Positions 1 through 64,000 of a stretch of 64,000 nt of DNA are shown here, piece after piece. The DNA comes from Streptomyces sp. NBC_01465. GTDB taxonomy: Bacteria > Actinomycetota > Actinomycetes > Streptomycetales > Streptomycetaceae. Location of the stretch: NCBI RefSeq assembly GCF_036227325.1, contig NZ_CP109467.1:7006001-7070000 (forward strand), read 5' to 3'. The notes beneath the pieces were generated by a model, which was not told where the DNA came from, made no database searches, and saw only the letters and a program-made list of their open reading frames with translations. Each line of letters begins with the position of its first letter. Position 1 is the stretch's first letter. The translations under genes were made by a program, and so were the position numbers.

Positions 1-879
1 ATGGTGACCATGCGCTCCACCATCCACCTGCACACCGCCGACGACGCCCTCACCCTGCGGCCGCTGGTCCAGGGCGCCCGTGAGCGCGAGCTGAAGAACT
101 TCCGCAAGGGGCTCGTGGGGGTCGGGCTCGACCGGCTCGCCGCGCTCTCCCGGGAGCTGGTCGAGGAGCGGCCCCGCACCATGAAGGAGATCAGGGAGGC
201 GTTGCTCCAGGAGTGGCCCGACGCCGATCCGATGTCCCTGTCCGTTGCCGCGCGGTGCACCCTGCCGCTGGTCCAGGTCACCCCGCGCGGGCTCTGGGGG
301 AGGAGCGGCCAGGTCGCGCTCACCACCGTCGAGCACTGGCTGGGGCGCAAGACCCAGCCCGTACCGGCGCCGGACGCGACCGTGCTGCGGTATCTCGGGG
401 CCTTCGGGCCCGCGTCCGTGAAGGACATGCAGATCTGGGCCGGGCTCACCCGGCTGAGTGAGGTCTTCGAGCGGCTGCGGCCGCAGCTGGTCACCTTCCG
501 GGACGTGAGTGGTGTGGAGCTCTTTGATCTGCCCGATGCTCCCCGGCCCGACGAGGACACCCCCGCCCCGCCCCGTTTCCTCCCCGAGTTCGACAATCTG
601 CTGCTCTCGCACGCCGACCGATCCCGGATGGGGCCGGCCGAGTACAAGGGCCGTACCTGGAAGGGCAATCAGGCGTACTGCGTCTTCCTGCTCGATGGGT
701 TTCTTGCCGGTGTGTGGCGGCTCAAGGAGGAGAAGGGCGCCGCTCGGCTGGAGATCGAGCCCTTCGGGAAGCCGACGCGCGCCGAGCGGGCGGCGCTGGC
801 CGAGGAGGGGGAGCGGCTGCTCGCCTCCATGACCGGCGCCGCCGAACGCGACGTGCGCTTCGGCGCCTTCACGCAGTGA
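1..879 (+). CDS. Winged-helix DNA-binding protein, AlkZ/YcaQ-like (5' truncated)
   Basis: The visible 292 residues resemble the HTH_42 family (E. coli YcaQ, Streptomyces AlkZ), which includes DNA glycosylases acting on crosslinks and bulky lesions. The opening stretch (MRSTIHLH) matches the conserved segment that normally follows about 70 N-terminal residues, and the family's length is about 350-400 residues, so the true start lies before the window. The catalytic QxQ region of AlkZ would be in the missing part, so glycosylase activity cannot be judged. The C-terminal motif PEFDNLLLSHADR (about residue 195) and the Gly/Trp-rich end are family-typical. It converges on the decarboxylase gene, overlapping its 3' end by 11 bases. 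Confidence 0.75.
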   Translation: MVTMRSTIHLHTADDALTLRPLVQGARERELKNFRKGLVGVGLDRLAALSRELVEERPRTMKEIREALLQEWPDADPMSLSVAARCTLPLVQVTPRGLWGRSGQVALTTVEHWLGRKTQPVPAPDATVLRYLGAFGPASVKDMQIWAGLTRLSEVFERLRPQLVTFRDVSGVELFDLPDAPRPDEDTPAPPRFLPEFDNLLLSHADRSRMGPAEYKGRTWKGNQAYCVFLLDGFLAGVWRLKEEKGAARLEIEPFGKPTRAERAALAEEGERLLASMTGAAERDVRFGAFTQ

Positions 880-2200
880 CGTCGCGGCGCAGGCAGTCGT
901 CGAACGTCTCGCGCCGCAGGAGCAGGCGCTCCTGCCCCTCCGCCACCGCCACCAGCGGCGGCCTGCCGACCATGTTGTAGCCCGAGGCCATCGAGAGGTG
1001 GTACGCCCCGGACGCCGGTACGGCCAGGAGGTCGCCCGGACGGATGTCCTCGGGGAGCTCCACCGACTCCGCCAGTACGTCGCCCGCCTCGCAGTGGCGT
1101 CCCACGACGGTGGCCGTACGCATCGGGGCCGACGAGGCGCGGCCCACCGTGCGGGCGGTGTAGCGCGCCCCGTAGAGGGACGGGCGCGGGTTGTCGCTCA
1201 TTCCGCCGTCCACCGCCACGAACACCTGGCGGCCCGAGCGCTTCACCGACAGGACGCGGTAGAGCGCTATGCCCGCCGTCGCGATCATCGAGCGGCCCGG
1301 CTCCAGGGTGAGGCGGGGCTCCGGATAGTCGAACTCGGCGCAGGCGCGGCCCAGTTCGTCGCGGATACGGCGGCCGAATGCGGCCGGGGCGGGAGCCGGA
1401 TCGCCCGGCAGGTACGGCACGGCGAAACCGCCGCCGAGGTCCAGTTCGGGGAGCGTGACCCCGTGCCGCTCCCTGATCCGTGCCAGGAAGCCGACCATGC
1501 GGTGGGCGGCGCGGGCGTACGGCTCGGTGGAGGCGATCTGTGAGCCCAAGTGGCAGTGCAGGCCGACCAGTTCGAGGCGCGGCTGGCCCAGCACCCGGGC
1601 GACCGCGTCCTCGGCGTCCCCGCCGGTGAGCGAGAGCCCGAACTTCTGGCCCTCCGTCCCGGTCCGGATCTTGTGGTGTGCGCCCGCTTCGATCCCGGGC
1701 AGGACACGGACCATCACCTGCTGCGGGTCGGGCCCCGTGACCTGGGCCGCGAGGCGGGCGATCTCGCAGTCCGAGTCGATGACGATCCGCCCGACGCCGT
1801 GGCGCAGGGCCGCGCGCAGGTCCTCGGGGGACTTGGCGTTGCCGTGCATCACGATGCGGCCGGGCGGGAAGCCGCGCGAGACGGCCAGCTCCAGTTCCCC
1901 GGCCGAGCACACGTCCAGGCCCAGGCCCTCCTCCCGTACCCAGTCCACAACTGCCCTGGAGAGAAAGGCCTTTGCCGCATAGACCACCTCGGCGCCCGGG
2001 ACGGCGCGAAGCCAGGCGCGCGCCCGGGACCGTACCTCCGCCTCGTCGAGCACATACAGAGGAGTGCCGTGACTCCCGGCGAGCGCCGCCAGGGACACCC
2101 CGCCGACCAGCAGGTCGCCGCCGGGGCCTGCGACCGCCGAGGCCGGCCACACCGAGGGGGCGCTCAACTCGGGGAGCGACACCAGCGAGACGGTGGTCAT
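869..2200 (-). CDS. lysA: Diaminopimelate decarboxylase-type (fold III) PLP enzyme
   Basis: 443 residues, an alanine-racemase-type barrel followed by a beta domain. The PLP lysine is K77 in VYAAKAFL. The HCHLGSQI motif (about 205), the glycine loop DLGGGFAVPY, EPGRSM and the second-subunit active-site motif CEAGD (about 375) fit meso-diaminopimelate decarboxylases, which convert meso-DAP to lysine. It is not next to the hom-thr genes where the housekeeping lysA usually lies in Streptomyces, so a specialised paralogue is possible. The ATG at 2200 is chosen because AGGAAGAGG lies just upstream and it overlaps the stop of the preceding small gene by 4 bases, suggesting translational coupling. 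An open frame continuing upstream to 3379 is not part of the gene. Confidence 0.85.
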   Translation of the reverse strand: MTTVSLVSLPELSAPSVWPASAVAGPGGDLLVGGVSLAALAGSHGTPLYVLDEAEVRSRARAWLRAVPGAEVVYAAKAFLSRAVVDWVREEGLGLDVCSAGELELAVSRGFPPGRIVMHGNAKSPEDLRAALRHGVGRIVIDSDCEIARLAAQVTGPDPQQVMVRVLPGIEAGAHHKIRTGTEGQKFGLSLTGGDAEDAVARVLGQPRLELVGLHCHLGSQIASTEPYARAAHRMVGFLARIRERHGVTLPELDLGGGFAVPYLPGDPAPAPAAFGRRIRDELGRACAEFDYPEPRLTLEPGRSMIATAGIALYRVLSVKRSGRQVFVAVDGGMSDNPRPSLYGARYTARTVGRASSAPMRTATVVGRHCEAGDVLAESVELPEDIRPGDLLAVPASGAYHLSMASGYNMVGRPPLVAVAEGQERLLLRRETFDDCLRRDVTA

Positions 2201-2577
2201 CCGTACACCTCTTCCTTGCTGTGGGGCAGAGCGGCGACTTCCCGCACCCGTGTACAGAGATGCCGTTCGGGCCACGGCTTCACGGCCGGCGCGGCGAAGG
2301 CCGTGAGCTGCGGATCGACCGTCACGGTCACCACTCCGAGCGGCTCGGCCAGCACCCGCAGGGCCGGCTCGGCCAGCCGGATCCACGCCTGGCGCTCGCC
2401 CAGTACGGCGGCGAGCCGCTGGGGGCTGGTGAATCCGACCGCGGTCCGCGCGCCCAACGGCGTCCGCAGGAACCGCAGTTGACACCCTCCGGCAGAGCCG
2501 TGCCTGACCGGCACGTAGAGGGGCCCTGCCGGGCGCGGTGAATGGGGTTCCGGGTCCTCGGGGGCGAGGGTCTGCAT
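2197..2577 (-). CDS. Small SAV_915-like hypothetical protein
   Basis: 126 residues with no assigned function. The sequence (LYVPVRHG... FLRTPLGARTAVGFTSPQRLAAVLG) resembles the short SAV_915/SseB-N-like proteins often found in Streptomyces. There is no signal peptide or membrane segment. The ATG at 2577 is preferred over a start 17 codons upstream because GGAGG sits 6 bases before it. Its stop overlaps the decarboxylase ATG (ATGA), so the two are probably co-translated. This suggests a linked role that cannot be specified. Confidence 0.65.
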   Translation of the reverse strand: MQTLAPEDPEPHSPRPAGPLYVPVRHGSAGGCQLRFLRTPLGARTAVGFTSPQRLAAVLGERQAWIRLAEPALRVLAEPLGVVTVTVDPQLTAFAAPAVKPWPERHLCTRVREVAALPHSKEEVYG

Positions 2578-2724
2578 GATGTCCTCCGGGCGTAGTGCGA
2601 GCGGGACCCGTTCTCCGGGTCCGTCCACTCGAAGCTATGCCCGGCGGGAGTGCGTGCAGCCGGTCCCTGACGCGCCGCTGACCCTCAGGCGCCGTACTTT
2701 GACGTGGCTCTGACGCCCGGTGCC

Positions 2725-3372
2725 TCAGTCCGCCCGCCCCGTCGCGGCCACCGTCACCCCGAGCCCGATCATCGCGAAGCCGCCCGCCCCGCCGATCAGC
2801 GACAGACGGCGCTCCGAGCGGCCGAACCAGGAGCGGGCCGCGGAGGCCGTCAGACCCCAGAGGGTGTCCGTGACCAGGCCGATCGAGATCGGCACCAGCC
2901 CCAACAGCAGCATCTGCACCGGGACATGACCCGCCGCGTGGTCCACGAACTGCGGCAGTACGGCGGCGAAGAAGACGATCCCCTTCGGGTTCGTCAGCCC
3001 CACCAGCGCGCCGTCCGCCACCGTCCGCACATCGCCGCGCGCCGCCGGTGCCGTCCGCGGGGCGAGCGAGGAGAGCCTCATCTCCTTGCGGTGGCGGAAG
3101 GCCTGCACCCCCAGGAACACCAGATACGCCGCCCCCGCCAGCTTCAGCGCCATGAACACCACCAGCGAACGCTCGACCACCGCCCCCACACCCAGCGCGA
3201 CGATCACCACCAGCAGATACGAGCCGAGTACATTGCCCAGCGCGGTGGCGACCGCGGTCCTGCGGCCATGGGCGAGCGCGCGGCCGATGATGAACAGCAC
3301 GCTCGGGCCGGGGATCGAGATGATCAGCAGAGACATCGCCGCGAAGGCGAGAAATCGGTCGGTGGACACCAT
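2725..3372 (-). CDS. LysE/RhtB family amino-acid exporter
   Basis: 215 residues with about six hydrophobic membrane segments. The N-terminal signature IPGPSVLFIIGRALAHG (about residues 17-33) and the NPKGIVFF motif (about 125) mark the LysE superfamily, which exports amino acids or derivatives by proton exchange. The ATG at 3372 was chosen because GAGGGGG precedes it and the protein then starts directly at the first membrane helix. An 18-codon upstream extension is possible but poorly supported. Its position beside a diaminopimelate-decarboxylase-type enzyme makes lysine or a related diamine a reasonable guess for the substrate, but that is inference only. Confidence 0.85.
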   Translation of the reverse strand: MVSTDRFLAFAAMSLLIISIPGPSVLFIIGRALAHGRRTAVATALGNVLGSYLLVVIVALGVGAVVERSLVVFMALKLAGAAYLVFLGVQAFRHRKEMRLSSLAPRTAPAARGDVRTVADGALVGLTNPKGIVFFAAVLPQFVDHAAGHVPVQMLLLGLVPISIGLVTDTLWGLTASAARSWFGRSERRLSLIGGAGGFAMIGLGVTVAATGRAD

Positions 3373-3432
3373 GTCCCACACCCCCTCAGACGCCCCATCC
3401 AAGCAGCCGGGCCGGGCGCGGGCCATGGTGCG

Positions 3433-4284
3433 TCAGGGCAGCAACCCCGCCCGGCGGGCAGCCGCCACCGCCTCCGTCCGGCTGTGCGCCCCCAGCTTCC
3501 TCATCGCGGAGCGCAGATACCCCTTCACCGTCTCCGCCTTCAGCCCCAGCGCTTCCCCGGTCACCGCGTTGGTCGCCCCGGCCGCCACCCACGTCAGTAC
3601 GTCGACCTCGCGCGGCGCCAGCACCACCTCGCGCACCGGCGCCAGCGTCGGCGGCGCGGGCGCCAACCAGCCGCAGACTGCGAGGAGTTCGTCGCGCAGC
3701 AGCGGGTCCACGATGTGCGGAGCCAGCGCACGCAACGCGCTCCGCGTCTCCCGGATCAGCTCCGGGGCGTCCGCGCCGCACACCGGCTCGCGCGCCGCCG
3801 CCAGCAGGCGCTCCGCCTCGTCCCGTACGAGCAGGGACTGCTCCACGTCGCGCGCCGCCTCCACCGCGGCGCCGAAGGTCCGGTCGCCGAAGGCCGTGGG
3901 CGTACGGAGCGCCCCGTACAGCACGCCGCGCACCTTGCGGCGTACGACGACCGGCACCGCGAGGACCGCACGCAGCCCCTCCGCCGTGACCGGGGTGTCG
4001 TACTCGTGGCTGATGTGCAGCGACGACCGGTAGTCGAGCACCGCGCAGGGCCGGGAGAGCGCGATCGACTTCCCGCCCAGGCCGTTGCCCGTCGAGACGG
4101 CGAGACCGCGCAGGGCGTCGGTCGACGTGCCGCTCAGCTCGGCGATACGGAAATGGTGCGCGCCGCCGAGCAGCCCGCCGAAGGCCACCGGCAGCCCGGT
4201 GGTACGGCGCAGCCTCAGCAGCGCCGCCCGCATCTCCACTGCATCCACCACATCACGATCGTAGTGAAGGGACCGCGCGGCCAC
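3433..4284 (-). CDS. GAF-domain LuxR-type transcriptional regulator
   Basis: 283 residues. Residues about 25-165 look like a GAF sensory domain, and the last 65 residues form a LuxR/GerE helix-turn-helix: LAPREVDVLTWVAAGATN, then a recognition helix with KAETVKGYLRSAMRKL. The arrangement is common among regulators divergent from acyl-CoA synthetase genes, as here with the gene at 4371. Control of that neighbour is plausible but not shown. The GTG at 4284 has a weak ribosome site. An ATG 17 codons inside is an alternative. The ligand is unknown. Confidence 0.8.
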   Translation of the reverse strand: MAARSLHYDRDVVDAVEMRAALLRLRRTTGLPVAFGGLLGGAHHFRIAELSGTSTDALRGLAVSTGNGLGGKSIALSRPCAVLDYRSSLHISHEYDTPVTAEGLRAVLAVPVVVRRKVRGVLYGALRTPTAFGDRTFGAAVEAARDVEQSLLVRDEAERLLAAAREPVCGADAPELIRETRSALRALAPHIVDPLLRDELLAVCGWLAPAPPTLAPVREVVLAPREVDVLTWVAAGATNAVTGEALGLKAETVKGYLRSAMRKLGAHSRTEAVAAARRAGLLP

Positions 4285-4370
4285 CTGGTTCTTGATTTCC
4301 GGATGCGGTTGAGTGCCTAATCACCGCAGAAGAAGCGGTAGTTCCTCCACTTCCGGGAAGCGAGCGCACC

Positions 4371-5912
4371 ATGCGGACGCCGATGACCGTCACCGATTTC
4401 CTCGACCGCGCCGAGTGGGGCTTCGCCTCGGCCCCCGGTGTGATCGACGAGCCGAACCAGCCCGCCCCGCCGGTGCCCACCTCGACGTACGGAGAGCTCG
4501 GCGACCGGGTCCGCGCCTGGCAGGCGGGCCTCGACGCATGGGGTGTCGGACCGGGGGAGCGGGTGGCGGTGGTCAGCCACAACTCCGCCCGGATGCTGGA
4601 GCTGCTGTTCGCGGTGCCGATGAGCGGCCGGATCTGCGTGCCCATCAACTTCCGGCTGAAGCCCGACGAGATCGACTACATGGTGCGCCAGAGCGGCGCC
4701 TCGGTGCTCTTCGTCGACCCGGAGCTGGACGGTCCGCTCTCCGGGGTCAAGGCGCGCCACCGGTTCGTCCTGGGCGACCGGACCGAACGGGAGTTCATGC
4801 GGTTCGGCGTGGAGCCGCGCCCGTGGGCGGACCCGGACGAGGACGCCACCGCGACCATCAACTACACGTCGGGGACCACCGCGCGTCCGAAAGGCGTACA
4901 GCTGACGCACCGCAACATCTGGGTCAACGGGCTGACCCTGGGCCTCCACACCCGGGCCTGGGAGCGCGACGTCTATATGCACACCCTCCCCATGTTCCAC
5001 TGCAACGGCTGGGGCATGCCGTTCGTCATGGCGGGGCTCGGGGTGAAGCAGGTGGTGCTGCGCAAGGTCGACGGGGCGGAGATCCTGCGCCGGGTCGAGG
5101 AGCACGGGGTCACACTGATGTGCGGAGCCCCCGCGGTGTGGAACGCGGTCCTGGACGCCGCGGCGACCTGGGACGGCGAGATCCCCGGCCGCGACCGGGT
5201 GCGGGTCGTGTGCGCGGGAGCGCCGCCGCCGAGCCGGACGATCCAGCGAATGGGCGAGGAACTTGGCTGGGAGTTCACCCAGATCTACGGTCTGACCGAG
5301 ACCTCCCCGCTCCTCACGTTCAACCGCACGCAGCCCGCCGACGACGAGCTGCCGGCCGCGGAGCGGGCAAGGCGCCTGGCGCGCGCGGGAGTTCCGGCGC
5401 TCGGGGTCAGGCTGAAAGTCGCGGAGTCCGGTGAAGTGCTGGCCCGCTCGAACACCGTGCTCGAGGGGTACTGGGAGAAGCCGGAGGAGAGCGCGGCGGC
5501 GCTGGAGGACGGCTGGTTCCATACCGGTGACGGCGGAACGATCGACGAGGCCGACGGTCATCTGACGATCTCGGACCGGAAGAAGGACGTGATCATCACC
5601 GGCGGTGAGAACGTGTCGTCGATCGAGGTGGAGGACACAATTTTCAGCCATCCGGCGGTCGCCGAGGTCGCGGTCATCGGCGTACCGCACGAGAAGTGGG
5701 GCGAGACGATTCTGGCCCTCGTCGTGCTCGCCGAAGGGGCGAGCGCGCAGGAGGCCGACATCATCGCCCATTGCAAGGAGCGGATGGCCGGCTACAAGGC
5801 GCCGACCTCGGTCGAGTTCCGTGAGGCCATCCCGCGTACCGCAACGGGCAAGATCCAGAAGTTCAAGCTGCGTGAGCCGTACTGGTCGGGGCTGGACCGG
5901 GGCGTCAACTAG
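4371..5912 (+). CDS. Acyl-CoA synthetase (AMP-forming fatty-acid--CoA ligase)
   Basis: 513 residues of the ANL superfamily, activating a carboxylic acid as acyl-AMP and then acyl-CoA. Motifs in order: phosphate loop INYTSGTTARPKG (about 163), aromatic substrate-site region HCNGWGMP, IYGLTETSP (about 305), TGD and DRKKDVIITGGENVSS hinge, and C-terminal PRTATGKIQK with the adenylation lysine. The chain length of the substrate cannot be read. It is divergent from the GAF-LuxR regulator. A second in-frame ATG four codons downstream is an equally possible start. Confidence 0.9.
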   Translation: MRTPMTVTDFLDRAEWGFASAPGVIDEPNQPAPPVPTSTYGELGDRVRAWQAGLDAWGVGPGERVAVVSHNSARMLELLFAVPMSGRICVPINFRLKPDEIDYMVRQSGASVLFVDPELDGPLSGVKARHRFVLGDRTEREFMRFGVEPRPWADPDEDATATINYTSGTTARPKGVQLTHRNIWVNGLTLGLHTRAWERDVYMHTLPMFHCNGWGMPFVMAGLGVKQVVLRKVDGAEILRRVEEHGVTLMCGAPAVWNAVLDAAATWDGEIPGRDRVRVVCAGAPPPSRTIQRMGEELGWEFTQIYGLTETSPLLTFNRTQPADDELPAAERARRLARAGVPALGVRLKVAESGEVLARSNTVLEGYWEKPEESAAALEDGWFHTGDGGTIDEADGHLTISDRKKDVIITGGENVSSIEVEDTIFSHPAVAEVAVIGVPHEKWGETILALVVLAEGASAQEADIIAHCKERMAGYKAPTSVEFREAIPRTATGKIQKFKLREPYWSGLDRGVN

Positions 5913-6252
5913 GTGCAACTGGAGTACCTGCTTCATGTTTTGAGCACGAATTACACACAACTCACTTCTGCGCGGGCCCCCTATGGTCTAAGTTGACTTT
6001 GCCCCACACGGTGGGACTCCGGGCGATAAATGATGATCTTTGGGTTCAGGTTCCAGAGATGATCAACTCCCGGAGCCGTATGGGGTGTTGGGGGCAGGGG
6101 GCACACGGGGGCTTCGGCGGCGATGCGCACACCCGGATGAACTGACCGGGTGTGCGGGGCTGTTGCCGTCGAAGTGGGTTGTCCAAGTAGGGCTGAAGTA
6201 GTGGGGATGTCGTGTACCGGGGGGCGACGCCTTCCGGGAGCAACGGCTGTGG
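5913..6252. other. 340-base gap before the exopolysaccharide locus
   Basis: This is the leader of the 27-kb polysaccharide locus. No convincing gene is seen, and short minus-strand frames lack ribosome sites and family resemblance. It is less G+C rich at its left end than its surroundings. A TTGACT at 5993-5998 could be a -35, but no good -10 lies 16-19 bases downstream, so the promoter is not assigned. A perfect 11-bp hairpin lies at 6126-6156. Confidence 0.5.
6126..6156. promoter_or_regulatory. Perfect 11-bp hairpin in the leader
   Basis: CGCACACCCGG pairs exactly with CCGGGTGTGCG around a 9-base loop (ATGAACTGA). No T-run follows and it ends about 97 bases before the first gene. It could be a terminator of upstream transcription, an attenuator in the leader, or a protein site. 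The sequence alone does not decide between these. Confidence 0.5.
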
Positions 6253-7767
6253 GTGACCACGCCGAACTACTTGGGACCGGGGGGTTCTATGCGGCAGGGG
6301 GGATTAGTCGACCCTTTTCCGTCGGCGCGAGGGCGTCTGACGGACGGGGCGATGGGTCAGCCGGCGAGCGACTGGGAACAGCGCTACAGGCGCAATGTGA
6401 TCATCAGCGACACCTTGGCCACCTTCGTGGTGGTGGCATCGATCGGCCAGTTCTTCGGGGCCAGAGATGCCGCCAACTGGCATGAGAAGTGGGGGATTCT
6501 GGCCTTCGGCACCGAGCTGCTCGTGCTCGGAGCGCTCACCCTGAGCCGCTCGTGGGCGCCGGCCGTGCTCGGTCAGGGCGCGGAGGAATTCCGCAGGCTC
6601 GGACGCTCGCTCTTCACGGTGGTCGTCGTACTGGCGCTCGGTGGGATCGCTCTCACCTCGCGCAACATCAAACTCTGGATCTTTGTCGCGATCCCCATGA
6701 TCGGGATCGTGACCATGACCGAGCGGTATCTGCTCCGTCTCTGGCTGCACCGGCAGCGCAAGGTCGGACAGTGTCTGCGACCGGTGCTCGCCGCCGGGAG
6801 CCCCGACACGGTGCGCGACCTGATCAACCGGACCCGCAAATTCCCGCACCTCGGCTGGCGCGTCGAGGCCGTGTGCACGGTGGACGGGCGGGGACTCGAC
6901 GGCGACCAGCTGGACGGAGTGCCGGTCGTCGGTCAACTCGCCGACGCCGCGGGCCATGTGCGCCGTGACGGCTACCGGGTCGTCGCGGTCACACCGGACC
7001 CCTACTGGTCACCGGACCGGCTCCAGAAACTGGCCTGGAACCTCGAAGGCAGCGATGCCGAGATGGTCGTGGCCCCCGTGCTGATGGAGGTGGCGGGCCC
7101 GCGGCTGCACGTCGACGCGGTGCTCGGCATCCCGCTGCTGCGGGTCAGCATGCCCGCCTTCACCGGAGCCCGCCGGGTGATCAAGGGGGTCATGGACCGG
7201 GTGGGCGCGGCGATCCTGCTGGTGATGCTCATGCCGCTGCTGGTGCTCGTCGGGCTGCTCGTGGTGGTGGACAGCAGGGGTGGGATGGTCTACCGCCAGC
7301 GCAGGGTCGGCAAGAACGGCCGCGAGTTCATCATTCTCAAGTTCCGCACCATGTCGGCCGGGGCCCACGCCGCACGGGCCCAGCTCGCCGATCGCGACGA
7401 GGGTGCGGGGCTGCTGTTCAAGGTCCGCGGGGACCCCCGGGTGACCCGGGTGGGAGCCGTACTGCGGCGGTACTCGATCGACGAAGTCCCGCAGCTGTTC
7501 AACGTGTTGACCGGATCGATGTCACTCGTCGGTCCGCGGCCTCCGCTGCCGGAGGAGTCCGCCGCGTACGGTCCCGACATCCGGCGACGCCTCCTGGTCA
7601 AGCCCGGGCTCACCGGCCTGTGGCAGATCAGCGGACGCAGCGATCTGCCGTGGGACGAGGCGGTCCGGCTCGACCTGCGGTATGTGGAGGACTGGTCGCT
7701 CGCCCTGGACGCGGTGATCTTGTGGAAGACCTTCCGTGCGGTGATCCACGGACAGGGCGCGTACTGA
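6253..7767 (+). CDS. Exopolysaccharide polyprenyl glycosylphosphotransferase (priming enzyme)
   Basis: 504 residues. The N-terminal half has four or five membrane segments and a nucleotide-sugar-binding-like CoA-binding fold. A further membrane segment (about 312-337) leads into the bacterial sugar transferase domain, with ILKFRTM, DEVPQLFNVLTGSMSLVGPRPPLPEE and KPGLTGLWQISGRSDL. Such enzymes (WbaP/CpsE type) move a sugar-1-phosphate from a nucleotide sugar to undecaprenyl phosphate at the membrane, starting the repeat unit. The start used is GTG 6253. An ATG at 6289 with GGGACCGGGGGG upstream is a strong alternative and would shorten the protein by 12 residues. Confidence 0.9.
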   Translation: MTTPNYLGPGGSMRQGGLVDPFPSARGRLTDGAMGQPASDWEQRYRRNVIISDTLATFVVVASIGQFFGARDAANWHEKWGILAFGTELLVLGALTLSRSWAPAVLGQGAEEFRRLGRSLFTVVVVLALGGIALTSRNIKLWIFVAIPMIGIVTMTERYLLRLWLHRQRKVGQCLRPVLAAGSPDTVRDLINRTRKFPHLGWRVEAVCTVDGRGLDGDQLDGVPVVGQLADAAGHVRRDGYRVVAVTPDPYWSPDRLQKLAWNLEGSDAEMVVAPVLMEVAGPRLHVDAVLGIPLLRVSMPAFTGARRVIKGVMDRVGAAILLVMLMPLLVLVGLLVVVDSRGGMVYRQRRVGKNGREFIILKFRTMSAGAHAARAQLADRDEGAGLLFKVRGDPRVTRVGAVLRRYSIDEVPQLFNVLTGSMSLVGPRPPLPEESAAYGPDIRRRLLVKPGLTGLWQISGRSDLPWDEAVRLDLRYVEDWSLALDAVILWKTFRAVIHGQGAY

Positions 7768-7775
7768 TGCGAGGG

Positions 7776-7821
7776 GGGCGCCGTCCCGACGGCGCCCGGA
7801 CAGCAGGCCGTCAGGGCCTGC
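7776..7821 (+). terminator. Two adjacent hairpins between priming enzyme and dehydrogenase
   Basis: GGGCGCCGTC/GACGGCGCCC (7776-7797, 10 bp with a 2-base centre) is followed by GCAGGCC/GGCCTGC (7803-7821, 7 bp, 5-base loop). Both lie in the 73-base gap between two co-directional genes, just ahead of a GGGGGGAGGA ribosome site. They could reduce read-through or stabilise an mRNA end. Confidence 0.55.
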
Positions 7822-7840
7822 CTGGGGGGAGGAACAAGTC

Positions 7841-9166
7841 ATGAGGGTCAGCGTTTTCGGGCTCGGTTACGTGGGCTGCGTGTCGGCCGCGTGCCTGGCG
7901 AGCATGGGGCACGAGGTCATCGGGGTGGACGTGAACCAGGTGAAGGTCGACCTGGTCAACGACGCCAAGGCGCCCGTGGTCGAGGAACGGATCGGCGAGC
8001 TCATCGCCGACGTCGTGGGGAGCGGAGCCTTACGCGCCACCCGTGACGTCCGCGAGGCGATAGCCGGCAGCGAGATATCGCTGATCTGCGTGGGCACGCC
8101 GTCGGAGGCCAACGGCAGCCTGTGCACCACCTACTTGGAACGGGTCACCGAGGAGATCGGTGCAGCGCTCGCGGAGCGGGGCGGGCGGCACACCGTCGTC
8201 TTCCGCAGCACCATGCTCCCCGGCACCTGCCTGGACCTGCTCGTGCCGATCCTGGAGAAGAGCCTCGGCGGCTCGGCCGGGGCGGGCTGGGGCGACGTGG
8301 GGGTCGCGGTCAACCCCGAGTTCCTGCGCGAGGGCACGAGCGTGAAGGACTTCTTCGACCCGCCCAAGACCGTGATCGGCGAGCTCGACCCGGCCAGCGG
8401 CGACGCGGTGACGGCGCTCTACGACGGCCTGCCCGGCGAGGTGTTCCGGGTGCCGGTCCCGACGGCCGAGGCGATCAAGTACGCGGACAACGCGTTCCAC
8501 GGCCTCAAGATCGGCTTCGCCAATGAGCTGGGCGCGGTCTGCCACGCGCTCGGGGTGGACTCGCACCAGGTGATGGACGTCTTCCTGGCCGACCGCAAAC
8601 TGAACGTCAGCCCCGCCTATCTGCGGCCCGGCTTCGCCTTCGGCGGATCCTGCCTGCCCAAGGACCTGCGCAGCCTGGTGTTCGCGGCGCAGCGGGCCGA
8701 CGTCTCGGTGCCGATCCTGTCCCATGTCCTCGCCTCCAACTCCGACCATCTGCAGCGTGCGGTGGACCTGGTCGAGCGCACCGGCAAGCGCCGGGTCGGC
8801 CTCTTCGGCCTCTCCTTCAAGCCCGGCACCGACGACCTCCGCGAGAGCCCGCTCGTCGAGCTGGCGGAGCGGCTCTTCGGGAAGGGCTACGACCTGCGGA
8901 TCTACGACGCCAACGTGAGCCTCTCGCGGCTGCTCGGCGCCAACCGGGAGTACATCGAGAACCGGCTCCCGCACCTCGCGCAGCTGCTCGCCGACTCCGT
9001 CGAGGAAGTGCTCGAGCACGCCGAGGTGTGCCTGGTCGGGACCAGGGATCCGGAGGTGGTCGCGGCGCTGCCCCATGGCGAAGGGCCGCTGATCGTCGAC
9101 CTCGTCCGCCTTCCCGACGCCGAAGCGCGCCGGACCGAACAGGGGTACACGGGTCTTGTCTGGTGA
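7841..9166 (+). CDS. Nucleotide-sugar 6-dehydrogenase, GDP-mannose-6-dehydrogenase-like
   Basis: 441 residues of the UDP-glucose/GDP-mannose dehydrogenase family, which oxidises the C6 hydroxyl to a carboxylate in two NAD-dependent steps. Features: Rossmann GLGYVG at residues 5-10, GTPSEANG, EFLREG, and the catalytic cysteine in RPGFAFGGSCLPKD (about 265-278). That wording and the GTPSEANG loop resemble AlgD more than UDP-glucose dehydrogenase, so GDP-mannuronate is the better guess, with UDP-glucuronate possible. Codon 64 is TTA (8030-8032), the rare bldA-dependent leucine codon. It overlaps the next gene by 11 bases. Confidence 0.85.
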   Translation: MRVSVFGLGYVGCVSAACLASMGHEVIGVDVNQVKVDLVNDAKAPVVEERIGELIADVVGSGALRATRDVREAIAGSEISLICVGTPSEANGSLCTTYLERVTEEIGAALAERGGRHTVVFRSTMLPGTCLDLLVPILEKSLGGSAGAGWGDVGVAVNPEFLREGTSVKDFFDPPKTVIGELDPASGDAVTALYDGLPGEVFRVPVPTAEAIKYADNAFHGLKIGFANELGAVCHALGVDSHQVMDVFLADRKLNVSPAYLRPGFAFGGSCLPKDLRSLVFAAQRADVSVPILSHVLASNSDHLQRAVDLVERTGKRRVGLFGLSFKPGTDDLRESPLVELAERLFGKGYDLRIYDANVSLSRLLGANREYIENRLPHLAQLLADSVEEVLEHAEVCLVGTRDPEVVAALPHGEGPLIVDLVRLPDAEARRTEQGYTGLVW

Positions 9167-10394
9167 CACGAGCAGTACGGGCCGGCGCGCGCTGGTCCTG
9201 GTGGAGAACCTGTCGGTGCCGTTCGACCGGCGGGTGTGGCAGGAGTGCACGACGCTGCAGGGCGCGGGCTGGGAGGTGCACGTCATCTGCCCCCGGGGGG
9301 AGAAGCGGGACACGGAACCGGAGGCGGTGATCGACGGGGTGCGGATCCACCGCTACCCGTTGCGCGCGGCGACCGGGGGACCGGCAGGCTACCTGCGGGA
9401 GTACGGCTCGGCGCTCTGGCACACGGCCCGCCTCGCCCGCAAGGTCGGCCCGGTCCATGTGGTCCACGCCTGCAACCCGCCCGACCTGCTGTTCCTGGCG
9501 GCACGGTGGCTGAAGCGGCGCGGCGCACGGTTCGTCTTCGACCAGCACGACCTCGTACCCGAGCTGTACCTCTCGCGGTTCGACCGCGGCAAGGACCTGC
9601 TCTACCGCGCCGTGTGCGCGCTGGAGAGGCGGACCTACCGGGCCGCGGACGTCGTGCTCGCCACGAACGAGAGCTACCGGGACGTCGCGGTGAGCCGTGG
9701 CGGCCGCCGCCCCGAGGACGTCTTCGTGGTGCGCAGCGCGCCCGCGGTCGACCGGTTCCAACCGGTGGACCCCGAACCGGAGTTGAAGCGCGGCAAGGCT
9801 CATCTCCTGTGCTACCTCGGTGTCATGGGGCCGCAGGACGGCGTGGACTACGCCCTGCGGGCCCTCGCGAAGCTGCGCGACGACTTCGGGCGGACCGACT
9901 GGCATGCGGTGTTCGTCGGCTCCGGCGACGCGTTCGACGCGATGGTGGAGCTGTCCCGGCAGCTCGGGCTCGAGGAGCAGGTGCAGTTCACCGGGCGCAT
10001 TCCGGACGCGGACCTGGTGCGCTATCTGTCCACCGCGGACGTCTGCCTCTCTCCGGACCCGCGCAATCCGCTCAACGACGTGTCGACCATGAACAAGGTC
10101 CTGGAGTACATGGCGATGGGCCGGCCGATCGTCTCGTTCGACCTGCGCGAGGCACGCGTCTCCGCCGGTGAGGCGGCCGTCTACGCGCCGGCCAACGACG
10201 AGGCCGAGTTCGCCAAACTCATCACGACGCTCCTCGACGATCCGCAGGAGCGGGCCCGGATGGGCCGCATCGGCCAGGAGCGGATCAGCGGGCCGCTCGC
10301 CTGGAGCAATTCGCAAGCGTCGCTGCTCGCCGCCTACGCCGCTGCCTGCGGGGACGGTACGACGGCCGGAACAAGGAAGAGGCCGGAGCGTTGA
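9156..10394 (+). CDS. Glycosyltransferase family 4
   Basis: 412 residues with the GT-B fold. The N-terminal acceptor half carries ENLSVPFDRRVW and CPRGE, followed by FDQHDLVPELY. The C-terminal half has LCYLGVMGPQDG, FVGSGD, FTGRIPD and a donor-site stretch NKVLEYMAMGRPIVS. It probably adds a sugar to the lipid-linked repeat unit on the inner membrane face. TTG 9156 is chosen because AGGGGT precedes it and no later in-frame start preserves the first beta strand. The gene overlaps the dehydrogenase by 11 bases, so the two are probably co-translated. Confidence 0.85.
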   Translation: MSGDTSSTGRRALVLVENLSVPFDRRVWQECTTLQGAGWEVHVICPRGEKRDTEPEAVIDGVRIHRYPLRAATGGPAGYLREYGSALWHTARLARKVGPVHVVHACNPPDLLFLAARWLKRRGARFVFDQHDLVPELYLSRFDRGKDLLYRAVCALERRTYRAADVVLATNESYRDVAVSRGGRRPEDVFVVRSAPAVDRFQPVDPEPELKRGKAHLLCYLGVMGPQDGVDYALRALAKLRDDFGRTDWHAVFVGSGDAFDAMVELSRQLGLEEQVQFTGRIPDADLVRYLSTADVCLSPDPRNPLNDVSTMNKVLEYMAMGRPIVSFDLREARVSAGEAAVYAPANDEAEFAKLITTLLDDPQERARMGRIGQERISGPLAWSNSQASLLAAYAAACGDGTTAGTRKRPER

Positions 10395-11758
10395 ACGAAG
10401 ACACGATCCGCCTGGCCACGATCGGGCGGATGCTCCACCGGAGGTGGCGCCTGCTCGCCGTCCTCACCGTGGTGGGCGCGCTCGTCGGCCTCGGAGCCGC
10501 GGCGGTGTTCCCGCCGAGCTACACCACGTCGGCATCGGTCCTGCTGCCAGGGCAGTGGGAGGAGCGCGAACTGCTGACGCAGGTGGACATCGCGACCAGT
10601 GGCACGGTGCTCGACCGTACGGCCGTCGAGCTCGGCTGGACCCGGGTCAGCGGTGACGAACTGCGGGGCAAGGTGACCGCCAAGGCCTCCGACGGGAACA
10701 TCATCAAGATCTCGGGTACGTCCGACACCCCGGAGCACGCGCAGCGGCTCGCCGACCAGGCCGCCAAGGAATTCGTCACGTTCGCCGTACGGATCGCGGG
10801 CGGCAGCAACGGCTCCGACGCGACCACGGGGCTCGCGGCGCTGCGCAAGCAGGTCGAGGACACCAACCGCCGGATCAGCGAACTGTCCAAGTCCGCCGAT
10901 CCGGGGAAGACCGTGGAGGGCGTACAGGCCCGTACGTCACTGGAGAAGCTGACCACCTCGCTGGAAGAGGCCATGACGAAACTGGCCGAGGCTGACCCGG
11001 CGAACGTCAAGGCCGGCATGGTCGTCATGGGGCCCGCGGCCCGGCCGACCGGTGAGGCACCGCCGACGCGGATCCAGCTCGTCGTCGCAGGGGCGCTGGT
11101 GTTCTTCCTGGTCGCGGTGGTCTGCCATCTCGCCGCCGCGCGGGTGAACAGGCGGCCGCGCAGCGAACGGGAGATCGCCGCCGCTCTGGGATCGGCGCTG
11201 CTCGGCATCGTCGACGTACCGGACGACCGGCACGCGCACCTGCCGGAAGCCGGCAGCGCGCAGGCCCGGCTCCGCCGTCTCCTCCGCGTCGACACCCGGT
11301 GGGACGCGCCGATTCCGCAGAGGGCCGTCGACACGGCCGCCGGGCGGATCGGCTACCGGCGGGTGTGTGCCCGCCTCCGGGACCAACTGCCCGCCCACCA
11401 GGAGCTGTTGGCCGTCGTACCGGAAGGCGACGCGATCGCCCGCCGGGCGGCCGGGCAGCTCACCGCCGAGGCCCCGGGCGATCTGGTCCTGCGGACGGTG
11501 GAGGTTTCGGCGGACCGGCCGATGGTGCCGGACCGTACCTCCGAGTCCGGGGCCCTGGTCGTCCTCAGCGCGGGCACCTGGACCACCACGGAGCTCAACG
11601 GCATCGCGCAGGCGTGCGCGGACGCCGGGCACGAGGTCGTCGGCGTCGTCGTCTCCGACCCGGTCCTCTCCCGCCCGTCGCCGTCCGCCGGACATCCCCT
11701 GGACCAGGTGAATCCGGCGTCGTCGGTCCGCAGCCACGCGACAGGAGGCCCGGCGTGA
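10391..11758 (+). CDS. Wzz-like polysaccharide co-polymerase with degenerate kinase fold (first copy)
   Basis: 455 residues. Membrane helix 1 is at about 21-41, then an extracellular domain with helical coiled-coil-like stretches, then helix 2 at about 234-255. The cytoplasmic tail resembles a BY-kinase fold (LVVLSAGTWTTTELNGIAQACADAGHEVVGVVV) but has no Walker A lysine motif. Such proteins set chain length or couple polymerisation to export. TTG 10391 overlaps the preceding stop, giving probable translational coupling. It is followed by a second member of the same family. Confidence 0.75.
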   Translation: MNEDTIRLATIGRMLHRRWRLLAVLTVVGALVGLGAAAVFPPSYTTSASVLLPGQWEERELLTQVDIATSGTVLDRTAVELGWTRVSGDELRGKVTAKASDGNIIKISGTSDTPEHAQRLADQAAKEFVTFAVRIAGGSNGSDATTGLAALRKQVEDTNRRISELSKSADPGKTVEGVQARTSLEKLTTSLEEAMTKLAEADPANVKAGMVVMGPAARPTGEAPPTRIQLVVAGALVFFLVAVVCHLAAARVNRRPRSEREIAAALGSALLGIVDVPDDRHAHLPEAGSAQARLRRLLRVDTRWDAPIPQRAVDTAAGRIGYRRVCARLRDQLPAHQELLAVVPEGDAIARRAAGQLTAEAPGDLVLRTVEVSADRPMVPDRTSESGALVVLSAGTWTTTELNGIAQACADAGHEVVGVVVSDPVLSRPSPSAGHPLDQVNPASSVRSHATGGPA

Positions 11759-13278
11759 CAACACGTACGACTACGGATTCGCCGGCAGCCGCACCCCTCT
11801 TCGACCTGCAGGCACTGGTGGTGGCGGTCCGCAGACGCCGCCGTCTCTGGTGCGTCCTGGCGCTGCTCGGCCTGCTCGCCGGCGCGGCGGTCGCGGTCCT
11901 GCTGCCGCCACCGCCGAGCGCGGTGACCAAGGTGCTGGTCGCGCATGCCGAGGACCAGCCGAACGACACCGGGACGCTGATGCGCACCGATGTGCAGGTC
12001 CTCGCGACCACCCGGATCGCCGAGCTGGCCCTCACGTCCCTCAAGTCCCAGGAAAAACCAGAGGACTTCATGAAGGACTACCGGGGCACCGGCCTGACCA
12101 ACAACCTGCTGCAGATCGATGTGACGGGGGACACCGACGCGCAGGCAGTGGCCCGCGCCAAGGCGCTGGCCGATGCGTTCGTCAAGGACCATGTGCAGCG
12201 GATGCAGGACACCGCGAAGGCCGAAGCCGACGCCCTGCTCCAGCAGCGTGACCGGATGCGCGAGGAACTCACCCAGGTCAACGAGGAGATCGGGACCCAG
12301 TCGCCGGAGGCCGACCCGAAGGCGTCGGCGAGCCTCGAGACGCTCTACGCCCGCCGGGCCGAACTCAACTCGCGGATCGCCGACTTCGACGAGCGCGCCG
12401 CGGATGCGCGGACGGGTACGCCCAAGGTCATCGCCGGTACGCAGATCGTGGACGCCCCGCGTGTCGTGCAGCACTCCCTGCCCAGGACGATGGTCACCGA
12501 CGCCGTGATCGGGTTCCTCCTCGGGCTCGTCCTCGGGGTGGCGCTGGCCGCGGTCGGCGTGGTGGTGCGCGACCGGCCCGTGCTGCGCCGGGACATCGCC
12601 GCGCACCTGGGCGCCTCGGTCATCTCGGAACTTCCCCGCCGCCGGGGCAGGTTGTGGCAGCGGCGGCGGACCCGGGTGGCCCGTGAACGGCTCACCACGA
12701 GCCTGTCGCGCACCGTACGCGGATCCACCGAAACGGTGTCGCTGCTCGAACTGGGCAGTGCGCACGCCACGAGCGCGATCGCCCTGGCCGTCGGCAGAGC
12801 ACTGGCGGCGGAGGGGCCCGCGGTCCTCGTCGACGGGCTGCCCCGGCTGCAGCTCGCGGGCCGCCGGCCGAAGCCGGGAGACCCCACCGTCGTCAGCGGC
12901 GAGCGTGCCGCGGCCGCCCCGCACCAGGGCCGTCACCTCGGCGTCGGCTCGGTGGCGCCGGGCACGGCGTGGACCGACCTTCAGTACCTCGGCACCCAGA
13001 CCGTGCTCGTCGTACGCGCCGGGCACGGCAGCGCCGCCTGGCTGCACACCGTGGCACGGCAGTTGGCGGACCAGAACATCGCGGTGATCGGCGTGGTGCT
13101 GATCGACCCGGACCCGCGGGACCGGACCGACGGCACGCTGTGGGACGGACTGCAGACCGCGTTGCGCGGCCGGATCGAGCGAGGGGTCGCCCGCCAGAAC
13201 GGGGCGGGCCCGCGGCGCCCGGAGCGGCAGCCGATGTGGGCCGCACGCGGCGCGGACAACGACCAGGAGGCGCGCTAA
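11755..13278 (+). CDS. Wzz-like polysaccharide co-polymerase with degenerate kinase fold (second copy)
   Basis: 507 residues. Helix 1 is at about 35-55, a charged helical region follows (residues 135-215, with heptad-like QQRDRMREELTQVNEEIG), and helix 2 is at about 248-270. The cytoplasmic part keeps the shape of a tyrosine-autokinase P-loop domain (TVSLLELGSAHATSAIALAVG, VLVDGLPR, VLVVRAGHGS). Where GKST is expected it reads HATS, so it is probably a pseudokinase. GTG 11755 has ACAGGAGG upstream and a GTGA overlap with the preceding gene. Confidence 0.75.
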   Translation: MTTRTTTDSPAAAPLFDLQALVVAVRRRRRLWCVLALLGLLAGAAVAVLLPPPPSAVTKVLVAHAEDQPNDTGTLMRTDVQVLATTRIAELALTSLKSQEKPEDFMKDYRGTGLTNNLLQIDVTGDTDAQAVARAKALADAFVKDHVQRMQDTAKAEADALLQQRDRMREELTQVNEEIGTQSPEADPKASASLETLYARRAELNSRIADFDERAADARTGTPKVIAGTQIVDAPRVVQHSLPRTMVTDAVIGFLLGLVLGVALAAVGVVVRDRPVLRRDIAAHLGASVISELPRRRGRLWQRRRTRVARERLTTSLSRTVRGSTETVSLLELGSAHATSAIALAVGRALAAEGPAVLVDGLPRLQLAGRRPKPGDPTVVSGERAAAAPHQGRHLGVGSVAPGTAWTDLQYLGTQTVLVVRAGHGSAAWLHTVARQLADQNIAVIGVVLIDPDPRDRTDGTLWDGLQTALRGRIERGVARQNGAGPRRPERQPMWAARGADNDQEAR

Positions 13279-13281
13279 CAC

Positions 13282-15210
13282 ATGTGTGGCATCGCAGGCA
13301 CGTACCGATGGCCGGACGGGAAGGCCGTGACCGACCGGCTCACGGGCATCCTCGCCCACCGCGGTCCGGACGCGTCGGGCCGTTACGGTCACCGGGCCGG
13401 TGACGGCGAAGTCCAGCTCGGACACCGCCGGCTGTCCATCATCGACCTGTCCGAGACCGGCGCGCAGCCGATGGTCTCGGACGGCCTCGCCCTGACGTAC
13501 AACGGCGAGCTGTACAACGCGCCCGAACTGCGGGCCGAGCTGGAATCCGCAGGTGTCCGCTTCCGCGGCACCTCCGACACCGAGGTGCTCCTGGAGGCCT
13601 GGCGGCGCTGGGGCACGGACTGTCTGCCCCGGCTGCGCGGCATGTTCGCGTTCGGGATCTTCGACGAGCGCACGGGTGAACTGGTGCTGGCCCGCGACCA
13701 GTTGGGCATCAAGCCGCTCTTCCTGCTCCGGCGCGCCGGGGGCCTGGCGTTCGCCTCCGAACTCAAGGCGCTCGCCACCGCGACGGGCGGCGCGCTGGAG
13801 GTGGACCGGGCCGCGATGGTCGCCTCGCTCCTCTACTACTGGGTGCCGGACTCCCGGTGCGCGCTGCAGGGGGCGGAGAAACTGCCGCCGGGGAGCTGGC
13901 TGCGGTGCAGGCCCGACGGCGGGGTGGAGCGCGGGCAGTTCTGGAACCTGAAGGACGTCGCCGCCGAGGGCCAGGAGCGGGCCAGGGCCGGCGAGCAGAT
14001 CGACCTCGCCGCGATCGTCGAGGACTCGACGCGGCGCCATCTGCTCTCCGACGTCCCCGTCGCGACGTTCCTCTCCGGCGGTCTCGACTCCAGCTATCTG
14101 ACCGCGCTCGCGGCCCGCCACCAGCCGGGGATCTCCGCGTACACGATCGGATTCCGCGCCGAGGACGCCAAGTTCGAGGCGATGCCGGACGATCTGCGCT
14201 ACGCCCGGCAGGTGGCGGCACAGTTCGGGGTCGATCTGCACGAGATCGAGATCGCCCCGAACGTCCTCGACCTGCTGCCGAAGATGACGTACCACCTGGA
14301 CGAGCCGATCGGCGACCCCGCCGCGATCAACACGTATCTGATCTGCCAGGCCGCCCGGGAGGCCGGGGTCAAGGTGATGCTCTCGGGGATGGGCGCCGAC
14401 GAACTGTTCGCCGGATACCGCAAGCACCTGGCCAACCTGATCGCGGTCCGCTACCAGCGGGTGCCCAGGCCCCTGCGGCGCGGAGTCTCCGCGGCCGTGG
14501 ACCGGCTGCCGGTCGCGTCGGCCCGCCGCGGATACCGGTCGGTGCGCTTCGCGAAACGGTTCCTCTCCTTCGCCGGACTGCCGGAGGAGACCGCGTTCCG
14601 GCGCAGCTACACCATGTACGACCAGGAAGAGCTGCTCGCCCTGATCAACCCCGACCTGGCGGGCACGGTCGACGACGTACTGACCGAACACGCGGACACC
14701 TACGCGGACAACGAGCTCGACGACTTCGTCAACCGCATGTGCCTGACCGACGCCCGGATGTTCCTGCCGGGCCTCAACCTCGCCTACACGGACCGCTCCA
14801 GCATGGCCGCGTCGACCGAGGTACGGGTGCCGTACGTGGACGTCGAGGTGGTCAAGGCGGCGTTCGCCGTGCCGGGGAGTCGCAAGATCGTCGGCCGGCA
14901 GGGCAAGGCCGTCCTCAAGGAGGCGGCCACCTCGATCCTGCCCCGGGAGATCGTCTACCGGCCCAAGGGTCTGTTCAGCGCCCCGCTGCGGGCCTGGATG
15001 AGCCGGGATCTTGCGCCGCTGGTGCGCGAGGTGATCAACGACGGCGAGCTCGTCAACTCCGGGTTCCTGCGCCGTGACGCGCTCGCGCGGATGGTCGCCG
15101 AGGACGCCGCGGGGCAGCGGGACTTCTCCAAGCACCTGTGGCACGTGCTGACGCTCGAGTACTGGTACCGCGACGCGACCTCCGGCTCCCGCCGGAGCGA
15201 AGCGGCCTGA
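13282..15210 (+). CDS. asnB: Asparagine synthase (glutamine-hydrolysing) family
   Basis: 642 residues. The N-terminal glutaminase begins MCGIAGT with Cys2 as nucleophile, followed by RLSIIDLSETGAQPM and YNGELYN. The synthetase half has the pyrophosphate loop VATFLSGGLDSSYLTAL (about 255), SGMGADELFAGYRKH and a typical C-terminus. In free metabolism this enzyme makes asparagine. Inside polysaccharide loci such proteins often amidate a sugar carboxylate. With a sugar 6-dehydrogenase upstream, a uronamide is a reasonable inference. The gap to the second Wzz gene is only three bases. Confidence 0.85.
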   Translation: MCGIAGTYRWPDGKAVTDRLTGILAHRGPDASGRYGHRAGDGEVQLGHRRLSIIDLSETGAQPMVSDGLALTYNGELYNAPELRAELESAGVRFRGTSDTEVLLEAWRRWGTDCLPRLRGMFAFGIFDERTGELVLARDQLGIKPLFLLRRAGGLAFASELKALATATGGALEVDRAAMVASLLYYWVPDSRCALQGAEKLPPGSWLRCRPDGGVERGQFWNLKDVAAEGQERARAGEQIDLAAIVEDSTRRHLLSDVPVATFLSGGLDSSYLTALAARHQPGISAYTIGFRAEDAKFEAMPDDLRYARQVAAQFGVDLHEIEIAPNVLDLLPKMTYHLDEPIGDPAAINTYLICQAAREAGVKVMLSGMGADELFAGYRKHLANLIAVRYQRVPRPLRRGVSAAVDRLPVASARRGYRSVRFAKRFLSFAGLPEETAFRRSYTMYDQEELLALINPDLAGTVDDVLTEHADTYADNELDDFVNRMCLTDARMFLPGLNLAYTDRSSMAASTEVRVPYVDVEVVKAAFAVPGSRKIVGRQGKAVLKEAATSILPREIVYRPKGLFSAPLRAWMSRDLAPLVREVINDGELVNSGFLRRDALARMVAEDAAGQRDFSKHLWHVLTLEYWYRDATSGSRRSEAA

Positions 15211-15238
15211 CGGCATAGAAAGAACAAGAGGAGCTCGG

Positions 15239-17413
15239 GTGAAGCAGGTAGTGCAGAACTACAAGAGCGGAGAGCTGGCGGTGCTCGACGTTCCGGTTCC
15301 GGGATGCAAGCCGGGCGGGGTGCTGGTCCGCACCGTGTACTCGCTGATATCCACCGGGACCGAGCTCATGAAGGTGTCCGAGGCCGGCATGTCCATGCTC
15401 GGGAAGGCCCGTTCCAGGCCCGACCAGGTGGCCAAGGTCATGCAGAGCGTGGCCACCAACGGGGTGCCCGCCACCTACCGCAAGGTGATGGGCAAGCTGG
15501 ACTCGTACACGCCGCTCGGCTACTCGCTGTGCGGGGTCGTCGAGCAGGTCGGCGCCGGGATCGACGATGTGAAGGCCGGCGACCTCGTGGCCTGCGCCGG
15601 CAACGAGCACGCGCTGCACGCCGAGCTGAACTGGGTGCCGAAGAACCTCTACGCGCCGGTGCCCGACGGCCTCGCGCCGCGCCACGCGGCCTTCGGCACC
15701 GTCGGGTCGATCGCACTGCAGGGCATCCGCCAGGGCGAGCCGCAGCTCGGCGACGTGGCGCTCGTCATCGGCCTCGGCCTCATCGGGCAGCTCGTGGTGC
15801 AGCTCCTCGTCGCCTCGGGCGTACGCGTCGTCGGCGTCGACCCCGACCCGGCGCGCTGCGAGCTCGCCGAGCGCACGGGCGCCGCGGCCTGCGGCGACCC
15901 CGCGTCCGCCGCCGTGGAGGCCGTCGTCGCCGAACTCACCGACGGCCACGGCGTGGACACCGTGTACCTGGCCGCGGGCGGCGGCAGCAACCAGCCCGTC
16001 GAGCTGGCCGCCCGGCTCTGCCGGGACCGCGGCCGGGTCGTCGACATCGGCAAGTGCCGCCTCGATCTGCCGTGGAACGCGTACTACGAGAAGGAGCTCG
16101 ACGTCCGCTTCTCGCGTTCGTACGGTCCCGGGCGCTACGACCCGGAGTACGAGCTGGAGGGCCGGGACTACCCGATCGGCTATGTGCGCTGGACCGAGCG
16201 CCGCAACCTGGCGTGCTTCCTCGACCTCGTGGCCCGCGGCCGCGTCGACGTGGAGCCGCTGATCTCGCACGTCGCCGACTTCGACGACGCCGTGGAGACC
16301 TACCAGCGCCTGAAGGACGGCGAGTTGAAGGCCGTCGCCGTGCTGTTCAAGTACCCCGAACAGACGGCAGTCGAGGCCGAGTCCCCTTCCGTGGCCGTGC
16401 CCAGGGCGACCGTGAAGCCGGGCCCGGCCCGGGCCGCCAAGGGGCCGGTGCGGCTCGCTTTCGTCGGCGCCGGGAACTATGCGACGTCGATGCTGCTGCC
16501 GCACCTCACCAAGCGCGAGGGCGTCGAACTGTCGACGGTCGTCACCACGACGGCGCTCTCCGCGGCGAACGCGCAGCGCAAGTTCGGCTTCGCCGAGGCG
16601 ACCACCGACCTCGACGCCGTGCTCGGCGACAACTCCATCGACGCGGTGTTCGTGGTCACCCGGCACAGCTCGCACGCCGAACTGACCCGCCGGGCACTCC
16701 TCGCCGGCAAGGCGGTGTTCGTCGAGAAGCCCCTGGCCCTCACCGAGGACGACCTGGCCGGAGTGCTCGCGGCGGTGGAGGAGTCCGGCAACGACCGGCT
16801 GCAGGTGGGCTTCAACCGCCGGTTCTCGCCGCTGCTGCAGGAGGCGAGCAAACGGTTCGGCGCCCGTACGGGACCGGCGAGCCTGCGCTACCTGATCAAC
16901 GCGGGCCGGCTGCAGCACGGCAGCTGGTACCTCCAACAGGCCGCCGAGGGCTCGCGGTTCGCCGGAGAAGGCGGACACTTCATCGACACGGCGAGCTGGC
17001 TGCTCGGCGCCGACCCGGTCTCCGTGTACGCGGTCGCCACCGCCGGCAACGAGGACCTCCAGGTCGTGCTCCGCTACCCGGACGGGTCCACTGCCACCAT
17101 CAGTTACGTCACCACGGGCGCCCCCGGCTTCCCGAAGGAGACCCTCGACCTCGTCGCGGACGGCAAGGTGCTGCGGCTCGACGACTTCGTCCGCGCCTCC
17201 GTCCACAGCCAGAAGAAGTGGGTCAGCTCCCGGCTGCCCAAGGCCAGGGACAAGGGCCAGAACGCCGAACTGGCCGCTTTCATCAAGGCAGTTCGGACCG
17301 GCGGCCCGATGCCGGTGCCGCTGGAGTCGCTGGTCGCCACCACGGCGGCCACGCTCGCCGTACAGACCGCACTGGGCGCCGGTACGCCGGTGACGCTGGC
17401 GGGGCCGCGATGA
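15239..17413 (+). CDS. Bi-domain oxidoreductase (zinc-type alcohol dehydrogenase plus Gfo/Idh/MocA)
   Basis: 724 residues combining two enzymes. Residues 1-370 form a medium-chain dehydrogenase with a Rossmann turn at VALVIGLGLIGQLVVQLL (about 175). Residues 400-724 form a Gfo/Idh/MocA domain starting RLAFVGAGNYATSML, with the signature VFVEKPLAL (about 497) and QVGFNRRFSPL. The same fused protein recurs in polysaccharide loci directly beside heparinase II/III genes, as here, but its reaction is not established. GTG 15239 follows AAGAGGAG. It overlaps the heparinase-like gene by 4 bases. Confidence 0.85.
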   Translation: MKQVVQNYKSGELAVLDVPVPGCKPGGVLVRTVYSLISTGTELMKVSEAGMSMLGKARSRPDQVAKVMQSVATNGVPATYRKVMGKLDSYTPLGYSLCGVVEQVGAGIDDVKAGDLVACAGNEHALHAELNWVPKNLYAPVPDGLAPRHAAFGTVGSIALQGIRQGEPQLGDVALVIGLGLIGQLVVQLLVASGVRVVGVDPDPARCELAERTGAAACGDPASAAVEAVVAELTDGHGVDTVYLAAGGGSNQPVELAARLCRDRGRVVDIGKCRLDLPWNAYYEKELDVRFSRSYGPGRYDPEYELEGRDYPIGYVRWTERRNLACFLDLVARGRVDVEPLISHVADFDDAVETYQRLKDGELKAVAVLFKYPEQTAVEAESPSVAVPRATVKPGPARAAKGPVRLAFVGAGNYATSMLLPHLTKREGVELSTVVTTTALSAANAQRKFGFAEATTDLDAVLGDNSIDAVFVVTRHSSHAELTRRALLAGKAVFVEKPLALTEDDLAGVLAAVEESGNDRLQVGFNRRFSPLLQEASKRFGARTGPASLRYLINAGRLQHGSWYLQQAAEGSRFAGEGGHFIDTASWLLGADPVSVYAVATAGNEDLQVVLRYPDGSTATISYVTTGAPGFPKETLDLVADGKVLRLDDFVRASVHSQKKWVSSRLPKARDKGQNAELAAFIKAVRTGGPMPVPLESLVATTAATLAVQTALGAGTPVTLAGPR

Positions 17414-19401
17414 CCGCGAGCTCGGGCAGCGCGGGCTGGTACCTGCGGCGCCTGACCCGGATGGGGCCGCAGGAGATCGCGGGCCGCGTCGGCGACACGG
17501 TGCGCCGGCGGCGGTGGCGGTCGGCGCCGCCCGAGTGCCCGGCCGTGACCGGCGCCCGGTTCACCGCCGTACTGCCCGAAGGGGCGGTCGACGCCGTGTC
17601 CCCCGACGCGGCGAAACTCCTTCTCGCCGCGGCGGACCGCCTGATGTACGGGCGCGCCGAGTACTTCGGCGTGCTCCGCGACGACCTGTCCGAACCGGAC
17701 TGGTGGTACGACCCGAAGACTGGGCGCCGGGCCGCGGACGGCTATGCCTTCGATGTGCCGTACCGGGACGAGAACACGGTCGGGGACATCAAGCAGATCT
17801 GGGAGCTCTCCCGCCACCAGCACCTCACCCAGCTCGCCGCCGCCTACGCGCTCACCGGGAACGAGCGGTACGCCGAGCGCGTCGCCGAGCACCTGTCCTC
17901 GTGGTGGGAGACCAACCCGCCGCTGCGCGGGGTGCACTGGGTCAGCGGCATCGAGCTGGGCATCCGGCTGCTGTCCTGGGTGTGGGTCCGCAGGCTGCTC
18001 GACGGCTGGCAGGGCGCGGCCACCCTGTTCGAGGACAACCCGACGGCCGTGCAGCAGATCTGGTACCACCAGCGCTGGCTGGCCGCCTTCCCCAGCCGGG
18101 GTTCGTCGGCGAACAACCATGTGATCGCCGAGGCGGCGGGGCAGTTCGCGGCGGCCTGCGCGTTCGACTGGTTCGACTCCTCGGCACGCTGGCGGGACGA
18201 CGCGCTGCGCTCCCTGGAGCGGCACCTGCGCTCCAACACCTTCCCCTCGGGACTCAACCGCGAACTGGCCACCGAGTACCACGGACTCGTCCTCGAGCTC
18301 GGTCTGGCGGCGCTGGCCGAGGCGGACGCCGCGGGCGTACCGGTCCCGGCGACCGTCCGCCGCGTACTGCTGCGGATGACCGACGCGCTCGCGGCCGTCG
18401 TGGACAACCGGCTGCGGCCGCCGCGTCAGGGTGACGCGGACGACGGTCACGGTCTGGTCCTGGACGGGGCGGGATGCGACCGCTGGGCCTCGCTCCTCGC
18501 CACCGGGGACGCCGTGTTCGGGCGGCTCGACTGGTGGCCGGAGGTGACCGGCGCCGACGTACGCACTCCGCTGCTCGCCGCGCTGATCAAGCCCGCCCAG
18601 GCTGCAGCGAGCCGCCCGGCGACCCGGCCGGCGCACTTCGCCGACGCGGGGCTCACCATCCTGCGCGGCCCCGGCGAGATCTGGTGCCGCTGCGACGGCG
18701 GGCCGCACGGCTTCCTGTCCATCGCCGCGCACGCACACGCCGACGCGCTGTCCGTGGAGGTACGGCACGACGGGGTCGACGTGCTGGCCGACCCGGGGAC
18801 GTACTGCTATCACGGGCAGCCCGCATGGCGGCAGTACTTCCGCTCGACCCTCGGCCACAACACCCTGCGCCTCGGGGGCGCCGACCAGTCCGTCTCCGGC
18901 GGCCCCTTCCTGTGGACCCGGCAGGCCAGGACCCGCGTCCTGACCGCCGACCCGACCGGCGTACCCGTGGCCCGCTGGTGCGCCGAGCACGACGGCTACC
19001 GGCCCGCCGTGCACCGACGTAGGGTCGAACTGGCCGCCACCAGCAGGGAGTTGACGATCTTCGACGAGGTGCGCGGCACGGGCGGGGAAGTGACGCTGGC
19101 GTTCCACCTCGGCCCGGAGATCGCCGCGGACCTGGTGGGGGGCCGGGCACAGCTCACCTGGATCAAGGACGGAGAGGGGCGCTCCGCGGTCCTCGACCTG
19201 CCGGAGCAACTGGCCTGGCGGGCACACCGCGGCGAGAGCGAACCTTCCCCAAGCTCTTCGAGCAGGGGATACCCCATGCTCGGCTGGTACTCCGCCGGAT
19301 TCGGGCGCAAGGAGCCCACCACCACGCTGGTCGGCACCGGTGACACCAACGGCGTCGCGGCGGCGGGGGAGTTCACCACCGTACTCAGGTTCCAAGGCTA
19401 G
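17410..19401 (+). CDS. Heparinase II/III family protein (alginate-lyase-like)
   Basis: 663 residues. An alpha-toroid N-terminal half contains the conserved SSANNHVIAE (about 235) and NRELATEYHGLVLE (about 277) motifs, where Asn, His and Tyr are catalytic in family lyases. The C-terminal heparinase II/III beta-sandwich carries the metal-region SIAAHAHADALSVE (about 437) and DPGTYCYHG. Family members cleave uronate polymers by beta elimination. No signal peptide is evident, so it may act in the cytoplasm or be exported another way. In a biosynthetic locus it may edit or recycle the polymer. The ATGA overlap links it to the bi-domain oxidoreductase. Confidence 0.85.
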   Translation: MTASSGSAGWYLRRLTRMGPQEIAGRVGDTVRRRRWRSAPPECPAVTGARFTAVLPEGAVDAVSPDAAKLLLAAADRLMYGRAEYFGVLRDDLSEPDWWYDPKTGRRAADGYAFDVPYRDENTVGDIKQIWELSRHQHLTQLAAAYALTGNERYAERVAEHLSSWWETNPPLRGVHWVSGIELGIRLLSWVWVRRLLDGWQGAATLFEDNPTAVQQIWYHQRWLAAFPSRGSSANNHVIAEAAGQFAAACAFDWFDSSARWRDDALRSLERHLRSNTFPSGLNRELATEYHGLVLELGLAALAEADAAGVPVPATVRRVLLRMTDALAAVVDNRLRPPRQGDADDGHGLVLDGAGCDRWASLLATGDAVFGRLDWWPEVTGADVRTPLLAALIKPAQAAASRPATRPAHFADAGLTILRGPGEIWCRCDGGPHGFLSIAAHAHADALSVEVRHDGVDVLADPGTYCYHGQPAWRQYFRSTLGHNTLRLGGADQSVSGGPFLWTRQARTRVLTADPTGVPVARWCAEHDGYRPAVHRRRVELAATSRELTIFDEVRGTGGEVTLAFHLGPEIAADLVGGRAQLTWIKDGEGRSAVLDLPEQLAWRAHRGESEPSPSSSSRGYPMLGWYSAGFGRKEPTTTLVGTGDTNGVAAAGEFTTVLRFQG

Positions 19402-19411
19402 GGGCACGGAC

Positions 19412-20971
19412 GTGAGGTTCAGGAGACGGCACTGGGCGTCGGCGGTGGCACCGCTGGCGCTGGTCCTGCTGGGAGCGTCCGGCTGTGACAGCACGGCGGG
19501 CGGCGCATCGGGCAGTACGTCGGACGCCGGGCAGAAGCCTGCCGCCAAGGCGACCGCCACGCCGTCGGCCGCGCCCGAGGCCCGGATGTGCGCCAAGCCG
19601 GCGGCCGGTCCCGAGAAGGCCCCGGCCGGCGCGGTCACCGTCGACCCCGGGGTCGTCGGCGACCTGGCGGCGAAGACGAAGAACAGCCCGCCGCACACCA
19701 CGTTCTGGCTGCGGCCCGGCACGCACAGGCTCGACCCGGACCGCTTCGCACAGGTCGTCCCCAAGGACGGGGACCGCTACCTCGGTGCGCCGGGTGCGGT
19801 GCTCGACGGCCGGAAGAAGAACCAGTACGCGTTCGCCGGCAGCGCCCGCGACGTCACCATCGGCTTCCTGACGGTGGAGGGTTTCGTGGCGCCGCAGGAC
19901 GAGGGCGTGGTCAACCACGACTCGGCCGACGGGTGGGTGATCGAGCACATGACGATCCAGAACAACTCCGGCGCCGCTCTGATGGCCGGCGCCCGCCAGC
20001 AGGTCCGCGCCAACTGCCTGCGCGACAACGGCCAGTACGGCATGAACGCCTACAAGGGCAACGGCCGTATCACCGGTCTGGTGGTCGAGCGCAACGAGAT
20101 CACCGGCAACAACACCGGCGACTGGGAGCGGCGGCGCGAAGGCTGCGGCTGCACGGGCGGCATCAAGTTCTGGGACGTCGACGGCGCCGACATCCGCGGC
20201 AACTGGGTGCACGACAACCGCGGCACCGGGCTGTGGGCGGACACCAACAACAACGACTTCCGCATCGAGAACAACATCATCGAGACCAACGACGGTGCCG
20301 CGCTGATCTACGAGACCAGCTACAACGCGGTCATCAGGAACAACACGATCCGGCGCAACAACTGGGTCGAGGGCCGCAAGGAGGCCAAGGCCGGCGACAA
20401 CTTCCCGTACGCGACCGTCTACATCTCCGAGTCCGGCGGCGAACCACGGGTCAAGGCCCGCACCGACAAGATCGAGATCTATGGGAACACGCTGACCGAC
20501 AACTGGTCGGGGATCACCCTGTGGGAGAACGCAGACCGCTTCTGCAACAGCCCGGCCAACACCTCGTCCGGCGACTGCACGAAGCTGGTGAAGAAGACCG
20601 GAACCTGCGCGAAACCGGCGATCGCCAAGCCACCGCTCTACGCCGACTGCCGCTGGAAGACCCAGCGGGTCGACATCCACGACAACCGTTTCCTGCTGGA
20701 CAAGGCCGTCCTCAAGTGCACGGAGAAGTGCGACCGGATGGGGCTCCTCGCCAACTACGGCACCTATCCCAACTGGTCGCCGTACCACGGCGAGAAGGTG
20801 GCCGAAGCGATCACCCACGACCAGGACAACCGCTGGCACGACAACGTCTACCGCGGACCGTGGCAGTTCGTCGTCCAGGACCAGAGCCATGTGATCGACT
20901 TCGCGCAGTGGCAGGGGGCGAGCTACCGGCAGGACGCGGGCAGCACCCTCGGCCCACGGGCCGGTGGTTGA
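19412..20971 (+). CDS. Right-handed parallel beta-helix lipoprotein
   Basis: 519 residues. A signal sequence with Arg-rich head (RFRRRH) and a hydrophobic core ends in the lipobox ASGC, so it is probably a lipid-anchored outer-surface protein. A Ser/Ala/Lys-rich linker follows, then PbH1-type repeats rich in Asn ladders (NNTGDWERR, NNNDFRIENNIIETND, NNTIRRNNW). Cysteines in the second half suggest disulfides. The fold occurs in polysaccharide lyases and C5-epimerases such as AlgG, but no catalytic set can be assigned. GTG 19412 is chosen because it starts exactly at the signal peptide. A longer frame from 19340 is out of keeping. Confidence 0.75.
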   Translation: MRFRRRHWASAVAPLALVLLGASGCDSTAGGASGSTSDAGQKPAAKATATPSAAPEARMCAKPAAGPEKAPAGAVTVDPGVVGDLAAKTKNSPPHTTFWLRPGTHRLDPDRFAQVVPKDGDRYLGAPGAVLDGRKKNQYAFAGSARDVTIGFLTVEGFVAPQDEGVVNHDSADGWVIEHMTIQNNSGAALMAGARQQVRANCLRDNGQYGMNAYKGNGRITGLVVERNEITGNNTGDWERRREGCGCTGGIKFWDVDGADIRGNWVHDNRGTGLWADTNNNDFRIENNIIETNDGAALIYETSYNAVIRNNTIRRNNWVEGRKEAKAGDNFPYATVYISESGGEPRVKARTDKIEIYGNTLTDNWSGITLWENADRFCNSPANTSSGDCTKLVKKTGTCAKPAIAKPPLYADCRWKTQRVDIHDNRFLLDKAVLKCTEKCDRMGLLANYGTYPNWSPYHGEKVAEAITHDQDNRWHDNVYRGPWQFVVQDQSHVIDFAQWQGASYRQDAGSTLGPRAGG

Positions 20972-22202
20972 GATGACGGCACAGCTCGAGGCCGCACCGC
21001 GTACCACCGTCGAACCGAAACTCGTCGCGGCCGTCTGGGGTCTGCTCATCCTCAACACCCTCGGTTCCACCGGGGCGGTGACCGTCGTCCCGCTGCCCCG
21101 CTCGCTCATCCAGATGGTCACCATGGGCTCGCTCGTCGCCGCGTTCGCGCTCGCGCTCGCGGTCAACCTCCGGCTGCGCATCCGCGCCAGCGCCTACGTC
21201 CTGCTGCTCACCCTGCTCCTGGTGCCGAGCGTGATCTCCAGTGCCCATCTGGAGGCCGGGTTCGGCGCGCTGTTCCGCTGCGGCAGGCTGGCTCTCTTCG
21301 TCGGCACACTGTGGCTGCTCAGCCGCTGGTGGGACGGCGGACTGACGTTCGTACGCCACCACATCCGCATGTACTTCGCCGTGCTCGCGACGGTGGCCGC
21401 GGGCCTGGTGATCTCACCGGGCACGGCGCTTCCCGGCCTCTACGGCGGGCGGCTCGTCGGCGCGCTGTGGCCGCTCACCCCGCCGCAGATCGGCCAGTAC
21501 GCCGCAGTGATCATCGGGCTGACCGCGCTGCTCCTGCTCGGCCGGCAGACCGACCGGGCCAGTGCCGCGGTGGTCATCGTGCCGTCGCTGGTCCTGCTCG
21601 CGCTGACCCACACCCGTACCGCCACGCTCGGGATGATCATCGGCCTGGTCGTGGCGATCGGTTCGCTCCTCCTGACCAGCGCCTCGGCCCGCCGCTTCTT
21701 CACCTGGACGGTGGTGTGCGCCACGGTGGCCGCGGTGGGGTTCGCCTCGGCGCTGCAGGCGTGGTTCCTGCGGGGACAGACCCAGGAGAACTTCTCCAAC
21801 CTCACCGGCCGGGCCAAGGTCTGGGACGCCCTGCTGGCCGCGCCCCGTACGACCTCGGAGCAGCTCTTCGGCGTGGGCCTGGGCGACAAGTCGTTCGGCG
21901 GACTGCCCATCGACAACAGCTGGCTGGCCGTCTACAACGAACAGGGCATGATCGGCGTCGTCATCGTCGCGGTGATCTTCGTCGTCCTCGCCGGTGTCGC
22001 ACTGCTGCGGCCGCCGTCGGTCCAGCGCGCCTGCGCGATCTTCCTGATCACCTACTGCGGGATCGCGTCGTACACCGAGGCCGGCCTCGGCGACGCCTCC
22101 CCGTATCTGCTCCATCTGGCCCTGGCCGCCTCGCTGTTGGCGACGCCCGCGCCGCCCCTGCCGGAGATCCCGGGACGGTTCCTCGGATCGGAGGTGCGTT
22201 GA
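20964..22202 (+). CDS. O-antigen ligase/polymerase (Wzy-like) membrane protein
   Basis: 412 residues, mostly hydrophobic with about ten to eleven membrane segments. The Wzy_C-like region has LTHTRTATLGMIIGL (about 215) and, in the large extracytoplasmic loop, the segment GRAKVWDALLAAPRT...GVGLGDKS...DNSWLAVYNEQGMIG typical of the O-antigen ligase family. It probably joins lipid-linked repeat units outside the membrane. GTG 20964 overlaps the lipoprotein gene by 8 bases. ATG 20973, just after that stop, is an alternative. Confidence 0.75.
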   Translation: MVEMTAQLEAAPRTTVEPKLVAAVWGLLILNTLGSTGAVTVVPLPRSLIQMVTMGSLVAAFALALAVNLRLRIRASAYVLLLTLLLVPSVISSAHLEAGFGALFRCGRLALFVGTLWLLSRWWDGGLTFVRHHIRMYFAVLATVAAGLVISPGTALPGLYGGRLVGALWPLTPPQIGQYAAVIIGLTALLLLGRQTDRASAAVVIVPSLVLLALTHTRTATLGMIIGLVVAIGSLLLTSASARRFFTWTVVCATVAAVGFASALQAWFLRGQTQENFSNLTGRAKVWDALLAAPRTTSEQLFGVGLGDKSFGGLPIDNSWLAVYNEQGMIGVVIVAVIFVVLAGVALLRPPSVQRACAIFLITYCGIASYTEAGLGDASPYLLHLALAASLLATPAPPLPEIPGRFLGSEVR

Positions 22203-22204
22203 GC

Positions 22205-23425
22205 ATGCACGTCGTCGTGGTGCACAACCGCTACGGCTCGGCGCAGCCGAGCGGCGAGAACAAGGTCGTCGACCAGGAGGCGGAGCTGCTGCGCGCGGCC
22301 GGCCACCGGGTCGAGATGTTCGAGCGGCGCAGTGACGACATCGCCGACATGTCCCTGCTCGGCAAGGTCGCGGTGCCGCTCCTCGTGCCGTGGAATCGGG
22401 CGGTACGCACCGAACTGGCGGCCCGGCTGCGCACCGAGAGGCCCGACGTCGTACACGTCCACAACGTCTTCCCGCTCCTGTCGCCCGCCGTGCTCGCCGC
22501 CTGCGCCGACGCCGGTGTGCCCGTCGTCGCGACGCTGCACAACTACACGCAGGTCTGCGTGCCCGGCACGCTGCAGCGCGACGGCCGCCCCTGTACCGAG
22601 TGCGTCGGCTCCACGCCGCTGCCCGCGGTCCGGCACGGCTGCTACCGCGGCTCCCGGCTCGCGACAGTGCCCCTCGCGGTCAGCCTGTCGGCCAACCGGC
22701 GCCGGTGGTGGTCCGGCGTCCAGCGGTTCCTCTGCATCTCCGCGTCCCAGCGCGACGTCCTCGTGGGGGCCGGGATGCCGGCCGAACGTCTCGCGGTGAA
22801 GCACAACTTCGTCCCGGAGCCGGGGATGCGCCGGGAGGGCGGGGGAGAGCATCTGCTCTATCTCGGCCGGCTCGCCGAGGCCAAGGGCGTACGGCTGCTC
22901 ATGGCCGCCTGGGACGAGATCGCGGCGGGCGGCGGAGTGGGCGTACCGCTCGTGATCGCCGGCACGGGGCCGCTGGAGCAGGAGGTGACCGCCTGGGCGG
23001 CGGGCCGGGACGACGTCCGGTGCATCGGCCTGTGCGACACGGAGCAGAGCCGGGAGGCGATCGCGAGAGCGGTCGCCGTGGTGGCTCCCTCGACGTGGCT
23101 GGAGGCGTTCGGCCTGGTCGTCGTCGAGGCGATGGCCGCGGGGGTCCCGGTCGTCGCCGCCGGACACGGCGCCTTCGTCGAACTCGTCGACGACGGCGTG
23201 ACCGGGCTGCTGCACCGGCCGGGCGACACCGCCTCGCTCGCGTCCTGCCTGCGCCGGATCACGGACGGGCCGGACCGCAACGGGGAGATGGGCCTGGCGG
23301 CCCGGCGCCGTTACGAACAGGGCTTCAGCCCGGCCGTCGGCCTGGAGCGCCTGCTGGAGGAGTACCGCACCGCGATCGCGGGACGGTCGGAACCAATGGG
23401 GGAACGAATCAATGGGGGGCAGTAA
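22205..23425 (+). CDS. Glycosyltransferase family 4
   Basis: 406 residues, GT-B fold. The N-terminal half starts MHVVVVHNRYGSAQPSGENKV and has DVVHVHNVFPLLSPAVL. A cysteine-bearing insert CVPGTLQRDGRPCTEC (about 118-133) is seen in a subgroup of these enzymes. The C-terminal donor half has LLYLGRLAEAKGV, IAGTGPL and the E-x7-E motif in EAFGLVVVEAMAAGVP. ATG 22205 is preferred to TTG 22199 because GGAGG is 10 bases before it. The protein adds an unknown sugar to the repeat unit. Confidence 0.85.
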   Translation: MHVVVVHNRYGSAQPSGENKVVDQEAELLRAAGHRVEMFERRSDDIADMSLLGKVAVPLLVPWNRAVRTELAARLRTERPDVVHVHNVFPLLSPAVLAACADAGVPVVATLHNYTQVCVPGTLQRDGRPCTECVGSTPLPAVRHGCYRGSRLATVPLAVSLSANRRRWWSGVQRFLCISASQRDVLVGAGMPAERLAVKHNFVPEPGMRREGGGEHLLYLGRLAEAKGVRLLMAAWDEIAAGGGVGVPLVIAGTGPLEQEVTAWAAGRDDVRCIGLCDTEQSREAIARAVAVVAPSTWLEAFGLVVVEAMAAGVPVVAAGHGAFVELVDDGVTGLLHRPGDTASLASCLRRITDGPDRNGEMGLAARRRYEQGFSPAVGLERLLEEYRTAIAGRSEPMGERINGGQ

Positions 23426-24676
23426 ATGACACGATGCCGACTGTGCGGCTCGGCGGCGCTGGCCAGCGTCGTCGACCTGGGGGCGACCCCGCCGTGCGAG
23501 AGCTTCCTCGCCGCGGACCAGCTGGACCTGCCGGAGCCGGCGTACCCGCTGCACCTGCGGGTCTGCACGGAGTGCTGGCTGGCGCAGATACCGCCGCTGA
23601 TCACACCGGAGGAGACGTTCAAGGAGTACGCGTACTTCTCCTCCTTCTCCACGTCGTGGGTCGAGCACGCGCGCACCTTCGTCGCCGACGCCACAGCGCG
23701 GGCGGGCCTCGGCTCCGACGCTTTCGTGGTCGAAGTGGCCAGCAACGACGGGTACTTGCTGAAGCACGTGGTGGACCGGGGGATCCGCTGCCTGGGCATC
23801 GAACCGTCGGTCAACGTCGGAGCGGCGGCCCGCGACGCGGGCGTGCCCACGCTCACGGAGTTCCTCAGCCCGGACACGGCAGCGGCCGTCCGCGCCGAAC
23901 ACGGCCCGGCGGACCTGGTCGTGGCCAACAACGTGTACGCGCACATCCCCGACGTGGTCGGGTTCACCCAGGGGCTGCGCGCGCTGGTCGCCGACGACGG
24001 CTGGGTCTCCATCGAGGTGCAGCACCTGCTGACCCTGATCGAGGAGAACCAGTACGACACGATCTACCACGAGCACTTCCAGTACTACACGGTCGCCTCC
24101 GCGATCCGCGCGCTCGCGAGCGGCGGACTGGCCCTCGTGGACGTCGAGTTGCTGCCCACGCACGGCGGCTCCATCCGCCTGTGGGCCCGCCCCGCGGAGG
24201 TCGCCGGCGAGCCGTCGCAGCAGGTGGCCGACGTCCTGGCGAGCGAGAAGGCCGCCGGACTGCAGGAGCTGTCCGGGTACGCCGAGTTCTCCGCCCGCGT
24301 CGCCAAGGTGCGCCGGGATCTGCTGCGGTTCCTCGTCGAGGCGGCCGAGCGCGGCGAGACCGTCGTCGGCTACGGCGCCCCCGGCAAGGGCAACACCCTG
24401 CTCAACCACTGCGGGATCAGGCCCGACCTGCTCGCGTACACCGTCGACCGCAACCCGTACAAGCACGGCAGGTTCACCCCGGGCACACGCATCCCGATCC
24501 TGCCGCCCGAACAGATCGCCGTCGACAAACCGGACTACGTCCTCGTCCTCCCGTGGAACCTGCGGGCCGAACTGGTCGAGCAGCTGTCCTACGTCCACGA
24601 ATGGGGCGGCCGTCTCGTCTTCCCCATTCCGGAACTGAGCATCGTCGAGGCCGTCGCCAAGGAGGTCACAGCATGA
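23426..24676 (+). CDS. SAM-dependent sugar C-methyltransferase
   Basis: 416 residues in the three-part layout of deoxysugar C-methyltransferases (TylC3/NovU type). An N-terminal zinc site uses CRLCG (4-8) and CTEC (about 48). The central methyltransferase domain has EVASNDGYLLKHV (about 103). The C-terminal Rossmann-like domain has VVGYGAPGKGNTLL (about 312). The family methylates a carbon of a nucleotide-linked 4-keto sugar, making branched sugars. It directly abuts the preceding glycosyltransferase gene and overlaps the cytidylyltransferase by 4 bases, placing it in a sugar-nucleotide module. Confidence 0.85.
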   Translation: MTRCRLCGSAALASVVDLGATPPCESFLAADQLDLPEPAYPLHLRVCTECWLAQIPPLITPEETFKEYAYFSSFSTSWVEHARTFVADATARAGLGSDAFVVEVASNDGYLLKHVVDRGIRCLGIEPSVNVGAAARDAGVPTLTEFLSPDTAAAVRAEHGPADLVVANNVYAHIPDVVGFTQGLRALVADDGWVSIEVQHLLTLIEENQYDTIYHEHFQYYTVASAIRALASGGLALVDVELLPTHGGSIRLWARPAEVAGEPSQQVADVLASEKAAGLQELSGYAEFSARVAKVRRDLLRFLVEAAERGETVVGYGAPGKGNTLLNHCGIRPDLLAYTVDRNPYKHGRFTPGTRIPILPPEQIAVDKPDYVLVLPWNLRAELVEQLSYVHEWGGRLVFPIPELSIVEAVAKEVTA

Positions 24677-25467
24677 AGGTCGTACTGTTCTGCGGCGGTT
24701 ACGGAATGCGGATGCGCAGCGGTGCCGCCGACGACGTGCCCAAGCCGATGGCGATGGTCGGTCCCAGGCCGCTGATCTGGCACGTCATGCGCTACTACGC
24801 GCACTTCGGGCACACGGAGTTCATCCTGTGCCTCGGCTACGGGGCGCACCACATCAAGGACTTCTTCCTCAACTACGAGGAGACGACGTCCAACGACTTC
24901 GTGCTGCGCGGCGGGCGCACCGAGCTCCTCTCCACCGACATCTCCGACTGGACGATCACGTTCGCGCAGACCGGCATCGAGTCGCCGATCGGGGAACGGC
25001 TGCGCCGGGTGCGCCACCACCTGGACGGCGACGAGATGTTCCTCGCCAACTACGCCGACGTCCTCACCGACGCCCCGCTGCCGGAGATGATCGAGAAGTT
25101 CACCCAGCGCGACGCCGGGGCGTCGATGATGGTCGTACCGCCCCAATCCTCTTTCCACTGCGTGGAGTTGGGCGAGGACGGCCTGGTCGGCGGCATCACC
25201 GCGGTGAGCGAACTGCCCCTGTGGGAGAACGGCGGCTACTTCGTGCTCCGCCAGGAAGTCTTCGACCACATACCGGAGAACGGCGACCTGGTCGCCGACG
25301 GATGCGCCCAACTGGCCAAGCAGGGACGGCTGGTGGCGCATCAGCACCGCGGCTTCTGGAAGCCGACCGACACCGTCAAGGAGCGGGCCGCACTGGACGC
25401 CGCCTACGCGCACGGCGACCGCCCCTGGGCCGTGTGGGAACGCGACGGCGTCGGGGTGCGCGGATGA
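24673..25467 (+). CDS. Glucose-1-phosphate cytidylyltransferase-like nucleotidyltransferase
   Basis: 264 residues of the sugar-nucleotidyltransferase family. The nucleotide loop FCGGYGMRMR (6-15) and PKPMAMVGPRPLIWHVM are followed by LCLGYGAHHIKDFFLNYEE, which is close to RfbF-type CDP-glucose synthases, with FLANYADVLTD supplying the metal Asp. Expected reaction: sugar-1-phosphate plus CTP to CDP-sugar. The first loop is unusual (CGGYGMRM rather than AGGLGTRL), so the substrate is uncertain. ATG 24673 has GGAGG upstream and overlaps the methyltransferase stop. Confidence 0.8.
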   Translation: MKVVLFCGGYGMRMRSGAADDVPKPMAMVGPRPLIWHVMRYYAHFGHTEFILCLGYGAHHIKDFFLNYEETTSNDFVLRGGRTELLSTDISDWTITFAQTGIESPIGERLRRVRHHLDGDEMFLANYADVLTDAPLPEMIEKFTQRDAGASMMVVPPQSSFHCVELGEDGLVGGITAVSELPLWENGGYFVLRQEVFDHIPENGDLVADGCAQLAKQGRLVAHQHRGFWKPTDTVKERAALDAAYAHGDRPWAVWERDGVGVRG

Positions 25468-26111
25468 TCCGGCTCGGAGGCGGGCCCCTGGAGAAGATCG
25501 TCGCGGTGGGCGCGCACTGCGACGACATCGCCATCGGCGCCGGAGGCACCCTGCTCGCGCTGTGCCGTGCCCGGCCGGGCATCCGCGTCGACGCGCTGGT
25601 GCTCTCCGGCGGTGGCACCGACCGCGAGCAGGAGGAACAGGCCGCGCTCGCCGCCTTCTGCCCGGGCGCCGACCTGCGCCTCACCGTGGACAAGATGCCC
25701 GACGGCCGGCTGCCCTCCCACTGGGAGGAGGCCAAGGCCGCGGTCGAGGAGCTGCGCGAGCGGACCGATCCGGACCTGGTCCTCGCGCCGCGCACCGACG
25801 ACGCGCACCAGGACCACCGGGGCCTCGCCCAGCTGATCCCCACGGCCTTCCGCGACCACCTCGTACTCGGCTACGAGATCGTCAAGTGGGACGGCGACCT
25901 CGGCCGGCCGACCGCGTACCAGCCGCTGTCGGAGGAGATCGCCGAGGAGAAGGTACGGCTGCTGCAGGAGCACTACCCCTCGCAGCGGCACCGGCCCTGG
26001 TACGACCGGGAGGCCTTCCTCGGCCTCGCCCGGATCCGCGGAATCGAATGCCACGCGCGCTACGCCGAGGCGTTCGACGTCACCAAATGCACGCTGAACC
26101 TGGGGGATTGA
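25464..26111 (+). CDS. PIG-L family deacetylase
   Basis: 215 residues. The zinc site is AHCDDIAIGAGGTL (about 15-28, HxDD) and DDAHQDHRGL (about 112, second zinc histidine), the pattern of GlcNAc-PI/MshB-type de-N-acetylases. Here it probably removes an acetyl from an amino sugar or nucleotide sugar in the cytoplasm, as there is no signal peptide. It overlaps the cytidylyltransferase by 4 bases and precedes the SDR by 3 bases, so it belongs to the same module. Confidence 0.85.
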   Translation: MIRLGGGPLEKIVAVGAHCDDIAIGAGGTLLALCRARPGIRVDALVLSGGGTDREQEEQAALAAFCPGADLRLTVDKMPDGRLPSHWEEAKAAVEELRERTDPDLVLAPRTDDAHQDHRGLAQLIPTAFRDHLVLGYEIVKWDGDLGRPTAYQPLSEEIAEEKVRLLQEHYPSQRHRPWYDREAFLGLARIRGIECHARYAEAFDVTKCTLNLGD

Positions 26112-26114
26112 ACT

Positions 26115-27140
26115 GTGCGCGTACTACTGACCGGACACCAGGGCTACCTGGGCACCGTGATGGCTCCGGTCCTCGCCGCCGCCGGACACGACGTCGTCGG
26201 CCTCGACGCGGGCCTGTTCGCCGACTGCGTCCTCGGCCACGCACCCGCCGACCCGCCCGGACACCGGGTCGACCTGCGCGACATCACCGCCGAGCACGTC
26301 GCCGGGGTGGACGCCGTCATCCACCTGGCCGCGCTCTCCAACGACCCGCTCGGCTCACTGGCGCCCGAACTCACCTACGACATCAACCACCACGCCTCCG
26401 TACGCCTCGCCTGGCTGGCCCGCGACGCCGGAGTGCGGCGCTTCCTGTACGCGTCGACCTGCTCGGTGTACGGAGCCGCCGGCGGCTCCGGTCTGGTCAC
26501 CGAGGACGCCCCGCTGCGCCCGGTGACGCCGTACGCGGAGTCCAAGGTGCGGGTCGAGGACGACCTCCACGCGCTCGCCGACGACGACTTCACCCCGGTG
26601 TTCATGCGCAACGCCACCGCCTTCGGCTACTCGCCCCGGCTGCGCGCCGACATCGTGCTGAACAACCTGGTGGGCCACGCACTGCTGTCCGGCGAGGTCC
26701 TGGTGCTCTCCGACGGCACCCCCTGGCGCCCGCTGGTGCACGCCGCCGACATCGCACGGGCCTTCACGGCCGCCCTGACCGCACCCCGCGAGGCGGTGCA
26801 CGACCGGGCGTTCAACATCGGCAGCGAGATCAACAACGTCACGGTCGCCGAGATCGCCGAGCAGGTCGCCGAGGCGGTGTCCGGCGCGAAGGTGGTGATC
26901 ACCGGCGAGAACGGCGCCGATCCGCGCTCCTACCGGGTGGACTTCGCACGGTTCCGCGCCGCGATCCCCGGCTTCGACTGCGAGTGGTCGGTGAAGCGGG
27001 GTGCGCTCGAACTCGCCGACGCCTACCGGAAGTTCGACCTGACCAAGGAGGACTTCGAGCAGCGCTTCACCCGCCTCGCTGTGCTGCGCGCGGCGTCCGA
27101 GGCGGGCACCGTCGACGACACCCTGCGGCGGCGTGCATGA
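26115..27140 (+). CDS. NAD-dependent sugar epimerase/dehydratase (extended SDR)
   Basis: 341 residues. The Rossmann motif is GHQGYLG (7-13), a signature segment HLAALSNDPLG lies at about 74-84, and the catalytic Ser and YxxxK (STCSVYG, YAESK) at about 115-144. Extended SDRs of this type epimerise or dehydrate nucleotide-linked sugars. The exact reaction is unknown. If the neighbouring enzyme makes a CDP-sugar, this is the likely next step. GTG 26115 begins right at the first beta strand. It overlaps the DUF4910 gene by 4 bases. Confidence 0.85.
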   Translation: MRVLLTGHQGYLGTVMAPVLAAAGHDVVGLDAGLFADCVLGHAPADPPGHRVDLRDITAEHVAGVDAVIHLAALSNDPLGSLAPELTYDINHHASVRLAWLARDAGVRRFLYASTCSVYGAAGGSGLVTEDAPLRPVTPYAESKVRVEDDLHALADDDFTPVFMRNATAFGYSPRLRADIVLNNLVGHALLSGEVLVLSDGTPWRPLVHAADIARAFTAALTAPREAVHDRAFNIGSEINNVTVAEIAEQVAEAVSGAKVVITGENGADPRSYRVDFARFRAAIPGFDCEWSVKRGALELADAYRKFDLTKEDFEQRFTRLAVLRAASEAGTVDDTLRRRA

Positions 27141-28411
27141 GTGCGTACGGCGAGCAGATGCATGCTCTGGTGGAGCGGATGTACCCGCTCTGCCGGAGCA
27201 TCACGGGCGACGGGGTGCGCGCCACCCTGGACATCGTGGGGGAGTACATCCCGCTGCAGGTGCACGAGGTGCCGACCGGGACCCAGGTCCTGGACTGGAC
27301 GGTGCCGCAGGAGTGGAACATCCGGGACGCGTACGTCGCCGATGCCGCAGGGAGGCGCGTCGTCGACTTCGCCGCGTCCAGCCTGCATGTGCTCGGCTAC
27401 AGCGTGCCGGTGTCCGCGACGATGCCCCTGTCCGAGCTGCGCCCGCATCTGCACACCCTGCCGGACCAGCCCAACCTCGTTCCGTACCGCACCAGTTACT
27501 ACAAGCCGGACTGGGGATTCTGCCTCGCCCAGGAGACCCTGGACGCGCTGCCGGACGGCGAGTACGAGGTGTGCATCGACTCCACCCTGGAGGACGGCCA
27601 CCTCACCTACGCCGAGCACGTGGTCCCCGGTCAGGTCCCCGACGAGGTGATCGTCTCCTGTCACGTCTGCCACCCGTCGCTCGCCAACGACAACCTGGCC
27701 GGCATCGCGGTGGCGACGTTCCTGGCCCGTACGCTCGCGGAGCAGACCCCGTACTACACCTACCGGTTCATCTACGCGCCCGGCACCGTCGGGGCGATCA
27801 CCTGGCTGGCGCGCAACGCCGAGCGCATCGAGAGGGTCAAGCACGGCCTGGTCCTCGCCTGCGCGGGGGACCGCGGCGACCTGACGTACAAGCAGAGCAG
27901 GCGCGGCGACGCGGAGATCGACCGGGTGATGCGGCATGTGCTCGCCGCGTCCGAACGTCCGCACCACATCAAGGAGTTCACCCCGTACGGCTACGACGAG
28001 CGGCAGTACTGCTCGCCCGGCTTCAACCTCGGGGTGGGCTCGCTCAGCCGCACCCCGTACGCGGGCTACCCCGAGTACCACACCTCCGGGGACAACCCCG
28101 GCTTCGTCACCCCGGAGGCGATGGCGGACACCCTCGCCGTCTGCCGGGAGGCGTTCGCCGTCCTGGACCGCAACCGCAGTTACATCAACCTCAGCCCGTA
28201 CGGCGAACCACAGCTGGGGCGGCGGGGGTTGTACGAGGCGCTCGGCGGCCGGAGCGACACCCAGCAGGCCCAGATGGCCATGCTCTGGGTGCTCAGCCTC
28301 TCCGACGGCGAGCACAGTGTCCTCGACGTCGCCGAGCGGTCCGAGCTGCCGTTCGACACCGTCGCCGCAGCGGCCGACGCCCTGGGCGCCGCCGGGCTGA
28401 TCAAGGCGTGA
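27137..28411 (+). CDS. DUF4910/DUF2172 aminopeptidase-like protein with winged-helix tail
   Basis: 424 residues. An aminopeptidase-fold body (from MHALVERMYPLCRSITGDGVR) contains the zinc-site candidates CHVCHPSLANDNLAG (about 175-189), a late ETSG-like YPEYHTSGDN (about 314) and other conserved His/Asp. The last 60 residues resemble a small winged helix (HSVLDVAERSELPFDTVAAAADAL). These proteins sit in polysaccharide loci and are predicted to hydrolyse an amide or peptide bond, but the substrate is unknown. ATG overlap couples it to the SDR, and it overlaps the flippase gene by 4 bases. Confidence 0.8.
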   Translation: MSAYGEQMHALVERMYPLCRSITGDGVRATLDIVGEYIPLQVHEVPTGTQVLDWTVPQEWNIRDAYVADAAGRRVVDFAASSLHVLGYSVPVSATMPLSELRPHLHTLPDQPNLVPYRTSYYKPDWGFCLAQETLDALPDGEYEVCIDSTLEDGHLTYAEHVVPGQVPDEVIVSCHVCHPSLANDNLAGIAVATFLARTLAEQTPYYTYRFIYAPGTVGAITWLARNAERIERVKHGLVLACAGDRGDLTYKQSRRGDAEIDRVMRHVLAASERPHHIKEFTPYGYDERQYCSPGFNLGVGSLSRTPYAGYPEYHTSGDNPGFVTPEAMADTLAVCREAFAVLDRNRSYINLSPYGEPQLGRRGLYEALGGRSDTQQAQMAMLWVLSLSDGEHSVLDVAERSELPFDTVAAAADALGAAGLIKA

Positions 28412-29700
28412 CGGCGATGACCACCGAGGAGGAGAAGACGAGACCGGCCCGCTCCGCCACGCGGGCCCTCGTCGGCCGGCTGTCCTGGGGGCTCGCCGAC
28501 CAGGCGGCCTCCAGCATGTCCAACTTCGCGGTGGGCGTCTATGTGGCCCGCTCGCTCGGGGTGACCGCGTTCGGCGTGTTCAGCCTCGCCTGGGTGACCT
28601 ACGGCGTGGTGCTCAACATCTCCCGGGGCCTGGCCACCGACCCGCTCGTGGTCCGCTTCAGCGGCGTGCCCGAAGCGAACTGGCGCAAGGCGGTGGCCCG
28701 GTCGACGGGCACCGCACTCGGCGTCGGCACCACCATCGGCGTGGTCTGTCTGGCGGCCGGGCTCGCGCTCGGCGGCCGGATGGGGCCCGCGTTCGCCTGC
28801 CTCGGTGTCATGCTGCCGGGGCTGCTGCTGCAGGACGCCTGGCGATTCTCGTTCTTCGCCGCCGGCGCCGGGCGGAAGGCGTTCGTCAACGACGTCGTGT
28901 GGGGCGTCGCGCTCGTCCCCGCCATGGTCGTGGCGGACCGTATGAACAGCGTGGCCGCGTTCGTCCTCGCCTGGGGCGCCTCCGCCACGGTCGCCGCGGT
29001 GTACGGCTACGTCCAGTCCGGCATCCTGCCCCGGGTGACCCAGGCGCGCGCATGGCTGCGCGAACAGCGCGACCTCGGCTACCGGTACCTCGTCGAGAAC
29101 GTCAGCCTCAGCGGCGCCAGCCAGCTGCGCGCCTATGGCCTCGGCGCGATCGTCGGGGTCGGCGCGGTCGGCGCGGTACGCGGCGCGGAACTCCTGACCG
29201 GGCCGTTCCTCGCCGTACTCATGGGTCTCTCCCTGGTCACCGTCCCGGAAGCGGCCAGGGTCCTGCGGCGGGCCCCGCACCGACTCGGCAGGTTCTGTCT
29301 CTGTCTCGGCGGCGGCCAGGCGGGCGCCGCGCTCCTGTGGGGCGGGGCTCTCCTCCTGATGCCGGACCGGATCGGCGAACTCGTCCTCGGCCATGTCTGG
29401 CCCTCCGCCTCACAGCTCATCGTGCCGATCACCCTCAGCGTCGCGGGTGCCGGCCTCGGAACCGGCGCGGCGGCCGGCCTGCGCGCACTCGGCGCGGCCC
29501 GGCGCAGTCTGCGCTCGCAGCTCTTCTCCTCCGCCTGTTACGTCACCGGCGGACTCGGCGGTGCGGTCTTCGCCGGCACCGTCGGCTCGGCCTGGGGCGT
29601 CGCCACCGCGACGTTGTGCGGCTCGGCCGTGTGGTGGCTCCACCTGCGCTCCGCCCTGCGCGAGCGCCAGCACTCTTTTCCCGAAGTGAGGACGACATGA
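28408..29700 (+). CDS. Wzx-type polysaccharide flippase (MOP superfamily)
   Basis: 430 residues with about twelve hydrophobic segments and short charged loops, starting RLSWGLADQAASSMSNFAVGVYVARSLG, typical of oligosaccharide flippases. It should move lipid-linked repeat units to the outer face for the polymerase. GTG 28408 gives a GTGA overlap with the preceding gene. ATG 28417 is an alternative that removes three residues. Assigned from topology and locus rather than a catalytic motif. Confidence 0.75.
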   Translation: MTAMTTEEEKTRPARSATRALVGRLSWGLADQAASSMSNFAVGVYVARSLGVTAFGVFSLAWVTYGVVLNISRGLATDPLVVRFSGVPEANWRKAVARSTGTALGVGTTIGVVCLAAGLALGGRMGPAFACLGVMLPGLLLQDAWRFSFFAAGAGRKAFVNDVVWGVALVPAMVVADRMNSVAAFVLAWGASATVAAVYGYVQSGILPRVTQARAWLREQRDLGYRYLVENVSLSGASQLRAYGLGAIVGVGAVGAVRGAELLTGPFLAVLMGLSLVTVPEAARVLRRAPHRLGRFCLCLGGGQAGAALLWGGALLLMPDRIGELVLGHVWPSASQLIVPITLSVAGAGLGTGAAAGLRALGAARRSLRSQLFSSACYVTGGLGGAVFAGTVGSAWGVATATLCGSAVWWLHLRSALRERQHSFPEVRTT

Positions 29701-30644
29701 CCCCCCACCCCAGACTGACCATCGGCCTGCCCGTCTACAACGGCGACGAGTACCTGGCCGAGTCCCTCGAGGCCCTGCTCGGCCAGACCTACGAGGACTT
29801 CGAACTGGTCATCTCCGACAACGCCTCGACCGACGGGACCCAGGACATCTGCCGCAGCTACGCCGCCGCGGACACCCGCATCCGCTACGAGCGGCTGCCC
29901 CGCAACATCGGTGCCACGCCCAACCACAACCGGGTGCTCACCGGGGCGCGCGGCGAACTCTTCAAGTGGGCTTCGCACGACGACCTGTACGGCCGCGACC
30001 TGCTCCAGCGCTGTGTCCAGGCGCTGGACGAGCGGCCCGAGCTGATCCTCGCGCACACCGACCAGGCGGTCATCGACGGCGAAGGAAAGGTGAAGGTCCC
30101 CTACGAGTACGGGCTCGCCACCGACTCCCCGAGCGCCCCCGAGCGCTTCCGCAGCCTGCTGTTCGAGCCCGGCGGCGACGACTTCTACGGGGTGATGCGC
30201 ACCGAGAGGCTGCGCCGTGTGAAGCCGATGGACAGCTACCACCACGCGGACCGTACGTACGTCGCCGAGATCACCCTGCACGGCCCCTTCTACCAGGTGC
30301 CCGAGCTGCTCTACTTCCGCCGCGACCACCCCACCCGCGCCGAGCGGGCCAACCCGTCCAAGCGCGCCCGGTGCATCAACCTCGACCCGCGCCGGGCCGG
30401 CGCGCTGCACCCGACGCCCCGGCTGCTCGCCGAGTACGTCTGGGGCTTCGCCTCGGCGATCCGCAGGGCGCCGCTGTCCCCGGCCGACAAGCGCGCCTGC
30501 TACCGCCACCTCGCCGCATGGCTGACCAGCCGGACCAGGCCGGGCGCCGGCGAACGCGTCGAGGACCGCGCCCCGGTCGGTCCGGGCGGGCTCGACATAT
30601 CCCTCGACGACCTCGTTGCCGGCCGGGAAGGGCGTCGGGCATGA
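29697..30644 (+). CDS. Glycosyltransferase family 2
   Basis: 315 residues, GT-A fold. TIGLPVYNGDEYLAESLEALLGQTY (7-31) and ISDNASTDGT form the nucleotide site, and WASHDDLYGRD carries the metal-binding DD (about 90-100). The C-terminus is rich in Arg and ends in a short acidic tail. It lacks membrane segments. It probably adds one residue to the repeat unit in the cytoplasm. ATGA overlaps tie it to the flippase and pyruvyltransferase genes. Confidence 0.85.
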   Translation: MTPHPRLTIGLPVYNGDEYLAESLEALLGQTYEDFELVISDNASTDGTQDICRSYAAADTRIRYERLPRNIGATPNHNRVLTGARGELFKWASHDDLYGRDLLQRCVQALDERPELILAHTDQAVIDGEGKVKVPYEYGLATDSPSAPERFRSLLFEPGGDDFYGVMRTERLRRVKPMDSYHHADRTYVAEITLHGPFYQVPELLYFRRDHPTRAERANPSKRARCINLDPRRAGALHPTPRLLAEYVWGFASAIRRAPLSPADKRACYRHLAAWLTSRTRPGAGERVEDRAPVGPGGLDISLDDLVAGREGRRA

Positions 30645-31864
30645 CAACCTCCTTACGAGTCGGGGTGTTCGGCCTGCTCGGGTCCGGCAACCTCGGCAAC
30701 GACGGCTCGCTCGAAGCCGTGCTCGGCTATCTCCGCGCCGAGCACCCGGACGCGGTCGTGGACGCACTGTGCGGCGGCCCCGAATCCGTCACGGCCCGGT
30801 TCGGGATCCCCGCGACACGGATGCACTGGAACCGCGCGGAGTACCGGACCGCGTCCCGTGCGGGCGCGGTCGCGGCGAAGGGCGCGGGCAAAATCGTCGA
30901 CGCCTTCCGCACCGCCGCCTGGGTGCGCCGGCACGACGTGGTGATCGTGCCGGGGATGGGCGTCCTGGAGGCCACCCTGCCGCTGCGGCCGTGGGGCTTT
31001 CCGTACGCGCTCTTCCTGCTCTGCGCGAGCGGCCGGCTGCTGCGTACCCGGGTCGCCCTGGTCGGCGTCGGCGCCGCCCCGATCCGCAACCGGCCGACCC
31101 GGGCCCTGGTGCGCTGGTCGGCGCGGCTCGCCGCCTACCGCTCGTACCGGGACACCCAGTCCCGTGACGCGATGCGGGCCATGGGCGTGGACACCGCGCG
31201 CGACGAGGTCTACCCGGACCTCGCGTTCGCCCTGCCGACACCTCCGCCGGTCGAGCCCGCGGGCATCGTCTGCGTCGGTGTCATGGACTTCCACGGGAGC
31301 AACGACGACCGCGCCAGGTCCGAGGAGATCTACCGGCGCTACCTCGACGCGACGATCCGGTTCGTCCGCACACTCGCCGAGGAAGGCAGACCGGTCCGGC
31401 TGCTCACCGGCGACCGGTGCGACGAGGCGGTGGTCGCCGCGATCCTCGACGCGGTGGACTCACCCCTCGTCACGGCCGCCCAACCGGCCTCGCTGGCCGA
31501 CCTGATGAAGGAGATGGCGGCCGCCGACAGCGTGGTGGCGGTCCGCTACCACAACCTGATCTGCGCGCTGAAGACCGGCACACCCGTCCTCGCCCTCAGC
31601 TATGCGGCGAAGAGCGACGCGCTCATGGAACGGATGGGGCTCGGTGCGTACGTTCACCCTGCGCGCGAGGCCGACGCCGACCGGCTGCTCGAACAATTCC
31701 GGGCGCTGGAGAAGCACTCGGCCGAGCTGCGCCGGATCCTCGCCGAGAGGAACGAGACCGCAGCACAGCAACTCGCCGTCCAGTTCGCCGAGTTGACCGC
31801 AACCCTTTTCACGACGGGCGACCTGACCCGCGCCCGGAACCGTGCACGCCAGGAGAGTCCATGA
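30641..31864 (+). CDS. Polysaccharide pyruvyl transferase family protein
   Basis: 407 residues. GLLGSGNLGNDGSLEAVL (13-30), VIVPGMG (about 107) and the late VVAVRYHNLICALKTGTPVLALSYAAKSDALM (about 303-334) are the landmarks of the CsaB/PS_pyruv_trans family, which forms a pyruvate ketal on a sugar from phosphoenolpyruvate and so adds negative charge. Codon 5 is TTA (30653-30655), the second bldA-type codon in the locus. The ATG overlaps the preceding stop. Confidence 0.85.
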   Translation: MTTSLRVGVFGLLGSGNLGNDGSLEAVLGYLRAEHPDAVVDALCGGPESVTARFGIPATRMHWNRAEYRTASRAGAVAAKGAGKIVDAFRTAAWVRRHDVVIVPGMGVLEATLPLRPWGFPYALFLLCASGRLLRTRVALVGVGAAPIRNRPTRALVRWSARLAAYRSYRDTQSRDAMRAMGVDTARDEVYPDLAFALPTPPPVEPAGIVCVGVMDFHGSNDDRARSEEIYRRYLDATIRFVRTLAEEGRPVRLLTGDRCDEAVVAAILDAVDSPLVTAAQPASLADLMKEMAAADSVVAVRYHNLICALKTGTPVLALSYAAKSDALMERMGLGAYVHPAREADADRLLEQFRALEKHSAELRRILAERNETAAQQLAVQFAELTATLFTTGDLTRARNRARQESP

Positions 31865-32418
31865 AAGCAACCGAAGTCCCGGAGATCTCCGGGGCGTTCC
31901 TCTTCGAGCCCACCCCCTACGCCGACGAGCGCGGCATCTTCAGCCGCACCTTCGACGCCGACGTGATCCGCTCGGTGGGACTCGACCCGCACGCCTTCGT
32001 CCAGGACAGCCTGTCCCGCTCGGTCCGCGGCGTGCTCCGCGGCCTGCATCTGCGCTCCGGCAAGGGCGAGGCCAAGCTGGTGCGGTGCTCGTACGGGAAG
32101 GTCTTCGACGTCGTCGTGGACCTGCGGCACGGATCGCCGACCTTCCGCAACGTGGCCACCTTCGAGCTGTCCGGCGAGACGCAGACGACCCTCTACATCC
32201 CCGCGGGGTGCGCGCACGGCTTCCAGGCGCTGACCGAAACCGCGGACACCTCGTACCGGATCGACCGCCCGCACGACCCGGCCGAGGACGTGACGATCGC
32301 CTTCGACGACCCGGAACTGGCCGTCCCCTGGCCGCTGCCGGTCACTTCGGTGTCCGAGCGGGACCGGAAGGCACCGAGCCTCGCCGAGGTACTGCAGGAT
32401 CTCCCGGGGAAGCGGTGA
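31861..32418 (+). CDS. dTDP-4-dehydrorhamnose 3,5-epimerase-like protein
   Basis: 185 residues, cupin fold of the RmlC family. GVLRGLHLR includes catalytic His63, and VFDVVVDLRHGSPTF and LYIPAGCAHGFQAL are typical. RmlC epimerises C3 and C5 of a 4-keto-6-deoxy sugar nucleotide. No RmlA, RmlB or RmlD is in the window, so the substrate may come from the CDP-sugar module upstream or from enzymes encoded elsewhere. It overlaps the pyruvyltransferase gene by 4 bases. Confidence 0.85.
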   Translation: MKATEVPEISGAFLFEPTPYADERGIFSRTFDADVIRSVGLDPHAFVQDSLSRSVRGVLRGLHLRSGKGEAKLVRCSYGKVFDVVVDLRHGSPTFRNVATFELSGETQTTLYIPAGCAHGFQALTETADTSYRIDRPHDPAEDVTIAFDDPELAVPWPLPVTSVSERDRKAPSLAEVLQDLPGKR

Positions 32419-32419
32419 T

Positions 32420-33739
32420 GTGGGCATGGGCACCGAAGAGTTCCAACTCCCCAGGTCGCGGGCGGCGAACGAGCGTCTGCACGCCCTGATCCCCGGAGGC
32501 GCGCACACCTACGCCAAGGGCGACGACCAGTACCCCGAGCACCTGGCCCCGGTCATCAGCCACGGCCGCGGCGCCCACGTGTGGGACGTCGACGGCAACC
32601 GCTACATCGAGTACGGCTCCGGTCTGCGGTCGGTCAGCCTCGGTCACGCGCACCCCCGCGTGACCGAGGCGGCGCGCCGGGAGATCGACCGGGGCGGCAA
32701 CTTCGTCCGGCCGTCCGTCCTGGAGGTCGAGGCCGCGGAACGCTTCCTCGCCACCGTGCCGACCGCCGACATGGTGAAGTTCGCGAAGAACGGCTCCGAC
32801 GTCACCACCGCCGCGGTCCGCCTCGCCCGCGCCGCCACCGGGCGTCCGCGGGTGGCGGTCTGCAGCGACCAGCCGTTCTTCTCCGTCGACGACTGGTTCA
32901 TCGCCACCACACCGATGTCCGCCGGCATTCCGCAGGCGATCACCGAGCTCACGGTGTCGTTCCCGTACGGGGACCTGGCCGCGACGGAGGAACTGCTCGA
33001 CCGGTACCCGGACGACGTCGCCTGCCTGATCGTCGAACCCACCGGCCCTCCCGACTACCTCGCCGGCCTGCGCGAACTCGCCGACCGGCACGGCTGCGTA
33101 CTGATCTTCGACGAGATGATCACCGGTCTGCGCTGGTCGGAGGCGGGCGCTCAGGGCCTGTACGGAGTCGTGCCCGACCTCTCCACGTTCGGCAAGGCGC
33201 TGGGCAACGGGTTCGCCGTGTCCGCGCTGGCCGGGCGCCGGGAGCTGATGGAGCAGGGCGGGCTGCGCCACTCCGGCGACCGGGTGTTCCTGCTGTCCAC
33301 CACGCACGGCGCGGAGACGCACTCCCTGGCAGCCGCGACGGCCGTGCTCACCACCTACGCCGAGGAGGGCGTCACCGCTCAACTGCACACCCTCGGCGAG
33401 AAGTTGGCCGCCGGTGTCCGCGGCGCGGCGGTGGATGCGGGCGTCAGCGACCACGTCCTCGTACGGGGCCGGGCCAGCAACCTCGTCTATGCCACGCTGG
33501 ACGAGAGCGGCCTGCCGTCGCAGGAGTACCGCACCCTGTTCCTGCGTCAGCTCCTCGCGGGCGGGGTGCTGGCCCCGTCGCTCGTGGTGAGCAGCGCCCT
33601 CACCGACGCCGACATCGACCACACCGTCGACGTGGTGGCGCAGGCGTGCGCGGTGTACCGGAAGGCGCTGGACGCCGGTGACCCCTCGGCCTGGCAGGGC
33701 GGGAGGCCGGTGAAGCCCGTGTTCCGCCGCCTCGTATGA
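32420..33739 (+). CDS. Class III aminotransferase, glutamate-1-semialdehyde aminomutase-like
   Basis: 439 residues, PLP fold type I. IPGGAHTYAKGDDQYP (24-39), the phosphate-binding NGSD, IFDEMITGLRW (about 232) and the Schiff-base lysine in LSTFGKALGNGFAVSAL (about 254) match the GSA-aminomutase branch. In a polysaccharide locus it more likely transaminates a keto-sugar nucleotide or small ligand than makes 5-aminolevulinate. GTG 32420 or ATG 32426 could start it. It is the last gene of the locus and ends seven bases from a convergent PAP2 gene. Confidence 0.8.
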   Translation: MGMGTEEFQLPRSRAANERLHALIPGGAHTYAKGDDQYPEHLAPVISHGRGAHVWDVDGNRYIEYGSGLRSVSLGHAHPRVTEAARREIDRGGNFVRPSVLEVEAAERFLATVPTADMVKFAKNGSDVTTAAVRLARAATGRPRVAVCSDQPFFSVDDWFIATTPMSAGIPQAITELTVSFPYGDLAATEELLDRYPDDVACLIVEPTGPPDYLAGLRELADRHGCVLIFDEMITGLRWSEAGAQGLYGVVPDLSTFGKALGNGFAVSALAGRRELMEQGGLRHSGDRVFLLSTTHGAETHSLAAATAVLTTYAEEGVTAQLHTLGEKLAAGVRGAAVDAGVSDHVLVRGRASNLVYATLDESGLPSQEYRTLFLRQLLAGGVLAPSLVVSSALTDADIDHTVDVVAQACAVYRKALDAGDPSAWQGGRPVKPVFRRLV

Positions 33740-33746
33740 CATGACG

Positions 33747-34406
33747 TCAGCGGCCGGCTCTCCTCCCGGCGAGCCGGTCGATCAGCCACGCGGTCGCCGG
33801 GACCACCGCCAGCGCGGTGCACCAGCCGCCGAGGACGTCGGTCGCGTAGTGCGCGCCCAGGGCGACCTCCGCCCATCCCATCGCGGCGCCGGCCACCAGC
33901 GCCGCGGCGAGTACGCATGACGTGCCGGCCGCCCTGCCCAGGCCGATCCTGCCGGTCGCCGGGAGCGCCACCGCGAGGGCCATCGCGGTGGCGAAGGTGG
34001 TGTGCCCGCTCGGGTAGGACAGATTGCTCTCGCCGTGGATGGTGCGTCCGACCATGTGCTTGAGCACCGTCGTGACGGCCGTGGACAGGCCGGCACCGGC
34101 GACGACGAGCACCGCCGCGCGCGGGTGCCGCAGCAGGAGGCAGCCCGTCACGGCGGCCACGAGCAGCGCTGCCGCTCCTGCGGGTTCTCCCAGGAAGTCG
34201 AGGGCCAGCGCCACGCGCCGCCACGGGGATCCCACGCTGTCCGCCGTCGGATCGACGATCCACCGGTCCACCCTGCCGGGCTCGCCGTGACCCGCGTACA
34301 GCACTCCGAGTACGACGACCACGAGCGCGGCGAGGGCCGCGGCGATCCCGATCCCGCGGCGCAGCGACGGGGGCAGCGCGGAGCGCGTCGTACCGCCGCC
34401 GCCCAC
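33747..34406 (-). CDS. PAP2-superfamily membrane phosphatase
   Basis: 219 residues with about five membrane segments. Phosphatase motifs: KHMVGRT (about 121, a variant of KxxxxxxRP), YPSGHTTFA (about 136) and HYATDVLGG (about 190) with the catalytic histidines. Such enzymes hydrolyse lipid phosphates, including undecaprenyl pyrophosphate. Sitting at the end of the polysaccharide locus it could recycle the lipid carrier, but it is transcribed the opposite way. GTG 34406 is chosen because it gives a short N-terminus. The ribosome site is poor. Confidence 0.75.
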
Positions 34407-34411
34407 CGCGT

Positions 34412-35173
34412 TCAGGCGCCCGTGCCGACGAGTTCGTCGGCAGGTCCGTTGCCCGGCCGGGGGGTGCCCGCCGGGTCCAGGACGAAGAGGGGGATGTGCA
34501 GTTCCTCGGCGCGGGCCAGGGCGTCGTCGGTGAATCCGGCCGGGGCGAAGTAGACGGCGCGGACCGAGGAGCTCAGTCCGTGCAGCCAGAGGCATTCGAT
34601 GTCGCGGAGCGCGGCCGGCAGGGCGCCGGGCGGATCGACCGTGGCGATCAGGCCGCGGCCGCGTACGTCGATGCCCGTGGCGGGGCGCCGGCCCGGCAGG
34701 TCGGTCGCCGTGACGTCCCTGAAGCCCAGCCAGGTCAGATAGTGCGCGGCCGCGGTGACGGCGTCGTGCGCGGTACGGACGGGCTCCGGGTGGAAGGCGG
34801 GCCGGGGCGGGGTGGCCGTGCGGGGCAGCGGTATGTGGGCGGGGGCCGGCGATGGCGGGGGTGCGGCTTCGGTGCGTACCGGCTCGACCGGGATCCGCAG
34901 CACCGTGCCGCAACCGCAGCCCAGCTCCGGCTGCGGCCAGTGGTCCTGGCGCCCGCAGGCCGTGCAGCGGACCTCGACCCACGCCTCCGACCAGGTGCGA
35001 TGGAGGATCGGCTGCGGGGGAGCGCCCTGGGTGAGCGGCGGCGCGACAGGGGCCCCGCAGGCACAGGGGTAGACGGGCGCCGCATAGCTGTGCTCGCGGC
35101 GGCAGGCCGGGCAGTGCACCTGCACGGTCGTCGCTGTCAGGTTCTCCTTCGGGCCCTCTCCCATGGGGTCCAT
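34412..35173 (-). CDS. Hypothetical protein with two zinc ribbons and a nuclease-like C-terminal domain
   Basis: 253 residues, not recognised as a named family. The first 80 residues hold two Cys clusters, CPAC...CACG and CTAC...CGCG, which look like zinc ribbons. A Pro-rich linker follows. The last 110 residues ([15 protein letters not shown]... [14 protein letters not shown]... CLWLHG... [28 protein letters not shown]) resemble the Mrr/REase-like core, in which a buried region around GIDVRG would be the active site. The final strand-helix pattern is typical of that fold, but the motif is incomplete, so it may be a non-catalytic relative. It lies 5 bases upstream of the PAP2 gene on the same strand. 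Confidence 0.6.
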
Positions 35174-35233
35174 CGTCCACCAGGAGCGAGGCCCCGGGGA
35201 GGGACTTCGGGGATCCGGTCGCACGGATGTCTC

Positions 35234-35262
35234 TTGACGGCCGAGCGGTCAGCTCCTAGATT
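35234..35262 (+). promoter_or_regulatory. gcl promoter
   Basis: TTGACG (35234-35239), a 17-base spacer and TAGATT (35257-35262) form a housekeeping-type promoter, placing the start of transcription near 35269. The operator doublet begins three bases after the -10, so bound protein would block initiation or clearance. Confidence 0.7.
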
Positions 35263-35264
35263 GC

Positions 35265-35300
35265 TTCCGTATAGCAGAACTGAAATTCCGCAATACGGAA
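35265..35300 (+). promoter_or_regulatory. Operator doublet of gcl (TTCCG-N5-CGGAA)
   Basis: A perfect palindrome TTCCGCAATACGGAA lies at 35286-35300 and a degenerate copy TTCCGTATAGCAGAA at 35265-35279. The two are exactly 21 bp apart, or two helical turns. The identical 15-mer and a similar degenerate partner occur in the same order before hyi. An IclR-type repressor such as the allantoin-pathway AllR is a candidate binder by analogy. No such regulator is encoded in this window. Confidence 0.75.
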
Positions 35301-35362
35301 ATGGGCGATCTCAGGTTGGCGCGACAGGAGGCCCACTCCGACAGGCCGAGCAGGAGAACTCA

Positions 35363-37153
<1,791 letters not shown>

Positions 37154-37162
37154 CGCGGGGGG

Positions 37163-37206
37163 ACGGCCCCCGCCCCGGCGTCAACTCGCGCCGGGGCGGG
37201 GGCCGT
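37163..37206 (+). terminator. gcl terminator
   Basis: ACGGCCCCCGCCCCGGCG pairs perfectly over 18 bp with its complement at 37189-37206, around an 8-base loop. It starts 9 bases after the gcl stop. It also lies just beyond the 3' end of the convergent minus-strand gene, so it may serve both. Confidence 0.85.
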
Positions 37207-37217
37207 TGCGCGCCCGC

Positions 37218-37787
37218 TCACACGATGCCGCCGCCTCCGCCCCCGCCGGACGGGGTCGCCCCGGAGTCGCCCCGAAGCCGTCCGGTGAGCCCGCCCTCAC
37301 GGGCGAGATGCGGCACGACGGCGGCCAGCCCCGCATTCCCGTACAGCGCGACGGCCAGCAGCTGCTCCCGCGCCTCCCATCCCGACTCCCGTACCTCGTG
37401 CGCCGCATGGGGCCCCTCGGGCAGTACGACTTCCCCCATCAGCTCCTTCACCGCATGCCGTCCTGCCCGGGTCCGGTGCGGAAGGCGCTGACGCCACAAC
37501 CCGCCCTCGACCAGCGGCTGTTGCACCTGCTCCAGCGCGGACTGCACCCGAGGCGTGTCCATCAGGTCCCGCAGTCCGAGCGGCCGGTGCAGCGCGGCAT
37601 GCACGGCCTTCTCCAGGGCCCCGTCGGCGCCACTGGGCACCCCCGAGGTCTGCAGTGTGCCGGGCTTGCCCGGCGTGATCGCCCCGCGCAACGCCAGCGC
37701 CACCACGGCCACGGTGACGGCCGAACGCCGCCCGCCCTGTAAGAGACCGACTTCCTCTGCGCTGAGCTGTGTTGACCCCTCGGTCAT
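37218..37787 (-). CDS. TIGR04222-like hypothetical protein
   Basis: 189 residues. The opening LSAEEVGLLQGGRRSAVTVAVVALALRGAI resembles the start of TIGR04222 domain proteins, which in Streptomyces usually carry membrane segments and a Gly-rich tail. Here no membrane helix is seen, but a tail of eight glycines ends the protein (GGGGGGGG then IV). ATG 37787 has AGGGGGTG upstream. A GTG three codons earlier is possible. The function is unknown. Confidence 0.6.
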   Translation of the reverse strand: MTEGSTQLSAEEVGLLQGGRRSAVTVAVVALALRGAITPGKPGTLQTSGVPSGADGALEKAVHAALHRPLGLRDLMDTPRVQSALEQVQQPLVEGGLWRQRLPHRTRAGRHAVKELMGEVVLPEGPHAAHEVRESGWEAREQLLAVALYGNAGLAAVVPHLAREGGLTGRLRGDSGATPSGGGGGGGIV

Positions 37788-37923
37788 GAAGCCCACCCCC
37801 TAGGGCAGGGGTACGCCCCGTGGCGGGGACCGCGCAAGCACCCGGGGAAGGATTCGATGCGAAACTTCAGGAACGCCGGGGGTGTTGGGCTGATCCGACG
37901 GCCGTCGGCCGGCGGTCGACCCG

Positions 37924-37952
37924 TCGACTTGTGACACGTGCCACCTTATGAT
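37924..37952 (+). promoter_or_regulatory. Promoter of the GH5 fusion gene
   Basis: TCGACT (37924-37929), 17 bases, then TATGAT (37947-37952). The -10 ends six bases before the ATG at 37959, so the mRNA would start at or near the A of the start codon and be leaderless. This supports ATG 37959 over the GTG at 37938. Confidence 0.6.
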
Positions 37953-37958
37953 CGCCGG

Positions 37959-40319
37959 ATGTCAGCGCCCCTCCGCCGTCACCTCGCCGCAGCCTGTGCC
38001 GCAGTCCTCCTGGCCGGGACTGCCGTCGGAGCGGCCGCTCTCGACCCGACCGGCCTCTTCGCCCCCCTGTCCATGACGACCCTTCACCCCGGCACCGTCC
38101 GGGGCCTCTGGTCGCTCGCCGGGCTCGTGGTGTTCCTGCCGGTGCTCACCGCCGCCTGCTACCTGGGCGTCCTGAGGTTCGGCACCCGCTTCACCCGCGT
38201 ACTGGCCACCGCCGTCCTTGCCGCCGCCCTGGCCCGCTTCGCCCAACTCCTCGCGGAGACAGGGGACATGGGCGTCGCGCTGTGGTCCTGCGGGCTGACC
38301 GCCGTACGCACCGCCCTGCTCGCCTGGGTCCCCGCCCTGGCCGCCACCGCGATCGGGCCGCGCCGTGACGACGGGGAGCCCGGCGCCGCGCTCTCCCGTC
38401 CGCTGACCGCCGCCGCTCTCCCCTTCGCCGTCGCGGCCCCGCTCCTCACCCCCTTGCTCCTCGACCGCTCCCCGGCCGCAGCCCTGGCCCGCGGCCCCGT
38501 CCACGGCGCCGCTGCCGCAGCGCTCACCGTGGTCGCCGCCGGCGCAGCCACCTGGTTCCTGCTCCGGCGTGCCTGGCCCGGCTGGCCCGCCGCCGTCGTC
38601 GGCGGCGCGTTCGCCGGGCTCTGCGCGGCTGTTGCGAACGTCGCGGACGACATGACCGCCGGCGGCTTCGCCTGGGTCGTCGGCCTCGGGCTGTACCTCG
38701 GCGCCGGAATCTCCCTCGGAGTCGCCTGCGGCTGGGCGATACCCCTGGCGGCGCGCCTCCCGCTCCGCCCGGCCCTGGCCGCCGCCGTCGCTCTCGCCCT
38801 GCTCGCCTGGCCCGCCGGGTACGCCCTCACCTCCGGGCCGCTGCCCGGCACGGCACCCGTCACCGCCGCCGCCCGCGCCACCGCCGCACGCCCCCTGCCC
38901 GCCCTGACCGTACGGAACCGTACGATCTCCGACGTGAACGGCCGTCAGGTCATCCTGCGCGGCGCCAACGTCAACCAGCTCTACGACGCCGACCCGAACG
39001 CCCGTCCCGGCCTCTCTCCCGTCCGCCCGCTCACCGACGCCGACTTCGCCTCCATGGCCGCGCTCGGCTTCGACGTCGTACGCCTGGACCTCTCGTGGTC
39101 CCGCCTGGAACCGGTGCGCGGCCGGCTCGACCCCGGCTATCTGGCCCTCGTCCGCCAGGCCGTGGCGCGCGCCGCCGACCACGGCATGTACACCGTCCTC
39201 GACATGCACCAGGACGCCTGGTCGCGCTACTCGGCAGCCCCGCCCGGCACCCGCTGCCCCTCGGGCACGTCCCCCGTCCTCGGCTACGACGGGGCGCCGG
39301 AGTGGGCCGTGCTGCCCGACGGGCAGTCGCACTGCCAGTCCCTCGACCGCGACCTGACGCCCGCCGTACAGCGCTCCGTCACCAACTTCTTCCACGACAC
39401 CGACGGCATCCAGACCGCCCTCGTCCGCACCTGGGGGCGGCTCGCGGCCGCCTTCGCCGCCGATCCGGCCGTCGCCGGCTACGACCTGCTCAACGAGCCC
39501 GGCTTCGGCGACGACCCGCCGGCCACCACCTCCACCCTCCTCGGCCGGTACTACGACCGCGCGCTGCACGCCATCCGCGCCGCCGAGTCGGACACCCCCG
39601 GCGGTCTGCCGCACCTGGCGTTCCTGGAGCCCGGCGTGCTGTGGTCCGGACTCGGCTTCGACGCCGCCCCCGCCCCCGGCTTCACCGATGACCGCTACAC
39701 CGTCTTCGCCCCGCACCTCTACAGCGAGTCCATCACCATGGACCAGGACCTCGGCATCACCCTCACCACGATCGAGCGCGGCTTCGCGCTGGCCCAGCGG
39801 CAGGCGAAGGTCTACGGGATGCCGCTGTGGGTGGGGGAGTGGGGCTGGTTCCCGTTCACCACACGCCAGAACGCCGCCAGGACCGCGCGTTTCGCCGAGG
39901 CGGTGGACGATGCGCTGGCAGGCGACGCGGTGTGGGTGTGGAAGCAGGCGTGCGGAGACCCGCAGGCGGCCGGCGACACGACCGACACGGGCAATGTCGT
40001 CGGTGTCGTATGCGCCACCGGCAAGGACGTGCCACCCGACCCGGCGACGGCCGCACTGCTCTCGCGCCCGTACCCGCGCGCGGCACCTGGCTCGCTCACC
40101 CGGTTGTCGGCGAGCGGGGACGGGCCGACACTCCAACTGGAGGGCACGGCACCGACAGGCGGGACGGGCGCCAGATGCACGCTCGACGTCTGGTTCCCGG
40201 GCGAGACCCGCCCGCACCCGCAGGCCTCGGGCCTCTCGGGCCTGACACTCCGTCAAGTCCCGGGCGGCTGGCGGCTCACCGCCTGCGCCTCGGGCGGCCG
40301 CTACCGTCTGACGGCCTGA
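37959..40319 (+). CDS. Membrane-anchored glycoside hydrolase family 5 protein
   Basis: 786 residues in two parts. Residues 1-305 hold about eight hydrophobic segments. The rest is a GH5 barrel starting TISDVNGRQVILRGANVNQLYD, with LDMHQDAW, the acid/base Glu in YDLLNEPGFG and the nucleophile Glu in WVGEWGWFPF, followed by a small C-terminal beta domain with one cysteine pair. The wording (HQDAWSR, LLNEPG, GEWG) is close to endoglycoceramidase-type GH5 enzymes, which release glycans from glycolipids, but cellulase-like activity cannot be excluded. The catalytic part would face outside the membrane. Fusion of a multi-pass membrane region to GH5 is unusual. Confidence 0.8.
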   Translation: MSAPLRRHLAAACAAVLLAGTAVGAAALDPTGLFAPLSMTTLHPGTVRGLWSLAGLVVFLPVLTAACYLGVLRFGTRFTRVLATAVLAAALARFAQLLAETGDMGVALWSCGLTAVRTALLAWVPALAATAIGPRRDDGEPGAALSRPLTAAALPFAVAAPLLTPLLLDRSPAAALARGPVHGAAAAALTVVAAGAATWFLLRRAWPGWPAAVVGGAFAGLCAAVANVADDMTAGGFAWVVGLGLYLGAGISLGVACGWAIPLAARLPLRPALAAAVALALLAWPAGYALTSGPLPGTAPVTAAARATAARPLPALTVRNRTISDVNGRQVILRGANVNQLYDADPNARPGLSPVRPLTDADFASMAALGFDVVRLDLSWSRLEPVRGRLDPGYLALVRQAVARAADHGMYTVLDMHQDAWSRYSAAPPGTRCPSGTSPVLGYDGAPEWAVLPDGQSHCQSLDRDLTPAVQRSVTNFFHDTDGIQTALVRTWGRLAAAFAADPAVAGYDLLNEPGFGDDPPATTSTLLGRYYDRALHAIRAAESDTPGGLPHLAFLEPGVLWSGLGFDAAPAPGFTDDRYTVFAPHLYSESITMDQDLGITLTTIERGFALAQRQAKVYGMPLWVGEWGWFPFTTRQNAARTARFAEAVDDALAGDAVWVWKQACGDPQAAGDTTDTGNVVGVVCATGKDVPPDPATAALLSRPYPRAAPGSLTRLSASGDGPTLQLEGTAPTGGTGARCTLDVWFPGETRPHPQASGLSGLTLRQVPGGWRLTACASGGRYRLTA

Positions 40320-40362
40320 AAATCCTTTCACGGCCGGAACGCCTCCGCAGTACGGTCGGCCG

Positions 40363-41103
40363 ATGGACGATACGGACGGATACTTCGGAGAACGGGTCGC
40401 GGCGACGTACGACGAATCGTCAACGGACATGTTCGAGCGGGATGTTGTGGAGACGACGGCCGACTTCCTCGCCCAACTGGCGGACGGAGGAAGGGCCCTC
40501 GAACTGGGCATCGGTACGGGGCGCATCGCACTGCCGCTGACCCGTCGCGGGGTTCCGGTCCACGGCATCGACATGTCACGGGCAATGGTGTCCCGGTTGC
40601 ACGCCAAGCCGGGCGGCGCTGCGATCGGCGTGACGATCGGCGACTTCGCCACGGCGCGAGCGGAGGACGAGGGGCCCTTCTCCCTGGCGTATCTGCTCTT
40701 CAACACCGTCATGAACCTCACGACACAGGCGGCACAAGTGGCCTGCTTCCGCAATGCCGCGGCCCACCTCGAACCCGGCGGGTGCTTCGTCGTCGAGGTC
40801 CTGGTCCCCGAACTGCGCAGGCTTCCCTACGGGCAGACGGTCGTGCCGTACGGGGTGGGCGAGACGCGGTGGTCATTCGACATCTACGACGTCGCCACCC
40901 AGGCGACCACGTCGAACTACATCGAAGTCGTCGACGGGCGGGGCGAGTACAGATCGATCCCGTTCCGGTACGTGTGGCCGTCGGAACTCGACCTGATGGC
41001 TCAGCTGGCAGGCCTGCGGCTGCGTGAGCGGTGGGAGGGATGGAAGCGGGAGCCCTTCACCGGCGAAAGCCGTCGGCACGTGTCGGTCTGGGAGAAGCCT
41101 TAA
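40363..41103 (+). CDS. Class I SAM-dependent methyltransferase
   Basis: 246 residues. Motif I ALELGIGTGRIALPLTRRG (about 45-63) and motif II GIDMS (about 69) define the fold. VTIGDFATA and YLLFNTVMNLTT follow. The substrate is unknown. There is no ribosome site. TACGGT at 40351-40356 ends six bases before the ATG, so a leaderless mRNA is likely. The 3' end overlaps the convergent hydrolase gene by 4 bases. Confidence 0.8.
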   Translation: MDDTDGYFGERVAATYDESSTDMFERDVVETTADFLAQLADGGRALELGIGTGRIALPLTRRGVPVHGIDMSRAMVSRLHAKPGGAAIGVTIGDFATARAEDEGPFSLAYLLFNTVMNLTTQAAQVACFRNAAAHLEPGGCFVVEVLVPELRRLPYGQTVVPYGVGETRWSFDIYDVATQATTSNYIEVVDGRGEYRSIPFRYVWPSELDLMAQLAGLRLRERWEGWKREPFTGESRRHVSVWEKP

Positions 41104-41945
41104 GAGGTTTTGCCGCGCACGGCCCGCAACAGATGCGGCCACGCCGCCGCCCCGAGCGCCGCATCGGCCGCGGGCGAACCGCCGTACCCGAACGCGGCGG
41201 ACGGTGCCGGGGCGCTTTCCCCGGGCAGTCGGATGCGATGCCCCGCGTCCGGCCGGCTGACGAGTCGCACAGGACGCCGCAGTGCCAACTCCTCGGCATA
41301 CGGCAGCGAAGGCCACATCGCGTCGTCCCCGCCGGCCACGAGCAGCACCTCGGCCCGGGCCTTCTCCACGGGGATCGCGGCGGCGTCGGTGAGGTGGGCG
41401 TAGGCCTCGCGGCTCTGCTCGTACCAGGAACGGACGGAGACGGGTTCACCCTCCGGCTCCGTGCGCGTCCAGCTCTCGTCGTACGGAACGAACGGCAGCG
41501 CCCGCCCCTGCCAACTCCACGACGACCGGCACGGAACACTGCGCCCGTCGAGCCCCGGTCCGAAACTTCCCCAGACCAGGGACGTGGGCGAGAGGGCGAC
41601 CACCGCATCGACCCGCTCGTCGAAAACCCCCCACAGCAGTGCGGCTTCGGCCCCTTTGGAGGTCCCCAGAACACTGATGCGCCGCGCCCCCGCCGCCCGG
41701 AGCCGGTCGGTCGCGGCGCCAAAGGTCTCCAACGGAATCTCGCAGATCCCCGGAGCCTGCCCGGGCCCCCCGAACCACCGTACGGACAGCGCGATGACGC
41801 CTTCCCCGGCCAGCACCCGGCACCGCTCGACCTCAACTCGCCCACTGGACCCGGAAAGTACGAGCACCCCGGCGTCACTGCCCTGCGCGGGTGCGGCCAG
41901 GAACCCTTCCCACGGGGTGGTGAGCCTCTGCTCCACGATCTCCAT
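41100..41945 (-). CDS. Alpha/beta hydrolase with BAAT/acyl-CoA thioesterase-like C-terminal fold
   Basis: 281 residues. The nucleophile elbow is GTSKGAE (Ser about 96), and the acid and base are probably in AGGDDAMWPS (about 205) and PDAGHRIR (about 235). The KGAE elbow and DDxxWPS wording fit the BAAT C-terminal family of bile-acid/acyl-CoA acyltransferases and thioesterases. The substrate is unknown. It is divergent from the GNAT gene with a 42-base shared promoter gap. Confidence 0.75.
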   Translation of the reverse strand: MEIVEQRLTTPWEGFLAAPAQGSDAGVLVLSGSSGRVEVERCRVLAGEGVIALSVRWFGGPGQAPGICEIPLETFGAATDRLRAAGARRISVLGTSKGAEAALLWGVFDERVDAVVALSPTSLVWGSFGPGLDGRSVPCRSSWSWQGRALPFVPYDESWTRTEPEGEPVSVRSWYEQSREAYAHLTDAAAIPVEKARAEVLLVAGGDDAMWPSLPYAEELALRRPVRLVSRPDAGHRIRLPGESAPAPSAAFGYGGSPAADAALGAAAWPHLLRAVRGKTS

Positions 41946-41987
41946 AAACCGTCGTACCCCCGGTGTTCAGCCTTGTAGGTTCGCGGG

Positions 41988-42455
41988 ATGAGTGCAGACA
42001 GTACGGCAGAGGTGCGGCCCGCGCGTGCGGCGGACGCCGAGGCGATCGCGACCGTCCACCAGGCGTCGCGGGCGCAGACCATGCCGTATCTGCCGCCGCA
42101 GAAGCGCACCCACGAGGAGGTCGTCCGCTGGGCGCGGGAGGTGCTGCTCCAGGAGTGCCGGGTCTGGGTCGCCGTACGGGGCGACGAGGTGCTCGGTTAC
42201 GCGGCCCTCGACGGAGACATGCTCGACCACCTGTATCTGCGCCCAGACGTCCGCCGCCAGGGCATCGGCACGCTGCTCCTCGACGAGGTCAGGGCGCACA
42301 GCCCGCGCGGGGTGCGCCTCCACGTCTTCCAGCAGAACACCGACGCCCGCGCCTTCTACGAGCGCCACGGTTTCATGGTCCTCGACACCAACGACGGCAG
42401 CCGCAACATGGAGAACCTGCCCGACATGACGCTGCGCTGGGAGCGCGGCAAATAA
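41988..42455 (+). CDS. GNAT family N-acetyltransferase
   Basis: 155 residues. LYLRPDVRRQGIGTLLLDEVR (about 84-104) contains the acetyl-CoA pyrophosphate loop, and FYERHGFMVLD follows as motif B. The acceptor is unknown. TAGGTT at 41976-41981 ends six bases before the ATG and no ribosome site is present, so the mRNA is probably leaderless. Confidence 0.85.
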   Translation: MSADSTAEVRPARAADAEAIATVHQASRAQTMPYLPPQKRTHEEVVRWAREVLLQECRVWVAVRGDEVLGYAALDGDMLDHLYLRPDVRRQGIGTLLLDEVRAHSPRGVRLHVFQQNTDARAFYERHGFMVLDTNDGSRNMENLPDMTLRWERGK

Positions 42456-42457
42456 CA

Positions 42458-42483
42458 TGACCCAGGCCCGCGGGCCTGGGTCA
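42458..42483 (+). terminator. GNAT gene terminator
   Basis: A perfect 26-base palindrome, TGACCCAGGCCCG with its complement and no spacer, begins three bases after the stop codon. In RNA it forms a tight hairpin with a small loop from the inner bases. It has no T-run, as is common in Streptomyces. Confidence 0.75.
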
Positions 42484-42497
42484 AAGGGGAGTTGGTG

Positions 42498-42549
42498 CCG
42501 CCCGGCGACATGAGGCTGGGCGCGACAGGACATTCATGTCGCCGGGCGG
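42498..42549. repeat. 16-bp inverted repeat around a conserved loop
   Basis: CCGCCCGGCGACATGA (42498-42513) pairs perfectly with 42534-42549 around a 20-base loop. The loop contains CTGGGCGCGACAGGACA (42516-42532), the same 17 bases found in the loop of the structured element at 44355-44416 on the other side of katA. It lies between two terminators, so it is not obviously needed for termination. Confidence 0.6.
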
Positions 42550-42723
42550 AGTTCATGGGTATGGCTGGGGCCGCGGCGGGGCGATTGGCCCGGCCGGGTT
42601 CGTTCCTTCAGGTCAGGGACGGACCCGGTGGCCTTGACCACCGCACTGGCATCGCGGCACCGCCGCGGCCCTCAGGCACGTCCGTACCGCCGGCCACCCC
42701 TCATCGGGCCGAAGGTCCGGACT

Positions 42724-42760
42724 GCGGCGGTGACTTGACCTCCCGTCAGGTCACCGTCGC
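42724..42760 (-). terminator. katA terminator
   Basis: GCGGCGGTGACTTGAC and GTCAGGTCACCGTCGC form a 16-bp stem with two G-U type pairs and a CTCCC loop. It begins 11 bases beyond the katA stop. Confidence 0.75.
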
Positions 42761-42770
42761 GGTCTGGGTG

Positions 42771-44228
42771 CTAGTCCTCGCGCAGGGCGCGGACCGCCTC
42801 CTCCACGCGCTTGCCGTACTCGGCGTCGGCTGCGTGGAAGTGGGCCAGGTTCTTCTCGATCACGTCGTCGCGGGTGACCTGCGAGAGGCCGCCGGCGATG
42901 TTGGCGATCAGTCGGGACTTCTCGTCGTCCGACATCAGACGGTAGAGCTCGCCCGCCTGGAAGAAGTCGTCGTCCTTGACGTGGGCGGGGGCGGCGTAGG
43001 TGCCGGTCCAGCCGGTGAGGGCGTACGGGGCGGAGAGCGCCGCGTCCGTCTGGGACGGGCCCTGGTAGGAGTTGGGCTCGTAGTTCTTCTCGCTGCGACC
43101 GCCGTTGCGCGTCGCCATCGCACCGTCGCGGCCGTAGTTCGAAGCGACCGTCGCCTTGGGGGCGTTGACCGGCAGCTGGGTGTGGTTGATGCCCACCCGG
43201 TAGCGCTGCGCGTCGGCGTACGCGAAGAGGCGGCCCTGCAGCATCTTGTCCGGCGAAGGACCGATGCCCGGAACGAAGTTGTTCGGGGAGAACGCGGCCT
43301 GCTCGACCTCGGCGAAGACGTTGTTGGGGTTGCGGTCCAGGACCAGGCGCCCCACGCGCTGCAGCGGGTAGTCGCTGTGCGGCCAGATCTTCGTCAGGTC
43401 GAAGGGGTTGAAGCGGTAGTCGGCCGCCTCGGCCGCCGGCATGACCTGGACGTACAGGGTCCAGGACGGGTTGACGCCCCGCTCGATGGCCTGCAGCAGG
43501 TCCGTCTGGTGGGAGTTGGCGTCCTTGCCCGCGAGCTCGGCGCCCTGCTCGGCGGAGAGGCAGCGGATGCCCTGGTTCGTCTTGAAGTGGTACTTGACGA
43601 AGAAGGCCTCGCCCTCGGCGTTCGTCCACTGGTAGGTGTGCGAGCCGTAGCCGTTCATGTGGCGGTACGAGGCGGGGATGCCGCGGTCGCCCATCAGCCA
43701 GGTGATCTGGTGCGTGGCTTCCGGCGCGTGCGCCCAGAAGTCCCAGACGTTGTCCGCCTCCTGCTTGCCCGTGAAGGGGTCGCGCTTCTGGGAGTGGATG
43801 AAGTCGGGGAACTTGATCGGGTCCTTGATGAAGAACACCGGGGTGTTGTTGCCGACCAGGTCGTAGTTGCCCTGCTCGGTGTAGAACTTCAGCGCGAAGC
43901 CGCGCGGGTCGCGGACCGCGTCCGCGCCGCCGAGCGAGTCGGCCACGGTCGAGAAGCGGATGAACGTCTCGGTGCGCTTGCCGACGGTGGAGAGGAAGTC
44001 GGCGTGGGTGAAGCCGGTGACGTCGTCCGTCACCTCGAAGTAGCCGTAGGCGCCGGAGCCGCGTGCGTGGACGACGCGCTCCGGGATGCGCTCGCGGTTG
44101 AACCGGGCGAGCTTCTCCAGCAGGTGCTGGTCCTGGAGGAGCAGCGGTCCACCGAGGCCGGCGGATGCGGAGTTCTGGTTGTCGGCGACCGGGGCGCCTG
44201 ACTCGGTCGTAAGCACGCGCTTCGACAT
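42771..44228 (-). CDS. katA: Catalase (small-subunit, haem)
   Basis: 485 residues, a clade 3 monofunctional catalase that converts hydrogen peroxide to water and oxygen. Distal His54 is in [12 protein letters not shown] and the catalytic Asn in [21 protein letters not shown] is typical, and the proximal haem ligand Tyr is in [14 protein letters not shown] (about 337). The C-terminus matches small catalases. It lies beside uric-acid genes and its promoter carries the same palindrome as the uricase operon. The role is therefore probably removal of peroxide made by uricase. Confidence 0.95.
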
Positions 44229-44283
44229 CGTGGACCTTCCGTGCGGGATCTGCTGACGGCTGGGTGACGGGTGGGGTGCGAGG

Positions 44284-44324
44284 AGCGTAAATTCGCTTCG
44301 AACGTCACGTCAACAGTTTGTTGA
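44284..44324 (-). promoter_or_regulatory. katA promoter with palindromic operator over the -35
   Basis: Read on the minus strand, TTGACG (44313-44308), an 18-base spacer and TACGCT (44289-44284) form the promoter. The palindrome TCAACA-AAC-TGTTGA (44324-44310) covers the -35. The 19 bases TTTCAACAAACTGTTGACG differ at one position from those before uraD. Confidence 0.75.
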
Positions 44325-44354
44325 AAGTGCTGGTCGTTTGAGTTGCGTGTGGTG

Positions 44355-44416
44355 TTCCGGGCGGCGGCGACGCCTGGGCGCGACAGGACAGGTGTCAGCG
44401 CCACCGCCGCCCGGAA
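44355..44416 (-). terminator. Structured element downstream of glxR
   Basis: TTCCGGGCGGCGG (44355-44367) and CCGCCGCCCGGAA (44404-44416) pair perfectly. Inside, GACGCCTG pairs with CAGGTGTC with one wobble, leaving a loop with GGCGCGACAGGA. It lies 42 bases beyond the glxR stop and before the katA promoter, so it probably ends the hyi-glxR transcript. It shares its loop sequence with the element at 42498. Confidence 0.65.
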
Positions 44417-44458
44417 ATCTGGGGGAAGTCACGAGGGGAACGTCGCCCCCTCGTAGCT

Positions 44459-45349
44459 TCAGACCTGCGAGCCCGACAGGCGCTCGACCGAGCGCAGCAG
44501 CGCCGAGTGGTCCAGGCCGCCGTCGCCCTGGGCGCGCAGCGAGGCGACCAGCTGGGCGACGACCGCGCCGACGGGCAGGGCCGCGCCGACGTTGCGGGCG
44601 GCGTCGGTGACGATGCCCATGTCCTTGTGGTGCAGGTCGATCCGGAAGCCGGGCTTGAAGTCCCGGTTGATGAAGTTGTCCTTCTTGCGGGTCAGGACGG
44701 TCGAGCCGGCCAGGCCGCCGTTGAGGACGTCCAGGGCGGCCGCGAGGTCGACGCCCGACTTCTCCAGGAAGACGACGGCCTCGGCGCAGGCCTGGATGTT
44801 GACCGCGACGATCAGCTGGTTGGCGGCCTTCACGGTCTGGCCCGAGCCGTGCGGACCGCACAGGACGATGGTCTTGCCGAGCGCGTCGAGCACCGGGCGG
44901 GCCTCGTCGAAGTCGGCCTTCTCGCCGCCGACCATGATGGAGAGCACGGCTTCGATCGCGCCGGCCTCGCCACCGGAGACCGGGGCGTCCAGGACGCGGA
45001 TTCCCTTGTCCTTGGCGGCCTTGGCGAGGTCCACCGAGGTCTGCGGGGTGATCGAGGACATGTCGATCAGCAGGGCGCCCTCACGGGCGTTCTCCAGGAT
45101 GCCGTTCTCGCCGTACGCGATGGCCTCGACCTGCGGGGATGCGGGCACCATCGTCACGATCACGTCGGCGTCCTTCACCGCCTCGGCGATCGAGGAGGCG
45201 ACGGTGCCGCCGGCGGCCGCGAGACGGTCCAGCTTGTCCTGCTCCAGCGTGAAGCCGGTGACGGAGTAGCCGGCCTTGATCAGGTTCTCGGACATGGGGG
45301 AGCCCATGATGCCGAGGCCGACCCATGCGATCTTGGGGAGAGTGCTCAT
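44459..45349 (-). CDS. glxR: 2-hydroxy-3-oxopropionate (tartronate semialdehyde) reductase
   Basis: 296 residues of the beta-hydroxyacid dehydrogenase family. The NAD(P) site is WVGLGIMGSPMSENLIKAGY (about 8-27), the substrate motif is DAPVSGGEAGA (about 117-127), and the catalytic Lys is in GSGQTVKAANQ (about 171). It reduces tartronate semialdehyde to D-glycerate. It lies 34 bases downstream of hyi on the same strand and is probably co-transcribed. ATG 45349 is preceded by AGAGG. Confidence 0.9.
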   Translation of the reverse strand: MSTLPKIAWVGLGIMGSPMSENLIKAGYSVTGFTLEQDKLDRLAAAGGTVASSIAEAVKDADVIVTMVPASPQVEAIAYGENGILENAREGALLIDMSSITPQTSVDLAKAAKDKGIRVLDAPVSGGEAGAIEAVLSIMVGGEKADFDEARPVLDALGKTIVLCGPHGSGQTVKAANQLIVAVNIQACAEAVVFLEKSGVDLAAALDVLNGGLAGSTVLTRKKDNFINRDFKPGFRIDLHHKDMGIVTDAARNVGAALPVGAVVAQLVASLRAQGDGGLDHSALLRSVERLSGSQV

Positions 45350-45383
45350 CAGGGTGCCTCTTTCAACATGCAGACATAAGTGG

Positions 45384-46208
45384 TCAGTTGGCCGTGAGCC
45401 AGTCGAAGGCCTCGGCGCTCGGGCGGTCGCCCGGCTTGTACTCCAGGCCGACCCAGCCCTCGTAGCCCGCCTTGCCGAGCCGGTCGAGGAGGTCCCCGAG
45501 CGGCAGCGATCCGGTGCCCGGCGCGCCACGGCCCGGGTTGTCCGCGATCTGGACGTGGCCGGTCTTGTCGGCGTAGGCGTCGATCACGGCGGCGACATCT
45601 TCGCCGTTCATCGACAGGTGGTAGATGTCCAGCAGGAACTTGGCGTTGCCGAGTCCGCTGAGCGCGTTCACCTTGTCGATGACCTCGATCGCGGCCGGGG
45701 CGCTCACCAGCGGGTAGAGCGGCGATTCCGGCTTGTTGAGGGTCTCGACCAGGAGGATTGCGCCGATACGGTCGGCCGCGCGGGCCGCCAGCACCAGGTT
45801 CTCCAGGGCGAGTGCGTCCTGGGCCGCCGGGTCGACGCCGTCGACACGGTTGCCGTAGAGCGCGTTGAGCGCCTTGCAGCCGACCGAGGCGGCGAAGTCC
45901 GCCGCGATGCCGATGTTGGCGCGGAAGCGGTCCGACTCCTCGCCGGGTACGGAGAGGGCTCCGCGGTCAGGGCCGGGGAGCTTGCCCGCGTAGAAATTCA
46001 GCCCCACGAGCTGGGTGCCTGCGTCGTCGAGCGCCTTCTTTAGGGCGTCGAGCTCGGCCTGCGCCGGGGTGGGGGTCTCGATCCAGGGCCACCACAGCTC
46101 GACCGCCGTGAAGCCCGCGGCGGCCGCGGCCGCCGGGCGCTCCAGGAGCGGGAGTTCCGTGAAGAGGATCGAAAGGTTCACATCGAAGCGCTGGTCCTTG
46201 AGGCCCAT
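45384..46208 (-). CDS. hyi: Hydroxypyruvate isomerase (TIM-barrel)
   Basis: 274 residues, xylose-isomerase-like barrel. DVNLSILFTELPLLERPAAAAAAGF begins the barrel, catalytic Glu residues lie in LLVETLNKPES (about 143) and WVGLEYKPG (about 250), and metal ligands in LLDIYHLSMNGED. It interconverts hydroxypyruvate and tartronate semialdehyde in glyoxylate use. ATG 46208 has AAGGAG upstream. The last bases of the operator's perfect palindrome touch this ribosome site, so a bound repressor would cover both. First gene of hyi-glxR. Confidence 0.9.
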   Translation of the reverse strand: MGLKDQRFDVNLSILFTELPLLERPAAAAAAGFTAVELWWPWIETPTPAQAELDALKKALDDAGTQLVGLNFYAGKLPGPDRGALSVPGEESDRFRANIGIAADFAASVGCKALNALYGNRVDGVDPAAQDALALENLVLAARAADRIGAILLVETLNKPESPLYPLVSAPAAIEVIDKVNALSGLGNAKFLLDIYHLSMNGEDVAAVIDAYADKTGHVQIADNPGRGAPGTGSLPLGDLLDRLGKAGYEGWVGLEYKPGDRPSAEAFDWLTAN

Positions 46209-46220
46209 CGAGTGCGCTCC

Positions 46221-46285
46221 TTCCGTATTGCGGAAGTTGTTTTCTGCTTGATGGAAGGTTGCCTTCAATCCGGGAGAGCTGTCAA
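46221..46285 (-). promoter_or_regulatory. hyi promoter and operator doublet
   Basis: On the minus strand, TTGACA (46285-46280) could be the -35, with CAACCT about 18 bases downstream as a poor -10. Then follow a degenerate site TTCCATCAAGCAGAA (46256-46242) and a perfect site TTCCGCAATACGGAA (46235-46221), again 21 bp apart. Order, spacing and the exact 15-mer match gcl. Confidence 0.7.
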
Positions 46286-46328
46286 GAGGGCCTCCCGGAT
46301 TTCGTCGGCCGCGCGTTAGGTTGAGCGC

Positions 46329-46592
46329 GTGCGATTGAGAGTGGAGTTCACGACCGAGCCCTTCGACCTCGACGAGGCGCCGCAGCATGCGCTGGTCGCC
46401 CGTGAGGTCGTCGAAGGCGCCGCGCTGGACGCAGTGGACGTGGGGCCCTTCGGCAACACGGCGGAAGGTGGTGCGGACGCGGTGCTCACCGCGGTCGACG
46501 CCCTCCTGCGCAAGTCCCTCGCGGCCGGCGCCACACGCGTCTCGCTGCAGGTCAACGTCATCGGCGAGAGCGACGGGGAGGGCCAGAAGTGA
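46329..46592 (+). CDS. Small thiamine-binding (MTH1187/YkoF-like) protein
   Basis: 87 residues. VGPFGNTAEGGADAVLTAVDALLRKSLAAGATRVSLQVNVI resembles the ferredoxin-like MTH1187/thiamine-BP family, small soluble proteins that bind thiamine or related ligands. The assignment rests on pattern only. TAGGTT at 46317-46322 ends six bases before the GTG, and no ribosome site is seen, so the mRNA may be leaderless. It is divergent from hyi and overlaps the next gene by 4 bases. Confidence 0.55.
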   Translation: MRLRVEFTTEPFDLDEAPQHALVAREVVEGAALDAVDVGPFGNTAEGGADAVLTAVDALLRKSLAAGATRVSLQVNVIGESDGEGQK

Positions 46593-46951
46593 CCGAGCCC
46601 GGAGACCACCCCTTCGTCGCCGCGGTGAAGCCGCTGGTGGACGCCATGGGCGCCGAGATACTCAGGCCGGAGCAGGCCGGGGCCGACGATGTCGTCCTGG
46701 CGTGGGAGGGCGAGGACGTACTCGCCGTACGCCTTCCGCAGCTCTCGGACTCCCTCGACCACATTCTGGCGGCCATGGAACGCAGGCACGGAGTGCCGCT
46801 GTCCGAGCTGGACCGCCGGGCCAAGCAGTCGGTCGTACGGACCCTGGAGGCGCGCGGCGCCTTCTCCGTACGGCACGGGGTGGAGACGGTCGCGGGGGCA
46901 CTGGGTGTCTCCCGCTTCACGGTCTACAACTACCTGAACCGCTCGGAGTGA
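46589..46951 (+). CDS. DauR-like helix-turn-helix protein
   Basis: 120 residues. The last 45 residues (VVRTLEARGAFSVRHGVETVAGALGVSRFTVYNYLNR) match the HTH_22 domain found at the C-terminus of DauR/YheO regulators. The preceding part is a short remnant-like sensor (DVVLAWEGEDVLAVRLPQLSDSLD) with LDRRAKQ linking the two. It is much shorter than DauR (about 220 residues). Lying between hyi and uraD, it is a candidate local regulator of either set, but nothing shows which. Confidence 0.65.
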   Translation: MTEPGDHPFVAAVKPLVDAMGAEILRPEQAGADDVVLAWEGEDVLAVRLPQLSDSLDHILAAMERRHGVPLSELDRRAKQSVVRTLEARGAFSVRHGVETVAGALGVSRFTVYNYLNRSE

Positions 46952-46993
46952 ACCGACAGGTAACCTCCCGTCCCCTTTTGTAACTCGAAGTTT

Positions 46994-47034
46994 TCAACAA
47001 AGTGTTGACGCGGTGTTTCCGAGGGCGTTAGCTA
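46994..47034 (+). promoter_or_regulatory. uraD-uraH-uricase promoter with palindromic operator over the -35
   Basis: TCAACA-AAG-TGTTGA (46994-47008) overlaps TTGACG (47005-47010). A TTAGCT/TAGCTA at 47028-47034 provides a -10 at 17-18 bases. The flanks TTT and CG also match the katA promoter, giving 18 of 19 identical bases. Confidence 0.75.
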
Positions 47035-47072
47035 TCCGCAGCCCGTCCAGCACCAAGGCCACGGAGGCTCCC

Positions 47073-47594
47073 GTGACTTCGAGCAGTACACCGAGTACAC
47101 CGGGTCTGACCCGGTTCAACACCCAGCAGGACAGTGCGGCCCTGGCCGCGCTCCACGAGGTGTGCGCCAGTCCGGCATGGGGGAGCAAGCTGCTCGCCCA
47201 GCGTCCGTACGCCACCGCCGAAGCCCTCTTCCTCGCCAGTGACGCCGCCACGGCCGAACTGACCACCGAGGACCTGGCCGACGCGATGGCGGGACACCCG
47301 CCGATCGGACGGCCGAAGCCCGGAGACCCGACCTCCTCCCGTGAACAGCGGGGGATGGCCGGGGCATCCGAAGAGCTCAAAGTGGAAATGCTCGAACTGA
47401 ACCTGGCCTACCAGGACAGGTTCGGACATGTCTTTCTGATCTGCGCCACCGGCGCGACCGGCGAGCAGATGCGCGATGCGATGAAGGCCCGGATCGGCAA
47501 TACGCCCGAGCAGGAGCGCGCCATCGTGCGCACCGAGCTGGGCAAGATCAACCGCATCCGGCTGACCCGCCTCGTGGAGGAAGAGACCGCATGA
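47073..47594 (+). CDS. uraD: OHCU decarboxylase
   Basis: 173 residues. It decarboxylates 2-oxo-4-hydroxy-4-carboxy-5-ureidoimidazoline to S-allantoin, the last step of the urate-to-allantoin path. Catalytic His75 lies in GHPPIG, and the conserved Glu91 in SREQRGM. YQDRFGHVFLICATG and the Arg-rich end are family-typical. GTG 47073 is chosen because GGAGG is 5 bases upstream. A longer frame would start inside the promoter. It overlaps uraH by 4 bases. Confidence 0.9.
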   Translation: MTSSSTPSTPGLTRFNTQQDSAALAALHEVCASPAWGSKLLAQRPYATAEALFLASDAATAELTTEDLADAMAGHPPIGRPKPGDPTSSREQRGMAGASEELKVEMLELNLAYQDRFGHVFLICATGATGEQMRDAMKARIGNTPEQERAIVRTELGKINRIRLTRLVEEETA

Positions 47595-47983
47595 GTACCG
47601 AAACGACCGCATCGGTGTCCACGCACATCCTGGACACCAGCGTCGGCCGCCCCGCAGAGGGCGTCCCCGTCGAGCTTTCCGTACGCAGTGGAAGCGACGC
47701 GGAGTGGAGCGCCCACGGCGTCTCCAAGACCGACGCGGACGGGCGAGTGAAGGACCTGCCGGCCCTGCCGGAAGGAACCACCCACGTACGGCTCGATTTC
47801 CGGACCGAGCCGTACTTCGACACCAAGCAAGCCGCCGAGGCACAGCAGGACGCCCCCCGCGTAAGGGACAGCGCTGCGTTCTTCCCGGAGGTGGCGATCA
47901 CTTTCGCCGTCGCCCCGGGCGAGCACTATCACGTACCGCTGCTGCTCAACCCGTTCGGCTACTCCGTATACCGAGGGAGCTAG
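47591..47983 (+). CDS. uraH: 5-hydroxyisourate hydrolase (transthyretin-like)
   Basis: 130 residues. It hydrolyses 5-hydroxyisourate, the unstable product of uricase. STHILDTSVGRPAEGVPV near the N-terminus, the internal FFPEV and YHVPLLLNPFGYSVYRGS with the terminal YRGS tetrapeptide are the diagnostic features. The middle gene of a three-gene operon, it is coupled to uraD by ATGA overlap and lies 5 bases before uricase. Confidence 0.95.
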   Translation: MSTETTASVSTHILDTSVGRPAEGVPVELSVRSGSDAEWSAHGVSKTDADGRVKDLPALPEGTTHVRLDFRTEPYFDTKQAAEAQQDAPRVRDSAAFFPEVAITFAVAPGEHYHVPLLLNPFGYSVYRGS

Positions 47984-47988
47984 CAGAC

Positions 47989-48912
47989 ATGCCCACGATT
48001 CTTGGACAGAACCAGTACGGCAAGGCGGAGAACCGCGTTGTCAAGATCACGCGGGACGGCGACACCCACCACATCAAGGACCTGAACGTCTCCGTCGCCC
48101 TCTCCGGCGACATGGACGACGTCCACTACTCCGGCTCCAACGCCAACGTTCTGCCGACCGACACCACCAAGAACACGGTGTTCGCGTTCGCCAAGGAGTT
48201 CGGCATCGAGTCCGCCGAGCAGTTCGGCATCCACCTCGCCCGTCACTTCGTGACGACGCAGGAGCCGATCAAGGTCGCGCGGATCCGGATCGAGGAGTAC
48301 TCCTGGGAGCGCATCGCGACCTCGGACAACAACTCGAAGTTCATCGGCTCGGACCAGGTCAACCACTCCTTCGCCCGCAAGGGCCAGGAACTGCGCACCA
48401 CGCAGATCACCTTCGACGGTGAGAAGTGGCAGATCATCTCCGGTCTGAAGGACCTGACGGTCATGAACTCCACCAACTCGGAGTTCTGGGGCTACGTCAA
48501 GGACAAGTACACGACGCTCAAGGAGGCGTACGACCGCATCCTGTGCACCGACGTCTCCGCGGCCTGGCGCTACAACTGGACCAGCGACGACGAGCGGATG
48601 CCCAACTGGGAGCGTTCGTACGAGCAGGCCAAGAAGCACATCCTGCAGGCCTTCGCGGAGACGTACTCCCTTTCTCTGCAGCAGACCCTGTACCAGATGG
48701 GTTCGCGCGTCATCAACAGCCGCAGCGAGGTCGACGAGATCCGTTTCTCGCTGCCGAACAACCACCACTTCCTGGTGGACCTCGAGCCCTTCGGGCTGAA
48801 GAACGACAACGAGGTCTACTTCGCGGCGGACCGTCCGTACGGCCTGATCGAGGCCACTGTGCTGCGGGACGGAGTCGAGCCGCAGATCCCGGTCGACATG
48901 ACCAACCTCTGA
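47989..48912 (+). CDS. pucL: Urate oxidase (uricase), factor-independent
   Basis: 307 residues, a cofactor-free oxidase that converts urate and oxygen to 5-hydroxyisourate and hydrogen peroxide. LPTDTTKNTVFAFAKE (about 46-61) holds the catalytic Thr/Lys region, NHSFARKGQE, LTVMNSTNSEFWGYVKDKYTTL and SLPNNHHFLVDLEPFG are conserved blocks. It has no obvious peroxisome-like or secretion signal. Peroxide production explains the shared operator with katA. A hairpin follows before the permease. Confidence 0.95.
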   Translation: MPTILGQNQYGKAENRVVKITRDGDTHHIKDLNVSVALSGDMDDVHYSGSNANVLPTDTTKNTVFAFAKEFGIESAEQFGIHLARHFVTTQEPIKVARIRIEEYSWERIATSDNNSKFIGSDQVNHSFARKGQELRTTQITFDGEKWQIISGLKDLTVMNSTNSEFWGYVKDKYTTLKEAYDRILCTDVSAAWRYNWTSDDERMPNWERSYEQAKKHILQAFAETYSLSLQQTLYQMGSRVINSRSEVDEIRFSLPNNHHFLVDLEPFGLKNDNEVYFAADRPYGLIEATVLRDGVEPQIPVDMTNL

Positions 48913-48929
48913 CGCCGACCGCATGCGTT

Positions 48930-48953
48930 CCCCGCCGGCCCGAGCCGGCGGGG
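48930..48953 (+). terminator. Hairpin after the uricase gene
   Basis: CCCCGCCGGC and GCCGGCGGGG form a perfect 10-bp stem with a CCGA loop, 18 bases beyond the stop. The permease gene follows without a clear new promoter, so this could be a partial terminator. Confidence 0.7.
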
Positions 48954-48979
48954 GGCGGTGCGGACCGGAGGGAACACCC

Positions 48980-50365
48980 ATGGCAACGACGCCAGTTCAA
49001 GGGCCTGCCGAAGGCCCATGTCCGACCCCACCGGCCCACCCGGTGGACGAGAAGCTCCCCGCCTCGCGGCTGATCCCCGCCGCGCTCCAGCACATCGCCG
49101 CCATGTACGCCGGCGTCGTCACGCCTCCGCTCATCATCGGCCAGGCCGTCGGCCTGGACACCGCGGGAATGACCCGGCTGATCGCCGCGGGCCTGCTCAT
49201 CGCCGGGCTCGCCACGCTCCTGCAGACCTTGGGCGTCGCGAAGTTCGCCGGGAACCGGCTGCCGTTCGTCAACGCCGCGTCCTCCGCCGGCATCGCGCCG
49301 ATGCTCGCCATCGCCGAGACCAGCGCACCGGGGCACCAACTCCCCGCCATCTACGGCGCGGTGATGGTCGCCGGAGTCTTCTGCCTCTGCGTCGGTCCCT
49401 TCTTCGGACGGCTGCTGCGCTTCTTCCCGCCGCTCGTCACCGGCATCGTCATCACCCTCATCGGCGTCACGCTGATGCCCGTCCCGGTCTCCTGGGCGCA
49501 GGGCGGCAACAAGGACGCCGCAGACTTCGGCGCCATGAAGTACCTGGCGCTCGCCGCCTTCACGCTCGCCGTGATCCTCGTCATCCAGCGCTTCGGCAAG
49601 GGATTCGTCAAGCAAGTCGCCCTGCTGCTGGGCCTGTTGATCGGCACGCTCGCCGCGATCCCCTTCGGGATGGCCGACTTCAGCGCCATCAAGTCGGCGC
49701 CCGTCGCGGCCCTCCCCGTCCCCTTCGCCTTCGGCGCCCCCGAGTTCCAGCCCGCCGCGATCCTCTCGCTCTGCATCGTGATGCTGGTGCTGATGACGGA
49801 GTCGTCGGCCGGAATGCTGGCGCTCGGCGAGATCTGCGACCGCCGCACGGACGGCCGGACGATCACCCGCGGGCTCCGTACGGACGGCATCGCGACCCTC
49901 ATCGGACCGATGTTCGGCGGCTTCCCCACCAGTGCCTTCGCGCAGAACGTCGGCGTCGTCTCGCTGACACGTGTCCGCAGCCGGTACGTCGTCGCAGCGG
50001 CGGGCGGCGCCCTGATCGTCCTCGGCACTTTTCCGGTCCTCGGCGCGGTCGTCTCGATGGTGCCGATGCCCGTCCTCGGCGGCGCGGGGATCGTCCTCTT
50101 CGGCTCCATCGCCGTCAGCGGGATCCGTACCCTCTCCGAGGCCGGACTCGACGAGAGCTCCAACATCATCCTGGTCGCGGTCTCGCTCGGGGCGGGCATC
50201 ATCCCGCTCGCCGCGCCCACCTTCTACGCACAGTTTCCCGCCTGGGCGCAGACCGTCCTGGGCTCCGGCATCAGCGCCGGCGCACTGGTCGCGGTCCTGC
50301 TCAATCTTTTCTTCCACCATCTCGGCACCCGGAGCCACGCGGCTGCGGCACTCAAATCTTCCTAG
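48980..50365 (+). CDS. Nucleobase:cation symporter-2 (urate/xanthine permease), first copy
   Basis: 461 residues with about 12-14 membrane segments. LQHIAAMYAGVVTPPLIIG (about 33-51), GNRLPFVNAASSAGIAPM, the TM8-region MTESSAGMLALGEI and AFAQNVGVVSLTRVRSRY with the NCS2 signature are seen. The family brings urate, xanthine or uracil into the cell with protons. Downstream of uricase, urate or xanthine is the likely cargo. ATG 48980 has GGAGGG upstream. Paralogous to the gene at 52038. Confidence 0.9.
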   Translation: MATTPVQGPAEGPCPTPPAHPVDEKLPASRLIPAALQHIAAMYAGVVTPPLIIGQAVGLDTAGMTRLIAAGLLIAGLATLLQTLGVAKFAGNRLPFVNAASSAGIAPMLAIAETSAPGHQLPAIYGAVMVAGVFCLCVGPFFGRLLRFFPPLVTGIVITLIGVTLMPVPVSWAQGGNKDAADFGAMKYLALAAFTLAVILVIQRFGKGFVKQVALLLGLLIGTLAAIPFGMADFSAIKSAPVAALPVPFAFGAPEFQPAAILSLCIVMLVLMTESSAGMLALGEICDRRTDGRTITRGLRTDGIATLIGPMFGGFPTSAFAQNVGVVSLTRVRSRYVVAAAGGALIVLGTFPVLGAVVSMVPMPVLGGAGIVLFGSIAVSGIRTLSEAGLDESSNIILVAVSLGAGIIPLAAPTFYAQFPAWAQTVLGSGISAGALVAVLLNLFFHHLGTRSHAAAALKSS

Positions 50366-50413
50366 GGTCCTGCCGTGCCCACCTCGCATCCGAGACAAGA
50401 AGGAAGCACCGCC

Positions 50414-51799
50414 ATGGCAGCAACGGCAGCCGCGCGCATCGTCATCGAGAACGTCGCCATCGCGACCGTCGACGCCCAGGACACCGAGTACGCATCGGGC
50501 CATGTGGTCGTCGCCGGCAACCGCATCGAGTCGGTGGGTGCGGGCAGGGCCCCCGAGGGACTGACCAACGTCGTACGCCGCATCGACGGCACCGGCCACC
50601 TCGTCACCCCGGGCCTGGTCAACACCCACCACCACTTCTACCAGTGGATCACCCGCGGTCTGGCCACCGACCACAACCTCTTCAACTGGCTGGTCGCGCT
50701 GTACCCGACGTGGGCGCGCATCGACGAGCAGATGGCCCGCTCGGCAGCTCAGGGCTCCCTCGCCATGATGGCGCGCGGCGGTGTCACCACCGCGATGGAC
50801 CACCACTACGTCTTCCCCAAGGGCTCCGGCGACCTCTCGTCCGCGATCATCGGCGCGGCCTCCGAGATGGGCGTACGGTTCACGCTCGCCCGCGGCTCCA
50901 TGGACCGCAGCGAGAAGGACGGCGGTCTGCCGCCGGACTTCGCCGTCGAGACCCTGGAAGGCGCCCTCGCGTCGACCGAGGCGACCATCGACCAGCACCA
51001 CGACGCCTCCTTCGACTCGATGACGCAGATCGCGGTCGCGCCCTGTTCGCCGTTCTCCGTATCGACCGAACTCATGAAGCAGGGCGCCGAGTTGGCCCGG
51101 CGCCGTGGCGTACGGCTGCACACGCACGGCTCCGAGACGGTCGAGGAGGAGCAGTTCTGCAAGGAGCTGTTCGGGATGGGTCCGACCGACTACTTCGAGT
51201 CGACCGGCTGGCTCGGCAACGACGTGTGGATGGCGCACTGCGTCCATATGAACGACTCCGACATCGCCGCCTTCGCCCGTACGGGAACGGGCGTCGCCCA
51301 CTGCCCGTCCTCCAACGCACGCCTCGCCGCGGGCATCGCCCGTGTCCCCGACATGCTGAAGTCCGGCGTCCCCGTCGGCCTCGGCGTCGACGGCACCGCC
51401 TCCAACGAGTCGGGCGAGCTCCACACCGAGCTGCGCAACGCGCTGCTCATCAACCGCCTCGGCGCCCATCGCGAGGCCGCCCTGAATGCCCGCCAGGCGC
51501 TGCGCCTGGGGACGTACGGAGGCGCCCAAGTCCTCGGCCGGGCGGCCGAGATCGGCTCCCTGGAGCCGGGCAAGCTCGCCGACCTGGTGCTGTGGAAGCT
51601 GGACACCCTGGCCCATGCATCGATCGCCGACCCCGTGACCGCGCTCGTCTTCGGCGCGGCGGCCCCGGTCACGCTCTCCCTCGTCAACGGCAGGACCGTC
51701 GTCGAGGACAACCACCTGACCACGGTGGACGAGGACGCCATCGCCCGCTCCACGCGGGACGAGGCGCAGCGCCTGGCGCGAATCGCCGCGCAGGCCTGA
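50414..51799 (+). CDS. 8-oxoguanine deaminase (amidohydrolase)
   Basis: 461 residues. A TIM-barrel amidohydrolase with metal ligands in TPGLVNTHHHFYQW (about 66-79), HTHGSE (about 235), the AHCVHM motif and the late Asp in GVDGTASNES (about 330). LARGSMDRSEKDGG and the overall wording fit the bacterial 8-oxoguanine/guanine deaminase branch (Pseudomonas type), producing urate from 8-oxoguanine. This would feed uricase directly. ATG 50414 is preferred over one 13 codons upstream because AAGGAAG precedes it. Confidence 0.85.
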   Translation: MAATAAARIVIENVAIATVDAQDTEYASGHVVVAGNRIESVGAGRAPEGLTNVVRRIDGTGHLVTPGLVNTHHHFYQWITRGLATDHNLFNWLVALYPTWARIDEQMARSAAQGSLAMMARGGVTTAMDHHYVFPKGSGDLSSAIIGAASEMGVRFTLARGSMDRSEKDGGLPPDFAVETLEGALASTEATIDQHHDASFDSMTQIAVAPCSPFSVSTELMKQGAELARRRGVRLHTHGSETVEEEQFCKELFGMGPTDYFESTGWLGNDVWMAHCVHMNDSDIAAFARTGTGVAHCPSSNARLAAGIARVPDMLKSGVPVGLGVDGTASNESGELHTELRNALLINRLGAHREAALNARQALRLGTYGGAQVLGRAAEIGSLEPGKLADLVLWKLDTLAHASIADPVTALVFGAAAPVTLSLVNGRTVVEDNHLTTVDEDAIARSTRDEAQRLARIAAQA

Positions 51800-51829
51800 G
51801 TCCTCCCCTGAGGTCCGGCCGGGGAGGAC
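51800..51829 (+). terminator. Terminator after the deaminase gene
   Basis: GTCCTCCCC (51800-51808) pairs perfectly with GGGGAGGAC (51821-51829) around a 12-base loop, starting at the base after the stop. Confidence 0.75.
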
Positions 51830-52037
51830 GGTCCCCGGCCGGTCGCCGCGAACCCGAGCGGGGTTCACGGCAGCCGTTGCCGGGAGGCGTGTGCTTCAAG
51901 TGCACGCGCCTCCCGGGGCGGTGACGTCTCTGTACTTACGAAAAAATGCACCACTTTCGCATGCTTCAGCACCACCTCGCACCACCTCCATGACACCCGC
52001 GTCAACGCCGACGTGTAAACCGACCGGAGGAACCGCC

Positions 52038-53441
52038 GTGGCAGCCAAGCCCAGGTTTCGTAACGATGCAGTCCGCACCACCGACCTCGAGAAGCACCCG
52101 GTCGACGAGACACTTCCGCCCGTCAGGATGTTCACCAGCGGTCTGCAGCACGTGGCCGCGATGTACGCGGGCGTCGTCGCACCACCCATGATCGTCGGCC
52201 CCGCCGTGGGCCTCAGCGCGACCGAGACCGCCTTCCTCGTGGGGGCCTCTCTCTTCACCGCCGGCATAGCCACCCTGCTCCAGACGCTCGGCTTCTGGAA
52301 GGTCGGCGCCAGGCTCCCGTTCGTCAACGGCGTCTCCTTCGCCGGTGTCACCCCGATGATCGCGATCGGCAAGGACCGAGGCCACGACGGGATCGCCGTC
52401 ATCTTCGGCGCGATCATCGTGGCGAGCGTGCTCGGCTTCGTACTCGCCCCGTACTTCAGCAAGTTGCTCCGCTTCTTCCCGCCCGTGGTCACCGGCACGG
52501 TGATCACCCTGATCGGTGTCTCGCTGCTGCCGGTCGCCTTCGGCTGGGCCCAGGGGCCCAACCCCCAGGGCTCGGACTACGGCTCGATGAAGTACATCGG
52601 GATGGCAGCCCTCACCTTCGTGATCGTGCTCGCGCTGCGGAAGCTGCTGACCGGCTTCCTCCAGCAGATCGCGATCCTGCTCGGTCTGGCGATCGGGACG
52701 CTCATCGCGATCCCGCTCGACATGACCAACTTCGACGCCATCAAGAACGCCGATGTCGTCGGCTTCCCGACGCCCTTCCACTTCGGGGCGCCGCAGTTCG
52801 AGATCCCCGCGATCGTCTCGATGTGCATCGTGATGCTGGTCTGCATGACCGAGTCGACCGCCGACATGCTGGCGCTCGGCAAGATCGTGGGCCGGCCCGC
52901 CGACGAGCGGACCATCGAGGGCGGTCTGCGCGCCGACACCCTCGGCAGTGCGCTCAGCCCGCTCTTCAACGGCTTCATGGCCAGCGCCTTCGCGCAGAAC
53001 ATCGGCCTGGTCGCGATGACCAAGGTGCGCAGCCGGTACGTCGTCGCCACGGGCGGCGGCATCCTGATCCTGCTGGGCCTGTGCCCGATGGCCGCCTCGG
53101 TGATCGCGCTCGTACCGCTGCCGGTGCTCGGCGGCGCGGGGATCGTGCTCTTCGGGTCGGTCGCCGCGAGCGGCATCCAGACGCTCGCCGGTGCGGCCAT
53201 GGAGAAGGGCGAGAACGCGCTGATCGTGGCGGCCGCCGTCGGGATCGGGCTGATCCCGATCGCGGCGCCGGACTTCTACCACGCCTTCCCGAAGAACATG
53301 CTGGTCGTGCTCGACTCCGGGATCTCCACCGGGTGCGTGGTGGCGATCGTCCTCAACCTGGCGTTCAACCACTTCGGCAAGCAGCCGGCTGCCGAGGAGC
53401 TGGAGCGGCAGGCCGCGGCGGAAGTCGCCGCAGTGCACTGA
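52038..53441 (+). CDS. Uracil-xanthine permease (NCS2), second copy
   Basis: 467 residues with about 12-14 membrane segments. SGLQHVAAMYAGVVAPPMIVG (about 34-54), GARLPFVNGVSFAGVTPM, MTESTADMLALGKIVGR and AFAQNIGLVAMTKVRSRYVV. The protein is clearly related to the permease at 48980, with the same LLRFFPP and VLGGAGIVLFGS blocks. GTG 52038 has CGGAGGAA upstream. The 238-base gap before it, with the terminator and an AT-richer patch (51937-51955), suggests a separate promoter. The two copies may differ in substrate or regulation. Confidence 0.9.
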   Translation: MAAKPRFRNDAVRTTDLEKHPVDETLPPVRMFTSGLQHVAAMYAGVVAPPMIVGPAVGLSATETAFLVGASLFTAGIATLLQTLGFWKVGARLPFVNGVSFAGVTPMIAIGKDRGHDGIAVIFGAIIVASVLGFVLAPYFSKLLRFFPPVVTGTVITLIGVSLLPVAFGWAQGPNPQGSDYGSMKYIGMAALTFVIVLALRKLLTGFLQQIAILLGLAIGTLIAIPLDMTNFDAIKNADVVGFPTPFHFGAPQFEIPAIVSMCIVMLVCMTESTADMLALGKIVGRPADERTIEGGLRADTLGSALSPLFNGFMASAFAQNIGLVAMTKVRSRYVVATGGGILILLGLCPMAASVIALVPLPVLGGAGIVLFGSVAASGIQTLAGAAMEKGENALIVAAAVGIGLIPIAAPDFYHAFPKNMLVVLDSGISTGCVVAIVLNLAFNHFGKQPAAEELERQAAAEVAAVH

Positions 53442-53464
53442 CACCGGCCCGCCCCCTTGTCACG

Positions 53465-53502
53465 ATGACGCCCACGGCAGCTGCAGCAGCCGTGGGCGTC
53501 AT
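53465..53502. terminator. Bidirectional terminator between permease and chitosanase
   Basis: ATGACGCCCACGGC (53465-53478) and its exact complement (53489-53502) form a 14-bp stem with a 10-base loop, lying between two convergent genes. Confidence 0.8.
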
Positions 53503-53535
53503 GGGCATGTCATCCCAAGGGGCGGGTCCGACGGA

Positions 53536-54402
53536 TCACCCGATGTGGTACGGGTCTCCGTAGACCTTCCAGTCCAGCGGCGGGTTCAGGTTGAGGTTCC
53601 CGGCCTTGAGGAACACCCGCTGCTCGGTGTCGACCCGGCTCGTGTCGCTGTGAGCCTCCTCCTGCTGCATCGCCCAGACGCGCGCGTCGAGGAACGCGTT
53701 GAGGTACGTCGTCTCGTTGCCGCCCTGCGCGGGGGTCTTGGCCTTCGCCAGGGCGCGCTTGCGTATGGAGCTGAAGCTGGTCGAGTCGCCGCCGTCGCCG
53801 TGCATCACGATGGCGTCGTAGTAGGCGAACTGCCCCAGCGTGCCGATCCCGTCGGTCTTGCCCTGCTTGACCGCCGGGTTGAAGTAGACCCGGTCGCGCT
53901 CGTCGTTCTGCGCCGTCTGGAACGCGGTGTCCTTGGCGGCGGTCTTCCAGGCGCTGACGAAGCCGGAGCCGAGGCCCGAGTGCGAGTCCGTGCCGTCGAC
54001 CTTGCGCAGGGCGGGGAGGTACTTGGCGAGGGCGTTGCCCGGAACGCGGTCGGTGTACAGCTCGACCAGGTCGAGCATGTCTCCGGTGCCGGAACAGAAA
54101 CCGATGATGCCGGCGGTGTAGCCCCGGCCGTCACCGATGTCCTCGATGTACTTGTACTGCGCCTTCCAGTCCAGCGAGGAGTTCTCCGCGCTGGAGACCA
54201 GCTTCATGGCGATCTCCTTCTTCGCCGGGTCGTCGAGGCCGGTGGCGGCGGCCGCCTGCTGTGACTGCTGCGACTGCTGTGCGCCGTGGTGCGGGGTCGC
54301 GGCGTACGCGGTGACGGGCATGGCCACCAGGGCCAGCCCGAGCAGCGAGCGGGAGACGATCCTTGTGCGACGTGCCGTGGTGCGGCGGTGGGGGGTGTTC
54401 AC
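53536..54402 (-). CDS. csnA: Secreted chitosanase, glycoside hydrolase family 46
   Basis: 288 residues. A long Arg-rich signal peptide (RRTTARRTRIVSRSLLGLALVA) ends near AYA at residue 34, consistent with twin-arginine or Sec export. The mature enzyme begins with a Gln/Ala-rich stretch and then the GH46 body. The catalytic acid is Glu73 in SSAENSSLDW and the second residue Asp91 in EDIGDGRGYT, the usual 18-residue spacing. It cleaves chitosan between glucosamine units outside the cell. GTG 54402 has GGAGG four bases before it. Confidence 0.92.
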   Translation of the reverse strand: MNTPHRRTTARRTRIVSRSLLGLALVAMPVTAYAATPHHGAQQSQQSQQAAAATGLDDPAKKEIAMKLVSSAENSSLDWKAQYKYIEDIGDGRGYTAGIIGFCSGTGDMLDLVELYTDRVPGNALAKYLPALRKVDGTDSHSGLGSGFVSAWKTAAKDTAFQTAQNDERDRVYFNPAVKQGKTDGIGTLGQFAYYDAIVMHGDGGDSTSFSSIRKRALAKAKTPAQGGNETTYLNAFLDARVWAMQQEEAHSDTSRVDTEQRVFLKAGNLNLNPPLDWKVYGDPYHIG

Positions 54403-54441
54403 CAGTCCTCCAGAGGAGTGTTCGTCGTACCGGTGTTCTGT

Positions 54442-54456
54442 TAGGAAGCTTTCCTA
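54442..54456 (-). promoter_or_regulatory. Palindrome upstream of the chitosanase gene
   Basis: TAGGAA-GCT-TTCCTA is a perfect 6+6 palindrome 40 bases before the GTG. Streptomyces chitosanase genes are known to be controlled by the ROK-type repressor CsnR at an AAGCTT-centred palindrome, and this fits that pattern. No csnR is in the window. Confidence 0.65.
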
Positions 54457-54519
54457 TCAGGCAGCGGAGAGACTCGTACACCCCTTCGGTGCAAGTGAGT
54501 TGAAATAAGGGAGGAGGTG

Positions 54520-56124
54520 CTACCGGGGTGTCCGGAGCCAGGCCGTGGTGTCCGGTGGCAGGAGTCCTGCGGCCAACGGGGCGCTGACGTGCAGGAGTTC
54601 GGCGTGTGCGGGCAGAGCCACCGGGGCCGCGGTGAAGTTGGTGATGCAGCGGACGGCGCCGCGGTCGAAGGCGAGGACGCCCGCGGGTGCCGGCAGCCAG
54701 CTGAACGCATCGGGTACGGGGGCGAGTTCGGCCCGGCGGATGTGCAGTGACGTGGCGTAGAACTCCAGCATCGAGTCCGGGTCGTCGCGCTGCGCCCGTA
54801 CGCTCAGCGCCGACCAGGCGGCGGGCTGCGGCAGCCAGGGCGTGGCGGCGGCAGGGTCCGCATCGCCCCACGGGATCGGCACCCGGCAGCCGTCGCGGCC
54901 CAGGTCCTCGCCGCCGGTGTGGACGAAGGTCGGGTCCTGGCGCAGTGCGGCGGGGATGTCCTCGACCTCCCAGAGACCGAGCTCGTCGCCCTGGTAGACG
55001 TACACGCTGCCGGGCAGCGCCATGGTGAGCAGGGCCGCGGCCCGTGCCCGGCGCGCACCGAGCTCCAGGTCGACGGGTGCGCCGTGGACGCGCCGGCCGT
55101 CGAGGGCGTACGAGGTGTCGGCGCGCCCGTAGCGGGTGACGTGCCGGGTGGTGTCGTGGTTGGAGAGCACCCAGGTGGCCGGGGCGCCGACCGGTGCGTG
55201 CGCGGCGAGCGTGGCGTCGATGACCTCGCGGAGCGCCGCCTCGTCCCAAGGGCTCTGCAGGAAGGGGAAGTTGAAGGCGGTGTGCAGTTCGTCCGGGCGC
55301 AGATAGCGGGCGAAGCGCTCGGGGTCGGCGGTCCACACCTCGCCGACGAAGACGCCCTCGCGCCGGTAGGAGTCGATGACCTTGCGCCAGCCGCGGTAGA
55401 TCTCGTGGACCCCGTCCTGGTCGGACCAGGGGGACGGGACCTGCGCGGTGACTTCGGGCAGGGCTGGGTCCTTGACCAGGTTGTCGGCGACATCGATACG
55501 GAAACCGTCGACGCCCCGGTCCAGCCAGAACCGCAGGACCGACTCGAACTCGGCCCTGACCTCGGGGTGTTCCCAGTTGAAGTCCGGCTGCTCGGGCGCG
55601 AAGCGGTGCAGATACCAGGCGCCGGGTGTTCCGTCGGGCTCGGTGACCCGGCGCCAGGAAGGGCCGCCGAAGACGGACTGCCAGTCGTTGGGCGGCAGTT
55701 CACCGCTCTCGCCCCGGCCCTCGCGGAACCAGAACCGCTCGCGCTCGGGGGAGCCGGGGCCCGCGGCGACAGCCTCCTTGAACCAGTCGTGCTGGTCGGA
55801 GCAGTGGTTGGGGACGATGTCGATGATCACCCGCAGACCCGCGCCGTGCGCCTCGCCGATCAGCGCCTCGGCCTCGGCGAGCGTGCCGAAGACGGGGTCG
55901 ATGTCCCGGTAGTCGGAGACGTCGTAGCCGCCGTCGGCCATCGGGGAGGGGTACCAGGGGCTGATCCAGAGCGCGTCGACGCCCAGCTCGCGCAGATGGG
56001 GCAGACGGGCGCGGATACCCGCGATGTCACCGACCCCGTCCCCATTGCCGTCGGCGAAGCTGCGGGGATAGACCTGGTAGATGGCGGCGGAGCGCCACCA
56101 CGGGCTGGTGTCGGCACGATGCAT
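54520..56124 (-). CDS. Alpha-glucosidase, glycoside hydrolase family 13
   Basis: 534 residues. (beta/alpha)8 barrel with the family's conserved regions: DIVPNHCSDQH (about 99), the nucleophile Asp in GFRIDVADN (about 202), the acid/base Glu in VGEVWTADP (about 255) and the transition-state Asp in VLSNHDTTRH (about 320). QVYPRSFADGNGDGVGD at the start is typical of oligo-1,6-/alpha-1,4-glucosidases. No signal peptide is present, so it acts on imported oligosaccharides. The ATG lies six bases from a TAGATT -10, so the mRNA is leaderless. It is divergent from its probable regulator. Confidence 0.9.
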   Translation of the reverse strand: MHRADTSPWWRSAAIYQVYPRSFADGNGDGVGDIAGIRARLPHLRELGVDALWISPWYPSPMADGGYDVSDYRDIDPVFGTLAEAEALIGEAHGAGLRVIIDIVPNHCSDQHDWFKEAVAAGPGSPERERFWFREGRGESGELPPNDWQSVFGGPSWRRVTEPDGTPGAWYLHRFAPEQPDFNWEHPEVRAEFESVLRFWLDRGVDGFRIDVADNLVKDPALPEVTAQVPSPWSDQDGVHEIYRGWRKVIDSYRREGVFVGEVWTADPERFARYLRPDELHTAFNFPFLQSPWDEAALREVIDATLAAHAPVGAPATWVLSNHDTTRHVTRYGRADTSYALDGRRVHGAPVDLELGARRARAAALLTMALPGSVYVYQGDELGLWEVEDIPAALRQDPTFVHTGGEDLGRDGCRVPIPWGDADPAAATPWLPQPAAWSALSVRAQRDDPDSMLEFYATSLHIRRAELAPVPDAFSWLPAPAGVLAFDRGAVRCITNFTAAPVALPAHAELLHVSAPLAAGLLPPDTTAWLRTPR

Positions 56125-56130
56125 GCAGCG

Positions 56131-56159
56131 AATCTAAGAGCGTGGGGGAACTTCGTCAA
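56131..56159 (-). promoter_or_regulatory. Alpha-glucosidase promoter
   Basis: On the minus strand TTGACG (56159-56154), 17 bases, TAGATT (56136-56131), and six bases to the ATG at 56124. The strong consensus and spacing make a leaderless transcript likely. Confidence 0.7.
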
Positions 56160-56167
56160 CGCCAAAG

Positions 56168-56197
56168 CGATCGATACGAACTCAACCGATCGATACG
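56168..56197. promoter_or_regulatory. Direct repeats in the divergent promoter region
   Basis: CGATCGATACG occurs at 56168-56178 and 56187-56197, 19 bp apart, inside the 96-base gap between alpha-glucosidase and the regulator gene. The repeats lie upstream of the alpha-glucosidase -35 and over the -35 region of the regulator, as expected for a shared operator. Confidence 0.65.
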
Positions 56198-56220
56198 GCC
56201 AGGGTCATAGAGTGTCGGTC

Positions 56221-57345
56221 ATGCGTCTTCATGTCGACCAGCGTCACGACCGGGTCCTCGCCCTCGTCGAGCAGCGCGGCAGCCTTCGGGTGGCCGAGCT
56301 GGCGAGCGAACTCGGGGTCTCCTCCGTCACCCTGCGGCGGGACATCGAGATCCTGGCCCGGCAGGGGCGGGTGCGGAGGCTGCACGGTGCGGTGCTGTGG
56401 CCGGGGGAGACCGGTCCTGGCGCCGTCGCGCCGCCGGTGCCTGCGGGTTCCGGCGAGGGGATCGTCGTCGGCATGGTCGTGCCGTCGACCAACTACTACT
56501 ACGCCGATGTGGTCCGCGGGGCCCGTGAGGCGGTCGAGGCGCGCGGCGGGCGGCTGACGATCGGACTGCACCGCTATCTCGCCGGAGAGGACGCCGCCCA
56601 GAGCGAGCGCCTGCTGGCCGCGGGCGTGGACGGACTGCTCCTGACGCCCGCCTGGGACGGAGGCCGGGCCCTGGCAGGTGAGGGCGACTGGGCGGGGAGC
56701 CTGGACGTGCCCGTGGTGCTGGTGGAGCGGCGGGCCGAACTCAGCAGCCCTGCGGCGGCCCTCGACCTGGTGGCCACCGACCATGCCTTCGGCGCAGGTG
56801 AGGCGGTCAGGAAGCTCGCCGAGCTCGGCCACCGCAGGATCGCGCTCGCCGCCCAGGAAAGTCCGACCGCCGCGCAGTTGAGGTCCGGTCACCGTGCGGC
56901 CGTGGCCGCGCTCGGCCTCGACGAGGTGCCCGCGTCCCCGCTGGACACCGCTCCCGCGACCTCCGAGGCCGACCGGTTCGACCGGACGCTGGAGTACCTG
57001 TGCGACCTGGTGGCCCGGCACGGTGTGACTGCGGTGGTCGTGCACAGCGACGCGGACGCCGTGGTGCTGGTGCCGCGGCTGCAGGCCCGGGGCGTCAAGG
57101 TGCCCGAGGAGCTGGCGGTCGTCGCGTACGACGACGAGGTCGCCGACCTGGCCGGACTGCCGCTGACCGCGGTCGCCCCGCCGAAGCGCGCGGTGGGCGC
57201 CGCCGCGGCCGAGCTGCTGTTCGAGCGGATCGCCGAACGGCGTGACGCGCACCGCGTGCCCGCCCCGCGCCGGCACCTCGAACTCCTGCCGGAACTGCGG
57301 GTCCGTGCATCGTCGGGCGCCCTCGTTCACCCGAAGCCCTTCTGA
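56221..57345 (+). CDS. DeoR-type helix-turn-helix fused to a LacI-type sugar-binding domain
   Basis: 374 residues. The N-terminal 60 residues are a DeoR winged helix (DQRHDRVLALVEQRGSLRVAELASELGVSSVTLRRDI). The rest is a periplasmic-binding-like LacI sensor (IVVGMVVPSTNYYYADVVRGAREAVEARGG, LATDHAFGAG-like, LGHRRIALAAQ, AVVAYDDEVADLAGLPLTAVAPP). It probably represses the divergent alpha-glucosidase gene until a sugar binds. TAGAGT at 56208-56213 ends seven bases before the ATG, so its mRNA may also be leaderless. Confidence 0.85.
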   Translation: MRLHVDQRHDRVLALVEQRGSLRVAELASELGVSSVTLRRDIEILARQGRVRRLHGAVLWPGETGPGAVAPPVPAGSGEGIVVGMVVPSTNYYYADVVRGAREAVEARGGRLTIGLHRYLAGEDAAQSERLLAAGVDGLLLTPAWDGGRALAGEGDWAGSLDVPVVLVERRAELSSPAAALDLVATDHAFGAGEAVRKLAELGHRRIALAAQESPTAAQLRSGHRAAVAALGLDEVPASPLDTAPATSEADRFDRTLEYLCDLVARHGVTAVVVHSDADAVVLVPRLQARGVKVPEELAVVAYDDEVADLAGLPLTAVAPPKRAVGAAAAELLFERIAERRDAHRVPAPRRHLELLPELRVRASSGALVHPKPF

Positions 57346-57356
57346 TCGTTTCTGCT

Positions 57357-57402
57357 CGTTTGCGCAAACGCTCTTGACGGTGATCGTTCTTGGTCGAAAG
57401 AT
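57357..57402 (+). promoter_or_regulatory. Palindrome and promoter of the phosphodiesterase-HAD gene
   Basis: CGTTTGCGCAAACG (57357-57370) is a perfect 14-base palindrome four bases before a TTGACG -35 (57374-57379). AAAGAT lies 17 bases later (57397-57402) as a -10. The palindrome resembles LacI-family operators. Confidence 0.65.
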
Positions 57403-57436
57403 GGCCGGAGTTCGTCTCTGAAAGGACCTCACTGTC

Positions 57437-58918
57437 ATGGCATCTGGCGTACGCGACCGTGCCCGCCGTGTTCTGGTCGTCGGGATCGACGGCGTCCGCC
57501 TCGACACCCTGCGCACCGTGGACACCCCGCATCTGGACTCCGTCGCCGCGGCCGGTTTCCTCGCCCCGGTCCAGATCCGCCCCGGCACCCCCACCATGTC
57601 GGGACCCTGCTGGGCGACGATCGTCACCGGGGTCGGAGTCGAGAAGCACGCGGTCTGGAGCAACAACTTCAGCGGCAACCGCCTCGCCGTCTTCCCCGAC
57701 TTCACCACGCGCCTCTCCCGCGGCGACGGCCGCCGCACGTATGTCGCTGCGGCCTGGCAGCCGCTGGTGACCGTCGCCGACGGCGGCCCGCTCTTCCGCG
57801 AGCCCAGCCGCCTCAGCCATGTCGCCCCCGCCGCCGAGACGTGCGAGGACTGGGAGGCGGTCGACGAGCAGATGACCGTCGACGCCGTCCGCGTGCTCTC
57901 CGAAGAGGACCCCGAAGCCTCGTTCGTCTACCTCGGTGCGACCGACGAGACCGCCCACATCCTGGGCTGCGTACCGGAGTACGAGCGCTCCATAGCCCGC
58001 GCCGACGAGCGGCTCGGCCGGCTGCTCGCCGCCGTGCGCGGCCGGGCGGCGTACGCGGACGAGGCCTGGACGGTCATCGTCGTGACCGACCACGGTCACC
58101 GCGACGAGGGCGGCCACGGCGGCGTCTCCGACCAGGAGCGCACCGCCTGGATCGCCTGCTCGGGGCCCGGCATCCCGGCCGGCGCCACCGTGCGCACCCT
58201 GCACCACGAGGACGTGGCGGCCCAGGTGTTCGCCGCACTCGACCGGCCCGCCGACTCGCACTGGACCCTGGACGGGCGGCCGTTCGAGGTCGTCCCGCAG
58301 GCCGTTCTCTTCGACATGGACGGCACGCTCGTCGACACCGAGTCCCTGTGGTGGAAGACGGCCGAGGAGGTCGCGAAGGGGCTCGGCCACACGCTGTCCG
58401 ACGCCGACGTCCCCGAGGTCGTCGGCCGCGCGGTCGAGGACACCGCCGCCCACCTCTTCCGCGTCTCGGACGCCGCCCGCCCGCTGGCGGAGATCACCGC
58501 GGACCTCGACGTACGCTTCCTGGCCGCGGTCGAGGCCGACACGGTCCTGCTGCCCGGTGCACGCCAACTCCTCGACCGGCTGGCCGACTTGGGCATTCCC
58601 GCCGCCCTGGTGTCGGCCTCGCCCCGCCCTGTGGTCGACGCGGTCCTCAAGGTGCTGGGTGCGGAATCCTTCCGTACCACCGTCGCCGCCGGAGAGACCC
58701 CGGCCACCAAGCCCGCCCCCGACCCCTATCTCGCCGCGGCCCGCACCCTGGGCGTGGACCCGGCCGGCTGCCTGGTCGTGGAGGACAGCCCGACGGGGAT
58801 CGCCGCCGGGGAGGCGGCGGGCTGCCGGATCGCCGCCGTGCCGTCCTTCGTGCCGGTCCAGGCGGCGCCCGGACGCCGGGTGCTGACCGGACTCGGTGAA
58901 CTCCTGCGCGACTTCTAG
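57437..58918 (+). CDS. Fusion of a type I phosphodiesterase and a HAD phosphatase
   Basis: 493 residues, two enzymes in one chain. Residues 1-285 belong to the alkaline-phosphatase/nucleotide-pyrophosphatase superfamily, with the metal Asp in VVGIDGVRLDTL, the Thr nucleophile near RPGTPTMSGPCW, and TDHGHRDEGGHGG for the second metal site. Residues 290-493 are a beta-phosphoglucomutase-like HAD domain with FDMDGTLVDTE, SASP, TKPAPDPY and VVEDSPTG. The pairing suggests that a phosphodiester or pyrophosphate is cut and the resulting phosphate ester then hydrolysed. The substrate is not known. It is placed among carbohydrate genes. Confidence 0.85.
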   Translation: MASGVRDRARRVLVVGIDGVRLDTLRTVDTPHLDSVAAAGFLAPVQIRPGTPTMSGPCWATIVTGVGVEKHAVWSNNFSGNRLAVFPDFTTRLSRGDGRRTYVAAAWQPLVTVADGGPLFREPSRLSHVAPAAETCEDWEAVDEQMTVDAVRVLSEEDPEASFVYLGATDETAHILGCVPEYERSIARADERLGRLLAAVRGRAAYADEAWTVIVVTDHGHRDEGGHGGVSDQERTAWIACSGPGIPAGATVRTLHHEDVAAQVFAALDRPADSHWTLDGRPFEVVPQAVLFDMDGTLVDTESLWWKTAEEVAKGLGHTLSDADVPEVVGRAVEDTAAHLFRVSDAARPLAEITADLDVRFLAAVEADTVLLPGARQLLDRLADLGIPAALVSASPRPVVDAVLKVLGAESFRTTVAAGETPATKPAPDPYLAAARTLGVDPAGCLVVEDSPTGIAAGEAAGCRIAAVPSFVPVQAAPGRRVLTGLGELLRDF

Positions 58919-58932
58919 CCGTTGCACGCCGA

Positions 58933-58975
58933 AAGGGGCGGGCCCGGACTGCTCAGCAGTCCGGGCCCGCCCCTT
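58933..58975. terminator. Bidirectional terminator
   Basis: A perfect 21-bp inverted repeat starting AAGGGGCGGGCCCGGACTGC, with one base at the centre, lies between two convergent genes 15 and 19 bases from their stops. Confidence 0.85.
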
Positions 58976-58993
58976 GCTTTCCGTACGGCGCGG

Positions 58994-61417
58994 TCAGTGG
59001 AGCTTCACCGTGACCGTCTGAGTGGCGCCGCGCAGCCCGCTCAGGTCCGCGAACGTCAGCGTCAGCTCATGTCCGGTCTCTGCCGCCGTGACCGAAGAGG
59101 CCTTCGACACCACGGACTTGACCCGCCGCTTCCAGGTCAGCGTCAGACCGTCCTTGGCGACGCGGGACGGGTCCGCGACCGAGATCACGGCCGTGCCGTC
59201 GCGCTTCTCGCGGATCTGGACGCTCACCGGCGCGCTCGCCGTGACCGCGCCCGCCGTGCCCGCCTCCCAGAAGTTGATCCCGGTGAAGCCGCGCGAGGGG
59301 ACCCGGACCGCCTGCTGCTGCGGGGTGTTGGCGACGACCTCCAGCCAGTGCGTGTCCAGCGCGCGGGCCGCGGTGCGCAGCGCGCTCGCACCGGGCATCA
59401 GGATGTACGCGTAACCGGCGTCCGTCGGGTCGGTGCCGTGGTCCTGCCAGAGCGTCGCGTAGCGCCGGGTGATCGGGTCGGTGGTGCCGCTCGCGCCGTT
59501 GACGTCCTTCCAGCAGCCGGTGCGCTCCTCGCGCAGCGCATTCAGCTTCGTACCGCCCGGGAAGACATAGCCGGCGTGGCCGGACAGATGCGCCCAATGG
59601 GTGCGGCGGCCGGTGGCCGACCAGCCCTGCGCGGACGACTGGGGTATGCCGTCGAGGAGCAGGGCGGGGGTGCCGGTCGCGCCCAGGTTGCGGTTGTCGA
59701 AGACGGTCTCGACGGTCGTGCCGTCGGCCGAGGTGATGCCCGCGCCCAGGCAGACCACCGCGTCGTCCAGCCAGAACCAGGACTTCTTGGCGTGCATGGT
59801 CGAGGCGAGACCCTGCAGATGCTGGCCGGTGGTGCCGTACTCGCCGTCGCCCGTGCCGCCCACCCAGGCGGTGTCGGTACGGGGGTTGGCCCAGGCGCCG
59901 CCCTGGCCGTCGGCGAGCTTCTTCGTCGAGACGGTGGTGCCGGGTATCCGGTACGGGTTCACGGTCGGCCAGTACGCGTCCGAGTACTGGCCGAGACCGT
60001 TGTCGGCGCCCCACCACTGCAGCCAGCCCGAACCGGTGTGCCAGCCGCGGTAGTTCTCCAGATTGCCGAACTCGTAGTGCGCGATGCGGTTCGACGCGAG
60101 CGAGAGCCCGGCGCCCCAGTCGCGGCGACGGTGCGTGACCCGGTCCATGTTGTGGAAGACCCGGTGCGCGACGGGCTCGGGGGCCGCGGTGACGGTGGTG
60201 TCGTCGAGGAGCGTCTGCAGCCGCGTCAGATTGACCAGGCTCAGGCCCGGGTTCTTCAGGGCCGGGCCGTAGTAGTCGCGCTGCAGCCAGCCCTTGACCA
60301 TGGCGCGCCAGCGCGCGTTCTCCTCGGGGCTCGCGCCCTGGCCGAGCAGCACGATCGAGCCCATCACGCCGTGCGCGCGGATGTGGTCGTCGGTGCCGAT
60401 GCGGGTGATGCCGCGGCCGGAGACGTTGTCCATCATCAGGCCGTTGTAGACGAACGGGGCGATGGCGGCCTCGATGGTGTCGAGGAACTGCTGGCTGCCC
60501 GGGTCGGTCACCTCCCAGCTCGATCCGCGCAGCAGCGCGAAGAGGCGGCCGAGGCCGTCGTTGAGCACGGCGCCGTAGCCGCCGATGTAGGGGATCGAGG
60601 TGTGCTGGACGAAGGAGCCGTCGTCGTAGAAGCCGTCGCCGGTCGTGACGTACGGGAAGACCGGGGAGAGCGCGTCGACGGCGACCTTGATCTTGTCGCC
60701 GTTCTTGCCGACGACGCCGCGCAGGATGATGCCGCGGCACAGGTCGACGCGGTTGGCGCCGGTGCTGGTGCCGGTGTACTTGGCGAGGAGCGACTCGGGG
60801 AGGAACTTGTCCACCGCGGCGACGTAGCTTGCGATCTGCGCCTCGGACAGCTCGTCGTAGAGCAGGACGGATATGTCCATCAGCGCCTGGGGGGAGCCGA
60901 TCTGGAAGTTCCACCAGTTCCCGTACGGCGCCTTGTTCTCGTTGAAGACGTCGGCGTGGAGGTGGTCGAGTCCGGTGAGGATCGTGTCCTTGAGCGCCGC
61001 GTCGCCCGTCAGCCCGGTACCGGGCTGGGAGTAGGCCTCGGCCATCGTCCGCAGCCGGTTGTAGCTGGTGTTCATCTTCTCGGAGAAGGCGTACGACTCG
61101 GTGTCGGTGTCCGGCTCGGGGTCCAGATAGACGAGGTCGGGCCAGAGCGAGCCCGTCGCAGGGGCCATGGCCGTACGGAACCCGGCGGCCTGCGTGCCGA
61201 GGGCGGCCAGTTTGGTCTTGAAGGGCTCGGCGGTGGGGCTGAATCCGGTGCCGAGGTAGAGCTCGCGCCACTTGGCACGTAGTGTCGCGAACTCGTCGGC
61301 GTCGGCGTCGGATCCGGCGGCGAGAGCGGGGGTGGCGGGCAGGCCGAAAGCGCCAAGTGCGAGGGCTGTGCTGCCGGTTGCGGCGATGAAGCCACGGCGG
61401 GACCAGGGAGGCGTCAT
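58994..61417 (-). CDS. Secreted polysaccharide lyase family 8
   Basis: 807 residues. The signal peptide carries a twin-arginine-type SRRGFIAATG and ends near ALAAG (about 35). The alpha-toroid half has YGNWWNFQIGSPQALMD (about 145) with the catalytic Asn, DGSFVQHTSIPYIGGYG (about 245) with the catalytic His and Tyr, and SGRGITRIG. The beta-sandwich half follows from about residue 360 to the end. Family members cleave hyaluronan, chondroitin or xanthan. Which is used here is unknown. ATG 61417 has GGAG upstream and begins exactly at the signal peptide. Confidence 0.9.
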   Translation of the reverse strand: MTPPWSRRGFIAATGSTALALGAFGLPATPALAAGSDADADEFATLRAKWRELYLGTGFSPTAEPFKTKLAALGTQAAGFRTAMAPATGSLWPDLVYLDPEPDTDTESYAFSEKMNTSYNRLRTMAEAYSQPGTGLTGDAALKDTILTGLDHLHADVFNENKAPYGNWWNFQIGSPQALMDISVLLYDELSEAQIASYVAAVDKFLPESLLAKYTGTSTGANRVDLCRGIILRGVVGKNGDKIKVAVDALSPVFPYVTTGDGFYDDGSFVQHTSIPYIGGYGAVLNDGLGRLFALLRGSSWEVTDPGSQQFLDTIEAAIAPFVYNGLMMDNVSGRGITRIGTDDHIRAHGVMGSIVLLGQGASPEENARWRAMVKGWLQRDYYGPALKNPGLSLVNLTRLQTLLDDTTVTAAPEPVAHRVFHNMDRVTHRRRDWGAGLSLASNRIAHYEFGNLENYRGWHTGSGWLQWWGADNGLGQYSDAYWPTVNPYRIPGTTVSTKKLADGQGGAWANPRTDTAWVGGTGDGEYGTTGQHLQGLASTMHAKKSWFWLDDAVVCLGAGITSADGTTVETVFDNRNLGATGTPALLLDGIPQSSAQGWSATGRRTHWAHLSGHAGYVFPGGTKLNALREERTGCWKDVNGASGTTDPITRRYATLWQDHGTDPTDAGYAYILMPGASALRTAARALDTHWLEVVANTPQQQAVRVPSRGFTGINFWEAGTAGAVTASAPVSVQIREKRDGTAVISVADPSRVAKDGLTLTWKRRVKSVVSKASSVTAAETGHELTLTFADLSGLRGATQTVTVKLH

Positions 61418-61458
61418 GGGATCTCCGGGAGCCTGGTGAAGCGGGGAGTCACTCGTGG

Positions 61459-61491
61459 GCAAGCGCTTTCTAACACGTTCGCGCACAAACG
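61459..61491 (-). promoter_or_regulatory. Operator-like palindromes upstream of the lyase gene
   Basis: GCAAGCGCTTTC (61459-61470, AAGCGCTT centre) and CGTTCGCGCACAAACG (61476-61491, imperfect palindrome) lie 40-75 bases before the ATG. Both resemble LacI-family sites. The second is similar to the palindrome at 57357. Confidence 0.5.
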
Positions 61492-61511
61492 CTCAACGGT
61501 TGGTGCGGAAT

Positions 61512-61525
61512 TGATCGAACGATCA
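61512..61525. promoter_or_regulatory. 14-base palindrome between lyase and TMEM175 genes
   Basis: TGATCG-AA-CGATCA is a perfect 6+6 palindrome 20 bases before the ATG at 61545. It could be an operator for either divergent gene. Confidence 0.5.
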
Positions 61526-61544
61526 TTTGAGGGGGATGTTCGTC

Positions 61545-62174
61545 ATGAATGAATCGGGCAGGCTGGAGGCCTTCAGCGACGGGGTGTTCGCCATCGCGAC
61601 CACCCTGCTGATCCTGGAGATCAAGGTTCCGGAACATGCCGGGGGCGGCCTCTGGGGGGCGCTGGGCGACCAGTGGCCCTCGTACGCCGCCTACGTCGTG
61701 AGTTTTCTGGTCATCGGGATCATGTGGGTCAACCACCACCAGATCTTCCGGTTCGTGGTGCGGGTCGACCGGACCCTGATGTTCCTCAATCTCCTGCTGC
61801 TGATGACCGTCGCGGCGCTGCCCTGGCCGGCCGCGCTGATGGCCGAGTACCTGCGCGAGGGCAGTGCCTCGCACGCGGCGGCCGCCGTCTACAGCGGGCT
61901 GATGGTGGTGATGGCGTTCAACTACCACGCCCTGTGGTGGCACCTCACCAGGACCGGCCACCTCTTCGACGACAGCGTCGACACGGTCGCGGCCCGCGCG
62001 GTCACCCGCCGCTTCGCCCTCGGCAGCCTGGCCTATCCGGCGACCGTGGCCCTGTCCTTCGTCTCCGCCCCGCTCACCCTCGCGGTGCACGGCCTGCTCG
62101 CCGTCTACTACGGCTTCAACCAGCTGCCCGTCCCGCTGAAGGGTGCGGCAGAAGGGGAGGTGGAAGCCCTGTAG
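61545..62174 (+). CDS. TMEM175/DUF1211-type membrane protein
   Basis: 209 residues with about six membrane segments. The signature RLEAFSDGVFAIATTLLILE (residues 6-25) is the RxxxFSD motif of the first pore helix in bacterial TMEM175 potassium channels. MWVNHHQIF follows the second hydrophobic segment. ATG 61545 is preferred since GGGGG is nine bases before it and residues then run straight into the motif. Whether it conducts ions is inferred from family only. Confidence 0.8.
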   Translation: MNESGRLEAFSDGVFAIATTLLILEIKVPEHAGGGLWGALGDQWPSYAAYVVSFLVIGIMWVNHHQIFRFVVRVDRTLMFLNLLLLMTVAALPWPAALMAEYLREGSASHAAAAVYSGLMVVMAFNYHALWWHLTRTGHLFDDSVDTVAARAVTRRFALGSLAYPATVALSFVSAPLTLAVHGLLAVYYGFNQLPVPLKGAAEGEVEAL

Positions 62175-62184
62175 CGTCGAGCCC

Positions 62185-62868
62185 ATGACTGAGCGCGGAG
62201 TGGTGGATGTCGGGGACGTACGGCTGTCGTACCGGAGCTGGGGCGACTCCTACGGCTCGCCGGTCGTGCTGCTGCACGGGCTGACCGGGTCCGCCGACTC
62301 CTGGGAGACGGTCGGGCAGCTGCTCGGCGAGGAGTGGCGGGTCTACGCACTCGACCTGCGCGGACACGGCGAGAGCGACTGGCCGGACGAGTACTCCTTC
62401 GAGCTCATGCGTGACGACGTGCTCGGCTTCCTCGACGAGCTCTCCCTGGACCGGGTCGGCATCGTCGGGCACTCGATGGGCGGACTCGTCGGCTATCTGC
62501 TCGCCCAGGACCACCCCGACCGCGTCGAGCGTCTCGTCCTGGAGGACCCCGCGCCGCCGTACCCCCGCAAGCCGTTCGGATCCGCGGAGCCCGACGGCCC
62601 TGTCGCCTACGACGCGAACCTGGTGCCCGCCATCTTCGCCCAGGTCTCCGACCCCGACCCCGAGTGGGCCGAGCGCATCGGCGAGATCGTGGCGCCCACC
62701 CTCATCGTGGCGGGCGGGCCCGACAGCCCGATGCCCCAGGAGCGGCTCCACGACATGGCCGCCGGGATCCCCGACTGCCGGCTGATCGTCATCCCCGCCG
62801 GTCACGACGTGCACGCGGCGCAGCCGCAGCAGTTCGTCGAGCAGGTCACGGAGTTCTTCACCAGCTGA
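62185..62868 (+). CDS. Alpha/beta-fold hydrolase
   Basis: 227 residues. VVLLHGLTGSADSWETV is the oxyanion region, the nucleophile elbow is GHSMGG (Ser about 96), Asp lies in AGGPDSPM and His in PAGHDVHAA (about 209). The substrate is unknown. TAGCGT at 62172-62177 ends seven bases before ATG 62185 and there is no ribosome site, so a leaderless mRNA is likely. An in-frame upstream start at 62143 would sit inside the preceding gene. Confidence 0.8.
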   Translation: MTERGVVDVGDVRLSYRSWGDSYGSPVVLLHGLTGSADSWETVGQLLGEEWRVYALDLRGHGESDWPDEYSFELMRDDVLGFLDELSLDRVGIVGHSMGGLVGYLLAQDHPDRVERLVLEDPAPPYPRKPFGSAEPDGPVAYDANLVPAIFAQVSDPDPEWAERIGEIVAPTLIVAGGPDSPMPQERLHDMAAGIPDCRLIVIPAGHDVHAAQPQQFVEQVTEFFTS

Positions 62869-62894
62869 CCAACAGCCCTCCCTGTTACGGGGGT

Positions 62895-62907
62895 TGACGG
62901 GCCGTCA
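62895..62907. promoter_or_regulatory. TGACGG-G-CCGTCA palindrome before the TetR gene
   Basis: A perfect 13-base palindrome 21 bases upstream of the TetR start, overlapping a TTGACG. TetR repressors usually bind such sites in their own promoter, so it is a candidate autoregulatory operator controlling the TetR-P450 pair. Confidence 0.6.
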
Positions 62908-62928
62908 GTTCGGCGCGACGGTTGTCTT

Positions 62929-63564
62929 ATGTCGGAGACCCGATATAAGCGCAGCCAGGCCGAGCGCAAGACGGAGACCAGGGCGCGGCTGATCGACGCC
63001 GCCGCCGAGCTCTTCGCCCGCAAGGGATTCCACGCCGTCTCGGCCGAGGCCGTCGCCGCCTCGGCCGGGCGCACCACCGGCGCCCTCTACAGCCACTACG
63101 GCGGCAAGGAAGGCCTGCTCCTGGCCCTCCTGGAGGTGTGGAAGGAACGCACCGCCGCCGAGCTCACCGCCGAACTCGCCGGCAGCTCCGACCCCGCCGC
63201 GCACTTCGGCGCGATGTGGGGCTCCATCACCCGCCCCCGGGCCGACCGCGGGGACGCCTGGCTGCTCCTGGAGATGGAGCTCTGGCTGCACGGCGCACGC
63301 TCCCCGCTGGTGGGCTCCCGCCTCGCGGAGCGGTACGCGCAGATCCGCACCCAGCTGGGCGAGGGCCTGGCCGACTGGGCCGCGGCCACCGGAACCTCGC
63401 TGCCCAGGCCGCCCGAGGAGACGGGGGCCCTCGTCCTCGGCGTACTCCTCGGATGCGCGCTGCAGCACCGGCTCGACCCGCACGGCATACCCGACGAACT
63501 GGTCGTTGACGCCCTGCGCACGCTCCTCGGACTCGACGACCTTCCAGACAAGGACCGGCCATGA
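62929..63564 (+). CDS. TetR family transcriptional regulator
   Basis: 211 residues. The N-terminal helix-turn-helix is typical: TRARLIDAAAELFARKGFHAVSAEAVAASAGRTTGALYSHYGGKEGLLLALL (about 18-69). The C-terminal ligand domain is unassigned. It overlaps the P450 gene by ATGA, so the two are co-transcribed and the P450 substrate or product may be the ligand (inference). Confidence 0.9.
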   Translation: MSETRYKRSQAERKTETRARLIDAAAELFARKGFHAVSAEAVAASAGRTTGALYSHYGGKEGLLLALLEVWKERTAAELTAELAGSSDPAAHFGAMWGSITRPRADRGDAWLLLEMELWLHGARSPLVGSRLAERYAQIRTQLGEGLADWAAATGTSLPRPPEETGALVLGVLLGCALQHRLDPHGIPDELVVDALRTLLGLDDLPDKDRP

Positions 63565-64000
63565 GCGAGATCGCCATCAATCTGCTCGAGGACACCTGGG
63601 CGCAGGGAGTGCCCCACGACCAGTTCGCCCGCCTCCGCCGCGAGGACCCCGTCCACTGGCACGAACTCCCCGGCGGCCACGAGGGGTTCTTCGCCGTCAC
63701 CCGCCACGAGGACATCGTCGCCCTCAGCCGCGAACCCGGCCTGTGGTCCGTGGAGCTGGGCTCCTTCTTCATCCGCGACCAGACCCCAGAGGCCCTCGCC
63801 AGCCTCGGCCTGACCCTCGTCGGGATGGACCCGCCCAAGCACACCCGCTACCGGCGCCTGGTCTCCACCGCCTTCTCGCCCCGCATGATCCGCAAGCTCA
63901 CCCAGGACATCGGCCGCAGGGCAGCGCTGCTCGCGGACACCGTGGCCGCGAAGGGCGGCGAGGTTGAGTTCGTCGAGGAGGTCGCGGCCCGGCTGCCGCT
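63561..64000 (+). CDS. Cytochrome P450 (3' end cut by window)
   Basis: The 146 visible codons run open to the window end. FARLRREDPVHWHELPGGHEGFFAVTRHEDIVALSREP and MDPPKHTRYRRLVSTAFSPRMI are the B-C helix landmarks of bacterial class I P450s, with similarity in wording to the sterol/steroid-acting CYP125-like group. The haem cysteine and I helix lie outside the window. ATG 63561 overlaps the TetR stop. Confidence 0.85.
   Translation, partial: MSEIAINLLEDTWAQGVPHDQFARLRREDPVHWHELPGGHEGFFAVTRHEDIVALSREPGLWSVELGSFFIRDQTPEALASLGLTLVGMDPPKHTRYRRLVSTAFSPRMIRKLTQDIGRRAALLADTVAAKGGEVEFVEEVAARLP

Follow-up and report, generated by a model that had tools for sequence, protein, structure and literature searches.

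A conserved palindrome upstream of uricase and other purine-catabolism genes in Streptomyces and other genera is probably the operator of a small HTH_22 protein

The MarR-family repressors HucR and PecS release urate-linked genes when urate lifts their repression, and allantoin genes are controlled by AllR, an IclR-family protein of S. coelicolor and E. coli. The regulators DauR and YheO, which share the PF13309 DNA-binding domain with a protein described below, carry a YheO-like PAS domain. In the parts of the CC-licensed papers that we consulted, a specific regulator of actinobacterial urate breakdown was not found, which is weak evidence of absence. We analysed a window of 64,000 nucleotides from Streptomyces sp. 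NBC_01465 that holds katA and the uraD-uraH-uricase genes (Table 1), the latter probably in one operon with the permease gene that follows them.

Table 1. Features of the window, with positions counted from its first letter
Feature	Position	Strand	Sequence, domain or remark
Second motif upstream of the gcl ORF (ATG 35363, plus strand; gcl is the name given by the sequence-only reading)	35286..35300		TTCCGCAATACGGAA
katA, catalase	42771..44228	minus	PF00199, 3.4e-188
Candidate operator of the katA promoter	44308..44326 (palindrome 44310-44324)	minus	TTTCAACAAACTGTTGACG; presumed -35 TTGACG
Second motif upstream of hyi (hyi on the minus strand)	46221..46235		TTCCGTATTGCGGAA; candidate IclR/AllR site
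87-aa MTH1187/YkoF-type protein, proposed sensor half	46329..46592	plus	PF01910-like, 20.7 bits (cut-off 24.9)
120-aa HTH_22 protein, proposed DNA-binding half	46589..46951	plus	PF13309, 73.2 bits (cut-off 29.6)
Candidate operator of the uraD-uraH-uricase promoter	46992..47010 (palindrome 46994-47008)	plus	TTTCAACAAAGTGTTGACG; presumed -35 TTGACG
uraD, OHCU decarboxylase	47073..47594	plus	PF09349
uraH, 5-hydroxyisourate hydrolase	47591..47983	plus	PF00576
Uricase (H2O2 producer)	47989..48912	plus	PF01014
Xanthine/uracil-type permease	48980..50365	plus	PF00860; start codon uncertain

A sequence-only reading of this DNA had proposed that katA and the uricase operon share a palindrome overlapping the -35 region. 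When the sequence was read again, we indeed found TTTCAACAAA(C/G)TGTTGACG at both promoters, with 18 of 19 bases identical. The hexamer TTGACG within the palindrome can act as a -35 element in both cases, and a -10-like hexamer was recognised by eye 17-18 bp downstream. At katA the site, TTGACG and a TAGGCT-like -10 are conserved across the Streptomyces loci that contain the gene (18/18 for the site). These two sites are the only exact copies in the window; with up to two mismatches we observed four matches for 0.43 expected, a number reached in none of 100 shuffles.

The core TCAACA-N3-TGTTGA was then counted at larger scale. It occurs exactly three times in the 9.14 Mb genome, before katA, uraD and the allantoinase gene allB, while the reversed pattern gives no exact copy and about 0.03 would be expected from the base composition of the window. 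The 41 genomes of the genus, this one included, contain 124 exact copies against 2 of the backwards pattern, and in 80 loci (1.56 Mb) the motif is found 104 times; of the 59 other half-sites that these letters can form, one is found a single time and all others are absent. A first-order Markov sequence of 3.86 Mb, simulated for comparison, contained no exact copy. Weak copies are uninformative: once up to two mismatches are allowed, 268 copies are counted in the genome, compared with 124 for the backwards pattern. Likewise, the relaxed form TCAACN5GTTGA gives 9 copies against 7 backwards, four of the 9 being those at katA, uraD, allB and aceB. Among 14 one-mismatch places in the genome, two matched the pathway proteins compared, and these copies lie upstream of the malate synthase gene aceB and of a second purine permease gene.

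Conservation in relatives, on which the sequence-only reading had staked its proposal, is extensive: the palindrome stands before uraD in 35/35 Streptomyces loci. In other genomes it is also found upstream of urease, malate synthase and a DUF6986 gene. Judged from these positions, the motif forms a coherent and conserved putative operator upstream of orthologous genes. Among 190 classified sites, the neighbour is unassigned for 22, and 10 copies (mostly TCAACAGCCTGTTGA) were rejected as operators, being coding sequence of a MarR-like gene. The intervals between cydA and a cyclophilin-like gene hold 14 sites, for which a link with purines is not evident.

The proposal that catalase and uricase belong to one regulon is supported for Streptomyces by the site counts before katA and uraD, and the coupling is not general outside the genus. 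In the sampled genomes we found 20 katA sites, 19 of them in the genus itself and one in a neighbouring genus group (G400). Five katA relatives with 77-82% identity, from other genus groups of the family in which the regulator is present, have no site, the best match within 300 bp showing 4-6 mismatches. In 10 of 11 genomes lacking the regulator a catalase match was detected, with a best identity of 55-75% and at least 3 mismatches upstream, but these may be paralogs. As read from the sites in this sample, the katA coupling is thus a feature of Streptomyces and one neighbour.

Directly upstream of uraD lies a pair of small genes, the HTH_22 gene starting within the 3' end of the 87-aa gene. 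In HTH_22 orthologs the recognition helix, V(S/T)RFTVYNYLNR, is near-invariant. The pair is a single ORF in 22 of 80 loci; it is also fused in a genome outside the family (G087), where both domains exceed their cut-offs (PF01910 41.2 bits, PF13309 65.4 bits). Among five fused relatives, PF01910 is above the cut-off in two (41.2 bits, the score of homologue P0122, and 29.3 bits) and below it in three (20.6-24.1 bits). For the fused homologue of locus L258, a ferredoxin-like beta-alpha-beta-beta-alpha-beta fold was predicted (pLDDT 89.9), with 1yqh, 2eky, 1lxn and 1vk8 as best PDB matches.

Regulator and site occur together. In all 79 loci with the regulator and a recognised uraD, which carry 14 genus labels, the exact site lies upstream of uraD; as these loci were sampled via the regulator, the count shows that the regulator predicts the site but not that the site predicts the regulator. 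For the reverse direction, 30 genomes with uricase and no regulator near it were read up to about 1.5 kb from uricase, and none has a site with up to two mismatches upstream. Outside the family, 28 of 80 genomes of the class contain uricase. The regulator is present in the uricase locus of G087, together with an exact site; the other 27, in which it is absent from that locus, have no site there with up to two mismatches (for 8 of these 27, uraD lies elsewhere and the surroundings of uricase alone were read). Within the family, G192, G342 and G357 retain uricase and uraD in the absence of the regulator and show, upstream of uraD, no site even when two mismatches are allowed, G342 having one two-mismatch match inside the uricase coding sequence; members of the same genus groups (G356, G344 and G365) keep both regulator and site. 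Two genomes were excluded from the 30: G010, in which the HTH_22 gene lies in two frames and which retains a one-mismatch site at uraD, and G420, with a diverged HTH_22, a two-mismatch site and a stop in uricase.

The site also follows uraD when the gene order changes. In L290, L326 and L334 the regulator is about 2 kb from uraD and the exact copy stays with uraD, so that the idea of a motif belonging to the end of the HTH_22 gene was rejected. In two Tsukamurella loci it is placed between the divergent regulator and uraD. A further one-mismatch copy is present in L290 directly behind the HTH_22 gene.

Such conservation across rearrangements, and the fact that regulator and uraD site are associated without exception in the sampled loci, the losses in three genus groups included, argue against an unlinked MarR/PecS-, TetR- or GntR-type regulator binding the motif with the HTH_22 pair as a mere neighbour. 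That explanation, which we consider unlikely, would account for the 14 sites at cydA and for the counterexample G380, a genome with two exact sites (one before DUF6986) in which no HTH_22 match was detected at 1e-12 and no uricase match was found.

We therefore favour the reading, probable on the sequence evidence, that TCAACA-N3-TGTTGA is a purine-catabolism operator bound by the HTH_22 protein, with its MTH1187/YkoF-type sensor, as a repressor. The HTH_22 protein would recognise the palindrome directly, and a dimer bound to it would keep RNA polymerase off the promoter, covering the -35 of uraD, katA and aceB and, at allB, the start region. The sensor would bind a pathway metabolite, with urate as our first guess and allantoin or allantoate after it, and the operator would be released; uricase, the downstream enzymes and, in Streptomyces, a catalase acting against the H2O2 from uricase would then be switched on together. 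The negative sign is suggested because the place of the site relative to -35 and -10 varies and because the -35 is near consensus. If the HTH_22 protein were instead an activator required for expression of uraD and katA, an operator beside the promoter would be equally compatible. Nevertheless, we hold this to be improbable in view of the near-consensus -35 contained in the uraD and katA palindromes and of the allB operator of this genome, which is located just behind the presumed -10; activators rarely occupy such positions.

A second palindrome bears on the role of AllR. The sequence-only reading had noted that the gcl/hyi site differs from that of katA and uraD, and we confirmed that gcl and hyi carry TTCCG-N5-CGGAA, with an additional one-mismatch copy for gcl at 35265. 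TTCC-N7-GGAA was found in 26/31 Streptomyces hyi upstream regions and the first motif in 0/52 hyi upstream regions. The reading's suggestion that two regulators divide urate-to-allantoin from glyoxylate use stands as far as the two palindromes are distinct, but a clean split of the pathway does not, because the first motif also marks malate synthase in addition to allB, urease, the DUF6986 gene and permeases, and so overlaps with glyoxylate use. A single allantoin/urate regulator, AllR, encoded beside allB, might also bind TCAACA-N3-TGTTGA: an IclR-family gene adjoins the allB site and, in other genus groups, the aceB site (the gene beside allB matches IclR-type models, all below their cut-offs), and the AllR of S. 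coelicolor is described as a regulator of allantoin genes (Navone 2015, AEM 81:6649, as cited in PMC12772271). However, G342 keeps allR and allB with no exact site in its genome, which is an indirect argument against AllR as binder of the first motif, and that reading was set aside. G010 also keeps both genes and has no site at allB, although a one-mismatch site is present at uraD. Within the loci (up to 20 kb each), to which the count is confined, allR was found in 0/35 for Streptomyces against 16/45 for others. Moreover, TTCCG-N5-CGGAA, which gcl and hyi carry in place of the first motif, resembles in layout one IclR motif group, given as GTNCG-N5-6-CGNAC in the portion of PMC8222616 consulted. 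Control of the first motif by AllR seems quite improbable to us.

Finally, it is hardly credible that the motif is no more than a strong, conserved promoter element (-35 and flank), for although TTGACG is correctly placed at uraD and katA, the palindrome has perfect two-fold symmetry with its outer half upstream of the -35, the allB copy is not at the -35 position, and among 60 orders of the half-site letters this one alone is enriched.

Returning to the proposed HTH_22 repressor, we suggest more tentatively, as a reading that may or may not hold, that the MTH1187/YkoF-fold protein is its detachable ligand-sensing subunit, which would be a new sensor architecture, with the halves encoded separately in Streptomyces and many others and joined in a single polypeptide in Amycolatopsis and its relatives. 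The regulon, repressed via a single operator of almost constant sequence, would then run from purine to malate and comprise permeases, uricase, catalase, allantoinase, urease and malate synthase, with, probably, xanthine dehydrogenase in one lineage. This gives a testable protein-operator pair with predicted targets in more than a dozen genera and a possible account of how Streptomyces ties an H2O2-making uricase to a catalase. If true, it would also provide MTH1187, a structural-genomics orphan fold, with a candidate function in signalling, and, should the ligand guess be right, an operator-repressor pair usable as a urate-responsive switch.

Among known systems, SenS-SenR would be a separate input: according to the part of PMC4991794 available to us, uraD-uraH-uricase (SCO6209-6211) are down under oxidative stress and a SenR site is predicted 51 bp before SCO6209, its sequence, CCAGCCGCCGTCCGGT, being other than the palindrome. 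The AllR systems resemble this one in the control of allantoin genes and in the IclR-family gene beside allB; they differ from the candidate pair by protein family, and the gcl/hyi motif is different too. HucR and PecS have a MarR fold, in contrast to HTH_22, and their motifs are unlike TCAACA-N3-TGTTGA; in an unsystematic inspection, a MarR-family gene was not noticed next to the sites of the window. The PAS partner of PF13309 in DauR and YheO is replaced here by an MTH1187/YkoF-type domain or separate protein. MTH1187, TM0486 and YkoF (UPF0045, PF01910) are similar to the sensor domain of the fused relatives in sequence and predicted fold, but the solved structures of this type that were matched are without HTH, whereas in the present case an HTH is either part of the same protein or encoded together with the domain.

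Two 19-mers containing the palindrome TCAACA-N3-TGTTGA, which the sequence-only reading had placed over the -35 elements of katA and of uraD, are present as described and share 18 of their 19 bases. In the window, Pfam matches were obtained for catalase, OHCU decarboxylase, HIU hydrolase, uricase and a purine-type permease.

Copies of the 19-mer in the window, located by reading the sequence
Feature	Position	Strand	Basis
katA copy	44308-44326	minus	sequence read
uraD copy	46992-47010	plus	sequence read

When the proposed genome-wide search was run on the source genome (9,138,776 bases, one contig), three exact copies were found, those at katA and uraD plus one outside the window, 31 bp ahead of the allantoinase gene allB; an IclR-family gene is divergent from allB. 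The backwards-read pattern has no copy in this whole genome. Fourteen places carry one mismatch and two of them match pathway proteins; TCAACGGTCTGTTGA precedes malate synthase and TCAACAGATTGTTTA a second NCS2-type permease. The palindrome is also conserved in relatives, as at least one exact copy occurs in 40 of 41 genus genomes (source genome included, coding copies counted). Exact copies numbered 124 against 2 for the backwards pattern in these 41 genomes, 73 against 1 in a further set of 28 and 70 against 5 in a further set of 38. The palindrome is real and far beyond chance.

We then sorted 190 exact copies, distinct by their flanks (loci L024-L257), by the gene that they precede. In this non-random sample of the matches listed, the targets are uraD (79), katA (20), DUF6986 (16), ureA (10), aceB (10, 9 of them flanked by allR on the opposite side), allB (4) and allR alone (2), while uricase, a purine permease and the regulator pair described below are each preceded by a single copy; 14 lie between cydA and a cyclophilin-like gene and 10 in a MarR-like coding sequence. 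The other 22 matches listed have no assigned neighbour; by eye, some of these 22 stand beside a xanthine dehydrogenase-like operon (in genome G087), malic enzyme, pyruvate kinase and a symporter, and a few lie inside genes. The gene behind the motif in 16 loci among the matches listed (L039, L112, L155 and 13 others), presumably to be named DUF6986, scores 26.4 bits against a malyl-CoA lyase model with a cut-off of 500, a weak similarity, and may be an unrecognised glyoxylate enzyme. The cydA/cyclophilin-like palindromes, from 14 genus genomes (L025, L033-L035, L050, L051, L124, L126, L129, L186, L188, L191, L203 and L210), have arms TTCAACA-N3-TGTTGAA 9-28 bp before the cyclophilin-like gene, and no link to purines is evident in them. 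Copies of the TCAACAGGCTGTTGA type were rejected as operators since they lie inside the MarR-like coding sequence (L024, L042, L048 and 7 other loci); palindromes kept there by protein coding are a trap for genome-wide motif counts.

Uricase and catalase had been proposed to form one regulon, and their coupling is well supported by site conservation in Streptomyces, where katA has the site in all 18 named loci that hold it. The proposal does not extend to five katA relatives (L368-L372, 77-82% identity) from other genus groups that hold the regulator: none of the five has a site within 300 bp, the best having 4-6 mismatches. Among the matches listed, 19 of the 20 katA sites belong to the source genus and one to G400, of a neighbouring genus group. 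From this distribution, catalase seems either to have joined the regulon around Streptomyces or to have dropped out of it in the other groups.

Directly upstream of uraD, two overlapping genes encode a protein of 87 aa, weakly similar to PF01910 (thiamine-binding, MTH1187 family), and then one of 120 aa carrying HTH_22 (PF13309). This adjacent HTH_22 and MTH1187-type pair is probably the regulator. The nearest HTH_22 proteins carry Streptomyces names, and the source genus is accordingly taken to be Streptomyces. HTH_22 relatives were found in 41/41 genus genomes (E <=0.001; in two pieces in G010), in 111/121 family genomes (1e-12) and in 26/296 class genomes (1e-12), one of which, G087, belongs to another family. 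In G087 the pair is fused into a single 190-aa protein with both domains above the Pfam cut-offs, and it precedes uricase with an exact site between them. A structure predicted for one fused homologue from a 14-sequence alignment (mean pLDDT 89.9, pTM 0.51) gave a ferredoxin-like domain and a helical HTH domain; its best solved matches were MTH1187-type proteins, with YkoF lower, and the sequence profile concurs. Using the fused protein of G087 as query against named genomes, we took as loci the best 80 of at least 244 confirmed relatives: 35 from Streptomyces and 45 from Amycolatopsis, Prauserella, Kutzneria, Nocardia, Nocardioides, Kribbella, Tsukamurella, Saccharopolyspora, Halosaccharopolyspora, Actinopolyspora, Leekyejoonella and two MAGs. 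Of these best 80, 22 encode the pair in a single open frame. All 80 contain an exact site, and in all 79 with a recognised uraD the site is located upstream of that gene, at -60 to 400 bp (a set distinct from the 79 uraD sites among the matches listed, some genomes being in both).

Genomes without the regulator were then compared. Outside the family, the comparison covered 80 class genomes, and 28 have uricase; 27 of these loci have neither the pair nor a site within two mismatches (uraD is also in the locus in 19), nor do the 27 genomes have an HTH_22 match at 1e-12, and G087 is the sole one with both pair and site. Ten family genomes have no HTH_22 match at 1e-12, and uricase is kept in G192, G342, G357 and G420. 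No site within two mismatches lies upstream of uraD in the first three, G342 having one two-mismatch match inside the uricase coding sequence. In G420, HTH_22 is diverged, the site has two mismatches and uricase contains a stop. In G010, of the genus set, the HTH_22 gene is split over two frames and the site at uraD has one mismatch. Genome-wide, G010, G316, G342, G345, G351, G357, G373 and G420 have no exact copy, and G192 and G238 have a single copy apiece, within coding sequence; regulator-bearing genomes have 2-5 in 23/23 of one genus set and 1-4 in 31/31 of the family outside the genus (31 of 86 sampled). A Fisher test of 79/79 against 0/30 gave 1.6e-27, a value that overstates the support because the loci share ancestry; comparisons inside genus groups carry more weight. 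Against the regulator model counts G380 (L255, L153), which has no detected HTH_22 gene or uricase and retains two exact copies, one before DUF6986. Recent loss, an assembly gap or another binder may account for this.

At uraD and katA, the presumed -35 element TTGACG comes from the second half of the palindrome, and the -10 elements, TAGCT-like and TAGGCT-like, are conserved across 35 and 18 Streptomyces promoters, respectively. By eye, the source allB has the palindrome directly behind a TTGACG-N17-AAGACT promoter, covering the presumed start, and the source aceB promoter has TTGAAC overlapping the palindrome, a -10 element TAGTAT and a 17-bp spacer containing TTCCACCATGAGGAA, which matches TTCC-N7-GGAA. 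Site positions vary among promoters, yet each would block polymerase, and repression is inferred for this reason. The malate synthase promoter of L016 (1200-1530) thus seems by eye to bear both motifs, with the palindrome over the -35 element and TTCC-N7-GGAA in the spacer; two putative operators at this promoter suggest dual repression.

That the gcl/hyi motif differs from the one at katA and uraD was borne out: the window holds two exact copies of TTCCG-N5-CGGAA, one ahead of hyi and the other ahead of gcl, and the first palindrome is at none of 52 hyi genes (31 Streptomyces, 21 others). At up to two mismatches TTCCG-N5-CGGAA is hardly above chance in the window (47 against 34.7), and of the 31 regions upstream of hyi in Streptomyces, 26 contain TTCC-N7-GGAA.

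In the openly licensed papers searched, as far as their accessible text goes, we found no regulator described for the urate genes of Streptomyces or other actinobacteria. SCO6208, whose number precedes that of SCO6209 (uraD), is called a putative transposase in PMC3897704, and by position may be the HTH_22 gene. The layout TTCCG-N5-CGGAA resembles one of the IclR-family motif groups in PMC8222616, although that paper assigns E. coli AllR an A/T-rich motif of the other group. AllR may bind the second motif here. In S. coelicolor, xdh is under XdhR control via (p)ppGpp, according to PMC6627660, a layer separate from the urate-gene motif.
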